Source of the DNA: Anaerolineae bacterium
Lineage (GTDB): Bacteria > Chloroflexota > Anaerolineae > Aggregatilineales > Phototrophicaceae
Assembly: GCA_025454525.1 (NCBI GenBank)
Contig: JALOOG010000023.1
Location: 1-42,341, forward strand
DNA length: 42,341 nucleotides
Direction: 5' to 3'
The first letter of the stretch is position 1. Each line of letters begins with the position of its first letter. The notes under the pieces are model-generated. The model saw only the letters and a list, made by a program, of their open reading frames with translations. It was not told where the DNA came from and searched no databases. The translations under genes were made by a program, and so were the position numbers. Positions 1-42,341 of the stretch are shown here, piece after piece.

Positions 1-186
1 ATCGTCGGATTGGTGGAGCGGATGCTCCGGCTTAAACGAGAACACGCGGAACATAGCGACCTGTTAAGCGATCGGCGGCATGAATTGGCGGAAGAAATCC
101 GGCGAGTGGATGGGAAAATCGACGCGGCGGTGTATGGGCTGTATGGGCTAGAAGCGGATGAGATCGCGCTGATTGAGGGAGTGTGA
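1..186 (+). CDS. Type IIG restriction-modification enzyme, C-terminal fragment (gene enters from left edge)
   Basis: Frame 1 is open from the first base to TGA at 184-186 and encodes 61 residues. The charged coiled-coil stretch followed by IDAAVYGLYGLEADEIALIEG is the ending typical of Eco57I/TaqI-like N6-adenine methyltransferase or fused type IIG restriction-modification proteins, where this segment closes the target-recognition domain. Catalytic motifs (NPPY, PD-ExK) lie outside the window, so whether the enzyme is a stand-alone methylase or a fused nuclease cannot be told. The stop is followed 4 bases later by the start of the next small gene. The last 80 bases are repeated almost exactly at 388-468. 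Confidence 0.7.
   Translation: MVGLVERMLRLKREHAEHSDLLSDRRHELAEEIRRVDGKIDAAVYGLYGLEADEIALIEGV
91..171 (+). repeat. Direct repeat, copy 1 (R-M gene tail)
   Basis: These 81 bases recur at 388-468 with a single C to T change. Copy 1 is the native end of the restriction-modification reading frame. Confidence 0.9.
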
Positions 187-190
187 ACCG

Positions 191-487
191 ATGGAATTAG
201 AGCAGATCCTGAAAGCGATTGATGGGTTGTCGTTGGAAGATCGTCAACAGGTGTATGAGTATTTATCAAGAGACCACCCAGCACCGGAAGCGATCGATGT
301 AGAGCGGATCAAAACCTTATTCGCTGAATTGCGTGATGGGTTCAGCGAAGCAGATTTAGAGGCATTAGAATGGGCGATGAATGTGGAAGAAATCCGGCGA
401 GTGGATGGGAAAATTGACGCGGCGGTGTATGGGCTGTATGGGCTAGAAGCGGATGAGATCGCGCTGTTGCGTCCAACCCCACCCTAG
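191..487 (+). CDS. Small hybrid protein: acidic helical N-terminus joined to a copied R-M tail
   Basis: This 98-residue ORF starts at ATG 191, four bases after the stop of the upstream restriction-modification gene; a TTG six codons earlier overlaps that gene and is less likely. Residues 1-65 form an acidic helical segment (MELEQILKAIDGLSLEDRQ... and a WAMNVE motif) resembling small helical proteins often seen beside toxin or restriction loci; I do not know its function. From residue 66 on (EEIRRVDGKIDAAVYGLYG) the sequence is a copy of the upstream gene's end: 388-468 matches 91-171 with one mismatch. The stop codon at 485-487 comes from an intergenic repeat beginning CCCCACCCTAGCCCT. The natural C-terminus has probably been replaced by recombination, so the product may be non-functional. 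Confidence 0.5.
   Translation: MELEQILKAIDGLSLEDRQQVYEYLSRDHPAPEAIDVERIKTLFAELRDGFSEADLEALEWAMNVEEIRRVDGKIDAAVYGLYGLEADEIALLRPTPP
388..468 (+). repeat. Direct repeat, copy 2 (inside the small hybrid gene)
   Basis: Second copy of 91-171 in the same reading frame, so the two encoded peptides are identical. It abuts a fragment of the CCCCACCC intergenic repeat (477-507). Confidence 0.9.
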
Positions 488-507
488 CCCTCTGGTGTGC
501 GTGGGGC
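477..507 (+). repeat. Fragment of the CCCCACCCTAGCCCT intergenic repeat, lacking its central hairpin
   Basis: Compared with the fuller copy at 17002-17117, this fragment joins CCCCACCCTAGCCCT directly to CTGGTGTGCGTGG. The approximately 21 bases that form the inner palindrome (CCCTcaCCCA / TGGGagGGG) are absent, as if the hairpin had been removed precisely. Confidence 0.65.
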
Positions 508-542
508 AAAAAATAGCCCTACGACTACTTCCTGATATTTAC

Positions 543-573
543 TACTGGACGGGTTTTATCTACCCGTCCAGTA
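543..573. terminator. Hairpin downstream of the MFS gene
   Basis: TACTGGACGGG and CCCGTCCAGTA form a perfect 11-bp stem around a 9-base loop, 13 bases past the stop of the minus-strand MFS gene. There is no run of T on either side, so termination would be weak or factor-assisted; it may also block read-through from the left. Confidence 0.55.
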
Positions 574-585
574 AACTTCACCGAT

Positions 586-1824
586 CTAGGTCTCGTTCGT
601 TTCTACTTGTGTTGGCACGCGCCGATATACCCGTGCTAACAACCCCAACGCGGGTGATAAGATCAGCGCGCTCATCAGAATTGCGCCCCGCAACGATTGA
701 TTACCTACTAAGCCGATCGGCGGCCCACCGACCGCTTGACCGATCGCATCTGTCTGACTCTGCATCGATAACACGGTCGCACGCACGTTAGAGTCGATGT
801 TAGCGTTTGTCCATGTACCAAGAATGGGGCCGATCAAGGTGCGCGCTAACACAAAAGTGAAATACATGCTGATCGCGATCATAAACGTCACCGATAACCC
901 GTAACCGATCATCGCGATCACCATCACCGCTGTAAGGATCAACAGGACGCGAGTCATCGCACGCGGGTTATTTAAATCCACCCGTCGCCGCACGATCTCA
1001 GTACCGATCACCCCAAAGAACATATCGATCACCCCGATCACGCCAAACCACACGATCGGCTCAAAGTTGCCGATCGCGGGCAGCCCGATATTGGTGAGTA
1101 GATGGGCTTGCCACAAACGATCCCATCCTTCACTGAACAATCCAAAGAAGATGCCGACTCCGATGATGCTCAAGAGCGTTGGACGGGTGCGGATCACCGC
1201 GATGCCTTCGCGAAAGGTATGGGCCATCTTTTGCCAGGTGTTGCGATCCGCCTGTGGAGTGGGGTTAAATCCGTTTTCTGGCATCACGATCACCATCAAG
1301 ACGGTGAGGGCGAGGTAGATGCCTGCACCGATGAGTATTGGCAACGCCAGATGAAGGCTACCTAATGTCACGCTTAAGATGATGCCAACGACGGAAACCG
1401 ACATCGAAATTTGACTCCCGCGGAGGAACGCTTGCCCTGTTCGCGCTTGTCCCACCTCATCTACCAGCCACGCATCATACGCGCCACTGGTGAAGGTATA
1501 ACCGATCCCCCATAAGGCTGAACCTAAGAGGGCTAACTCAAACACTGGGAACAACCCGATCAACAAAAACGCGATCCCGATGATCCCAAACCCGATGATC
1601 ACCGAGATGCGGCGGCTGTAGAGATCGGCGACGATCCCGGTAGGGATCTCAAATACCATGATCGCGACCTCTAACGCGGTGCCAAGTAACACCAATTGCA
1701 ACGGGTTTAACCCGATCACTTCAATTTGATAGATCATCCAAGTGGTGAAGATCGTCGCACTTGCGAGACTCGCTAAGGCCGCTTGTATCAAGTGGACGCG
1801 ATACGCATCAATAGGACGGAACAT
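586..1824 (-). CDS. Major facilitator superfamily transporter
   Basis: A 412-residue, very hydrophobic protein with about 12 membrane segments, the usual MFS size. Motif A of the loop between segments 2 and 3 is present (GIVADLYSRR, residues 63-72). The family exchanges small molecules, often drugs or metabolites, against protons across the cytoplasmic membrane; the substrate cannot be told from sequence. The start ATG at 1824 has a GGGAG ribosome binding site 5-10 bases upstream. It is transcribed away from the ABC exporter, and a hairpin at 543-573 closes it. A drug-efflux role is possible but is only a guess. Confidence 0.85.
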   Translation of the reverse strand: MFRPIDAYRVHLIQAALASLASATIFTTWMIYQIEVIGLNPLQLVLLGTALEVAIMVFEIPTGIVADLYSRRISVIIGFGIIGIAFLLIGLFPVFELALLGSALWGIGYTFTSGAYDAWLVDEVGQARTGQAFLRGSQISMSVSVVGIILSVTLGSLHLALPILIGAGIYLALTVLMVIVMPENGFNPTPQADRNTWQKMAHTFREGIAVIRTRPTLLSIIGVGIFFGLFSEGWDRLWQAHLLTNIGLPAIGNFEPIVWFGVIGVIDMFFGVIGTEIVRRRVDLNNPRAMTRVLLILTAVMVIAMIGYGLSVTFMIAISMYFTFVLARTLIGPILGTWTNANIDSNVRATVLSMQSQTDAIGQAVGGPPIGLVGNQSLRGAILMSALILSPALGLLARVYRRVPTQVETNET

Positions 1825-2158
1825 AAAGACTCCCTAAGGTTGTGTTGTGAAGCGAAAACTGCTATGAAATCCGAGAATCAAAAACAACACTCGGTACGGG
1901 ATCGATGCGAGGGCTTACATCACATGCTCATGAGGGAGCAGTGTAGCAGTGTATTTAGGAGTATGGACAAACGAGGAAAACGCTAACTCGGGCAGATGAC
2001 TCGTTATTACTCCGTACCCACGCGCAACACGATCAACGTTAAGCAGACTGACATCGAGGCACTCCTTAGAGTTGGATAAATACGCTGTTAAATAGTGTAA
2101 AACACATCTCAAAACAGCACAAGAGGTCAATTTTGTTCTTGTACACCGTTGTTTGATC
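1825..2158. other. Intergenic stretch, no gene recognised
   Basis: This stretch lies between the divergent MFS and ABC transporter units. Short ORFs on both strands lack ribosome binding sites and recognisable composition. It must hold the MFS promoter on the minus strand, but I could not single out a convincing -10/-35 pair. Confidence 0.5.
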
Positions 2159-2167
2159 TGTTACGAT
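2139..2167 (+). promoter_or_regulatory. Candidate promoter of the leader peptide and ABC exporter
   Basis: TTGTAC, a 17-base spacer and TACGAT, with TG one base before the hexamer (extended -10, TGTTACGAT at 2159-2167). It would start transcription near 2174, about 38 bases before the leader peptide. Confidence 0.45.
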
Positions 2168-2211
2168 GTTTCCCATTGTATCTTTCTCATCACCGTAAAG
2201 GAGGTTTGATC

Positions 2212-2268
2212 ATGGGTCTGCTAACATCCTCGATCTCCGATAGCGGTTGGATCTGGTTTACGGCGTAA
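2212..2268 (+). CDS. 18-residue putative leader peptide
   Basis: ATG at 2212 follows a near-perfect Shine-Dalgarno AAAGGAGG (2197-2205) at ideal spacing and reads MGLLTSSISDSGWIWFTA before TAA. A site this strong in front of an 18-codon frame, 104 bases ahead of an ABC exporter that itself starts with a TTG codon, suggests a regulatory leader. GATAGCGG inside the frame (2239-2246) is complementary to CCGCTATC downstream (2290-2297), so ribosome stalling could switch the RNA fold. The hydrophobic WIWF end resembles stalling peptides only loosely. No function is proven; conservation in relatives would decide. Confidence 0.45.
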   Translation: MGLLTSSISDSGWIWFTA

Positions 2269-2372
2269 TTTCCGCGTTCCTTATCAAACCCGCTATCCCG
2301 ATTTTGCTGCGATCATCCCCCTGTTGATCGCTCTTTTCTGATCGTGTGTGCTGGTTTTGAGGAAAAAGCCTC

Positions 2373-4109
2373 TTGTCACTTCCAATTAAAAAATACCTTG
2401 CCTACTATCGGCCGTATCGTCGTTTATTGTTGGCAGACATCGCGTGCGCGGTGATCGTGGCCGTGATCACCTTGATCTTACCGTTGATTGCCCGCGCCAT
2501 GACCGAATATGCGCTTAATCAACAAATGGTGGTTGATCCCACCCCCCTGTATTTCATGGGGTTTGTGATGACGGCCCTGATTGCGATTCAAACGTTATGT
2601 AATACCTTTGTCGATTATCAAGGGCATCTGATGGGGGCGTTGATCGAAAGCGATCTGCGCGTTGAATTGTTCGATCACTATCAATCGTTGTCGTTTCGCT
2701 TCTACGATGAACACCACACCGGGCAATTGATGTCTCGTCTTACACATGATCTATGGGCGGTGTCGGAGTTGTATCATCATGGGCCAGAAGAAGGGATCAT
2801 TGCGATCTTAAAATTTAGCGGTGCGTTTATCCTGCTGCTGATGATCCATGTCCCGTTAACCTTGTGCCTATTTGTCTTTTTACCGATCATGGGGCTGTAT
2901 TCGCTGTACTATAATCGTCAGATGAACGCCGCCTTACAGCGCAGCCGTCAACGGATCGGCGATGTCAATCGACAGGTTGAAGAAACCTTAGCCGGAATCC
3001 GTGTGGTGAAGTCATTCACCAATGAGTCTCTAGAACGCGAGAAATTTGATCGCGAAAATCGGCGTTTTGTCGAAAGTCGAAAAGACGGTTATCGGAGTGA
3101 GGCCTACTTTTATGCGGGGATCGGTGTGTTTACCCAGATGCTTACCGTGGTGGTCATCAGCTTAGGCAGCGTCGCGATCTTGACGCAATCACTCACCCCC
3201 GCCGATCTTGTCACCTATCTGTTATTTGTTGCGATCTTGATCGATCCGATCCAAAAGTTCACCAACCTTGCCCGCTTGTATCAAGAGGGGATTACCGGCT
3301 TACAACGCTTTCATGAGATCATCACGATCTCACCAGAGATCCAAGATCCCCTTCATGCGATCGAATTGGGCCGCGTGCAAGGTCAAATTGAGTTGATCGG
3401 CGTGACCTTTCGTTATCAAGGTGATCAAGCGGAGGTCTTGCGTGAAGTCTCATTCACGATCCAAGCGGGGGAGTCTATCGCTTTGGTTGGGAGTTCAGGC
3501 GTAGGAAAAACAACGCTCTGCTCGTTGATCCCACGCTTTTATGAGGTGACGACGGGTGAAATACGGATCGATGGTATCCCGATTCAAGCGGTGAGTTTAG
3601 CCTCGTTACGACGCAACATTGGGATCGTGCAACAGGATGTTTATCTCTTTAGCGGCACGATCTACGAAAACATTTGCTATGGTCAACCCAACGCCACGGA
3701 TGAGCAGATCATCGCGGCGGCGAAAAAAGCCAATGCCCATGACTTCATCATGACGCTACCCCATGGTTATCACACCGAGATCGGTCAACGTGGAGTCCAG
3801 TTATCAGGTGGGCAAAAACAACGTTTGAGCTTGGCGCGGGTATTTCTAAAAGACCCGCCTGTGATCATTTTGGATGAAGCCACCAGCGCGTTAGATTATG
3901 AAAATGAGCGCGTGATCCAAGAATCATTAGGGCTTTTGGCGCAAGATCGCACGATGATCGTGATCGCGCATCGTTTATCCACGGTCAAAAATGCGGATCG
4001 CATCGTGGTTTTGACCGATCAAGGCATTAGTGAACAAGGCACCCATGATGACTTGATCGCAATTGGCGGACGTTATGCCACACTCTATCAGGCACAATTA
4101 GACCTCTAA
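2373..4109 (+). CDS. ABC exporter half-transporter (type IV, MsbA/BmrA-like)
   Basis: A 578-residue fused membrane-ATPase protein. Residues 1-310 form the six-helix exporter domain; the ATPase domain follows with Walker A GSSGVGKTT (373-381), Q-loop VQQD (419-422), signature LSGGQ (477-481), Walker B VIILDEA (497-503) and the switch histidine IAHRLST (H533). The family works as a homo- or heterodimer, using ATP to expel lipids, peptides or drugs. With no second half-transporter nearby, a homodimer is likely. The start is TTG at 2373 with GAGGAAAA upstream. It follows a leader peptide (2212-2268), which suggests inducible expression. A 10-bp hairpin lies just after the stop. Confidence 0.92.
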   Translation: MSLPIKKYLAYYRPYRRLLLADIACAVIVAVITLILPLIARAMTEYALNQQMVVDPTPLYFMGFVMTALIAIQTLCNTFVDYQGHLMGALIESDLRVELFDHYQSLSFRFYDEHHTGQLMSRLTHDLWAVSELYHHGPEEGIIAILKFSGAFILLLMIHVPLTLCLFVFLPIMGLYSLYYNRQMNAALQRSRQRIGDVNRQVEETLAGIRVVKSFTNESLEREKFDRENRRFVESRKDGYRSEAYFYAGIGVFTQMLTVVVISLGSVAILTQSLTPADLVTYLLFVAILIDPIQKFTNLARLYQEGITGLQRFHEIITISPEIQDPLHAIELGRVQGQIELIGVTFRYQGDQAEVLREVSFTIQAGESIALVGSSGVGKTTLCSLIPRFYEVTTGEIRIDGIPIQAVSLASLRRNIGIVQQDVYLFSGTIYENICYGQPNATDEQIIAAAKKANAHDFIMTLPHGYHTEIGQRGVQLSGGQKQRLSLARVFLKDPPVIILDEATSALDYENERVIQESLGLLAQDRTMIVIAHRLSTVKNADRIVVLTDQGISEQGTHDDLIAIGGRYATLYQAQLDL

Positions 4110-4116
4110 CCCAGAT

Positions 4117-4149
4117 TTGGCGCGGTTGATCTTGTCCCGACCGCGCCAA
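4117..4149 (+). terminator. Hairpin after the ABC exporter
   Basis: TTGGCGCGGT and ACCGCGCCAA pair in a perfect 10-bp stem around a 13-base loop, 8 bases after the stop codon. No T-run follows, so it is a probable but imperfect terminator or an mRNA 3'-end stabiliser. Confidence 0.55.
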
Positions 4150-4226
4150 GGGTAGATCTTGCGTTAGGGCTGCTTTCCCACTAGAGTTAGCATCCATTTT
4201 GATCGCACACAATAGGTAAACAAGAG

Positions 4227-5237
4227 ATGATCTTAAAATTCACCACCAGCATCGGAGCGCGCATTTATCGCCTTCCGTTGATGGTTTTTCCGAATGGTTT
4301 CATCGGTTACAGTTATTTGATCTTGGATCTGGATGTGCCGACTTTGGTGGACACGGGATCGGGTTACGATCAAAGTAATCAGATGTTGTTAGAGGGGATC
4401 GAGGCGGTGCGAACCGAGTTCAACGAGTCGATCACATTGACCGATATTCAGCGGATCATCGTGACGCATGGGCATGTCGATCACTTTGGGGGTGTGGCGT
4501 TTATCGCGGAGCAGACTGGCGCACAAGTTGGGATTCACGAATTGGATCGGCGGGTGTTGACTGCTTACGAGGAACGGGTGATCGTGGCGACCAAAGACCT
4601 TCGCGTGTACTTGGATCGTGCTGGAATCCCACAACAACACCGCCAAAATTTGATCGATATGTACGGATTCGCTAAGCGGCATGTGCGTTCCGTTCATGTT
4701 GATTTTAGCCTTGATGAGGACACCGAGATCGCTGGAATGCGCTTTATCCATACACCGGGGCATTGTCCGGGGCAAGTGTGCATCCAATTAGGCGATACAT
4801 TATTAAGCGCCGATCACATTTTATCGCGCACGACTCCACATCAAGCGCCGGAAAGCATCACTCATTACACCGGATTAGGGCATTATCGCGACTCGCTTCG
4901 CAAAGTGGCCCATTTGGACGGGATTCAACTGGCCTTAGGGGGCCATGAAGACCCGATCAGCGATTTTTATGGGCGGATTACCGCGATCCAACAAAGTCAT
5001 GAGCGCAAACTAAATCGGGTGATAGATCTGATCCGCGATGCTCAACGCCCGTTGGCGATCGCGGAGATCACGGAACGGATGTACCCCGATAAAGACGGTT
5101 ATGAGGTGCTATTAGCCTTGGAAGAATGCGGCGCGCATGTCGAATATCTTTATCAGCATGGTCAGCTTTCTGTGTCGAATCTGGCAGAGGTGGAGCGAGA
5201 AGACAACCCTGTGTTGCAATACGAATTGAGTCGTTAG
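4227..5237 (+). CDS. Metallo-beta-lactamase-fold hydrolase (LACTB2/glyoxalase II-like)
   Basis: A 336-residue protein with the MBL metal motif HGHVDH (81-86), a further ligand in HTPGHCPG and a later Asp in SADHIL, all in the expected order for a dinuclear zinc hydrolase. The C-terminal third (from about residue 255) is helical and winged-helix-like, as in LACTB2-type members that act on thioesters or nucleic acids. The substrate is unknown. It starts at ATG 4227 with AAGAGATG context and stands alone, with about 110 bases to the exporter and a long non-coding stretch after it. Confidence 0.85.
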   Translation: MILKFTTSIGARIYRLPLMVFPNGFIGYSYLILDLDVPTLVDTGSGYDQSNQMLLEGIEAVRTEFNESITLTDIQRIIVTHGHVDHFGGVAFIAEQTGAQVGIHELDRRVLTAYEERVIVATKDLRVYLDRAGIPQQHRQNLIDMYGFAKRHVRSVHVDFSLDEDTEIAGMRFIHTPGHCPGQVCIQLGDTLLSADHILSRTTPHQAPESITHYTGLGHYRDSLRKVAHLDGIQLALGGHEDPISDFYGRITAIQQSHERKLNRVIDLIRDAQRPLAIAEITERMYPDKDGYEVLLALEECGAHVEYLYQHGQLSVSNLAEVEREDNPVLQYELSR

Positions 5238-5345
5238 CGGTTTAGTGTTGATTTTAGCCGTGTCGGTGAGCGTGATGTATGGTAAAAGGTTAAGTAAGGG
5301 TAGGGTTTAACGGCTCATAACAGCTTTTTCTTTCTTTTCGGTCAG

Positions 5346-5440
5346 TAAGCTCAAAAAAACACCTTACCTTATGGAGACACACCACCCCCACATCACGCGG
5401 GCCGATTCCCACCCATGTATGGGGGTTGGACGCAAGAAAT
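5346..5440 (-). repeat. Diverged copy of the CCCCACCC intergenic repeat
   Basis: The plus strand from AGTAAGCTCAAAAAAACACC to GGACGCAAGAAA aligns, with indels, to the reverse complement of 17002-17117 (AGTAACCTCAGAAAAACACC ... GTCAGCAAGAAA). Together with the 190-nt element beside it, it makes one inverted block shared with 16793-17117. Confidence 0.6.
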
Positions 5441-5465
5441 TTTTCTGTACCTACTTCTGTGGTTC

Positions 5466-5655
5466 AAAGCTTTCCCAGAAGCTTTTCCATACCTATGCAA
5501 TTTCCGCATCAATTTGAATCTTCTAACGCAAAAGTGGACAAATGTTACGACTTTTTCGCTCATCTGTACTAAGATGACCCTATCGTTATTCGATCACGAA
5601 CGGAGCGCATGAGCATAGAGATCTTTTTCAAGCGTGTGAATTTTTAAATCTAACG
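5466..5655 (+). repeat. 190-nt duplicated intergenic element, copy A
   Basis: This stretch matches the reverse complement of 16793-16982 over 190 bases without gaps and with 9 mismatches (95%). Both copies point toward the next gene downstream, here efp, which starts 143 bases later. The element has a candidate promoter region in its middle (TGTACTAAGAT here, TGTGCTATGAT in copy B) and a 12-codon ORF with a GGAG ribosome binding site. It may be a mobile MITE-like unit, a conserved regulatory leader or a small RNA gene; the sequence alone does not choose. Confidence 0.8.
5609..5647 (+). CDS. 12-codon ORF in element copy A
   Basis: ATG at 5609 preceded by CGGAGCGC reads MSIEIFFKRVNF and ends at TAA 5645-5647. 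Copy B encodes MIMEIFFKRVNF from the same place. The frame is intact in both copies, but at 95% overall identity this is weak proof of selection. It could be a peptide, a leader or the truncated start of a lost transposase. Confidence 0.3.
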   Translation: MSIEIFFKRVNF

Positions 5656-5736
5656 TGCTACCGCCGCACTTGCCGCCGTACTGTAGCGATTGCGACCTTT
5701 GATTTTTAATGTTGACCGGTTTTCATGAGGTGGACT

Positions 5737-5765
5737 GTGAAAAAGTCAGATCTTTTTGGTAGAAT
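5737..5765 (+). promoter_or_regulatory. Promoter of efp
   Basis: GTGAAA (four of six consensus bases), 17-base spacer, TAGAAT, with TG one base ahead (TGGTAGAAT, 5757-5765). The predicted start near 5772 leaves a 27-base leader with GAGGAA before the efp ATG. Confidence 0.6.
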
Positions 5766-5798
5766 ACCCGCGTCAATGTCTATGACTCATGAGGAACT

Positions 5799-6356
5799 AT
5801 GATCGACGTTAATCAACTTCGCAAAGGCACTACCTTCACCGAAGACGGTGAACTCTTTAAAGTGTTAAACTATAGTCACAACAAATCGGGACGTGGCAAC
5901 GCCACAGTTCGCGTACAGGTTCGTAATCTGCGTTCGGGTGCAACGTTTGAAAAAACCTATTCCTCTGGGAATCGGGTAGAAGATGTGCGCCTAGACAATA
6001 CCGAAGTCGAATTTTTATATGATGACGGTGAATTTTTAACCTTTATGGACACCGAAACCTACGAACAACCACAAATGCGCCGTGATGTGTTCGGGGATGA
6101 TGTGTACTACCTTCAGGAAAACATGAAATTAAAGCTCTCTAGCTATAACAGCGAGATCATTGATTACGAACTGCCCACCAGTGTTGAGCAGAAAGTTGTC
6201 GAGTCCGAAATGGCTATCGCGGGTGATACCGCTAACAATCCAACCAAAAAAGTAACGACTGAAACCGGCCTTGAAGTGCGCGTCCCGATGTTTGTCAACG
6301 TGGGTGACACGATCCGCATCAAAACCGAAGACGGCAGTTACATGACCCGCGTTTAG
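5799..6356 (+). CDS. efp: Translation elongation factor P
   Basis: A full-length 185-residue EF-P with three beta domains: KOW-like N-terminal domain (1-65), central OB domain and C-terminal OB domain ending DTIRIKTEDGSYMTRV. EF-P enters the ribosomal E site and rescues stalling at consecutive prolines. The conserved loop that approaches the peptidyl tRNA reads NKSGRGNA; its tip is Arg32 where E. coli has the modified Lys34. Arginine at this place is known from EarP-rhamnosylated EF-Ps. No earP or rmlD gene is in this window. Start ATG has GAGGAA 4 bases upstream; it is monocistronic, with a hairpin at 6398-6415. Confidence 0.97.
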   Translation: MIDVNQLRKGTTFTEDGELFKVLNYSHNKSGRGNATVRVQVRNLRSGATFEKTYSSGNRVEDVRLDNTEVEFLYDDGEFLTFMDTETYEQPQMRRDVFGDDVYYLQENMKLKLSSYNSEIIDYELPTSVEQKVVESEMAIAGDTANNPTKKVTTETGLEVRVPMFVNVGDTIRIKTEDGSYMTRV

Positions 6357-6397
6357 GTCAAGTGAAGTAGTGTCGCGTCGCTTCAAGATATTAGGGG

Positions 6398-6415
6398 CAA
6401 GGGGAGATCCCCTTG
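6398..6415 (+). terminator. Hairpin after efp
   Basis: CAAGGGGAGATCCCCTTG is a perfect palindrome 42 bases past the efp stop. The following TCACTTCT is only weakly T-rich. It overlaps an upstream ATG (6426) that would otherwise extend the next gene, which argues for the later start. Confidence 0.6.
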
Positions 6416-6464
6416 TCACTTCTGCATGGATCCTACCCCCACCAATCGCTCAACGAGGATACTT

Positions 6465-7796
6465 ATGACCAATTTGGATACACCAGAATTTGCAGTACCT
6501 GTCGAAAAACGTATTCCGACCAACGATTATCCCGCTCACATGCAGCCGATCCCACCTTCGCGCATGTTTGAGATCAAAAACGCGCTGGATCGTTACGTCG
6601 CTAACACCGGCGCAGGCGCAGTGACCTACGATGCTTCTCAAGGCGATGGCGGAGCGAGTCTGCCCGGTGTGCCACCAGAGTTATTGATGCGAGCCGCAGA
6701 ATTACACGTCAAACACGGCACCGGTTACGATCAACCCTTCGGCACAAAACAATTTCGCCAAGTGACCGCGGAAAAGTATTGGCAATTAAACGCTGCTTCA
6801 GGGTGGACTCCCGAAAACATCATCTTCACGCAAGGCGGACGCGATGGGCTAAATAAGGCCTATAACGCGATGATCTCACTCGGACATGGGCGCATTGGCG
6901 ATCTGTTGGTGGTTTCGCGTGTGCCGTGGATCACCTACAATTGGGGGCCTTATGGGATCGGCTTAAATGTGTTACGCGCCCCCGGTCAACCCAGTGAAGG
7001 TTGGCGTTATACCCCCGACTCGATCCGCGCAACCGCACAATTTGCCCAACAACACGGTTATCAGATCGCGGGGCTTGTGATCACCTCACCCGATAATCCC
7101 ACTGGCCGCACCACGCCGCTTGAAGAACAGATCGAATTAGCGCACGCCGCATTGGATAGCGGATATGCTTTTGTCCTGTTTGATTGGATTTACCATTGGG
7201 TGACAGACGGCGGGCCGTCCGACATCAACACCGTTTTACAAGCGTTTGACAAAGATCAACGGGAGCGTTTGATGTTCTTAGACGGTCTCACCAAAAGCCT
7301 CGGCGGATCAAACGTGCGAAGCGGACATCTGGTTGCGGGCAGCAAGGTGATCAAACACATCAATGGACAAGCCTCGCATGGGGTTGTCCCGTCTTACTTC
7401 GCTCAGGCGGTGGCAATCGCCGCATATGAGATGGGTATGGGTGAGGCGGCCAAGACGATCCTTGAACCCACTAAACAGAGTCGCCATATCCTACGGGCGG
7501 CCTTAGAGCGTGAAGGCATCCCGTTTATCATGGGTGATGGTTATTACGCCTTTATCGACTGCACACAATACATTGAAGCGGGCAAAGCATCTGGCAAGTT
7601 ATCCCTGTTAGACGGTGCGATCGATAGCGCCTCGTTAGGGGGCTATTTAGGGGAAACTTTCGGTATCACCGTTGTACCGGGTGTGTATTTCTCTGAGGCG
7701 GGCGCGAATTGGGTACGCTTTAGTTATGCCTTGCCCCCGGAGATCACGACTCAAGCGGTGGAGCGCCTGTTTGAGGGACTAAAATCGCTCTTTTAA
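6465..7796 (+). CDS. PLP-dependent aminotransferase (class I/II fold)
   Basis: A 443-residue fold-type I aminotransferase. The substrate-carboxylate and PLP motif SPDNPTGR and the Schiff-base lysine in DGLTKSLGGSNVRSGH are clear, along with FDWIYHW in the cofactor pocket and a C-terminal small domain with WVRFSYALP. It moves an amino group between an amino acid and a 2-oxo acid; the exact substrate is not evident. I chose ATG 6465 because GAGGAT lies 5 bases upstream; ATG 6426, 13 codons earlier, follows the efp terminator with no ribosome binding site. It is the first gene of a run with DUF3467 (30 bases on) and translin. Confidence 0.9.
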   Translation: MTNLDTPEFAVPVEKRIPTNDYPAHMQPIPPSRMFEIKNALDRYVANTGAGAVTYDASQGDGGASLPGVPPELLMRAAELHVKHGTGYDQPFGTKQFRQVTAEKYWQLNAASGWTPENIIFTQGGRDGLNKAYNAMISLGHGRIGDLLVVSRVPWITYNWGPYGIGLNVLRAPGQPSEGWRYTPDSIRATAQFAQQHGYQIAGLVITSPDNPTGRTTPLEEQIELAHAALDSGYAFVLFDWIYHWVTDGGPSDINTVLQAFDKDQRERLMFLDGLTKSLGGSNVRSGHLVAGSKVIKHINGQASHGVVPSYFAQAVAIAAYEMGMGEAAKTILEPTKQSRHILRAALEREGIPFIMGDGYYAFIDCTQYIEAGKASGKLSLLDGAIDSASLGGYLGETFGITVVPGVYFSEAGANWVRFSYALPPEITTQAVERLFEGLKSLF

Positions 7797-7826
7797 GTTT
7801 AGGATGAAGAAGGATCAAAGATAGAG

Positions 7827-8144
7827 ATGACCACGCCCACCCATAAACCACCCCAACTTCGCTTAGAAGTGCCGGCCAATCTTAGCGCGATCTACGCTAA
7901 CGCTGTGGTGATCACCCAAACCCACAGCGAGATCTTTCTGGACTTTGTGCAGATCATCCCGAATAACCCGAATGCCCGTGTCCAGACTCGGATCGCGATG
8001 ACTCCGGCCAATGCCAAGCTGTTTTTACAGGCGTTGGAGCAGAACTTGGATCGTTTTGAGGAAAAACACGGAGAGATCGATCTGCCCCCCAAGCCACAAA
8101 GCCTTGCGGATCTGCTCTTTAATCCGCTAAAGCCAGAGGAATAA
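7827..8144 (+). CDS. DUF3467 protein
   Basis: 105 residues matching the small beta-rich DUF3467 family in its hallmark pattern: YANAVVITQTHSEIFLDFVQIIP, then TRIAMTPANAKLFLQALEQNLDRFEEKHG. The family has no established function and is widespread in bacteria, often with metabolic or signalling neighbours. It sits 30 bases after the aminotransferase and 3 bases before the translin gene, so the three are likely one transcript. No membrane segment or signal peptide. Confidence 0.85.
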   Translation: MTTPTHKPPQLRLEVPANLSAIYANAVVITQTHSEIFLDFVQIIPNNPNARVQTRIAMTPANAKLFLQALEQNLDRFEEKHGEIDLPPKPQSLADLLFNPLKPEE

Positions 8145-8147
8145 GGG

Positions 8148-8783
8148 GTGATGGAAGCCCTGTATCAAATCACGCAAGGGATACGTGAGGTCTTAGGTGA
8201 AAAAGATGCTGCCCGTGATCTGGCGGTGCGTCGCTCACGCGAGTTGATCCGCCATTGTTCGGAGTGTATTCGGGCAGTGCATCGGCGTGAATGGGATGAG
8301 GTGGATCGTAAGTTAGCGGTGATTCAGAGTGCCGGTGAGGAAATGCGGGCCGGCGTTGCTGGACATCCCGATTTGTATCATACCGGTTACACACAAGACG
8401 CATTTAAAGAGTTAGTTGAGGCGCATATCACAGCGGCGATCATCCGCGATCAAACCCTCCCGACTCCGGCGTTGTTGGGTGTGCCGTCCTCTACTTATCT
8501 TTTGGGGATGGCCGAAGCGGCCACCGAATTACGCCGCTTTATCTTAGACCTGATGCGCCTTGATGTGAGTCATAGCGCCGAGGCCGAGCGGTTGTTAACT
8601 TGGATGGACGCGATCTATGAGGAATTAGTCACTTTCGACTTTCCCGACGCGATCACCTATGGCTTACGTCGTCAAACCGATGTGGTGCGTGGGGTCTTAG
8701 AACGGACACGCGGCGATCTGACGACTAGTTTACGTCAACAACGCTTACAAGATGCACTGCAACGTTTAGAGTCGCGATTATAA
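8148..8783 (+). CDS. Translin-family protein
   Basis: A 211-residue all-helical protein with the translin pattern: RRSRELIRHCSECIRAVHRRE near the start, LVEAHITAAII in the middle, LGVPSSTYLLGMAEAATELRR, and FDFPDAITYGLRRQTDVVRG with ERTRGDLTTSLRQ at the end. Eukaryotic translin binds single-stranded RNA/DNA and, with TRAX, forms an RNase (C3PO); bacterial and archaeal members form octamers of unclear role. The start is GTG 8148 or ATG 8151, since GAGGA at 8136-8140 serves both. A strong hairpin (8789-8825) separates it from the convergent peptidase gene. Confidence 0.85.
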   Translation: MMEALYQITQGIREVLGEKDAARDLAVRRSRELIRHCSECIRAVHRREWDEVDRKLAVIQSAGEEMRAGVAGHPDLYHTGYTQDAFKELVEAHITAAIIRDQTLPTPALLGVPSSTYLLGMAEAATELRRFILDLMRLDVSHSAEAERLLTWMDAIYEELVTFDFPDAITYGLRRQTDVVRGVLERTRGDLTTSLRQQRLQDALQRLESRL

Positions 8784-8788
8784 AGGAA

Positions 8789-8825
8789 GTGTTCCGCTTT
8801 CCTAAAACAATAGGAAAGCGGACAC
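8789..8825. terminator. Bidirectional terminator between translin and M23 peptidase genes
   Basis: GTGTTCCGCTTTCCT and AGGAAAGCGGACAC pair over 14 bp with one bulged T and an 8-base loop. It lies between two convergent stops and ends in CCCTTT on one side and TCCTTTAT on the other, so it can serve both directions. Confidence 0.75.
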
Positions 8826-8828
8826 CCT

Positions 8829-10001
8829 TTAGCGTAAGAACATCATCAACGGGTCAATCAGACCGCTCCGGATCTGTGACCAACCTGGGAAAGTCGGATT
8901 CGCCGAAGCGCGCAATTCCAGATGGAGATGCGGCCCGGTGGAGTTACCGGTGTTACCATTTGCGCCGATCTGTTGGTTGGCGGTCAGCGTTTGATTGGCG
9001 TTCACAGAGCGATATTTGAGGTGGGCATACATCGCATAGATGTGCCACCCCCCGAATCCCAGTGAAGCGAGTGTATTTTGGGTTGCGCTTGGCAATTGAT
9101 CATGGGTATAGCGCACGATCACAAAATGGCCGTAGCCGAACGCCCAATTCGGATCGTTAAAGATCCGCGTGTCCCCTAAGCTAAAGCCGTGCATCAGGGT
9201 ACTGGGCCGATCCGGCACGCAATTTTTACAATCCATCACCCGCACGACGAGACCTCCCAGAGGCCCTGCGAACATGGGTTCACCGTCGGCCCCACCGTAA
9301 TCGACCCCATCATGGCCATTGGGGCCCTGATACCCGCGCACAAACACGTATTTATCCATCGGAACGGGATAGAGACGTGAACGATCATAAGCGATATTGC
9401 GGGTGGTGACGGGAGTCGTCGGTGGTGTTGGTGTCGGAGGGGTGACAGGGGGTGGGGCGGTGGTAGTCGGAGGTGTGGTGACAGGGGGGGACGTGGTGAT
9501 GGTCGGAGTCGGAGGTGTGGTGACAGAAGGGGGCGCGGTGGTAGTCGGAGTCGGAGGTGTGGTGACAGTAACGGTTGTGGCCGGTGTCTCTACTTTGACG
9601 GTTTCCGGTGTAACGGTGACAGTTGTATCCCCCGTTTGCACGACAACTTGTGGGCGCTTGTTCGCATCACGAGCAAAGGTAAAGGCATGAGTCGGTGTGG
9701 GGATTACCCCGTAACCCCATTGGGTAAAATCGCCAGAGATACCAACGACATGGCCGCGTACCCATCCCTCTTGACCGTTGGGAAAACGCAACTTAAACCA
9801 TTGGTAAATCCGTGAGCGATCAAAGTCATCCGGGGTTTTATTCACATCTGGTTGAATATCCAAGACCGCTAAACGTGTCATGCCTTTGACGGCTTTAAAC
9901 GTCAAGGCTGGAAACGTGGTTCCGGCCCCACTTCGCACTGTAAACTCGCTGATCTTATTGTTGGGATCCAATAATCCTAAAATGTCTGCAAAATGGCTCA
10001 T
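8829..10001 (-). CDS. M23 metallopeptidase with N-terminal SH3-like domain and Thr/Pro linker
   Basis: 390 residues from ATG 10001 (GGGGGTT upstream); an in-frame ATG 13 codons earlier has no ribosome site. Residues ~1-115 resemble a bacterial SH3 domain (VRSGAGTTFPAL). A low-complexity Thr/Pro/Val linker (about 120-205) follows. The C-terminal LytM/M23 domain has the zinc motifs HDGVDYG and GPHLHLEL and a central AHLKYR. M23 enzymes cut peptidoglycan cross-bridges. No signal peptide is visible from either start, which is odd for a cell-wall enzyme: either export is non-classical, the start is mis-set, or it is a phage-endolysin-like protein. Confidence 0.85.
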   Translation of the reverse strand: MSHFADILGLLDPNNKISEFTVRSGAGTTFPALTFKAVKGMTRLAVLDIQPDVNKTPDDFDRSRIYQWFKLRFPNGQEGWVRGHVVGISGDFTQWGYGVIPTPTHAFTFARDANKRPQVVVQTGDTTVTVTPETVKVETPATTVTVTTPPTPTTTAPPSVTTPPTPTITTSPPVTTPPTTTAPPPVTPPTPTPPTTPVTTRNIAYDRSRLYPVPMDKYVFVRGYQGPNGHDGVDYGGADGEPMFAGPLGGLVVRVMDCKNCVPDRPSTLMHGFSLGDTRIFNDPNWAFGYGHFVIVRYTHDQLPSATQNTLASLGFGGWHIYAMYAHLKYRSVNANQTLTANQQIGANGNTGNSTGPHLHLELRASANPTFPGWSQIRSGLIDPLMMFLR

Positions 10002-10070
10002 GGCCAACCCCCCATTGTGAAGTAACTTAAACACCTTCAATCATGACAAGCGTTGTCTATTCGTGCAAAT

Positions 10071-10142
10071 TTAGAAAATGATGACACCAAACACGCCGAA
10101 CAACACGATACCAGGGATAAACGCAATGCCCGCCTTAACGAT
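10071..10142 (-). repeat. 72-bp tandem duplicate of the next gene's 3' end (outer copy)
   Basis: This repeats 10143-10214 with period 72 and three mismatches, and includes its own TAA stop. It lies beyond the real stop and is therefore not translated. It encodes the same last 23 residues (IVKAGIAFIPGIVLFG.. FGVIIF) with one V/L change and two silent changes. Confidence 0.9.
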
Positions 10143-11381
10143 TTAGAAAATGATGACACCAAACAAGCCAAACAACACGATACCAGGGATAAACGCAATG
10201 CCCGCCTTGACGATATTGAAGTTATACGATGCAGCCGTGGTCTTTACCGCTTCATACGCGGTTGAAAAATTCAAAAGCGCGACTCCACCCGTTGCCAATA
10301 ATAAGAATGAGCCACCATTTGCTTCAAACGCAAGAATCACCAAGAGACCGCTTACCAACAAAATCCCTAATGCGCGAGTCATGATCACGGTTGCGATCAT
10401 GTGTATGTAATACGGTAATCGTCCTACGCCGCCAAGGATTGTAGCGATCACATGGCCCGCCAATGCGGTTAAAAAGGTAATGGTTAACATGATGCCGGTC
10501 GTGATCAAAGCTGTGGGGATCACCTCAACAAAACTGGCGTTTCTTAGATTGGTCGCAGTACCGAACAAATTCGGATCGGGGATAAATTCGGTAAAGCGGA
10601 TCGGTTTACCTGAGGAGTCGTTCTCAAGCGAGATGTAGACTTGTGGGAAAGTGTCTGCTGCTAAACGACCTTCGGCGATCGCATCATTCACAGCGGTGAG
10701 ATTCGCCTCATACGCCCTAAGATAACGTTTGGACATCTCGATCGTGACAAACAACAAGATCATCGCACCGATGATCAATAACCCTGCAAACAAGGCATAA
10801 TCAAAGATCACATCGCGCCATGACCCTTTCGCGATCTTCTCGTTATGTTGATCGATCTCTTTTTGGAGTTTTTGACGGCCTTCCCGCTCAATCGCATTTT
10901 TAAATTCGCCTTTATCCGTCAACTTAGCGAAGGCCTCATCGGTGTCAATGCCGGTGACGTTCTGTACGACGCTGATAAAATAGGAATCATAACGCAAATT
11001 CGGGTTGACTTTCATCGCTTCAGCCAAGATCTTCATCGCTTTGGCGCTATTGCCATTTAGGTGCATGGTCAAAGCGGAATTGACGATCTGATTAGCGCGT
11101 TGCTCCTGATCCGCCGTCACTTTGACAGGAGGCGGGGGTTTCGGTTTGTCGGTTTTGCCTTTGTCGGGCGCTTCAGGGGTTTTGATCTCGCCTAATTGTT
11201 GTCGGATGTAAACTCCGGCCTTCCGTGCCAATTCACGGATCTCTGGATCGGGATCATCCTCGCACATCAAGGCAAGTTTTTTCAGTGCATCGCGATCCAA
11301 TTCCCGCGCCACGCCCTTCACCGCTGCTTTACGCTTAGCGGGATCACGGTCATTTAACTGTTTTAGATGTTCTTTGCCCAT
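10143..11381 (-). CDS. HEAT-repeat / Yip1-like multi-pass membrane protein
   Basis: 412 residues. The N-terminus (1-70) looks like one or two HEAT-type repeats (DRDPAKRKAAVKGVARELDRDALKKLA). A Pro-rich linker and a TPR-like helical segment (about 95-130, AKAMKILAEAMKVNPNLRY) follow. The C-terminal half carries about six membrane segments in the style of the Yip1 family. I do not know its role; the soluble repeats suggest a scaffold. The 24 terminal codons are duplicated tandemly downstream. Start ATG 11381; candidate extended -10 TGTTATCCT on the minus strand at 11417-11425. Confidence 0.65.
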   Translation of the reverse strand: MGKEHLKQLNDRDPAKRKAAVKGVARELDRDALKKLALMCEDDPDPEIRELARKAGVYIRQQLGEIKTPEAPDKGKTDKPKPPPPVKVTADQEQRANQIVNSALTMHLNGNSAKAMKILAEAMKVNPNLRYDSYFISVVQNVTGIDTDEAFAKLTDKGEFKNAIEREGRQKLQKEIDQHNEKIAKGSWRDVIFDYALFAGLLIIGAMILLFVTIEMSKRYLRAYEANLTAVNDAIAEGRLAADTFPQVYISLENDSSGKPIRFTEFIPDPNLFGTATNLRNASFVEVIPTALITTGIMLTITFLTALAGHVIATILGGVGRLPYYIHMIATVIMTRALGILLVSGLLVILAFEANGGSFLLLATGGVALLNFSTAYEAVKTTAASYNFNIVKAGIAFIPGIVLFGLFGVIIF

Positions 11382-11416
11382 ACCCGCTCATTTCACTAAA
11401 AAATGATTGCATCATC

Positions 11417-11425
11417 AGGATAACA
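11417..11425 (-). promoter_or_regulatory. Candidate extended -10 of the HEAT/Yip1-like gene
   Basis: On the minus strand TGTTATCCT lies 36-44 bases upstream of the ATG. No convincing -35 is paired with it at standard spacing (TTGGCA is too close). Confidence 0.35.
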
Positions 11426-11478
11426 TAAGCTCATCTTGCCAAGTGTTAAAACTGTTCACAGATCACAGACTTGTAAGC

Positions 11479-13101
11479 TTAGAACGCGGCCACTTGTCCA
11501 TCTTTGCGCGGGTCACTGCCTCCAAATAAGACACCCGTTTCGGGATCGCGATAGATGATATGGCCATCTCCGAATAGATTACGCCCGCGTCCTGTGATCG
11601 GTCGGATCGGATGCCCTAATTCTGCAAGGCGTGCCATGGTTTTCAGGGGAATGCCGTCTTCTAAAGCCAACACGCTATGACCTGTGCCGTCCATCAAACA
11701 CCAACGCGGCCGATTAAGTGCTTCTTGGGGATTTAGGTGATCGTCGATCAGGGCATTGATCACTTGAAAATGGCCTTGGGGTTGCATAAACCCACCCATC
11801 ACCCCAAAGGGAGCGTACAAGGCCCCCTCTTTCACCGCTAAACCGGGGATGATCGTGTGATACGGACGTTTACCCCCTTGTAAAACGTTCGGATGAGCAG
11901 GATCAAGCTCAAAGTTTGCACCGCGATTCTGCAAAAATACCCCCGTTCCTTGAGCGACGATCCCCGTCCCAAAGCCCATATACAGGCTATTGATAAACGA
12001 ACAAGCATTGCCTTCACCGTCCACGACGCACAAGTAGATCGTATCTGATCCGCGTAAAGGTGCGCCATAAGTAGGGGGGAGCATGGCGCGTTCCGGTTGG
12101 ATCAAAGCGCGCCGTTGTGCTAAATACCCGGAATTTAATAGATCGTCCGTCGGCACAGTTTGATAAGCAGGATCGGCGATATATTGACGGGCATCGGCAA
12201 ACGCTAAGCGCATGGACTCGACCATCAGATGCAAACGTTCCGGCGAGTCCCAAGGCAAATCGGCTAATGGGAGATCACGGGCGATGCCCATCGCGATCAA
12301 GGCCGCTAACCCTTGTCCATTCGGGGGGCATTCGTACACTGTCACCCCGTGATAATCGATCGCGATCGGGATTTCCCATGTGGAATGATGCGATTTGAGG
12401 TCATCATGCGTCATCAGTCCGCCTTGTTCTTGGATCGTGGTGATGATCGAATCTGCCACTGGCCCCGTATAAAACGCGGCCGCTCCCCCTTCGGCGATCG
12501 CTTGGAAGGTATTTGCAAGTCCCGGTAAGCGCATGACTTGGCCGACTCGTGGCGCACGTCCATGCGGTAAATACTCCTCTGTATGAGGACGACTGCGTAA
12601 AAAGGTCTCTGATGCTTGCCATGATGAACCGAACACGGGCGCAACCGGATAACCTTCACGGGCATAGTGGATCGCGTCTCTCAACACCTCTTTTAGGGTC
12701 ATCCGTCCGTGTCGTTGTAAGAGATCTTGCCAACCCATTACCGCGCCTGGGACCGTGATCGCATGGGCGCTCCGTTCAGGGATCGATCCGGTGATGCCCA
12801 ATTGTGTGAGCGTCTCCACATTTAAAGCGGATGGAGCGCGTCCACTGCCATTTAAGGCGCTCACCGTGTTGGTTTTTGCCTCATAAAATAAAGCGAAACA
12901 ATCTCCACCGATGCCCGTAGAAGCGGGATCAGTGACATGCACGACTGAAGCCGCAGCGATTGCTGCATCCGCAGCATTGCCCCCTTGCCGTAGGATCTGT
13001 AACCCGGCCTCGGAGGCTAAGGGGTTATTGGTCGCGACCATCCCCCGCCGTGAGACCACCATGGAGCGCCGTGAATTAAAGTCAAAGCTCATTTGTTTCA
13101 T
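11479..13101 (-). CDS. Gamma-glutamyltransferase family protein (YwrD-like)
   Basis: A 540-residue Ntn-hydrolase proenzyme. Typical features are ATNNPLASEAGLQILRQGGNAADAA near the start, the GIGGD motif, and the presumed autocleavage threonine in GSDTIYLCVVDGEGN, followed by NSLYMGFGTG and GTGVFLQNRG. The family cuts gamma-glutamyl bonds of glutathione and related compounds; YwrD-like members are less well characterised and may use other amides. No signal peptide is seen, so a cytoplasmic location is likely, unlike E. coli Ggt. Start ATG 13101 chosen because AAAGG lies 8 bases upstream; an upstream TTG overlaps that site. Confidence 0.88.
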   Translation of the reverse strand: MKQMSFDFNSRRSMVVSRRGMVATNNPLASEAGLQILRQGGNAADAAIAAASVVHVTDPASTGIGGDCFALFYEAKTNTVSALNGSGRAPSALNVETLTQLGITGSIPERSAHAITVPGAVMGWQDLLQRHGRMTLKEVLRDAIHYAREGYPVAPVFGSSWQASETFLRSRPHTEEYLPHGRAPRVGQVMRLPGLANTFQAIAEGGAAAFYTGPVADSIITTIQEQGGLMTHDDLKSHHSTWEIPIAIDYHGVTVYECPPNGQGLAALIAMGIARDLPLADLPWDSPERLHLMVESMRLAFADARQYIADPAYQTVPTDDLLNSGYLAQRRALIQPERAMLPPTYGAPLRGSDTIYLCVVDGEGNACSFINSLYMGFGTGIVAQGTGVFLQNRGANFELDPAHPNVLQGGKRPYHTIIPGLAVKEGALYAPFGVMGGFMQPQGHFQVINALIDDHLNPQEALNRPRWCLMDGTGHSVLALEDGIPLKTMARLAELGHPIRPITGRGRNLFGDGHIIYRDPETGVLFGGSDPRKDGQVAAF

Positions 13102-13120
13102 CGTGCGACCTTTCAAGGGT

Positions 13121-13160
13121 AAATCAAAAGCGATCCTATGTTGAGCGGATCGCTTTGATC
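13121..13160 (-). terminator. Rho-independent terminator of the DUF4177 gene
   Basis: On the minus strand AAAGCGATCC, a 10-base loop and GGATCGCTTT form a 10-bp stem running into TTTTGATTT. It lies between the DUF4177 stop (13192) and the gamma-glutamyltransferase start (13101), so the latter needs its own promoter close by. Confidence 0.75.
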
Positions 13161-13191
13161 ATGACTTGGAATCGCCGAAAAACCAAATAAT

Positions 13192-13434
13192 TTACGGGTT
13201 GGGGGGCGCGGGCGCTTTCGGTTTGGTCATCGTGGGGGCGCGTTTAAAAATAAACGTGTTGCCATTATCCCCCGTAGCTACTCCGACCATTTCCCAACCT
13301 TGCGTTCCAACTAAGTTCATCACTTCGGCCAAGTTTTTGTTTTTCAGTTCCGGTTGCATCACCCCATTCACATAAAACTTGGTAGTGCCGTAATTGCGAG
13401 AAGACTCTAAGGTCAAATATTCCCAGCGCTGCAT
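13192..13434 (-). CDS. DUF4177 protein
   Basis: 80 residues with the DUF4177 pattern: N-terminal WEYLTLESS, a central segment ending LVGTQGWEMVGVATGDNGNTFIFKR, and a disordered Pro/Ala-rich tail. Function is unknown; these small beta-alpha proteins occur singly in many bacteria. Start ATG is followed by QRWEYLTLE, the usual beginning of the family. It stands alone, with its own terminator at 13121-13160. Confidence 0.8.
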   Translation of the reverse strand: MQRWEYLTLESSRNYGTTKFYVNGVMQPELKNKNLAEVMNLVGTQGWEMVGVATGDNGNTFIFKRAPTMTKPKAPAPPNP

Positions 13435-13497
13435 AGCGTTTTATCCTTAGTTCAACAGATAACGGTTCTATTTTAAGGGATTTTAACCGATCAACGG

Positions 13498-14100
13498 CTA
13501 GGACTTTTGATTGACAAAGTAATATTCATATTCCATGTGGTTTGCTGTCCAACGGGCCTGTTCTACCCCATGTAATCGCTCTACTACATACAACGACATA
13601 TCGATCCCCGCGGAGATCCCCGCCGAAGTGATTACCTTGCCATTATCTACGTAACGCTCACCCCGGCATAACGTCACGGTGGGATCGGCGGCTTGCAATT
13701 CTTCAAAGGCGGTGTGATAGGTGGTTGCGGAAAGCCCCTGTAGAAAGCCCGCTTTAGCCAACATTAACGCCCCTGTGCAGACCGATAACACCAACTCCGC
13801 GTTTTGCCCTTGCTTCTGAATCCATTCGATCAGATTAGGATTGTTCATGGCAGTGCGCGTCCCGCGTCCACCTGGGACAAGGATAATATCCGCCGTGGGC
13901 GCATCAAGGATCGTATAACGTGGCAATACGGTTAACCCATTACGCGCTACTACTGGGCGATGATTCTCCGCCACAAGATACACCTGAAATTGTTCCTGAT
14001 CGGTTTGTGGATCGCGAGTGACGGCGAATACCTCAAACGGCCCACAAAAATCCAACACTTCGACATCATCAAAGATCAAAATTGCTAATTTGCGTGGCAT
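13498..14100 (-). CDS. DJ-1/PfpI family protein
   Basis: 200 residues, full length for the family. The nucleophile elbow is VLSVCTGAL with Cys108, the acidic partner lies in DDVEVLDFCGPFEVF (Glu14), and the GISAGIDMSLYVVERLHG helix is present. This arrangement is closest to the isonitrile hydratase/GATase1-like branch; other members are deglycases, proteases or regulators fused to AraC domains, which are absent here. The substrate is not predictable. It starts 12 bases after the stop of the PP2C-like gene, so these two probably share a transcript. Confidence 0.88.
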   Translation of the reverse strand: MPRKLAILIFDDVEVLDFCGPFEVFAVTRDPQTDQEQFQVYLVAENHRPVVARNGLTVLPRYTILDAPTADIILVPGGRGTRTAMNNPNLIEWIQKQGQNAELVLSVCTGALMLAKAGFLQGLSATTYHTAFEELQAADPTVTLCRGERYVDNGKVITSAGISAGIDMSLYVVERLHGVEQARWTANHMEYEYYFVNQKS

Positions 14101-14112
14101 TTTCTCCGCTCC

Positions 14113-16239
14113 TTATGGTTTTTGTAGGACAAATACCGAATTTCCGGCGATCGCATAAAGAATCCCGCGCCCTTGACCGGGATCGACGGCCACCCCTGAT
14201 AGCGTTGAAAAGCGATCCTCGTCAAAGATCCGGTAGCTTGCCCGAAACGTGCCGGATAAACTCACCTCGTAGATCGTGCGTGTCTCGCGATTGATGATAT
14301 ACAATGCCAAGCCGATCGGGTTCTCATCCAAGAACATCGCTTGCGCGGCGCTGATCTCTTGGCCGGGGGGAAGCCCACCATAGACAAATTCTTGACGCGC
14401 CCCGCTTAAATAACGCAATACGGTGCCGTCATTTAACAGCACATGCACAACCCCCTGTTCATTGATCGCAAAATCCACCGCGTTCCCAATGCTAGAGAGG
14501 TTTTGACCGGTAAAATATTCACGGCCAGCACTGGCATACGTCCCCGCAGTTCGATCATACCGCCAGATCTGATTTTCTGCTGGATCAAGGATATACAAGC
14601 GATCATCGCTGCCCCAAGTGGTGATGGCGATCGGGTTGCCCCACAATTCTTCGCCTAACAAGGCTTGAGCGCGACAATTTTGGGTGAGGCGACTTGGACA
14701 TTCGATCAACACACCATTCCGATCTAAGGCGTAGATCGAGTCGTTGACTTGCGAAAAGGTGATGTCGATGATCTCGCTGATCTGAAAGCCGTCTAAAGTT
14801 GCCCCCCGTCGCATACTCACAATCGGATTAGGCAAGCGAGAATATGATTGCCCATTGGCGGCCAAAATCGCCTGATACACTTGGCTATTCGTGCCGTCCA
14901 ATAAGTATAGATCTAACCCGCGCAAAACGATCCGTTTGAGCGATGCACCGGGAATCGGATCAAGCTGAATGGGCGTGACGCGAGTCACAATATTGATCTG
15001 ATCGATCACCCCTTGTCCCTCAAGGATCAAGGCGGTGATCGTGGCATCTCCGGGTCGCAAGGTCTCGCAACGGCGGGCAGCCTCCATGACCGCATCCCAA
15101 GTGGAGAGCCGTCCGCCGGGGTTACTGGAGGGAATCCCACGGGCTGTCTCTGCAACGCGGTTTAGCTCTTGCATACACTGTTCATAAGCGCTATCCCCTG
15201 TGCTAGAGACCCATAACGTTACAACCAGTGAGACGATGATGATCGGGATCAAGATCACGACTCCGGTAGCGATTGGGAGTGTGTACCAACGGCGGCCTCC
15301 TCCCTCTGGTTTGCCAAAGTAATATTCAATGGTTTGGTTGATGAACTTCATGCTTCTAGCCCCTTGCCGGGCGACGAAACTAAGTCCCCGTTGAATCTCT
15401 GCAATCAGACGATCCCCAGTTGTACCGAATAAACGCCGTAGGGGATTCGGGCGTTTCGCCGTGTTTTTGGTGCGTTCTTTGGCTACTGCGGCGCGCACCG
15501 CCTCGGCGATTGCGGCCGAAGATTCCCCTTGAGGCACTGGAATCGGTGCGGGGGCTTCGGGTGGGACAAATTCGATCACGGCAAGGTTGAGTTGCAAACG
15601 AGCCAATTCTTTGAAAGCGACTAAGACAAGCGCGATGTCCTCATGCGACAAGGCTTCGGTGATCTGTTCAAGGGTAAATTGGGCGACATTGGTGTCTACC
15701 AAGACCAAGCGCGTCCCGTTGTCTACGCGATGGCGTGTTAACTTGACCTCTGGGGTCGGTTTGGCCCCTAACGGTACACCGGACAAGCGCTCCGGATGAC
15801 TTAGATCGTCTGGTAACGTTTGAAGCTTGCCGTCATGTCGCAAGATGGCCGCATTTGACCCTACACGCCCGATGATCAAATCTGGCCCGCGCAAAACAGC
15901 ACAGATCACACTCGCTTCATAGGGGCGTTGTTTTTCTTTTTGGTTGTGATCAAACAAGTTCCCGTTGATATGATTTAACATATCCCGAAGTCCGGCGGTC
16001 ACGCTGCCGGTGCTGTTGAAGTAGCGTTCGGCACTCAATTGGGCCAACTGCTCATAAAAGGCGGTTGGCGCAACCGCTTCACCCGACGGTAAGATCAACG
16101 CAAAAAACGTATCGGTTTCGCGTCCACGGGCGGATTTCGTGGGGGCCACTTCTACTAACAGCCCCGGCGGGGCCATGTTGATGGCACGTCCACTCACGAT
16201 ATAGAGATGACCGACTAGGGCCTCAAAATCAAAAGGCAT
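14113..16239 (-). CDS. PP2C-like domain, membrane segment and NHL-type beta-propeller protein
   Basis: 708 residues. Residues 1-225 resemble a PP2C phosphatase fold (ASVICAVLRGPDLIIGRVGSNAAILRHDG), but the usual GDS metal motif reads GSN (127-129), so catalysis is doubtful. A basic linker leads to one membrane helix (about 322-345), then an extracytoplasmic part with repeated short beta units of propeller type (ILDPAENQIWRYD, VLLNDGTVLRYLSG) ending LYAIAGNSVFVLQ. The cytoplasmic pseudo-phosphatase and outer sensor-like propeller suggest signalling. Its ATG overlaps the stop of the receiver gene (TAATG), so the two are translationally coupled. Confidence 0.65.
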   Translation of the reverse strand: MPFDFEALVGHLYIVSGRAINMAPPGLLVEVAPTKSARGRETDTFFALILPSGEAVAPTAFYEQLAQLSAERYFNSTGSVTAGLRDMLNHINGNLFDHNQKEKQRPYEASVICAVLRGPDLIIGRVGSNAAILRHDGKLQTLPDDLSHPERLSGVPLGAKPTPEVKLTRHRVDNGTRLVLVDTNVAQFTLEQITEALSHEDIALVLVAFKELARLQLNLAVIEFVPPEAPAPIPVPQGESSAAIAEAVRAAVAKERTKNTAKRPNPLRRLFGTTGDRLIAEIQRGLSFVARQGARSMKFINQTIEYYFGKPEGGGRRWYTLPIATGVVILIPIIIVSLVVTLWVSSTGDSAYEQCMQELNRVAETARGIPSSNPGGRLSTWDAVMEAARRCETLRPGDATITALILEGQGVIDQINIVTRVTPIQLDPIPGASLKRIVLRGLDLYLLDGTNSQVYQAILAANGQSYSRLPNPIVSMRRGATLDGFQISEIIDITFSQVNDSIYALDRNGVLIECPSRLTQNCRAQALLGEELWGNPIAITTWGSDDRLYILDPAENQIWRYDRTAGTYASAGREYFTGQNLSSIGNAVDFAINEQGVVHVLLNDGTVLRYLSGARQEFVYGGLPPGQEISAAQAMFLDENPIGLALYIINRETRTIYEVSLSGTFRASYRIFDEDRFSTLSGVAVDPGQGRGILYAIAGNSVFVLQKP

Positions 16240-16598
16240 TACCCACCCTGAAGGACTTGCGTCGCAAGTTCACGGATCTCTGTGGGACGAATGGGTTTTA
16301 GGATAAATTTCACCCGCAAATTTGGCTGTTGCATTCGCTCAAATTGTTTGTTTGAGCTGACAATCACCGTCAATGCGGTTTGTAAACGTGGTTCTGCCGC
16401 AATGTAATTCAATACGATTACCCCATTGACATTCGGAAGCAGCATATCCAGAAAAATAATATCTGGGGTATTCTTCTCAAGAAACGCTAACGCCTCAGCA
16501 CCGTCTATGGCTTCAACCACTTGAAAACCTAACGGTTCTAAGACACGTTGATAAATTACACGCAGACTCGCATCATCTTCCACCACTAGCGCCAACAT
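16239..16598 (-). CDS. Stand-alone response-regulator receiver domain
   Basis: 119 residues forming just a CheY-like receiver: acidic pocket EDD (7-9), phosphoacceptor Asp51 in FLDMLLP, and Lys101 in ILKPIR. There is no output domain, so it must act by protein contact. The 1-base TAATG overlap with the PP2C-like membrane protein points to that protein as its partner. Upstream (16599-16792) is non-coding and leads into element copy B, which is transcribed in the same direction. A dedicated histidine kinase is not adjacent; the kinase at 18.5 kb has its own NarL-type partner. Confidence 0.9.
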   Translation of the reverse strand: MLALVVEDDASLRVIYQRVLEPLGFQVVEAIDGAEALAFLEKNTPDIIFLDMLLPNVNGVIVLNYIAAEPRLQTALTVIVSSNKQFERMQQPNLRVKFILKPIRPTEIRELATQVLQGG

Positions 16599-16792
16599 GC
16601 AGTCTACAATTCACCTTACACCTTATTTAACAGTTCAACAAGAGAGTGTACTATAAGCGTCACGGTGCGACAAGTTATTGTCGAAAGCTTCAAATTAAAC
16701 AATCATTTTAAAACGAACGCGATCATCCGGTTGGCCATTTACGGCGGCGGTAGGAAGGAAAAATTTTTCGGCAGCATCAGCGTCATTAAAAT

Positions 16793-16982
16793 CGTTAGAT
16801 TTAAAAATTCACACGCTTGAAAAAGATCTCCATGATCATGCGCTCCGTTCGTGATCGAATAACGATAGGGTCATCATAGCACAGATGAGCGAAAAAGTCG
16901 TACCATTTGTCCACTTTTGCGTTAGAAGATTCAAATTGATGTGGAAATTGCATAGGTAGGGGAAAGCTTCTGGTAAAGCTTT
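16793..16982 (-). repeat. 190-nt duplicated intergenic element, copy B
   Basis: Reverse complement of copy A (5466-5655), 181 of 190 identical, no gaps. Copy B has a good extended -10 (TGCTATGAT, plus-strand 16873-16881) where copy A has TACTAAGAT, so only B seems well placed for transcription. It points toward the receiver/PP2C operon about 195 bases downstream. Confidence 0.8.
16801..16839 (-). CDS. 12-codon ORF in element copy B
   Basis: Minus-strand ATG at 16839 after CGGAGCGC reads MIMEIFFKRVNF and stops at 16801-16803. It corresponds to the ORF at 5609-5647. It would be expressed from the extended -10 at 16873-16881. Leader peptide, small membrane-active peptide or gene relic are all possible. 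Confidence 0.3.
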   Translation of the reverse strand: MIMEIFFKRVNF

Positions 16983-17001
16983 AAACCCCAGAATTAACCT
17001 T

Positions 17002-17117
17002 AGGAAAGTTTCTTGCTGACGACCCCACCCTAGCCCTCACCCATACATTGGGAGGGAACTGGTGTGCGTGGCATGGGCTGATCCGTCTGCATGGGTGGGG
17101 TGTTTTTCTGAGGTTAC
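17002..17117 (+). repeat. CCCCACCCTAGCCCTC intergenic repeat, copy beside element B
   Basis: It aligns to 17440-17556 across its length (AGGAAAGTTT..TTGC, CCCCACCyTAGCCCTC, a hairpin CCCTcaCCCA/TGGGagGGG, GGAACTGG, CATGGGTGG, TTTCTGAG). The pair lies in direct orientation on either side of tRNA-Arg. Such CCC-rich palindromic repeats are common between genes in filamentous Chloroflexota. Confidence 0.7.
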
Positions 17118-17182
17118 TTGTGTGATATCATTTGTAAAATATGGAGTTCGGGTGAATACGATGACACGTTGAAAAATTGCTC

Positions 17183-17211
17183 TTGACCGTGATTGATAGT
17201 CATGCTATGAT
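17183..17211 (+). promoter_or_regulatory. Promoter of tRNA-Arg
   Basis: TTGACC, exactly 17 bases, TATGAT, with TG one base before the hexamer. Predicted start near 17218, 13 bases ahead of the mature tRNA. This is the cleanest promoter of the window. Confidence 0.8.
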
Positions 17212-17230
17212 GACAACAGTTCATCAACAA

Positions 17231-17304
17231 GTGCCTGTAGCTCAGCGGATTAGAGCGTTTGTCTACGGAACAAAAGGTCAGGGGTTCGAATCCCTTCAGG
17301 CACG
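17231..17304 (+). tRNA. tRNA-Arg (anticodon ACG)
   Basis: All arms fold: acceptor GTGCCTG with CAGGCAC (7 bp), T8-A9, D stem GCTC/GAGC with an AGCGGATTA loop, anticodon stem TTTGT/ACAAA with loop CTACGGA (anticodon ACG, read CGN through inosine), T stem AGGGG/CCCTT with loop TTCGAAT, discriminator G. CCA is not encoded. It is transcribed alone from the promoter at 17183-17211 and is flanked by two direct copies of the GC-rich repeat. No attachment-site duplication or integrase is present. Confidence 0.97.
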
Positions 17305-17863
17305 ATAAGTTTCTCCAGATAAGCAATAAACACCCTTAACCCCCAAAATTTGTATCGCTTTACCCTCTGATATAGATCATAAATCGTTTAGCTATATGAT
17401 TTAAACTTGATCTCATCCCCTTACATTAGAAGTAGATACAGGAAAGTTTTTTGCGTATAACCCCACCTTAGCCCTCTCCATATATAGGGTTGGAACTGGC
17501 TTGGGTAAACTGGTTTCAGTCGTCTCCATGGGTGGAATATGTTTCTGAGATTATTGCGATTGATTGATGGATTGATGGATTAGCTCCCGACGTTGTTCGG
17601 GTTGATTAGATTCCAGATCTTTGATCTACTTGTAGACTCGTTGCGGATTACTGACAAGCACGGATAGAATTGATATTAGAGGGTTGGGCTAAAGATGAGT
17701 CGATCGTGTTTTTCTCTCTGAAAATTCAAGCTATTATAAATTGCCAGAAAATTCGACACATCATGCGACTTGAAGTTGCAAAAGCCATGGGCATCTCTAC
17801 CCACACGATACGAGGAGATCTGCGGTGTTTTAAACTGACTAAGAGCGATGAAAGCGAGTCAAC
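17305..17863. other. 559-base gene-poor stretch after the tRNA
   Basis: It holds the third GC-rich repeat (17440-17556), a short tandem GATTGATG array (about 17558-17582), and a possible helix-turn-helix gene remnant (17763-17867). The promoter of the two-component system should also be here, but I could not identify it. Confidence 0.5.
17440..17556 (+). repeat. CCCCACCTTAGCCCTC intergenic repeat, third copy
   Basis: Direct repeat of 17002-17117 with scattered substitutions, about 435 bases further on. The 190-nt element is not attached to this copy. Confidence 0.65.
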
Positions 17864-17867
17864 ATGA
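17763..17867 (+). pseudogene. Possible remnant of a helix-turn-helix regulator
   Basis: The frame reads MRLEVAKAMGISTHTIRG and ends 16 codons later at TGA, overlapping the ATG of the response regulator (ATGATGA). VAKAMGISTHTIRGDL fits a helix-turn-helix (DeoR or sigma-70 region 4 style). The frame is open further upstream to a TTG at 17670, but that part resembles nothing. Too short for a working regulator; a decayed gene or a chance ORF. Confidence 0.25.
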
Positions 17868-18505
17868 TGATACGGATCTTGATAGCGGATGATCATGCGG
17901 TGGTGAGGCAAGGGTTACGGATGTTCTTGGGTCTCGATCCCGATTTAGAGGTGATCGCCGAAGCGACGGACGGTAAACACGCGCTTCAATTGGCTCATCA
18001 GCTCTTGCCGGATGTGGTGTTAATGGATCTGTTGATGCCGGGGATGGGCGGGATCGAAGCAACGGCGGCGATTCGGCAACAATTACCGGAAGTGGAAGTG
18101 ATCGCTTTGACCAGTGTGCTAGAGGACAATTCAGTGGTCGGGGCAATCCGGGCGGGGGCGATCGGGTATTTGTTAAAAGACACGGAAGCGGATGAACTGA
18201 TCCGGGCGATCAAAGCGGCGGCGGCGGGTCAAGTGCAGTTGTCACCGAAAGCGGCGGCGCGGTTGATGAATGAGGTGCGCGCACCTGAAAGTCCAGAGAG
18301 CTTGACAGAACGCGAAACGGAAGTATTGCGCTTGTTAGCATTGGGACAATCGAACAAAGAGATCGCACAAACCTTGACGATTGGCGAAAAAACCGTAAAA
18401 ACGCATGTGAGCAATATCTTGAGTAAATTAAACGTAAATAGTCGGACGCAAGCGGCATTATACGCGGTGCGGATCGGCTTGATTGATCAGGCGCAGATGG
18501 GCTAA
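17864..18505 (+). CDS. NarL/LuxR-family response regulator
   Basis: 213 residues with a receiver domain (acidic ADD 8-10, phosphoacceptor Asp55 in LMDLLMPG, Lys105 in YLLKD) and a C-terminal LuxR helix-turn-helix (LTERETEVLRLLALGQSNKEIA, then KTVKTHVSNILSKL). It binds DNA as a phosphorylated dimer. Resemblance is to the LiaR/DegU type. Its stop overlaps the ATG of the kinase gene by one base (TAATG), so they form a coupled two-component pair. Target genes are unknown. Confidence 0.95.
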   Translation: MMIRILIADDHAVVRQGLRMFLGLDPDLEVIAEATDGKHALQLAHQLLPDVVLMDLLMPGMGGIEATAAIRQQLPEVEVIALTSVLEDNSVVGAIRAGAIGYLLKDTEADELIRAIKAAAAGQVQLSPKAAARLMNEVRAPESPESLTERETEVLRLLALGQSNKEIAQTLTIGEKTVKTHVSNILSKLNVNSRTQAALYAVRIGLIDQAQMG

Positions 18506-20721
18506 TGTCCTCCACGGGGATCTACAAAGCAGAGATCAACATCCTCTATATCGCGTCGCATAAGTTGACGCAAGCGTTTAATCCGTTTGATCAATTGGAC
18601 GCGGTAAGCGATTACGCACGGAGCAATGGGGCGGAGTGGGGGATCTTATTCTACTTTAACGAGAGCCTGACAGAGCAGGAAGTGGTGGCAGAGTGGGCTA
18701 AAAGCACACCCTTAGGGATCGGATCGCGTTTTCCGACCTCGCTGATGTATTTCGCGAGATGCTGTTTTGATCCTCCGGAACATCCGACGTTAGTCACAGC
18801 GGTAGGGGATGATCCGCGCCTTGAGTCGGGGAGTCGGGCGTTTTTTGAACATTATGGGATGCAAAGTTGTGCGGTGTTGCCACTGTATAACAAAGGGCGT
18901 TGGATCGGGGTGTTGATGTTCGCATGGACGCAACCGCAAACTTTTGATGAACGTTCGGAACGGATCTATACGGCTTTACAACAACAAGCGGCCCCGGTGA
19001 TCGACTCGGTGCGTTTGTTTGAACAGACCGAAAAGCGCGCCTTAGAATTGGAGATCGCTAAGGGCGAGATCGATATTTTGTATGAGGCTTCAAGCCGCTT
19101 AACGATCGCGGTGAATCCGACACAATTGTTAGCAGCGGTTAGCACTTATGCCCGCGATAATGGCGCGATCTGTGGTCAATTGTTTTATCTGCATCATGCG
19201 GATGAACCGAATGAATCAGCGGAATTGATGGCCGAATGGGTGAGTGGGAACAGTAATAGCAACCCGTTTGCCGAATCGACGCGGGATGAACCTCGATGGT
19301 ATACATTCGGTCAATTGGCGATGACTCCTGATCAACCGATCTTATTGACCGATCCGCACCTGTGGTTACAGCAACAGCAGGTGATGAGTGTGGCGGTGTT
19401 GCCATTGGGAACGCGGGGGCGGTGGATCGGATTTGTGATGTTTGGATGGGGATACAAATACCGTTTTACCGAACGGGATCAACGGATCTACACGTTGTTA
19501 CAACAGCAGGCCGCGCCGGTAGCGGATTCGATGCGCTTGTTTGAGCAGAATCGTGAACGGGCTATACGGGCGGAGCAGTTGGTCAAGATCAACGCGGCGT
19601 TGTCGCAGGTGATGACCGAGGTGGAGTTTTTAGCGGCGATCGCACCGTATGCGGAGTCGAAAGGGGCGCGGCAGATTCGCTTATATTATCAGGAGGATCG
19701 GGGCGGATGGAAGGCGATCGCGGTGTGGGTGAATGGTGAGGCCGCGCCGTATGATCCCACGTTGCATGGGGTGATGATCCTTGAAGAAAATGAAAGTGCT
19801 TATGGTCGTTTGTGGCATGACGATCCGGATCATGTATTGTTTATCGAAGATGTGTTAAATGATGCGCGGATCGCCGAATCAGAGCGGCAAAACATGGCGC
19901 AACAAGCGCAAGCGTTAGCCACGATCCCGCTGTTTAGCAGTGGGCGCTATCATGGCGTGATGCACCTGTTATGGGATGCCGCTCATCTGTTTAGCGATGA
20001 AGAAAAGTACATCTATGAAGCGCTGATGCGGACATTTTCGGCGGTGATCGCCACTCGGCGCGAATTTTTGGCCAAAGAAGAAGCGCGACGCGAAACCGAA
20101 CGGCGCGCCCGTGATCTGGCGGCGTTAGAAGAACGCACGCGCTTAGCACGAGAACTCCATGACTCGGTTTCACAGGCGTTGTATGGGATCGGCTTAGGAG
20201 CGCGCACGGCTAAGGCATTGATGACTCGTGATCCGTCGCGGTTGCAAGAACCATTAGATTACGTATTGTCGTTGGCTGAAGCGGGACTGACAGAGATGCG
20301 TGCGCTGATCTTTGAGTTGCGGCCGGAATCATTGGAACAAGAGGGCTTGATCAGTGTGTTAAGCAAACAAGCGGCCTCATTAGAAACGCGGCATGGGATC
20401 AAAGTACAAACCTCATTCGGTGAAGAACCCGCGCTTTCGATGGGTGTGAAGGAAAGTGTCTATCGGATTGCCCGTGAGGCCTTGCATAACACGGTCAAAC
20501 ACGCCCAAGCGAGTGAGGTCAAATTGACGTTATTGCGTGAAGCGGGCGGTTATCGACTCGAAATTGTCGATAATGGCGGGGGATTCGATACACAGCGCGA
20601 TTTTCGCGGGCATTTGGGGCTAAAATCGATGGAAGAACGCACACGATCCTTAGGTGGGGTGCTGTCGATTGAGAGTGCGCCGGGAGTCGGGACGCGGATC
20701 GAGGTATGGATTCCGGGGTGA
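18505..20721 (+). CDS. Cytoplasmic triple-GAF histidine kinase (HisKA_3 / NarX-type)
   Basis: 738 residues without membrane segments. Three GAF sensor domains lie at about 5-175, 185-350 and 355-525; the first two are recent internal duplicates (both end QQQAAPV.DS.RLFEQ). A coiled coil leads to the HisKA_3 dimerisation box ALEERTRLARELHDSVSQAL with phosphoryl His552, and the HATPase_c domain shows EALHNTVKHA and the G1 box DNGGGFD. It autophosphorylates on an intracellular signal (GAF ligands may be cyclic nucleotides, haem, small molecules) and passes phosphate to the NarL regulator just upstream. Confidence 0.95.
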   Translation: MSSTGIYKAEINILYIASHKLTQAFNPFDQLDAVSDYARSNGAEWGILFYFNESLTEQEVVAEWAKSTPLGIGSRFPTSLMYFARCCFDPPEHPTLVTAVGDDPRLESGSRAFFEHYGMQSCAVLPLYNKGRWIGVLMFAWTQPQTFDERSERIYTALQQQAAPVIDSVRLFEQTEKRALELEIAKGEIDILYEASSRLTIAVNPTQLLAAVSTYARDNGAICGQLFYLHHADEPNESAELMAEWVSGNSNSNPFAESTRDEPRWYTFGQLAMTPDQPILLTDPHLWLQQQQVMSVAVLPLGTRGRWIGFVMFGWGYKYRFTERDQRIYTLLQQQAAPVADSMRLFEQNRERAIRAEQLVKINAALSQVMTEVEFLAAIAPYAESKGARQIRLYYQEDRGGWKAIAVWVNGEAAPYDPTLHGVMILEENESAYGRLWHDDPDHVLFIEDVLNDARIAESERQNMAQQAQALATIPLFSSGRYHGVMHLLWDAAHLFSDEEKYIYEALMRTFSAVIATRREFLAKEEARRETERRARDLAALEERTRLARELHDSVSQALYGIGLGARTAKALMTRDPSRLQEPLDYVLSLAEAGLTEMRALIFELRPESLEQEGLISVLSKQAASLETRHGIKVQTSFGEEPALSMGVKESVYRIAREALHNTVKHAQASEVKLTLLREAGGYRLEIVDNGGGFDTQRDFRGHLGLKSMEERTRSLGGVLSIESAPGVGTRIEVWIPG

Positions 20722-20729
20722 ATACCTCG

Positions 20730-20757
20730 TCCCTTCCCCAAAAACACGGGGAAGGGA
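20730..20757. terminator. Bidirectional terminator between kinase and acyl-CoA dehydrogenase genes
   Basis: TCCCTTCCCC and GGGGAAGGGA pair in a perfect 10-bp stem with an 8-base A-rich loop, 9 bases past the kinase stop and 12 bases before the convergent gene's stop. Confidence 0.75.
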
Positions 20758-20769
20758 GTCTTAAATGCG

Positions 20770-21939
20770 TTAACGCACGGGATCTAAGATGCGTTGTTCT
20801 TCTAGCACGCGGCGGGCGATTACTAGGCGTTGGATCTCGCTGGTGCCTTCACCGATCGTCATCAAGCGTTGATCGCGATACATCCGCTCTACAGGATACT
20901 CACGGCTATAGCCGTAACTACCATGGATCTGAATCGCGTCATGGCACACTTTTTCGGCCACTTCACTGGCTTTCAGTTTAGCGATCGCGGCAGTTTTACC
21001 AAAATCGCGGCCCTGGTCTTTGAGCCATGAGGCCTTATACACCAAAGTACGGGCTGCTTCGATCTCCACGGCTGCATCCGCGATCATCCATTGGATCGCT
21101 TGTTTATTGGCGATCGGCTCACCGAAAGCGTGGCGTTCTTGGGCATAACGCACCATTTCTTCAAATGCGCCTTGTGCGAGTCCGACACTTAACGCGCCGA
21201 TGCTGATCCGTCCGGAGTCTAAGGTCTGCATGGTCTGATGGAAACCGCGGCCTTCTTCACCTAACAGGTTATCCAACGGTACACGCACGTTTTCAAAGGT
21301 GAGCATTTGCGTCGGAGAGCCTTTGAGTCCCATTTTTTTCTCCGGCGGATGAATGGTGAGGCCGGCGCGATCGGTTTCGACCAGAATATGGCTAAAACCA
21401 CGCGATCCCGCGTCCCGATCGGTGCGGAGTAGCACCACGATCACCGGGGCGTATTTTGGGTTGGTGATCCAGGCCTTTTGACCGTTGATCACCCATTCAT
21501 CCCCGTCACGATAGGCGTAGGTTTGCGCGCCATTGAGCAGATCGCTGCCCGCTTGCGGTTCCGTGAGGGCGAGTGCGCCTAGGTGTTCGCCGTCTAGAAG
21601 CAAGGGTAAAAATTTCGCCTTTTGGGCCTCGGTTCCCCAACGCACGATCGGGCCAACGCCGAGTCCATTGTGCGCGGAGATCGAGAGGGCGGTCGATCCA
21701 CACACACGGCCGAGTTCTTCAACGGCGATCGAGGCGCTGAGGGTGTCTAGGGCCGCACCGCCATATTGTTCTGGCACTTGTAGCGAGAGTAGGCCCAAGT
21801 CACGCATCTTTCGGATCGCTTCCCAACGGAGTTCACCGGTTTCATCGATCTGATGGGCGTAGGGTTTTAGCTCTGTCTCGCAAAAATCACGCCAGACGCG
21901 CTGAAAATCTTTTTGTTCAGGGTTTAAATCAAAATCCAT
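20770..21939 (-). CDS. Acyl-CoA dehydrogenase
   Basis: 389 residues, standard length for the short/medium-chain family. The FAD and substrate motifs are present: ALTEPQAGSD, WVINGQKAWITN, the helical C-terminal domain, YGYSREYPVERMYRD, and the catalytic base in IGEGTSEIQR. It oxidises acyl-CoA to trans-2-enoyl-CoA and hands electrons to electron-transfer flavoprotein in fatty or branched acid breakdown. The chain length preference is unclear. Start ATG 21939 has AGAGGATAG upstream. It is divergent from the TPR gene across a 104-base gap containing a 16-bp perfect palindrome, a likely operator. Confidence 0.95.
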   Translation of the reverse strand: MDFDLNPEQKDFQRVWRDFCETELKPYAHQIDETGELRWEAIRKMRDLGLLSLQVPEQYGGAALDTLSASIAVEELGRVCGSTALSISAHNGLGVGPIVRWGTEAQKAKFLPLLLDGEHLGALALTEPQAGSDLLNGAQTYAYRDGDEWVINGQKAWITNPKYAPVIVVLLRTDRDAGSRGFSHILVETDRAGLTIHPPEKKMGLKGSPTQMLTFENVRVPLDNLLGEEGRGFHQTMQTLDSGRISIGALSVGLAQGAFEEMVRYAQERHAFGEPIANKQAIQWMIADAAVEIEAARTLVYKASWLKDQGRDFGKTAAIAKLKASEVAEKVCHDAIQIHGSYGYSREYPVERMYRDQRLMTIGEGTSEIQRLVIARRVLEEQRILDPVR

Positions 21940-21970
21940 TTCTATCCTCTTTAAACTTGGGTGATGTTAA

Positions 21971-21986
21971 TCGAATCGCGATTCGA
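21971..21986. promoter_or_regulatory. 16-bp perfect palindrome, putative operator
   Basis: TCGAATCGCGATTCGA reads the same on both strands and sits in the middle of the divergent acyl-CoA dehydrogenase / TPR gap. It overlaps or abuts the -35 region of the rightward promoter (TATACT at 22002-22007 by position within TGTACTATACTG). It has the size and symmetry of a TetR-type site; the regulator is not in the window. Confidence 0.55.
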
Positions 21987-22043
21987 CATTGGATAAATTG
22001 TACTATACTGTAGTGAAGAAACGGTACTCTGGGATCAAGCGGT

Positions 22044-22577
22044 ATGTCACGGTTGACACAACAATTAGGTTTAACCCGCGTAGAAGCGGATGAACACTAT
22101 CAAAAAGCGCTTATCGCCTATGAAAAACGCCAATTTGATGAGGCGATCAAACAATTAACGATTGCAATTCAGGCCTTGCCGAAACACCCAGAATATTATG
22201 CGGCGCGGGGTTTGATCTACTTAGAGGACGGTGTAGAAGATCGCGCCCGGACAGACTTTGAACACGCGCTCAAGCTATTCCCGTATGAAATGTTGGCACA
22301 TTATGGTCTTGGCATGATCGCGTATCGGGCGAAAGCATGGGATGAGGCCCAACAACACTTCACTCAAGCCTATTATGCCAACCCAAAACGCGGCGAAACT
22401 GTGTATTATTTGGGCATGGTGCATCATCGCAAAGGGGAACATGCGGTCGCCGCCCAAGTGATGAAAAAGGCGCAAGAGTTGTTTGAGGTCAGTAACGATC
22501 GGCGCAAAGGGGATGCGGCCAAGTGGATCAAAACGTTGGAAAAGCTGGCAACTCCCCCATTACCCGATAAAACTTAG
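22044..22577 (+). CDS. TPR-repeat protein
   Basis: 177 residues, nearly all tetratricopeptide repeats: about four units between residues 15 and 150 with the usual pattern (FDEAIKQLTIAIQALPKHPEYYAARG, then ARTDFEHALKLFPYEMLAHYGLG, then WDEAQQHFTQAYYANPKRG, then HAVAAQVMKKAQ). TPRs hold other proteins; no catalytic part or signal peptide is present. The partner is unknown. It starts at ATG 22044 and is divergent from the acyl-CoA dehydrogenase. Confidence 0.85.
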   Translation: MSRLTQQLGLTRVEADEHYQKALIAYEKRQFDEAIKQLTIAIQALPKHPEYYAARGLIYLEDGVEDRARTDFEHALKLFPYEMLAHYGLGMIAYRAKAWDEAQQHFTQAYYANPKRGETVYYLGMVHHRKGEHAVAAQVMKKAQELFEVSNDRRKGDAAKWIKTLEKLATPPLPDKT

Positions 22578-22636
22578 CGATACGTTGAGATTTTTGATGA
22601 GTGTTCTCCATAGATCACTGTCCATACAGAGAAGTG

Positions 22637-22645
22637 TGGTATAAT
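22637..22645 (+). promoter_or_regulatory. Extended -10 promoter of RNase J gene
   Basis: TGGTATAAT has a consensus -10 and the TG extension. No good -35 is seen, as expected for extended -10 promoters. The transcript leader would be about 150 bases. Confidence 0.65.
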
Positions 22646-22772
22646 TTTTTTTACGTTGTTGTGATGTTTTTTGTAACTTTTGACTGTCCACGTCTGTTCG
22701 ACAGGCGTTTAATTTGACGGAATGTATTTCTTTTGTAATCGATCGGGTTCAACTATAGAAAGGATAAGCTCG

Positions 22773-22796
22773 GTGGCAAGGGCCAATCCGGGCTAA
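22773..22796 (+). CDS. 7-codon upstream ORF before rnj
   Basis: GTG at 22773, with AAAGGA 8 bases upstream, reads MARANPG and stops at TAA 22794-22796, seven bases before the rnj ATG. The rnj start has no clear ribosome site of its own, so the small frame may deliver ribosomes to it. It is short and may be chance. Confidence 0.3.
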   Translation: MARANPG

Positions 22797-22803
22797 TTGT
22801 GTT

Positions 22804-24459
22804 ATGTCAAAAAATGCAAAATTGCGGATCATTCCCCTAGGTGGATTGGGGGAAGTCGGAAAAAACATGACGGTGTTCGAGTTGGGTAACGACGCGATCA
22901 TTGTCGATACCGGAATCATGTTCCCAGCGAACGATATGCTAGGGGTGGATTACATCATCCCCGATTTTCGGTACTTGGTGGAACGCAAAGACCTCAAAAT
23001 CCATGGCATTTTATATACCCATGGCCATGAAGACCATACTGGGGCCGTCGCGCATGTGGTCGAACAACTGCGCGGAGTCCCGATTTATGCAACGCCGCTC
23101 ACGGCAGGTCTGTTAGAGGTGAAATTGCGCGATGCCCGCTTATTGAATGAGACCAAGATCCATGTGTTTCAGTCCGGCGATAAGCTAAGCGTTGGGCCGT
23201 TTAAGGTCGAAAGTTTCCATATGTGCCACAGTATCCCGGATTGTGTGGGCTTTGGGATTCATACCCCTTATGGCGTGATCGTGCATAGCGGGGATTATAA
23301 ATTCGACAATACCCCCGTGGACGGTAAACAACCGGATTATGCCCGTCTCGCACAATTTTCTAAGGCGGGTGTGCTGTTATTGATGGCTGATAGCACCAAC
23401 GCCGATCGCCCCGGTTGGACTCCGTCTGAAGCGGTGATCGATCACGCTTTCGATCAGGTGTTCCGAGAAGCCTCGGGACGGATCATCGTGGCGACGTTTG
23501 CCTCATTAATTTCCCGTATTCAACAAGTGGCGAATGCTGCTCAAAAATACGGGCGTAAATTGGCGATCGCCGGCCATAGCATGACCGAAAATGTCAAAAT
23601 GGCGCGCAACTTGGGGATCTTAAACATCCCAGACAACCTATTGGTAGATCTCAATCGGATTAGCTCCATTGAGCCGCATAAATTGGTGGTGATGATCACC
23701 GGAGCGCAAGGTGAACCGTCGGCGGTTTTAGCGCGGATCGCCACGGGGCAACACCGGATGTTGGAAGTTGAACGCGATGATACGATCGTCTTGTCCTCAC
23801 ATCCGATCCCGGGTAATGAGGAAATGGTCTATCGCACGATCAATCGTTTGTTTCAACGCGGCGCAAATGTGATTTACGATCCGGTGATGCCTGTGCATGT
23901 GTCGGGGCATTGTAGCCAAGAAGAGATGAAATTACTTTTGCACTTGGTCAAGCCGAAATACTTTGTCCCGGTGCATGGGGAGTTACGTCATCTCAAGGCA
24001 CATGCAAAATTAGCGGTGGAGTCGGGGGTGTCGCAAGATCAGGTGTTTGTGGTCGAAAACGGCACGGTGTTAGAGGTTGATAAATATGGAATGCGAATCA
24101 CCGAACGCATCCCCGGTGGTTATGTGTTTGTGGATGGAAGCGGAGTCGGGGATATTGGGCCGGCCGTGATGCGCGATCGCGAGATCTTAGCACGCGATGG
24201 TTTCTTGATCGTGACGGTGGACATCGACAAAAAGACGGGGGCGATCCTCAATGAGCCGGAGATCTTATCGCGGGGGTTTATCTACTTGCGCGATGCGGAT
24301 GACCTGATCCAACAAGTTAAGCGTACAGTGCATGAAGTGTTGGCAAATAAGAACCTCAACGGTCGTCGGCGCGAAAAGTTGCAAGAGAGCATCAGCCGAA
24401 TCTTGTATAACGAGACAAAACGCCGCCCGATGGTGTTTAGTGTGATCAATGAGCGCTAA
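22804..24459 (+). CDS. rnj: Ribonuclease J
   Basis: 551 residues, full length. The beta-lactamase/beta-CASP nuclease begins with LRIIPLGGLGEVGKNM, carries the metal motif HGHEDH (73-78), further ligands in CHSIPDC and HSGDYKFD, the beta-CASP motifs ending SGHCSQEEMK, and the C-terminal domain with EILSRGFIYLRD. RNase J cuts RNA internally and degrades 5' to 3', replacing RNase E in many phyla including Chloroflexota. The ATG has no good ribosome site, but a 7-codon frame with one ends just before it. It is monocistronic; a strong promoter begins a new unit 20 bases after the stop. Confidence 0.97.
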   Translation: MSKNAKLRIIPLGGLGEVGKNMTVFELGNDAIIVDTGIMFPANDMLGVDYIIPDFRYLVERKDLKIHGILYTHGHEDHTGAVAHVVEQLRGVPIYATPLTAGLLEVKLRDARLLNETKIHVFQSGDKLSVGPFKVESFHMCHSIPDCVGFGIHTPYGVIVHSGDYKFDNTPVDGKQPDYARLAQFSKAGVLLLMADSTNADRPGWTPSEAVIDHAFDQVFREASGRIIVATFASLISRIQQVANAAQKYGRKLAIAGHSMTENVKMARNLGILNIPDNLLVDLNRISSIEPHKLVVMITGAQGEPSAVLARIATGQHRMLEVERDDTIVLSSHPIPGNEEMVYRTINRLFQRGANVIYDPVMPVHVSGHCSQEEMKLLLHLVKPKYFVPVHGELRHLKAHAKLAVESGVSQDQVFVVENGTVLEVDKYGMRITERIPGGYVFVDGSGVGDIGPAVMRDREILARDGFLIVTVDIDKKTGAILNEPEILSRGFIYLRDADDLIQQVKRTVHEVLANKNLNGRRREKLQESISRILYNETKRRPMVFSVINER

Positions 24460-24479
24460 AAGGCTTTTATGTCTTTTGC

Positions 24480-24509
24480 TTGACAGCCCGTTCAAGCCTG
24501 GCTTATACT
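24480..24509 (+). promoter_or_regulatory. Strong promoter of the ABC-F leader
   Basis: TTGACA, 18 bases, TATACT: a full-consensus -35 and five of six -10 bases. Transcription should start near 24516, leaving a leader of about 210 bases before the ABC-F start. Confidence 0.8.
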
Positions 24510-24590
24510 AAACGTCATGGTTTACTTTGCGCCTTTCTCCATTTTATCCCGGGCGATGATCGCGTCTGGTTTCGCCGGTCTTAGGGAGAA

Positions 24591-24620
24591 ATGCGCCTCG
24601 TGACCGGACAAATTTCGTAA
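24591..24620 (+). CDS. 9-codon upstream ORF in the ABC-F leader
   Basis: ATG 24591, after TTAGGGAGAA, reads MRLVTGQIS and stops at TAA. It lies between the promoter and the terminator hairpin. Its first bases ATGCGCcTC (24591-24599) could pair with GAGCGCAT (24648-24655) in the top of that hairpin, so translation of the short frame could decide whether the terminator forms. Known ABC-F leaders (vmlR, lmo0919) use short ORFs in this way. Confidence 0.4.
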   Translation: MRLVTGQIS

Positions 24621-24638
24621 TCTTTTGCGTAATTGATC

Positions 24639-24672
24639 AACGGCTCTGAGCGCATGTTCAGAGCCGTTTTTT
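24639..24672 (+). terminator. Intrinsic terminator inside the ABC-F leader (attenuator candidate)
   Basis: AACGGCTCTGA, loop GCGCATGT, TCAGAGCCGTT gives a perfect 11-bp stem running into six T. It is 123 bases downstream of the promoter start and 54 bases upstream of the ABC-F ATG, so it must be passed for expression. Alternatively promoter and terminator delimit a stand-alone RNA of about 155 bases. Confidence 0.85.
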
Positions 24673-24725
24673 GATTCAGCCGATCTGAACGTGTGCTGGC
24701 CTCATCATAGTTAGGAGTCAACACG

Positions 24726-26387
24726 ATGTATCTGCTACAAGTTCACCACCTCACCGTTAACTTGGCTGGACATGAGGTGTTTCGGGATCTGAATTGGGCG
24801 ATCACGGTGCGCGATCGGATCGGCTTGGTTGGGATCAATGGTGCGGGAAAATCGACGTTATTGAAGGTGATCGCGGGGTTGATCGAGGCGGATCGCGGTC
24901 AGATTAGCCGGGTATCCCCGTGCGAGATCGGTTATCTGCCCCAAGAGATCACCCTCGCATCCGACACCCTCTATAAGGCGGCGATTGAACCTTCACCGGA
25001 TCTAGAGGCAGCCCTACAAGTTTTGACGGAAGTCGAAACCCGTCTAGATGATCCGGCGGTTTATAATGACTTGGAGGCACTGGAAGCGGCGTTAGCCGAT
25101 CAAGAGCGCGCTTTGATCCGGTGCGAACGGTTGGATCAACAACGCCATGAATCGTTGGTACGGGAGTATTTGATGCGTTTGGGCTTCACTCCTGATGATT
25201 ACGATCTGCCCACAGACGCGCTAAGCGGTGGGCAGAAGAAATTGGTCGCTTTAGCCCGCTTAGCGGCCTGGTCACCGGAGTTACTACTCTTGGATGAACC
25301 GGATAATCATCTGGATCTGTCATCTAAGGCGTATCTGGAACAATTTATCCACCATTATCCCGGCACGGTGGTGATCGTCTCGCATGATCGCTACTTGTTA
25401 GATGAAGTGGTGACCGGTATCGCGGAAATTGAGGACGGTCAATTGCGGGTGTACAAAGGCAATTACACCGCTTACACCAATCAGCGGGAATTGCGGCGCT
25501 TGCGTCAAGCACAATTGTATGAGGTGCAACAACGTGAGATCACGCGGTTAGAAACGATGATCCATGAATGGGAATTGAAGGCCAAAGCGGATTTGAATGA
25601 ACGTCATGCACGACAGGCCGCGAGTCGACGTAAGTTATTAGCGCGCTTGGAATCCGAAAGTGTGGAGCGCGTGCGTGAACGCCAACACATGGAACTAGAG
25701 ATCGTCGGCGGGCGGGGCAGTACCAAAGCGGTCGAATTGGTGGATGTGGGCATGGGATTCGGGGATGAATGGTTGTTTATCGGGCTGAATCTGTTGGTGC
25801 AACATGGAGAGCGCGTCGGGTTGATCGGGGCAAATGGTGCGGGGAAATCGGTGATCTTCAAGTTGATTCGCGGCGAATATCAACCGCTGGAAGGCCTGAT
25901 CAAGATCGGCCCCAGCACACGCATCGGTTATTACGCCCAACAACACGAAACCCTCGCACAGTGGGGGCAACGCACCCCGATTGATCTGGTGCGCGATGTG
26001 CAAGCGATGCCGGAAGGGAATGCGGTGAACGTGTTGCTGAAGTTTGCCTTTAGTTATGAACAGACTCGACAACCGATCGCCACCATGAGCGGGGGAGAGC
26101 GGAGTCGTTTACAACTGCTTCGGTTGATGCTGCAAAAACCGAATTTGCTGTTATTAGATGAACCGACCAATAACCTTGACATCGGCTCATCTGAGGTGTT
26201 AGAAGCGGCTTTAGATGAGTTTGAAGGCGCGGTCTTGGTGATCTCGCATGATCGCTACTTTCTGGATCGGGTGGTGAGTCGGATTGTGGAACTCGAAAAC
26301 GGTGAATTGCAAGACTATAGCGGCGGTTATGCGGATTACGTGGAACAAAAACGCACCCGACAAGCCCGCCGCAAACAACGAACTTAA
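24726..26387 (+). CDS. ABC-F ATPase (ribosome-associated, possible antibiotic protection)
   Basis: 553 residues with two ABC ATPase domains and no membrane part. Domain 1: Walker A GINGAGKST, signature LSGGQKK, Walker B LLLLDEPDNHLD, SHDRYLLD. Domain 2: Walker A GANGAGKSV, signature MSGGERSR, LLLLDEPTNNLD, SHDRYFLD. The arginine-rich coiled linker (about 255-330) corresponds to the arm that reaches the ribosomal P site. ABC-F proteins rescue or regulate ribosomes; some give resistance to lincosamides, macrolides or pleuromutilins. A short linker and the leader with a terminator favour an inducible ribosome-protection role, but the class cannot be fixed. It overlaps no gene; mutY converges 10 bases away. 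RBS TAGGAG. Confidence 0.93.
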   Translation: MYLLQVHHLTVNLAGHEVFRDLNWAITVRDRIGLVGINGAGKSTLLKVIAGLIEADRGQISRVSPCEIGYLPQEITLASDTLYKAAIEPSPDLEAALQVLTEVETRLDDPAVYNDLEALEAALADQERALIRCERLDQQRHESLVREYLMRLGFTPDDYDLPTDALSGGQKKLVALARLAAWSPELLLLDEPDNHLDLSSKAYLEQFIHHYPGTVVIVSHDRYLLDEVVTGIAEIEDGQLRVYKGNYTAYTNQRELRRLRQAQLYEVQQREITRLETMIHEWELKAKADLNERHARQAASRRKLLARLESESVERVRERQHMELEIVGGRGSTKAVELVDVGMGFGDEWLFIGLNLLVQHGERVGLIGANGAGKSVIFKLIRGEYQPLEGLIKIGPSTRIGYYAQQHETLAQWGQRTPIDLVRDVQAMPEGNAVNVLLKFAFSYEQTRQPIATMSGGERSRLQLLRLMLQKPNLLLLDEPTNNLDIGSSEVLEAALDEFEGAVLVISHDRYFLDRVVSRIVELENGELQDYSGGYADYVEQKRTRQARRKQRT

Positions 26388-26397
26388 CATGCGATCC

Positions 26398-27471
26398 TCA
26401 TAACAGCATTTGTCCGCGTTGACGCAAAGCCTGAATCACCTCACGATCGGCCTTGCCAAAGCTGTAACGATCAAACTCGTCCTCGGTGATCCACGCCCAA
26501 TCGTGGACACCGAGTTTTTGAGGTTCACCGTCAAGATAACGGCATTCAAAGGCGTGTAAGGTGATTTTGAAGTGCGTAAAAGCGTGTTTGACCACGGTGA
26601 ATAACGGCCCGACTTCTACCGCGATCGCTAATTCTTCATGCAATTCTCGTGCTAAACAATCTGGTAGCGATTCATCGGGTTCTTGTTTACCTCCGGGGAA
26701 CTCCCACAAACCGCCGAGTAAGCCTTCTAGCGGACGTTGCGCGATCAAGATGCGTTGATGCGAATCGCGCACAATGCCCGCCGCTACGTTGTAATGCGGA
26801 GTCGGGGCTTTTTTAGATTTGACGGGGCGCTCATCTTGGGTGCCGTGGGCAAAAGCGAGACAATGCGCCTGAATCGGACAAGTTTTACACAGCGGTTGAC
26901 GGGGCTTACAGATCGTCTGTCCTAATTCCATGAGGGCCTGATTGTAATCCCCGACGCGATCGGCCGGTAAGAAAGCGTCGGCCTGTTCCCATAAAAATTG
27001 TTGCGTTTTCGGAAGGGTGACATCTTCCGAGAGATCTAAGACCCGCGCTAAGACGCGAATCACATTGCCGTCTAAGACTGGAGCGCGCACGCCATAAGCG
27101 ATGCTGGCGATCGCGCCCGCTGTATAACGTCCGATCCCCGGTAGGGTTAACAGGTCTTCCACAGTATCCGGAAACCGCCCGCCGAATTGTTCGGTGACCC
27201 TTTGCGCCGTTTTGTGCAAATTGCGCGCCCGACTATAATATCCTAAGCCTTCCCACAATTTGAGAACTTGATCGAGGGGTGCAGCTGCTAATTGTTCAAC
27301 GGTTGGAAAAACCGCTAAAAACCGTGCAAAATAGGGCTTAACGGTTTCGATCTGGGTTTGTTGTAACATAATCTCGGATAACCATGTGTGATAGGCGTTG
27401 GGGGTAGGCATACGCCACGGGAGATCCGTAGCTTGTGCATCATACCATGTGAGTAATTGAACAGCGAACAT
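26398..27471 (-). CDS. mutY: A/G-specific adenine glycosylase with NUDIX-type C-terminal domain
   Basis: 357 residues. The HhH-GPD domain shows catalytic Glu33 in SEIMLQQTQ, the hairpin LPGIGRYTAGAI and catalytic Asp133 in VLDGNVIRV. A [4Fe-4S] cluster is bound by Cys187, 194, 197 and 203 (C-x6-C-x2-C-x5-C). The C-terminal domain recognises 8-oxoG and resembles MutT; here it keeps an almost complete Nudix box (GGKQEPDESLPDCLARELHEEL). MutY removes A opposite 8-oxoguanine. Start ATG 27471. It is divergent from the LSDAT gene. Confidence 0.96.
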   Translation of the reverse strand: MFAVQLLTWYDAQATDLPWRMPTPNAYHTWLSEIMLQQTQIETVKPYFARFLAVFPTVEQLAAAPLDQVLKLWEGLGYYSRARNLHKTAQRVTEQFGGRFPDTVEDLLTLPGIGRYTAGAIASIAYGVRAPVLDGNVIRVLARVLDLSEDVTLPKTQQFLWEQADAFLPADRVGDYNQALMELGQTICKPRQPLCKTCPIQAHCLAFAHGTQDERPVKSKKAPTPHYNVAAGIVRDSHQRILIAQRPLEGLLGGLWEFPGGKQEPDESLPDCLARELHEELAIAVEVGPLFTVVKHAFTHFKITLHAFECRYLDGEPQKLGVHDWAWITEDEFDRYSFGKADREVIQALRQRGQMLL

Positions 27472-27529
27472 CAGGATCCTTCATTGAAAGCTAAATCTGC
27501 TTTATTTCGATTGCACTTGAGAGGTGTTT

Positions 27530-28291
27530 ATGTTACCGACACAGCACGCCCGTTTCGAGATCACTTTTGCTAATGGCAATACTGCCGGTTGTATTCGAGT
27601 CAACCCTGGCAGCGATCCACAAACCATTTTAACGACCTTAGGCATTTTTGGACAAACACCGACGATCTTTATCACGGGCGGCGCATCGCAAATGAGCCAA
27701 GAGGATCTGCAAAAAACCCGTGAAATCATGGCGATGGTCGCACAATTCGCCCAAGATCAAGGCGCAACGGTGATCGATGGAGGCACAGAATCCGGCGTGA
27801 TGCAGATGATCGGTGAGGCCCGAAAAGCGCACGGCCATCGATTTAACCTGATCGGGACTTGTCCGTGGGGCAAGATCGCTTATCCCGGTTATCAAAATCC
27901 AGAAGAAGAAGCGCAATTGGATAGCAATCACTCCCATTTTGTCCTCGTTGAAGGCAATGAATGGGGCGATGAATCCGAGATGATCTTACAATTGACTCAT
28001 GCAATTTCAGGTCATGGCAAAATGGCCGCCTTGGGTATCTTGATCAACGGCGGACGGATCGCGAAACAAGAGGTCTATTTGGCCGCCACGAAACAATATA
28101 AGTTGCCGATCTTGGTATTAGAAGGCAGCGGCCGCTTTGCTGATGAGATCGCGACCGCGTTTAAGACCGGACGCGCTAATCAACGGATCATCCAAGCGAT
28201 CCTCGCGGGTGGAGATATTCAATTGATCTCCACCAATGAAGGGGCGGAAGCGATCCGCGAAAAGTTGAGCAGTCGCTTTAAACGCGAATAA
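27530..28291 (+). CDS. LSDAT/SLOG-family putative nucleotide-sensing protein
   Basis: 253 residues. The fold motifs IFITGGASQM, VIDGGTESGVMQMIGEAR and LIGTCPWGKIAYPG match the prokaryotic LSDAT branch of the SLOG superfamily, related to the nucleotide-binding domain of TRPM channels. SLOG domains bind nucleotide-derived ligands (for example ADP-ribose species) and often act in stress or defence. Stand-alone members have no known reaction. Start ATG 27530 with GAGAGG upstream; a GTG two codons earlier lies inside the ribosome site. It converges with the sugar transferase gene, 3 bases apart. Confidence 0.7.
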   Translation: MLPTQHARFEITFANGNTAGCIRVNPGSDPQTILTTLGIFGQTPTIFITGGASQMSQEDLQKTREIMAMVAQFAQDQGATVIDGGTESGVMQMIGEARKAHGHRFNLIGTCPWGKIAYPGYQNPEEEAQLDSNHSHFVLVEGNEWGDESEMILQLTHAISGHGKMAALGILINGGRIAKQEVYLAATKQYKLPILVLEGSGRFADEIATAFKTGRANQRIIQAILAGGDIQLISTNEGAEAIREKLSSRFKRE

Positions 28292-28294
28292 GCC

Positions 28295-29737
28295 CTAAAT
28301 ACCGCTCATCTTTAACACCTTGCCTACGGTGCGAATGAGGATGTTGAGGTCAAGCAAAAGCGATTGATGCCGAATATAATAAAGATCGTATTGCAACTTG
28401 ACCAATGCGTCCTCATCGGTGGATCCATACCCGTAACGCACTTGCGCCCAACCGGTGAGACCCGGACGGATCGTAAGACGTGTCCGATAAAACGGGATTT
28501 TTTCGGTGAGGCGTTTAACGTGTTCGGGGCGTTCAGGCCGTGGGCCGATCAAGCTCATATCCCCGCGTAACACATTGATCAGTTGTGGGATCTCATCTAA
28601 GCGTGTCTTTCGCATAATCCGCCCGAATCGCGTCACCCGAGGATCGCCTTGTTGGCTAAAGACGGCCCCGGTCTTTGCTTCAGCATTCTGCACCATGGTG
28701 CGAAATTTGATGATCTGAAACACCCGCCCACCTAATCCGACGCGCTCTTGGGTATAGAAGATCGGCCCGGGTGAATCTAAGCGGATCACCAAGGCGATCA
28801 ACGGCAATAGGAATAAAAAGATGATCATACCGATCCCGGAAAGCAGGATCTCGACCAAGCGTTTGATCGCTTTGTAGGGGTTTAAGAGGGTGCTTTCCTG
28901 AGTGGGTAAGACCACCGACCAATTATCTTTGATATGTTCCACAGGGACGCGGCCGGTCATCGCCTCATATAAGATCGGCATTGGCACTAGCGACACCCCT
29001 AACTCATACGCATCCATGACCGCCTTAAAATCCTCATCACTGAGGCGATGCGTAGAGGTGATCACCAGTTCATGAATGCGATCGCGTTGGACAAAGTTCA
29101 TCAGATCTGTGCCTGCGCCAATGATCGGTACATCCCCGATCAATTGCCCGACTTCATCTCGTGGCCCGATCACGCCGCGGATCTCAAGGCTTTTATGTTG
29201 TTGCGTTTGGATCGCTTGGATGATCTCTTGTGCGGTTGATCCGGTGCCGACGATCAAGATCTGACGGGGTTCTAAGACACGCCCTAACAAGATCGGATTG
29301 ACCAACCGCCATATTGTGACCAAAACTAAGGACGCGATCGCATAATACACGATAAACAAGCGCGGCAAAGCCTCACGGGGTGATAGAAAAAAGACGATCA
29401 GGTAGACGATGGCTGTCTGTCCGGTGATCAAAAATAAGCGTTGAAGGGTGGGACTGCGGTTAAAAACGATGTTTAAATCATAAAAATCGTTGGCACTGGC
29501 CAAGATCATCCATAAGATCGGGAGCATGATAAACCAGACACTTTGCGGTAAGAGGAACGCAAGGTCAAATTGACTCTGATCCACCCATGCCCAGATCGCT
29601 AACGCGATCATGACGGCGATCACCACTGCTAACGCATCCCCTGCGATCACAATAAATCGTCGTTCTGCGAGTCGTAATTGAAGTCCTTTTCGTCGAGATT
29701 GGGGTGAGAAAATCACATCTGCCGCTTTCGTCTGCAT
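28295..29737 (-). CDS. Polyprenyl-phosphate sugar-1-phosphate transferase (WcaJ/CpsE type)
   Basis: 480 residues from ATG 29737 (AAGG upstream; an earlier in-frame TTG region lacks one). Four N-terminal membrane helices, a CoA-binding-like domain (ILIVGTGSTAQEIIQ), then a reentrant membrane helix and the catalytic PF02397 domain with KFRTMVQNAEAKTG, TRLDEIPQLINVLRGDMSLIGPRPE and RPGLTGWAQVRYGYG. It transfers a sugar-phosphate from a nucleotide sugar to undecaprenyl phosphate, the first step of exopolysaccharide or glycan assembly. No other polysaccharide genes are in the window. Confidence 0.93.
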   Translation of the reverse strand: MQTKAADVIFSPQSRRKGLQLRLAERRFIVIAGDALAVVIAVMIALAIWAWVDQSQFDLAFLLPQSVWFIMLPILWMILASANDFYDLNIVFNRSPTLQRLFLITGQTAIVYLIVFFLSPREALPRLFIVYYAIASLVLVTIWRLVNPILLGRVLEPRQILIVGTGSTAQEIIQAIQTQQHKSLEIRGVIGPRDEVGQLIGDVPIIGAGTDLMNFVQRDRIHELVITSTHRLSDEDFKAVMDAYELGVSLVPMPILYEAMTGRVPVEHIKDNWSVVLPTQESTLLNPYKAIKRLVEILLSGIGMIIFLFLLPLIALVIRLDSPGPIFYTQERVGLGGRVFQIIKFRTMVQNAEAKTGAVFSQQGDPRVTRFGRIMRKTRLDEIPQLINVLRGDMSLIGPRPERPEHVKRLTEKIPFYRTRLTIRPGLTGWAQVRYGYGSTDEDALVKLQYDLYYIRHQSLLLDLNILIRTVGKVLKMSGI

Positions 29738-29862
29738 TCGATCAGCCTTTTTGTCCAGTGGATTGTAGCATTTTACGGCATAAGCTGAAAAAAAACTGTA
29801 CAATGGGTGTGAATTTGTCTTAGATTAGCTTTCCGTTTGATTTGAGGGTAGAGGGTAGAATT

Positions 29863-32800
29863 TTGCCGCGCTTAAGAGCCGTTCCTCTCATCGTCTGTTT
29901 GTTTTTATTGTCATGGGTCTATACCCCCAATCCCTCACAAGCCCAAGGGACGGCCCGCTCACAGCAGGGCGATCCGCCGATTGCCGCGCTGATCAGCATT
30001 TCGCGTCCTAACGCGCAAGGGGTGGTTACGATCAACGGTAGCGTAGGGGCGGTGTTTCCTAGCGCACAAGTGGCGATCCGCAATCTATACACCGAACAAA
30101 CGGTCTATACGACCGCCGGAATCACTGGATCATTTCAAGCGGCGCTGTATGGTCCTGGGAGTACCCCATTTTGGATTAGTGCCTCAACCAATATCCCGCC
30201 GAATTTACGGGATCGCCCCGGTTCATTGCCCGGTGGGCCCGGCACGATCATCTATGGGTCAGCAGGCGAAACGATCGATAACACGATCACCGAAATTTTG
30301 ATTGACGGGAATTTAAACGATTGGCAAGCGTATCCACAATCGCGTCATGAGGATAACTATGCGCTCCGTAATGCCAATTCGGTGTATCTCGCTTTACAAG
30401 ATGACCTGTTCGCGGGTGAATATGCCCAAGTGCGTTTACGGTTTTTGGTGGATAGTGCAACCTATATTGTGACCGTTGCACGCGATCAATTGCGTCAGAT
30501 GAGCGTGCGTCAAACGACTCCAACGCCACGGGATCGGGGTGAATTTGCGGGCAATTTAGCGTTTAATGGCGATATTCTTGAAATTCGGATTCCGATCAAC
30601 TTTGTGGACTCCGAAATTGCTCAATTGACTCTCGTGAACCTCACGTTTTTAGATGCTGCCAACACCACGCTACAAAGCCTAGACCTTGAAGCGCCTATTT
30701 TGCCCGTGAGTGAAAGCGATGGGGTGTTATATCCGTCCCCGCGCCTAGAGAATGATGCCACACCGTTTTACATCGCCGGCCCAGTGGCGCAAGGTGCGTC
30801 CTATTGGTTTGCACAAGGGCGGGTTAGCACCTTGAGTCCGGCGGCGGGTGAACGTCTTATCCTTGAAATGGATGTCTCGTTGATCGCGCCGGATCTACCA
30901 CTGACTACATCGGATCTCACCTTGCGCGGTCAATTGGGATTACAACCGGTTGGGGTATCGGCCACCTTGGCTAACAATGGGTGGTCAAGTTTATTGACCC
31001 CTAGCGGATTGGCGATCGATAACTTAAACGGGGATGTGTATCTGGGAGAGACGGCGACCGAATGGTTATATGTCACCCGCCGATCGGATCGTCTGGTGTT
31101 CGGATTACGCTTTGAAGTGACGCTTCCCGCCGAATTGCCAGAAGGGATTTATATTCCCACGTTTAGCGGATCGGTCGAGACCGCCGACGGTCAAATCCGT
31201 TTATGGTCGGATAATGGCCTGTTTGGCACAGGGAACGGTGTATCCGAATTTTTATTGACCCGCTTACCGATCCCGCTCAATATCGGTGGGGTGATGGATA
31301 CACGCCTGTATTGGACGCTGTTCCATAATCATCCGTCTGATGGCAGTCGTGGGATGTTACCGGAAGAAGACCTCGGCCGTGTGGCGCTCTCGAATCGGGT
31401 CAAATGGAACGCCGAAACCTATATCCTACCGCCGGGACAATATCCGATCGAACCCTATATCCCGAATTTGTTGGCGAATCACTATCAGCTGACCACCGCG
31501 CCCTTGATCCCGTTTTTATTGCCCGGCGGCCGCTTGACGGTTCAGATCACACGTCCGGATGGGACACTAGATGACCTTGGCGGCATCGCGATCGTGCAGA
31601 ATCAGCTTTCTAGTGTGGAAATTGACGAACGCGATCGTTTCGGCGCGCAATCCCCGATCGATCTATTTCGTTTGACCACGCTAAGCGAGAATCTCAAGGC
31701 TTACCGTTTTGATCAATATGGGCCATATACGATCCGCGTCACCGGCACAATTGAGGACACCTACGGCAATCGTTATAGCGGTGGTGGGACTTATCGGCTG
31801 ATGATCGCTGAACCCTTGGATCTGCAAAGTGGGGTGTTAACCGGGACTCCGTTTGAAGTCGGAGATGTGTTTTATCCGGGGCTGCACGTTTTACCGGGGC
31901 TTCCGGTGTCGGTGGTGGTACGGTTGCAGATCTACCCGTTAGATGGGCGTGCGCCGATCAGCTATGAGATCAACGGCACGGCGAACCGTTATGGCTATTT
32001 TGTCCCCTCTCAAGAAGACCCATGGCAATTTGAGGTCTCTGGTGAATATCTCATTGATTACAACGCACGTTTTACGGGGGAAGATGGGCGATTGTGGGCC
32101 GCAAGTTTACGGGGAGCGGGTGTGATCGGTCAACCAGAAACCCCACTCATCGCACGCGGTCAGCGCGGGTTGGACTCGTATGATCCGGTCAATGAAGCGC
32201 GTCCGGCATGGTTTAATACCCGTGAATATCCCACCGATGTACCGGAAATTGTGAACCCCCAATTGTTATATCCCTATCATCAAGGGGATATTGCCGTTTA
32301 TCAAGATTCCCCAGAAAGCGGGATTCGTCCGATCCTTCAGATCCAAGACTTAGCGGGGGCCTATAGCACTTGGTTACAAGGCACCCTCCCGAATTATCGC
32401 TCCCCGATCGGATTAACGATCACGGAAGCGGCGCAACAGGATGCCCTCCCGATCTTGATGGTGTTGGGCGGCCCTGAAAGCCCGATCCAACCGGCCTTGT
32501 TACCGGATCTGATCGTGAATAAAGCCTATGCTTATGTGAGCGCAGTGCGGCCGGGGGCAAGTGTGCGTCAATTTGTCTTAGGGGGTGATGACACGCTATT
32601 GCCTACCTATTGGGATGGCGATGATCCGCTCAACGGGCAGATCGGCGCAGGCATTGATGGCGATCGCCTAGGCGATTACGTGTTTTTGTTCGGTGGCGCG
32701 ATCGTGCGAAATCCTGAAGCGGCGATCGAAGAAGCCACGATCTACGCGGCCTTAGGGTTAGCAGGGGTGCGGGAAGGGGATCTGTTGGGTGCGCGGGTGT

Positions 32801-33594
32801 ATCCGCCGCATAATGGTGCTTCTGGTGGGCCGAATAGTGGGCCGTTGTTGGTGTTAGAGGATCAACCTTATGATCTCTTTTTCCACCCGACCGGAGTCCA
32901 ACCGGGGCAAGTGATGCAGATCGGTGAATCTTTTGCTTTTGCTGGTCAGGCCGCGCCCACCTTACCCACCCGAATCCGCGTCACGATCACCGCACCGTCT
33001 GGAGAAATCCGACAATTTGACGGGATCACCAATACAATCGGGTATTTTTATGATCCCGCGCAAGATTTTACGGTGAATGAGGTCGGATTGTGGACGGTGG
33101 AGGTCATCACTACGGCGTTTGGGACAAATTCGGCGGGGGTGTTAGAAGCTCCGTTTCCAGTAGGCACAGTTCCCGGAGCAGAAGAAAATCGTTTTGTGGT
33201 GTATGTCACGCGGCCGAATACCCCGTCTCTGGTTTGGAATCGTGGAAACGACATTGAGGCCAATACTCCGGCAGCGGGATTGTTTAACTTCACGATCAAC
33301 ATCCCGACGGGCTTAACGGAAGTACAGTCTTATCAAACAGTGACGATGCCCGGTTATATCTTGGATAGCGGTCGTCTGAATACCACCAGCACCGCGGGCT
33401 ATCAATACAATCCACCGGAATTAGCGCGCCAATTTCCGAATTTAGAACCTGAAGGACGGGGGTCGACTTCGGCGGCCTCGGATGTGGTCACGATTACCTT
33501 TGTGGTGATCGGAACAGATGCTCAAGGGGAGCGACAACTGTATACCCGTACTTTCACGATCCTTCACAATCGTATTATTTCGCTAGAGGGTTAA
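29863..33594 (+). CDS. Giant secreted protein, unknown function
   Basis: About 1243 residues with a signal peptide (MPRLRAVPLIVCLFLLSWVY then a cleavage region SQAQG). I chose TTG 29863 because GAGGGT lies 6 bases upstream; a TTG seven codons earlier is possible. Residues ~30-100 look like an Ig/fibronectin-type fold, ~130-260 a DOMON or family-9 carbohydrate-binding-like domain (IDGNLNDWQAYPQSR). The rest is beta-rich with no catalytic motif I recognise. The gene is 3 bases upstream of the secreted di-heme protein, so they are co-expressed and probably act together at the cell surface. Confidence 0.65.
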   Translation: MPRLRAVPLIVCLFLLSWVYTPNPSQAQGTARSQQGDPPIAALISISRPNAQGVVTINGSVGAVFPSAQVAIRNLYTEQTVYTTAGITGSFQAALYGPGSTPFWISASTNIPPNLRDRPGSLPGGPGTIIYGSAGETIDNTITEILIDGNLNDWQAYPQSRHEDNYALRNANSVYLALQDDLFAGEYAQVRLRFLVDSATYIVTVARDQLRQMSVRQTTPTPRDRGEFAGNLAFNGDILEIRIPINFVDSEIAQLTLVNLTFLDAANTTLQSLDLEAPILPVSESDGVLYPSPRLENDATPFYIAGPVAQGASYWFAQGRVSTLSPAAGERLILEMDVSLIAPDLPLTTSDLTLRGQLGLQPVGVSATLANNGWSSLLTPSGLAIDNLNGDVYLGETATEWLYVTRRSDRLVFGLRFEVTLPAELPEGIYIPTFSGSVETADGQIRLWSDNGLFGTGNGVSEFLLTRLPIPLNIGGVMDTRLYWTLFHNHPSDGSRGMLPEEDLGRVALSNRVKWNAETYILPPGQYPIEPYIPNLLANHYQLTTAPLIPFLLPGGRLTVQITRPDGTLDDLGGIAIVQNQLSSVEIDERDRFGAQSPIDLFRLTTLSENLKAYRFDQYGPYTIRVTGTIEDTYGNRYSGGGTYRLMIAEPLDLQSGVLTGTPFEVGDVFYPGLHVLPGLPVSVVVRLQIYPLDGRAPISYEINGTANRYGYFVPSQEDPWQFEVSGEYLIDYNARFTGEDGRLWAASLRGAGVIGQPETPLIARGQRGLDSYDPVNEARPAWFNTREYPTDVPEIVNPQLLYPYHQGDIAVYQDSPESGIRPILQIQDLAGAYSTWLQGTLPNYRSPIGLTITEAAQQDALPILMVLGGPESPIQPALLPDLIVNKAYAYVSAVRPGASVRQFVLGGDDTLLPTYWDGDDPLNGQIGAGIDGDRLGDYVFLFGGAIVRNPEAAIEEATIYAALGLAGVREGDLLGARVYPPHNGASGGPNSGPLLVLEDQPYDLFFHPTGVQPGQVMQIGESFAFAGQAAPTLPTRIRVTITAPSGEIRQFDGITNTIGYFYDPAQDFTVNEVGLWTVEVITTAFGTNSAGVLEAPFPVGTVPGAEENRFVVYVTRPNTPSLVWNRGNDIEANTPAAGLFNFTINIPTGLTEVQSYQTVTMPGYILDSGRLNTTSTAGYQYNPPELARQFPNLEPEGRGSTSAASDVVTITFVVIGTDAQGERQLYTRTFTILHNRIISLEG

Positions 33595-33597
33595 CCG

Positions 33598-35349
33598 ATG
33601 CGTTTGAATGCTGTCTACGTTGTGTTCGTCTTGCTGATTTTGGCATTGGTCAGCTTGGCCTTAGCTCAAGCGACTCCGTTGTATGCGTTGCCGTCAGCGG
33701 ATACACGCTTGGTCACCAGCAATAGTATCGCCATTACCAGTAATGCCCGTTTTGCGATCGCCGCCAATATGTTAAATAACACGGTGTCGATCGTAGAATT
33801 AGGCGGACAAAATCAGGTTCGCGCCGAACTTCCGGTGGGGCGGGATCCGCGCACCGTGGCGCTTGTGCCGGATGAAAGCCAAGTGTTGGCGGTGAGTCGT
33901 GGGGACGGCACGATCGCCGTGATCAACATGGTAGAGCAGGTGGTGACGGCCACCTACCCGATCGGGATTTTGCCGTATGGGGTGGTGATACGCGATGCGA
34001 CAAGCGCTTTTGTTGCTCTACAGGGGACAAGCGAAGTCGTCTTATTTGAGATCAGTACGGGACAGATTTTACAGCGCATCCCGACTCCGCCAGATCCGGC
34101 TGGGTTGGCGCTTTGGGGTGATTTTTTGTATGTCAGTCATTTGTGGAATGGAGAATTGAGCCTGATCTATTTGCCACAAATGCAGGTAGTTCGCACTGTC
34201 TCGGCGGGGAATGATGTCGCCATTTCCCAAGCGATCACGATCGATCCACAACGTGGATTTGCTTATCTTCCACAAACCCGCCTGAATGCTCAAAGCCAAG
34301 CGACGACCTTTGACACCTTAGTTTTTCCGGTGGTCAATGTGTTTGATCTCCGTGAAATGAGTTTAGAACGTGAAGCGCGCCTCACCTTAGATACAGGCGA
34401 TCGTCCGGTGAATATGCCCTTTTCGGCGGTGTTAGACGGTCAACGGCGGTGGTTATATGTGGCCAACGCCGGAAGTAACGATGTCTCGGTGATGGATTTG
34501 GTGTCTGGGTTATCGGTCGCACATATTCCGGTCGGGACGAATCCGCGTGGTTTGTTGTTAAGTCGTGATGCTGGCACTTTGTATATCCACAACATGATTG
34601 ACGGGACGCTCACCACGGTGAACACCAACACCTTTGATGTGATCAATGAGATCTTGATCAGCGATTTAACAATTTCGGCGGATGTGTTGATCGGGGCGAC
34701 ACTGTTTCATACGTCAGAAGATGCGCGCTTAACTGAAGATCATTGGGTGAGTTGTGCGAGTTGTCATTTTGACGGTCAATCGGATGGGCGCGTCTGGTAT
34801 GGATATACCGGGGAGGCGCGTAATACCCCGGTGTTATATCACTTGTCCGATCGTATTCCGTACACATGGACGGGGCGTTGGAATGAGTTAGCCGATATGG
34901 AAGAAAAGATCCGCTGGCTACACGCGGGTAGCGGCTTGATCGAAACGATGATGAATCCGGTAGATGGTGACAATAACAGCGGCTTATCACCGGATCTAGA
35001 CACGTTAAGCGCTTATCTCTTAACGCTAGAGTCACCGCCCGCGCCCCCCGTGGCTGATCCGATCTTGATCGAACGTGGCGCGCAAATTTTCACCGAACAG
35101 AATTGCGCGTCGTGTCATAGTGGGGCATTCGGCACAGATGGACTCCGTTATGATGTGGGTACAGGTGATGAGATCGTGACTCCGGCATTGTTATCCTTAT
35201 GGCAAAGTGCGCCATACTTCCATGATGGATCGGCCATGACTTTAGAAGATGTGTTTATCTTACCGGGGGCGCATCAATTGATTCGCACGATAGAGTTCAG
35301 TGAGATCGAAGCGCTTGCGGCATATTTAAAAACGTTACCGAGTCGCTAA
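33598..35349 (+). CDS. Secreted YVTN beta-propeller fused to di-heme cytochrome (MauG/CCP-like)
   Basis: 583 residues with a signal peptide (residues 1-24, LILALVSLALAQA). Residues ~30-360 form a YVTN/lactonase-type beta-propeller (SITVGTNPRGLLLS-like repeats, VANAGSNDVSVMDLVSG). The C-terminal part has two haem sites, Cys386-x2-Cys389-His390 and Cys503-x2-Cys506-His507, with spacing and a TPALLSLWQSAPYFHDGSA motif as in cytochrome c peroxidase/MauG relatives. Such proteins pass electrons or oxidise a partner outside the membrane. The neighbour upstream, 3 bases away, is the likely partner or substrate. Confidence 0.88.
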   Translation: MRLNAVYVVFVLLILALVSLALAQATPLYALPSADTRLVTSNSIAITSNARFAIAANMLNNTVSIVELGGQNQVRAELPVGRDPRTVALVPDESQVLAVSRGDGTIAVINMVEQVVTATYPIGILPYGVVIRDATSAFVALQGTSEVVLFEISTGQILQRIPTPPDPAGLALWGDFLYVSHLWNGELSLIYLPQMQVVRTVSAGNDVAISQAITIDPQRGFAYLPQTRLNAQSQATTFDTLVFPVVNVFDLREMSLEREARLTLDTGDRPVNMPFSAVLDGQRRWLYVANAGSNDVSVMDLVSGLSVAHIPVGTNPRGLLLSRDAGTLYIHNMIDGTLTTVNTNTFDVINEILISDLTISADVLIGATLFHTSEDARLTEDHWVSCASCHFDGQSDGRVWYGYTGEARNTPVLYHLSDRIPYTWTGRWNELADMEEKIRWLHAGSGLIETMMNPVDGDNNSGLSPDLDTLSAYLLTLESPPAPPVADPILIERGAQIFTEQNCASCHSGAFGTDGLRYDVGTGDEIVTPALLSLWQSAPYFHDGSAMTLEDVFILPGAHQLIRTIEFSEIEALAAYLKTLPSR

Positions 35350-35456
35350 GTGATGATCATGGTTAAAGCTTGATTTTGTCGGAAAATTGTTATTCTCACC
35401 AACCCAATCTAAACCGATATTTAATCAAAGATCATCGCGCAAAAAGCCCTATCTTG

Positions 35457-35465
35457 TGTTATAAA
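35457..35465 (+). promoter_or_regulatory. Possible extended -10 upstream of nrdJ
   Basis: TGTTATAAA is 150 bases upstream of nrdJ. A hairpin at 35485-35507 lies between it and the gene, so either the hairpin controls the transcript or a nearer promoter is used. Confidence 0.35.
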
Positions 35466-35484
35466 TGAGATCAACAAAACAAAC

Positions 35485-35507
35485 AGACCCCGTACCCTAC
35501 GGGGTCT
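35485..35507. terminator. Hairpin between the cytochrome gene and nrdJ
   Basis: AGACCCCGT, ACCCT, ACGGGGTCT is a perfect 9-bp stem with a 5-base loop. On the minus strand it runs into GTTTGTTTTGTTG; on the plus strand T-richness is weak. It is 136 bases after the cytochrome stop and may end that transcript or insulate nrdJ. Confidence 0.6.
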
Positions 35508-35614
35508 ATTGTCCTAAAAATCAGAATAACACGAAATTAACAGTGTATACGCATGGGTGATACGATCTTGTATCAACCCCTCATTTTTCATCGCTAGTTG
35601 TTAGGAGGCATTCA

Positions 35615-38600
35615 GTGACCACGTTTCAACCCAAGGTAACGGGGCAGAATCAATTACACGAACTAGGATATAAAATTTTCCTCGATCGTTATGCACAAAA
35701 AGATATGACTCGTGCAACTCTCGCAGTGGGGGACATCGTGATTGTGGTGGTCGATTCTAAAACGGGCCAACGCGAAGTCGGTAAAATCACCGCAATCCAG
35801 AGTTCAACGATCGCGATCGAATTATTAGACGGCACCACGGTCACTCGTGACTTTGAACACGTCGATAAGCCGTTAGAAACCCGCCCAGAACAGATGATGG
35901 ATCGGGTTGCTGGTGGAATCGCAAGTGCAGAGATCACGCCCGATTTGCAACAAACATGGTCAGAAAAATTCCGTTGGTTATTAGACGATTGGAAATTTGT
36001 CCCTGGTGGTCGGATTTTAACGGGTGCTGGCACGGGACAAGAATTAACATTTTATAATTGTTATGTAATCCCGTCTCCTGTCGATTCCCGTGAAGGTATT
36101 ATCGAAACCTTGCGCCAAATGACCGAGATTATGTCACGGGGGGGCGGCGTTGGGATCAACATTTCGACTTTGCGTCCACGTCATGCGTATGTGAAAGGCG
36201 TGAATGGGCGTTCAAGTGGTTCGGTATCATGGGGGGCGCTATATAGCTTTGTCACTGGGTTGATCGAACAGGGTGGATCCAGGAGAGGCGCCCTTATGTT
36301 AATACTCAACGACTATCATCCTGATGTGTTCGATTTCATTAACAGTAAGCGCAAAGCGGGCAATATCACCAACGCTAACATCAGCGTGAATGTCTCGGAT
36401 AAACTGATGAAGGCGATCGAAGCCGATGCCGACTGGGATCTGGTGTTCCCTGATACGGGTGATCCCGATTACAACACGGTCTGGAAGGGTGATTTAGATG
36501 CGTGGATTGCGTCGGGGCGCAAAGTCAACCATTACAAAACGATCAAGGCCCGTAGCTTATGGAACGCGATCATCGAAAGCGCGTGGGCCAGCGCTGAACC
36601 GGGGATCTGGTTTGGTGAACGTGCGAATAAGATGAGCAATAGTCATTTCTATCCGCAGGGGAAACTGATCGCTACGAATCCGTGTGTTACGGGTGAGACC
36701 CGTATTTATACGAATCGCGGTCTGATTAAAGCGGTGGATCTCTTTAATGATGAGACTGAAATTGAAGTTGCGATTGATGGACGTTTTGGTTTAGATCCAC
36801 ACACGACACCTTCAACCCGCGTGTTTATGACGGGACATAAACCCATTTATAAGCTTCAAACCAAAGAGGGCTACAGCATTCGCGCAACAGCGGATCATCG
36901 TTTTATGACTCCGCGTGGTTGGGTAGAACTGGGTGATCTCCAAGCGGGGGATAAAGTTCATATCCTCAATCGCAAAGGCGGATTTGGGCAAGAAGGATCG
37001 CTGGAATTAGGGCGTGTATTGGGTTGGCTTGTGGGGGATGGCACGATCAAAACAGAATGTGCGGTACTTTCTTTCTTTGGAGAAGAAAAACAAGAACTTG
37101 CCCCGATGTTTGCACAATATGTCGAAACATTCGTTGAACCGTTAACTGTTGGTGTCAGAGACTATAGCGTTGACGTTGTTAACATCCAAGGACGTGATGA
37201 AGCACGCGTTCAATCCACACGTTTACGGACAATGGTTGCGGAATATGGGCTTACTGAAAACAAGTTCCAAGTACCGGAAGTGATCTTTCAAGGTACAGAG
37301 GATATGCAGCGCGGTTTCCTACAAGCCTTGTTTACTGCTGATGGCCGTGTGATGCAAAGCAAGGGTGCAACTGTAGTACGTTTAGCGTCAAGTCATTTGG
37401 ACTTGCTTTACAAGGTTCAATTATTGCTGGGTAACTTCGGGATTGCCTCGCGGATCTATAAAAATCGTAGAGACGCACAACAAAAATACATGCCGGATGG
37501 TAAAGGTGGACAAAAGCTTTACAACGTCAAGCCACAGCATGAGCTTCAAATTGGTAGATCGAATGTTGTGATTTTTGGAGAGGAAATCGGATTTTTGCTC
37601 CGTCGGCAGAATCAATCTTTAACAGATCAACTTGCAGATTATAAGGTTGGTGTGCGTTCCGAAGTGTTTATGGCAGTCGTTGAAAGTGTCGAGTATGACG
37701 GGGATGAAGATGTCTATGATCTCACTGAGCCGATCACCCATTCGTTCACCGGAAATAACTTTATCGTACATAACTGTGGTGAGCAAAGTTTATCCGCTTT
37801 CGCGGTGTGTAATCTCGGTGCATTGAATCTCGCACGATTTGTGGACTCCGATACGGGGAAAGTCGTGTGGGAAGAACTCAGACAGGCGGTACACTATGCT
37901 GTCCGCTTCTTGGATAATGTGATTGACGGGACTCCGTATTTCTTCACGGAAAATGAGGCCCAGCAGAAGTTGGAACGCCGTGTCGGCCTTGGGATCATGG
38001 GCTTAGCGGAAATGTTGATCCGCTGTGGTGTCCGCTACGGGAGCGAAGAGTCGATTGGCTTCTTGAATAAGTTGTTTGAGTTCATCACGGTTGAAGCCTA
38101 TCTCGCGAGTAGCGCGATTGCCGCGGAAAAAGGTTCTTTCCCCGCATTTAATGCCGAAAAATTCTTAGAGTCGGGTTTTATGCGTCAAATGCCAGAGCAT
38201 GTCCGGCAAGCGATCAAGAAAAATGGGGTTCGCAATGTTACTCTGCTCACCATTGCGCCGACTGGGTGTGTCGTCCCTGATACCATGATCAGCACTGATC
38301 GCGGTTTAATCAATATCGAAGCATTGGGCAATACAGCGGGTGAACAATGGCAAGATCTAGATTTAGGAGTGATGACCGATCAGGGTGTCCAAAATGCGAC
38401 TCGCTTCTTTGTAAACGGATTACGTCAAACTATCAAGATCATCACGCACCGCGGCTATGCGATCGAAGCTACCCCAAATCATCAACTCCGGGTGATTAAC
38501 GCGAAAGGGGATTATGTTTGGCGTAGGATGGATGAGATCGAACATCAAGATACCGTGGTGTTATGGCGTGATACATTGCTTGAAAACGACCGGGTAAGCC

Positions 38601-40603
38601 TTAAAACGGGCTTTAATGAGACGCATCATAATAGTAAGGTGATGCAACTTCCGCAACAGATGACCCCTGAATTAGCCGAATTAATCGGTTTGTATATGGG
38701 CGATGGTTACACCAAAGTCACGGCTGGACTGAATATTGTGGTGAATAATCACGATCAAGATTTGATCGCCCATGTTCAGGATCTCGCGTTACAAGTGTTT
38801 GGTGTAATTCCCACAATTGAAGCGCGAATCGGTTGCCAAGTGGTGCATATTCACGGACGATCGATCGTGCGGTTTATGAAGGCGAATGGATTTAGTAAAG
38901 AAGTGGGCAACAAGGGTGAAGGCGCGGAGTCAGCCTTTATACCCAGTGCAATCTTGCAATCGGGGCGGACGTGTGTGGCGGCTTTCTTGCGTGGTTTGTT
39001 TGAAAGCGATGGCACAGCGCATCGACAGGTAGTAGAAGTTTCAACCGTCTCTCCGGTATTGGCCAAGCAAGTCCAAGTTGCGTTATTAGGGTTGGGTATC
39101 GTTAGCCATTTACGCACTGTAGTACATGCTGAGGGCGAACGGTTTGGCCAACGTCCGATCTATCGGGTGCGGTTGTTGAATCGCGATGAAGTGGTGAAAT
39201 TCAAGCAAGAGATCGGTTTTATCTCGGAACGTAAACAATCCGTGATTGCTCAAATAGAGCCTTCATCGCGTGGAGATACGTTCGCTGTAGAGGCCGCGAT
39301 ACATGACTTTTATGCCGCGAGTCAAGGGATCAACTGGGTGACACGTCAAGAAATTCTTGGCCGCGTTAGCAACGGTTCGCTCAATATTCCCTATGTGAAA
39401 CAAATGTCGGCGGAACATCCGCAATTACAATCCTCTATTTTAGGTGATTTGGCCTTACGGGGCGCGTTCTTTGACGTGGTGGATCATATCGAATATGGGA
39501 TGTCACCAACGTTTGACATCAGTGTTCCGCATAATCATACGTATGTGGCAAATGGCTTCGTTTCGCATAACACTACAGGAACTATGGTCAATACTAGCAC
39601 CGGTATTGAGCCGTTTTTCTCTTGGGTGTACTATCGCAAGAGCCGCTTAGGGTTACATGAAGAACAAGTCCCCTTGGTGAAAGATTGGTACGCTAAAAAT
39701 CCCACGACTAAACAGTTACCGGATTTCTTTGTCACCGCGATGGATCTCACGCCAGAAGAGCATGTCCGTGTACAGGCCACGATCCAACGGTGGATCGACT
39801 CCTCGATCAGTAAAACCGCCAATCTGCCCAACAATTACACAATTGAGCAGGTCAGCGATCTGTACAAGTATATGTACGAATTAGGTTGCAAAGGTGGCAC
39901 GGTTTATCGGGATGGCAGCCGCGATGAACAGGTGTTGATGCTCAAAGGTGATGAACGCGCCGAAAGCGAGATGGAAAACGTCAAAGGCAGAAAAGAGAAA
40001 AAATCTGAAACCGACGAAAAACCCGCGCAAGTGGCCACGCCGCATCGTGTCTACCCACGTCCCAAGAAACTCACGGGAGTCACGGTCAATTGTGCCACAC
40101 CTTTTGGGACGGCGTATGTCACCATGAACACCGATGAGCATGGCTATCCGTTTGAGGTGTTTATCACCGCGCCCGGCAAGGCCGGTAGCGATCTTCAAGC
40201 GGATGCAGAAGGTTTAGGGCGCATGATCTCGCTCTCATTGCGTACCACGGAACCGCATAACCGTAAAACCATGTTGCAATTGATCATCGATCAGTTGCGC
40301 GATATTGGGGGAGCGCGTTCCGTCGGATTCGGACAAAATCGCGTGGTATCGTTGCCGGATGCAGTGGCCCGCGTCTTAGAGGAAAACTATTTCCCAAAAG
40401 ATGAGCCGCAACAACTCGGCCTGCCGATCCCAGAGATTACCGTCCTCACGGTGAAATCACCCAGTGAACATGAGAACAGTAACGGCAATGGTCATCATGG
40501 GGTCTTGAATGGCGCGGATGTTTGCCCGTCTTGTGCGAATATCACATTGGTTCGTGCGGAGGGTTGCCGGAAGTGTTTAACTTGCGGTTATAGCGAGTGC
40601 TAA
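35615..40603 (+). CDS. nrdJ: B12-dependent ribonucleotide reductase precursor with two inteins
   Basis: 1662 residues; removing two inteins (357-720 and 885-1319) leaves an 863-residue class II reductase. The start is GTG 35615 with a perfect AGGAGG. An N-terminal beta domain sits within the usual entry segment. Redox Cys149 (YNCYVIPSP) pairs with Cys732 (FAVCNLGAL); the radical Cys721 and Glu723 lie in NPCGE after splicing; the phosphate loop is APTGTTGT. The tail is a zinc-ribbon/thiol module (CPSC at 1637-1640 and CRKCLTCGYSEC to the end). NrdJ uses adenosylcobalamin to make the thiyl radical and reduces ribonucleotides without oxygen dependence. No B12 riboswitch or NrdR box was recognised upstream. 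Confidence 0.97.
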   Translation: MTTFQPKVTGQNQLHELGYKIFLDRYAQKDMTRATLAVGDIVIVVVDSKTGQREVGKITAIQSSTIAIELLDGTTVTRDFEHVDKPLETRPEQMMDRVAGGIASAEITPDLQQTWSEKFRWLLDDWKFVPGGRILTGAGTGQELTFYNCYVIPSPVDSREGIIETLRQMTEIMSRGGGVGINISTLRPRHAYVKGVNGRSSGSVSWGALYSFVTGLIEQGGSRRGALMLILNDYHPDVFDFINSKRKAGNITNANISVNVSDKLMKAIEADADWDLVFPDTGDPDYNTVWKGDLDAWIASGRKVNHYKTIKARSLWNAIIESAWASAEPGIWFGERANKMSNSHFYPQGKLIATNPCVTGETRIYTNRGLIKAVDLFNDETEIEVAIDGRFGLDPHTTPSTRVFMTGHKPIYKLQTKEGYSIRATADHRFMTPRGWVELGDLQAGDKVHILNRKGGFGQEGSLELGRVLGWLVGDGTIKTECAVLSFFGEEKQELAPMFAQYVETFVEPLTVGVRDYSVDVVNIQGRDEARVQSTRLRTMVAEYGLTENKFQVPEVIFQGTEDMQRGFLQALFTADGRVMQSKGATVVRLASSHLDLLYKVQLLLGNFGIASRIYKNRRDAQQKYMPDGKGGQKLYNVKPQHELQIGRSNVVIFGEEIGFLLRRQNQSLTDQLADYKVGVRSEVFMAVVESVEYDGDEDVYDLTEPITHSFTGNNFIVHNCGEQSLSAFAVCNLGALNLARFVDSDTGKVVWEELRQAVHYAVRFLDNVIDGTPYFFTENEAQQKLERRVGLGIMGLAEMLIRCGVRYGSEESIGFLNKLFEFITVEAYLASSAIAAEKGSFPAFNAEKFLESGFMRQMPEHVRQAIKKNGVRNVTLLTIAPTGCVVPDTMISTDRGLINIEALGNTAGEQWQDLDLGVMTDQGVQNATRFFVNGLRQTIKIITHRGYAIEATPNHQLRVINAKGDYVWRRMDEIEHQDTVVLWRDTLLENDRVSLKTGFNETHHNSKVMQLPQQMTPELAELIGLYMGDGYTKVTAGLNIVVNNHDQDLIAHVQDLALQVFGVIPTIEARIGCQVVHIHGRSIVRFMKANGFSKEVGNKGEGAESAFIPSAILQSGRTCVAAFLRGLFESDGTAHRQVVEVSTVSPVLAKQVQVALLGLGIVSHLRTVVHAEGERFGQRPIYRVRLLNRDEVVKFKQEIGFISERKQSVIAQIEPSSRGDTFAVEAAIHDFYAASQGINWVTRQEILGRVSNGSLNIPYVKQMSAEHPQLQSSILGDLALRGAFFDVVDHIEYGMSPTFDISVPHNHTYVANGFVSHNTTGTMVNTSTGIEPFFSWVYYRKSRLGLHEEQVPLVKDWYAKNPTTKQLPDFFVTAMDLTPEEHVRVQATIQRWIDSSISKTANLPNNYTIEQVSDLYKYMYELGCKGGTVYRDGSRDEQVLMLKGDERAESEMENVKGRKEKKSETDEKPAQVATPHRVYPRPKKLTGVTVNCATPFGTAYVTMNTDEHGYPFEVFITAPGKAGSDLQADAEGLGRMISLSLRTTEPHNRKTMLQLIIDQLRDIGGARSVGFGQNRVVSLPDAVARVLEENYFPKDEPQQLGLPIPEITVLTVKSPSEHENSNGNGHHGVLNGADVCPSCANITLVRAEGCRKCLTCGYSEC
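36683..37774 (+). mobile_element. NrdJ intein 1 with LAGLIDADG endonuclease
   Basis: 364 residues inserted in IATNP/CGEQSL. It starts with Cys357 (CVTGETRIYTNRG), block B has T425-x2-H428, two LAGLIDADG helices (LGWLVGDG with Asp475, FLQALFTADG with Asp576) form the homing endonuclease, and the C-terminus is HSFTGNNFIVHN (His719, Asn720) with extein Cys721 as +1 residue. All splicing residues are intact, so self-excision is expected. The endonuclease acidic residues are also intact, so it may still home. Confidence 0.95.
38267..39571 (+). mobile_element. NrdJ intein 2 with LAGLIDADG endonuclease
   Basis: 435 residues inserted in IAPTG/TTGTM. It starts with Cys885 (CVVPDTMISTDRG), block B has T953-x2-H956, LAGLIDADG helices are LAELIGLYMGDG (Asp1030) and FLRGLFESDG (Asp1132), and it ends NHTYVANGFVSHN (His1318, Asn1319) with extein Thr1320 as +1. 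A region between the second helix and the C-terminal blocks (about 1215-1285) is extra compared with intein 1. It appears able to splice and home. The two inteins are not close copies, so they arrived separately. Confidence 0.95.
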
Positions 40604-40615
40604 AGCACACTTTGA

Positions 40616-40666
40616 CGATCGATGAGGTAGGGAAGTGGATTTTCCCTACCTCAAGATCGTTTTTTT
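40616..40666 (+). terminator. Intrinsic terminator of nrdJ
   Basis: GAGGTAGGGAA, a 7-base loop and TTCCCTACCTC form an 11-bp stem, extended by GATC/GATC pairs and followed by seven T (40660-40666). Textbook rho-independent terminator 12 bases after the stop. Confidence 0.92.
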
Positions 40667-40667
40667 G

Positions 40668-40676
40668 TGCTACAAT
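40668..40676 (+). promoter_or_regulatory. Extended -10 of the DUF3892-like gene
   Basis: TGCTACAAT lies two bases after the nrdJ terminator's T-run and 36 bases before the gene. No -35 is visible. Confidence 0.55.
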
Positions 40677-40711
40677 GATAGAACGTTTGTTCAAAAAAAG
40701 GGGATGTCGCC

Positions 40712-41023
40712 ATGAATCGCGATCAAGTCCAATATGCTGTTTCCAGAATCCATTGTGACCGTGATCCGGGCTTGATCACGGAATTAGAAGTCTGGGAACA
40801 TCAAGGCGATAATGTGTTGACCAATCCGCAAATTTGGACACGCGAACAGGTGATCACCGCGATCAAAATGGGCTATCGGTTTATGACGATCTTGATCAAC
40901 GAACGGACGAATAGTTTTACTTGGGATCGGGAAGTCAAGTTATACCTTGGGCGTTATCTGAAAACCGAGATGAGCCGCTTGATCTGTGATCAGATCGATC
41001 GCTTACCATTTTCGTATTCTTGA
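40712..41023 (+). CDS. DUF3892-like small protein
   Basis: 103 residues. The order of an N-terminal strand with DRDPGLITELEVWEH, then WTREQVITAIKMGYRFMTI, then a short strand and a helical end resembles DUF3892, a small family of unknown function in which a WS/TRxxVxxAIExG segment is typical. No cysteine cluster, membrane segment or signal peptide. It has its own promoter between the nrdJ terminator and its start; codon use matches its neighbours, unlike the next gene. Confidence 0.55.
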   Translation: MNRDQVQYAVSRIHCDRDPGLITELEVWEHQGDNVLTNPQIWTREQVITAIKMGYRFMTILINERTNSFTWDREVKLYLGRYLKTEMSRLICDQIDRLPFSYS

Positions 41024-41053
41024 TTTCATCTTGACTCTATTTCAACATGATTA

Positions 41054-41062
41054 TGGTAAAAT
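41054..41062 (+). promoter_or_regulatory. Extended -10 of tcmP
   Basis: TGGTAAAAT lies 42 bases before the ATG. TTGACT (41033-41038) lies upstream but at a spacing of 18-20 bases. Confidence 0.5.
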
Positions 41063-41103
41063 CTAGACATTAGCCATTCTCTAAATCACAAATAGGTTGC
41101 ACT

Positions 41104-42216
41104 ATGTCTAATCAAGATTTTTTTAATGAAAGTAGCGAACAGTCTAGGGTAAAAGCGGCTATCGTTGCTAAATATTTCTATGCTTGGGCAAATGTTATAA
41201 TGCCAACTGTCAAAAAAGATGATAGGCATATCGCCTATATTGATTTGTTTGCAGGGCCGGGTAGATACGAAGATGGTACGAAGTCAACACCTTTGTTAGT
41301 GTTGGAAAAAGCGATCCAAAATCCAGAAATGACACAAAGATTAGTGACAATCTTTAACGATTTAAATAAAGATAACACTTTTTCTCTGGAAAAAGCAATA
41401 CAAGAGCTACCCAATATCCAAAAACTTAAATATCAACCTCAAATTCATAATTATGAAGTAGGAAATGAAATTGTAGCAATTTTTGAACGTATGACTCTTA
41501 TCCCTACCTTGTTTTTTGTTGATCCTTGGGGGTATAAAGGGTTATCTTTAAGATTGATAAATTCTGTTTTAAAGAATTGGGGATGTGACTGCATTTTCTT
41601 CTTCAATTATAATCGTATCAATATGGGATTAAATAACGTATTTGTAAAGCAACACATAGATGCGTTATTCGGTGAACAACGTGCCGATGAACTGCGTAAA
41701 AAATTAGAAACGCTATCTTCTGATGAGCGAGAACTTACGATTGTTGAAGAAATAGCGCAAGCTTTAAAAGAAATGGGTGGAAAGTATGTTTTACCATTTA
41801 GATTTAAGAACGAGCAAAACAGCCGAACGAGTCATCACCTGATTTTTGTGAGTAAACATTTTAAAGGTTATGACATCATGAAAAATGTGATGGCTAAAGA
41901 AAGTTCAAGTTCAGAGCAGGGAGTCGCCTCATTTGAATACACACCAGCAACGGAAAACCAACAACTTTTATTCGAGTTGTTTCGGCCAAGACCTTTAGAT
42001 GAATTAAAGACCCAACTTTTACAAGTCTTTTCTGGTAAATCTCTCACTATGTGGAAAATTTATGAAACACATAGCGTAGATACACCTTATACCTCAACTA
42101 ACTACAAAGAAGCATTAAAGGCGTTAGAAGCTGAGGGATTGATAGAAGCCAATCCTCCAGCCAAAGATCGAAGAAAAGATTCATTTGCAGACCGTGTGAT
42201 GGTGAGATTTAAATGA
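41104..42216 (+). CDS. tcmP: Three-Cys-motif partner protein
   Basis: 370 residues. The hallmark start YIDLFAGPGRYEDG with TPLLVLEKA, then TLFFVDPWGYKGLS, and the C-terminal winged-helix-like part (TNYKEALKALEAEGLIEANPP) match the TcmP family (TIGR04474). The LFAGPG core resembles a SAM-methyltransferase motif I. These proteins are encoded next to DUF5131/Gp37-type proteins with a CxxxCxxC-like three-cysteine motif; the joint function is unknown and may be nucleic-acid modification or defence. It converges with such a gene, overlapping by 8 bases. The gene is clearly more AT-rich than its surroundings, suggesting transfer. Confidence 0.88.
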   Translation: MSNQDFFNESSEQSRVKAAIVAKYFYAWANVIMPTVKKDDRHIAYIDLFAGPGRYEDGTKSTPLLVLEKAIQNPEMTQRLVTIFNDLNKDNTFSLEKAIQELPNIQKLKYQPQIHNYEVGNEIVAIFERMTLIPTLFFVDPWGYKGLSLRLINSVLKNWGCDCIFFFNYNRINMGLNNVFVKQHIDALFGEQRADELRKKLETLSSDERELTIVEEIAQALKEMGGKYVLPFRFKNEQNSRTSHHLIFVSKHFKGYDIMKNVMAKESSSSEQGVASFEYTPATENQQLLFELFRPRPLDELKTQLLQVFSGKSLTMWKIYETHSVDTPYTSTNYKEALKALEAEGLIEANPPAKDRRKDSFADRVMVRFK

Positions 42217-42341
42217 CCTCTATAGCTTGCGTAGCTATTTGCGGAAAATCTTCACGCCAATCCGGCCATTCAAGATTACCCTTAAAAAAGACCGGAATCT
42301 TTTGAGCATCAAATAAATCCAATAAATTTTGCACCCATTCC
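42209..42341 (-). CDS. DUF5131 (phage Gp37/Gp68-like) protein, C-terminal fragment
   Basis: Minus-strand frame open from the right edge to TAA at 42209-42211, 43 residues. EWVQNLLDLFDAQKIPVFFKG followed by NLEWPDWREDFPQ is the typical ending of DUF5131 proteins (WV..L.....A...P.FFKQ/KG). The three-cysteine motif itself lies outside the window. Its stop overlaps that of TcmP in tail-to-tail orientation; such pairs are recurrent partners. Partial because the window ends. Confidence 0.75.
   Translation of the reverse strand, partial: EWVQNLLDLFDAQKIPVFFKGNLEWPDWREDFPQIATQAIEVI

Follow-up and report, generated by a model that had tools for sequence, protein, structure and literature searches.

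A high-copy intergenic repeat with a built-in promoter-like start in an uncultured Anaerolineae genome, probably a MITE-like family

The stretch of DNA considered here (the window) comprises 42,341 nucleotides of contig JALOOG010000023.1 from an uncultured Anaerolineae bacterium (assembly GCA_025454525.1). It contains an intergenic element in two inverted copies, termed copy A and copy B. Copy A lies upstream of efp, the gene for elongation factor P, which extends from 5799, and copy B faces a receiver-domain gene with its start at 16598. An earlier sequence-only reading of the window had both copies pointing at their next downstream genes, the second being a receiver/PP2C operon. The orientation towards efp and the receiver gene holds, but PP2C was not borne out: the gene after the receiver gene (14116-16239) matched 0 Pfam families at E ≤ 0.001. 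A search of the window against Rfam matched only a tRNA-Arg, and nothing at the element. The features of the two copies are as follows.

5350-5462, plus strand: separate GC-rich repeat adjoining copy A; found elsewhere apart from the element and inside other copies
5530-5575, plus strand: copy A core block, comprising the right dyad half ATGTTACGACTTTTTCG and the extended -10 (model match 5530-5678)
5565-5575, plus strand: copy A degenerate extended -10, TGTACTAAGAT, from the sequence (core 35-mer at 5537-5571)
5602-5605, plus strand: copy A Shine-Dalgarno-like GGAG, from the sequence
5609-5647, plus strand: copy A 12-codon open reading frame (ORF) MSIEIFFKRVNF, a subfamily-specific peptide with no codon-level constraint family-wide
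5646-5678, plus strand: copy A tail with an internal deletion (TCTAACG...ACCGCCGCACTTGCCGCCG), from comparison with locus L003
5679-5694, plus strand: copy A weak right-end-like sequence TACTGTAGCGATTGCG, 11/16 (at least 11 is also reached in 6/126 reversed controls)
16679-16698, minus strand: copy B possible decayed right end TTAATTTGAAGCTTTCGACA, a weak candidate overlapping a 22/35 class II right-end match
16742-16802, minus strand: copy B tail (TCTAACGATTTTAATGACGCTGATGCTGCCGAAAAATTTTTCC...ACCGCCGCCG; model match 16734-16918)
16801-16839, minus strand: copy B 12-codon ORF MIMEIFFKRVNF, from the sequence
16843-16846, minus strand: copy B Shine-Dalgarno-like GGAG, from the sequence
16873-16918, minus strand: copy B core block (model match 16734-16918)
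16883-16873, minus strand: copy B intact extended -10, TGTGCTATGAT, from the sequence
16986-17114, minus strand: separate GC-rich repeat adjoining copy B, from the sequence

The match between the two copies is real, as 5466-5655 and the complement of 16793-16982 agree without gaps at 181 of 190 positions (95.3%). The ungapped inverted pair is longer than had been noted, extending over 234 nt (5422-5655 and 16793-17026, 211/234 identical), and the right part of copy A is an internally deleted tail that reaches to about 5678, perhaps 5694, beyond its previously assigned end. The adjacent GC-rich repeat, which had been described as shared between the copies, does lie partly within the 234-nt pair, but it belongs to a separate family and is not part of the element. 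Both 12-codon ORFs behind GGAG were correctly identified (MSIEIFFKRVNF in copy A, MIMEIFFKRVNF in copy B), as was the restriction of a canonical extended -10 to copy B (TGTGCTATGAT, where copy A has TGTACTAAGAT). The window pair may be close sisters, with the copy at locus L003 next.

The element is a family of at least ~140 detectable copies, scattered between the genes of one uncultured Anaerolineae genome. When a 301-nt region of the window was compared with its own genome by BLASTN, a check proposed in the sequence-only reading, at least 42 matches were found (the best 40 of 241 first-look candidates being scored) and the element was thus not limited to the pair; part of these matches are the adjacent GC-rich repeat alone. 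The 35-nt core occurs with up to 3 mismatches at 82 genomic places (48 forward, 34 reverse), against 0 for the reversed control. A sequence model of 230 positions, built from 47 copies chosen from 68, gave at least 150 matches in the genome at E ≤ 0.01 among the best 150 of 1430 candidates. In the loci retrieved from the genome, dropping matches below 40 bits left 147 distinct ones, among them five pairs that each represent fragments of a single interrupted copy. Near-full-length copies, spanning at least 150 model positions, account for 126 of the 147; these 126 form the set analysed below, the 21 shorter matches being left out. The true copy number is probably higher, since some contigs end inside the element. 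Contigs C78, C126 and C152 all end in the same ~99-nt stretch at the element core, so that copies have probably been undercounted where the assembly breaks at the repeat.

Other repeats are also present. The GC-rich repeat (TCTCAGAAAAGTATCCCACCC...GGTTGGACGCAAGAAACTTTCCTGAGATTACTTCT) is a second interspersed family with inverted-repeat-like ends of its own. It is found in the window at 5350-5462 (plus strand), at 16986-17114 (minus strand) and also near 487 (minus strand), away from the element at loci L011-L013, joined to the left side of 27/126 element copies, and inserted inside or after element copies at loci L007, L058, L093, L100, L261 and L268. The window further contains an 82-nt direct repeat (90-171 and 385-466, 99% identical, 295 nt from start to start), two tandem 72-nt units (10069-10212, 96% identical) that overlap a minus-strand ORF at its 3′ end, and an array of a G-rich 42-nt unit inside a minus-strand ORF (9423-9584).

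In the family consensus, a decayed inverted end is followed by a dyad overlapping an extended -10, a Shine-Dalgarno (SD) sequence with an ATG, a variable middle and a conserved tail. Inside the ends, the consensus reads in outline AAAAgTCGTaACAnnTGTTACGACTTTTTCGCTCATCTGTGCTATSATC and a spacer, followed by AAGGAGnATCnGATGA, a middle of ~50 nt, cAATCTTACGATCnnCCTAACCACGTTGCCGCTGTCGCCGAA, and then a T-run with GCC repeats behind it. The unit that can be aligned between pairs of copies lies roughly between the start of the core and position +210, giving a core unit of about 215 nt. From what is known of sigma-70 promoters, we take TGTGCTATSAT to be an extended -10 promoter; its commonest forms are TGTGCTATCAT and TGTGCTATGAT, present in 57/126 copies. 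The dyad measures 28 bp with 13-bp arms, lies near the left end and merges through its right half into the extended -10. Its left arm is variably preserved: in the 27/126 copies that a string criterion shows to be joined to the GC-rich repeat at this place it matches at 7-9 of 13 positions, and among the 98 copies without such a junction it matches at 11 or more of 13 in 39 (control maximum 7) and at 7 or fewer in 27.

Several properties of the family are those of MITEs. The element is short, interspersed and present in high copy, and it contains no transposase gene. Terminal inverted repeats, a further hallmark of MITEs, are seen in less than half of the copies but far more often than in the control: the end motif GGGYAATCGCTTCAAAA is matched on the left at 11 or more of 16 positions in 37/126 copies, and on the right at 12 or more of 16 in 26/126, the reversed motif giving 1 in either case. 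Both ends match at 11 or more positions in 16 copies, 15 of which measure 244-303 nt and one 177 nt; a few of these 16 may be due to chance, because the right-end control reaches 11 or more in 6/126. A check for target-site duplications, which had also been proposed, revealed no clear duplication when the flanks of the 16 two-ended copies were inspected by eye, only loose YA/TR dinucleotides.

A transposase-bearing partner was not recognised by eye among 14 of 46 end-motif matches that were sampled, with ~480 nt read at each. Four of these 14 loci match the element model weakly and some have an inverted partner motif (at least 13/17); the ORFs at three sampled loci with such a partner motif likewise contained no transposase recognisable by eye. 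The ~99 nt that contigs C78 and C126 and one end of C152 have in common at the core had suggested a longer repeat. On C152 (~5250-5650, minus strand; loci L327/L328), the core promoter stands directly before a helix-turn-helix gene whose first 56 residues match HTH_Tnp_1 (E 2.6e-5), and the element tail lies in frame within the linker of this gene. Homologues of the gene were found in 20/100 relatives, where most of the listed matches end at about query residue 45-70 and a few reach residue 84 or 96, and their linkers appear by eye to be without the element tail. The locus was considered as a parent transposon, but is tentatively read instead as pieces of the element inserted or recombined in a host gene.

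The sequence-only reading had offered three guesses for the element: a regulatory leader, a small RNA or peptide gene, or a MITE. The MITE is the best supported of these, on account of the inverted ends in a subset of copies, the high copy number and the lack of room for a transposase, whereas neither a structured leader or RNA nor a conserved peptide gene is supported. Codon usage was analysed in 57 of 80 core sites (from 82 matches), the others having no recognisable SD and start, or no tail. Differences between the middles of these 57 copies are spread evenly over first, second and third codon positions (101/101/101). Single changes in the ATG frame comprise 28 synonymous and 105 non-synonymous ones, and the shifted frames give 33:79 and 31:95; the synonymous share is thus no higher in the ATG frame, and the ORF looks neutral. 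A gene for a conserved peptide was rejected on these grounds, as the frame shows no sign of purifying selection. In-frame stops between start and tail occur in 12/57 copies, where shuffles give 28.6 ± 3.7 and the two other frames have 22 and 27, but this deficit is not proof of translation, since the 57 copies are related and ancestry may explain it. Relative to the ATG, the tail is entered in frame 0 in 21 copies, in frame 1 in 32 and in frame 2 in 4. Given these differing frames and the lack of codon-level constraint, the peptide motif EIFFKRVNF, shared by the window copies, is an accident of their subfamily. A reading frame in the tail (SYDPPNHVAAVAE...), suggested by indels that seemed to be multiples of three, was also discarded, with a stop within 24 codons in 53/119 copies.

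A structured RNA, such as a riboswitch or leader, was rejected as well. The RNAalifold consensus of 47 aligned copies contains 0 pairs, and neither this consensus nor individual folds of 12 copies, judged by eye, show any structure in common. The tail had seemed able to pair with the SD, but this idea was dropped because sequence variants did not seem to follow the pairing.

Conservation along the element is uneven. Mean pairwise identity across the 126 copies is 68% in the left arm, 87% in the core, 48% in the spacer, 72% from SD to ATGA, 42% in the middle, 71% in the tail and 65% in the T-run and GCC repeats. Recruitment by the model favours conserved blocks, but picking copies by their tail should not favour the core, and identity remains at 84.5% in the core and 68.6% in SD-ATGA among 38 copies picked because their tail has diverged. 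The ends are worse kept than promoter, SD and start codon, the reverse of what would be expected from mobility alone. The core is conserved equally in copies opposed to and aligned with their flanking genes: out of 33, its mean score is 30.6 in 14 copies of orientation '--', 31.0 in 3 of orientation '+-' and 29.8 in orientations '-+' and '++'.

Placement between genes was classified by simple ORF calling (at least 90 codons). The 126 copies comprise 51 in divergent gaps, 33 co-directional and 14 opposed ones in tandem gaps, 3 in convergent gaps and 25 lacking one flank. Copies in tandem gaps thus tend to follow the gene direction (33 versus 14, p = 0.008). Convergent gaps are avoided, with 3/101 copies compared to 11.6% of background intergenic bases (p = 0.003), the background consisting of 93 gaps of 60 nt or more that lack the element, taken from the window and from the copy-bearing loci. 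The distance from the element end to the start of the co-directional ORF has a median of 106 nt (n = 101, range -95 to 818). Promoter-like sites are enriched within the 110 nt behind the element, with a score of at least 10 in 17/123 (1-4 in shuffles) and of at least 9 in 49/123 (21-27 in shuffles), and the downstream genes therefore appear to own separate promoters. Their 101 protein products represent 174 Pfam families, the commonest of which is found in 5 proteins, and their functions are mixed.

Outside its own genome the element is scarcely detectable. In a draw across the class, the model matched 1/396 genomes at E ≤ 1e-4 when the best 5 candidates per genome were considered; this one is the element's own genome, and the other 395 gave no match under the same conditions. 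A 29-nt core pattern had no match in a genome collection or in viral contigs, two further patterns had none in viral contigs, and the 301-nt region had none among phages and plasmids, all in collections that may omit the genome itself and very near ones. That the element might be the truncated end of a known insertion sequence, which the sequence-only reading had named as a refuting outcome, found no support in the Rfam, phage, plasmid and viral collections. The 35-nt core pattern is absent from 60 relatives, all of them from other genera, and the model gave one weak match each in 7 of 60 relatives (E 6.6e-4 to 0.0096), 5 of the 7 being the promoter block. Judged by EF-P, the closest relative with a name is Chloroflexi bacterium OLB13 (77% identity); the short region upstream of its efp does not contain the core. 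A 22-nt part of the promoter occurs with up to 3 mismatches at 13 places in 12/120 other genomes (reversed control 0), with the rest of the element not visible around these matches. They are read as a shared extended -10 promoter signal, their excess over the control being otherwise unexplained. Among the relatives, loci L302, L303 and L307 are single 22-nt promoter blocks with 2-3 mismatches; one relative's block precedes an ORF that by eye is recA-like, and the two others precede ORFs in two genomes of one genus.

Taken together, the large number of copies, their inverted ends and small size, the restriction to one lineage and the mixed functions of the neighbours argue that both stretches in the window probably belong to a MITE-like, non-autonomous interspersed repeat family with a built-in promoter. 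The copies have the appearance of long-decayed remains of small mobile elements and not of a novel type of regulatory RNA. The best-kept copies are mostly 244-303 nt long, running from GGGYAATCGCTTCAAAA to its inverted copy, and a transposase recognising these ends would have carried the element into intergenic DNA immediately ahead of gene promoters. Decaying copies may each give rise to a short transcript and a leader peptide, and in some places low-level readthrough from them may contribute to transcription of the next gene. Counting against a mobile element are the lack of a recognised transposase partner among the 14 sampled loci, the lack of any visible target-site duplication, and the survival of promoter, SD and start codon beyond that of the ends, whatever the direction of the copy.

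Comparable elements are known from other bacteria, and promoter-carrying MITEs have been described in several, according to one account (PMC10969869). Correia (NEMIS) elements of Neisseria are portrayed as containing sigma-70-type promoters, mapped immediately upstream of genes (PMC10969869, PMC2229807), and the present family resembles them, in outline and by description, in being short and high-copy, with inverted ends, a promoter and no transposase. Target duplications, TA at the termini and, in one form, an IHF site are reported for Correia elements in the relevant parts of PMC2229807; the present family differs in that a conserved SD and ATG accompany its promoter, and in that no target duplication was found. 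The BOX, RUP and SPRITE repeats of Streptococcus pneumoniae are likewise outlined as short and intergenic, nearly confined to one or two species and subject to nested insertions, and some large BOX elements as containing ORFs (PMC3049150, PMC10969869). They share with the present family the nature of short intergenic repeats. However, they are characterised as over-represented between convergent genes and extensively structured (PMC3049150), whereas our family is depleted in convergent gaps and has no common fold. For the ERIC/YPAL class of enterobacteria, PMC2229807 gives repeats of 100-200 bp with open reading frames, an orientation-dependent effect of ERIC, and transcripts with long stem-loops, unlike the present family, in whose 47 copies no common fold was found. 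Literature searches aimed at Chloroflexota listed no title or abstract describing such a family there.

Other explanations have to be weighed against the MITE-like one. A recent segmental duplication with only two copies would fit the 95% identity of the window copies and their shared flanking GC-rich repeat. It had been named as a possible outcome in the sequence-only reading, but it is false in view of the at least ~140 genomic copies, and we give it practically no credence. Alternatively, the copies could be cis-regulatory leaders, kept, whatever their origin, as promoters or leaders of the genes that they face and forming a regulon under a dyad-binding factor. The avoidance of convergent gaps (3/101), the bias in tandem gaps (33:14), the median of 106 nt to the co-directional ORF (n = 101) and the far better conservation of core, SD and ATG than of the rest would all suit such a role. 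We nevertheless consider it unlikely, as the core is equally conserved in copies opposed to flanking genes, the genes appear to have promoters of their own (17/123 versus 1-4) and the downstream functions are mixed.

That orientation does not matter to the conservation of core, SD and ATG would instead suit a family of small independent genes, encoding a protein or RNA that acts in trans, with promoter and start kept whatever the orientation of the neighbours. The shortage of in-frame stops (12/57 versus 28.6 ± 3.7) points the same way, but the 57 copies are not independent and the deficit may reflect ancestry; the codon positions are equal, the 28 synonymous and 105 non-synonymous changes resemble those of shifted frames, the ATG frame meets the tail in all three frames (21/32/4) and 47 copies have no RNA fold in common. 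Such a gene family is therefore rather doubtful. Dispersed binding sites, in which the dyad is the functional part of a genome-wide array for a DNA-binding protein and the rest baggage, would account for the core being the best conserved block (87%) and for the near-perfect dyad in many copies. This appears distinctly improbable, given that many copies have lost the left dyad arm yet kept the promoter half, and that it leaves the conserved SD and ATG unexplained. A last possibility combines mobility with later selection: a mobile repeat may have spread ~140 or more ready-made expression starts, each with an operator dyad, extended -10, ribosome site and start codon, of which promoter, SD and ATG would now be selected copy by copy, with peptide and ends drifting. 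Initiation itself would be the function: what counts would be that transcription and translation begin ahead of the gene's own promoter, and not what is made. We regard this as unlikely.

For the MITE-like family that we favour, the sharp contrast of a well-kept promoter (87% identity) and a well-kept SD with start codon (72%) to a drifting middle (42%) and drifting ends is not expected from mobility alone. As many copies reside in one genome, this contrast could be tested statistically by a single RNA-seq experiment. For annotation the family carries a warning, in that short ORFs before ordinary genes of this organism, efp included, can be repeat-borne.
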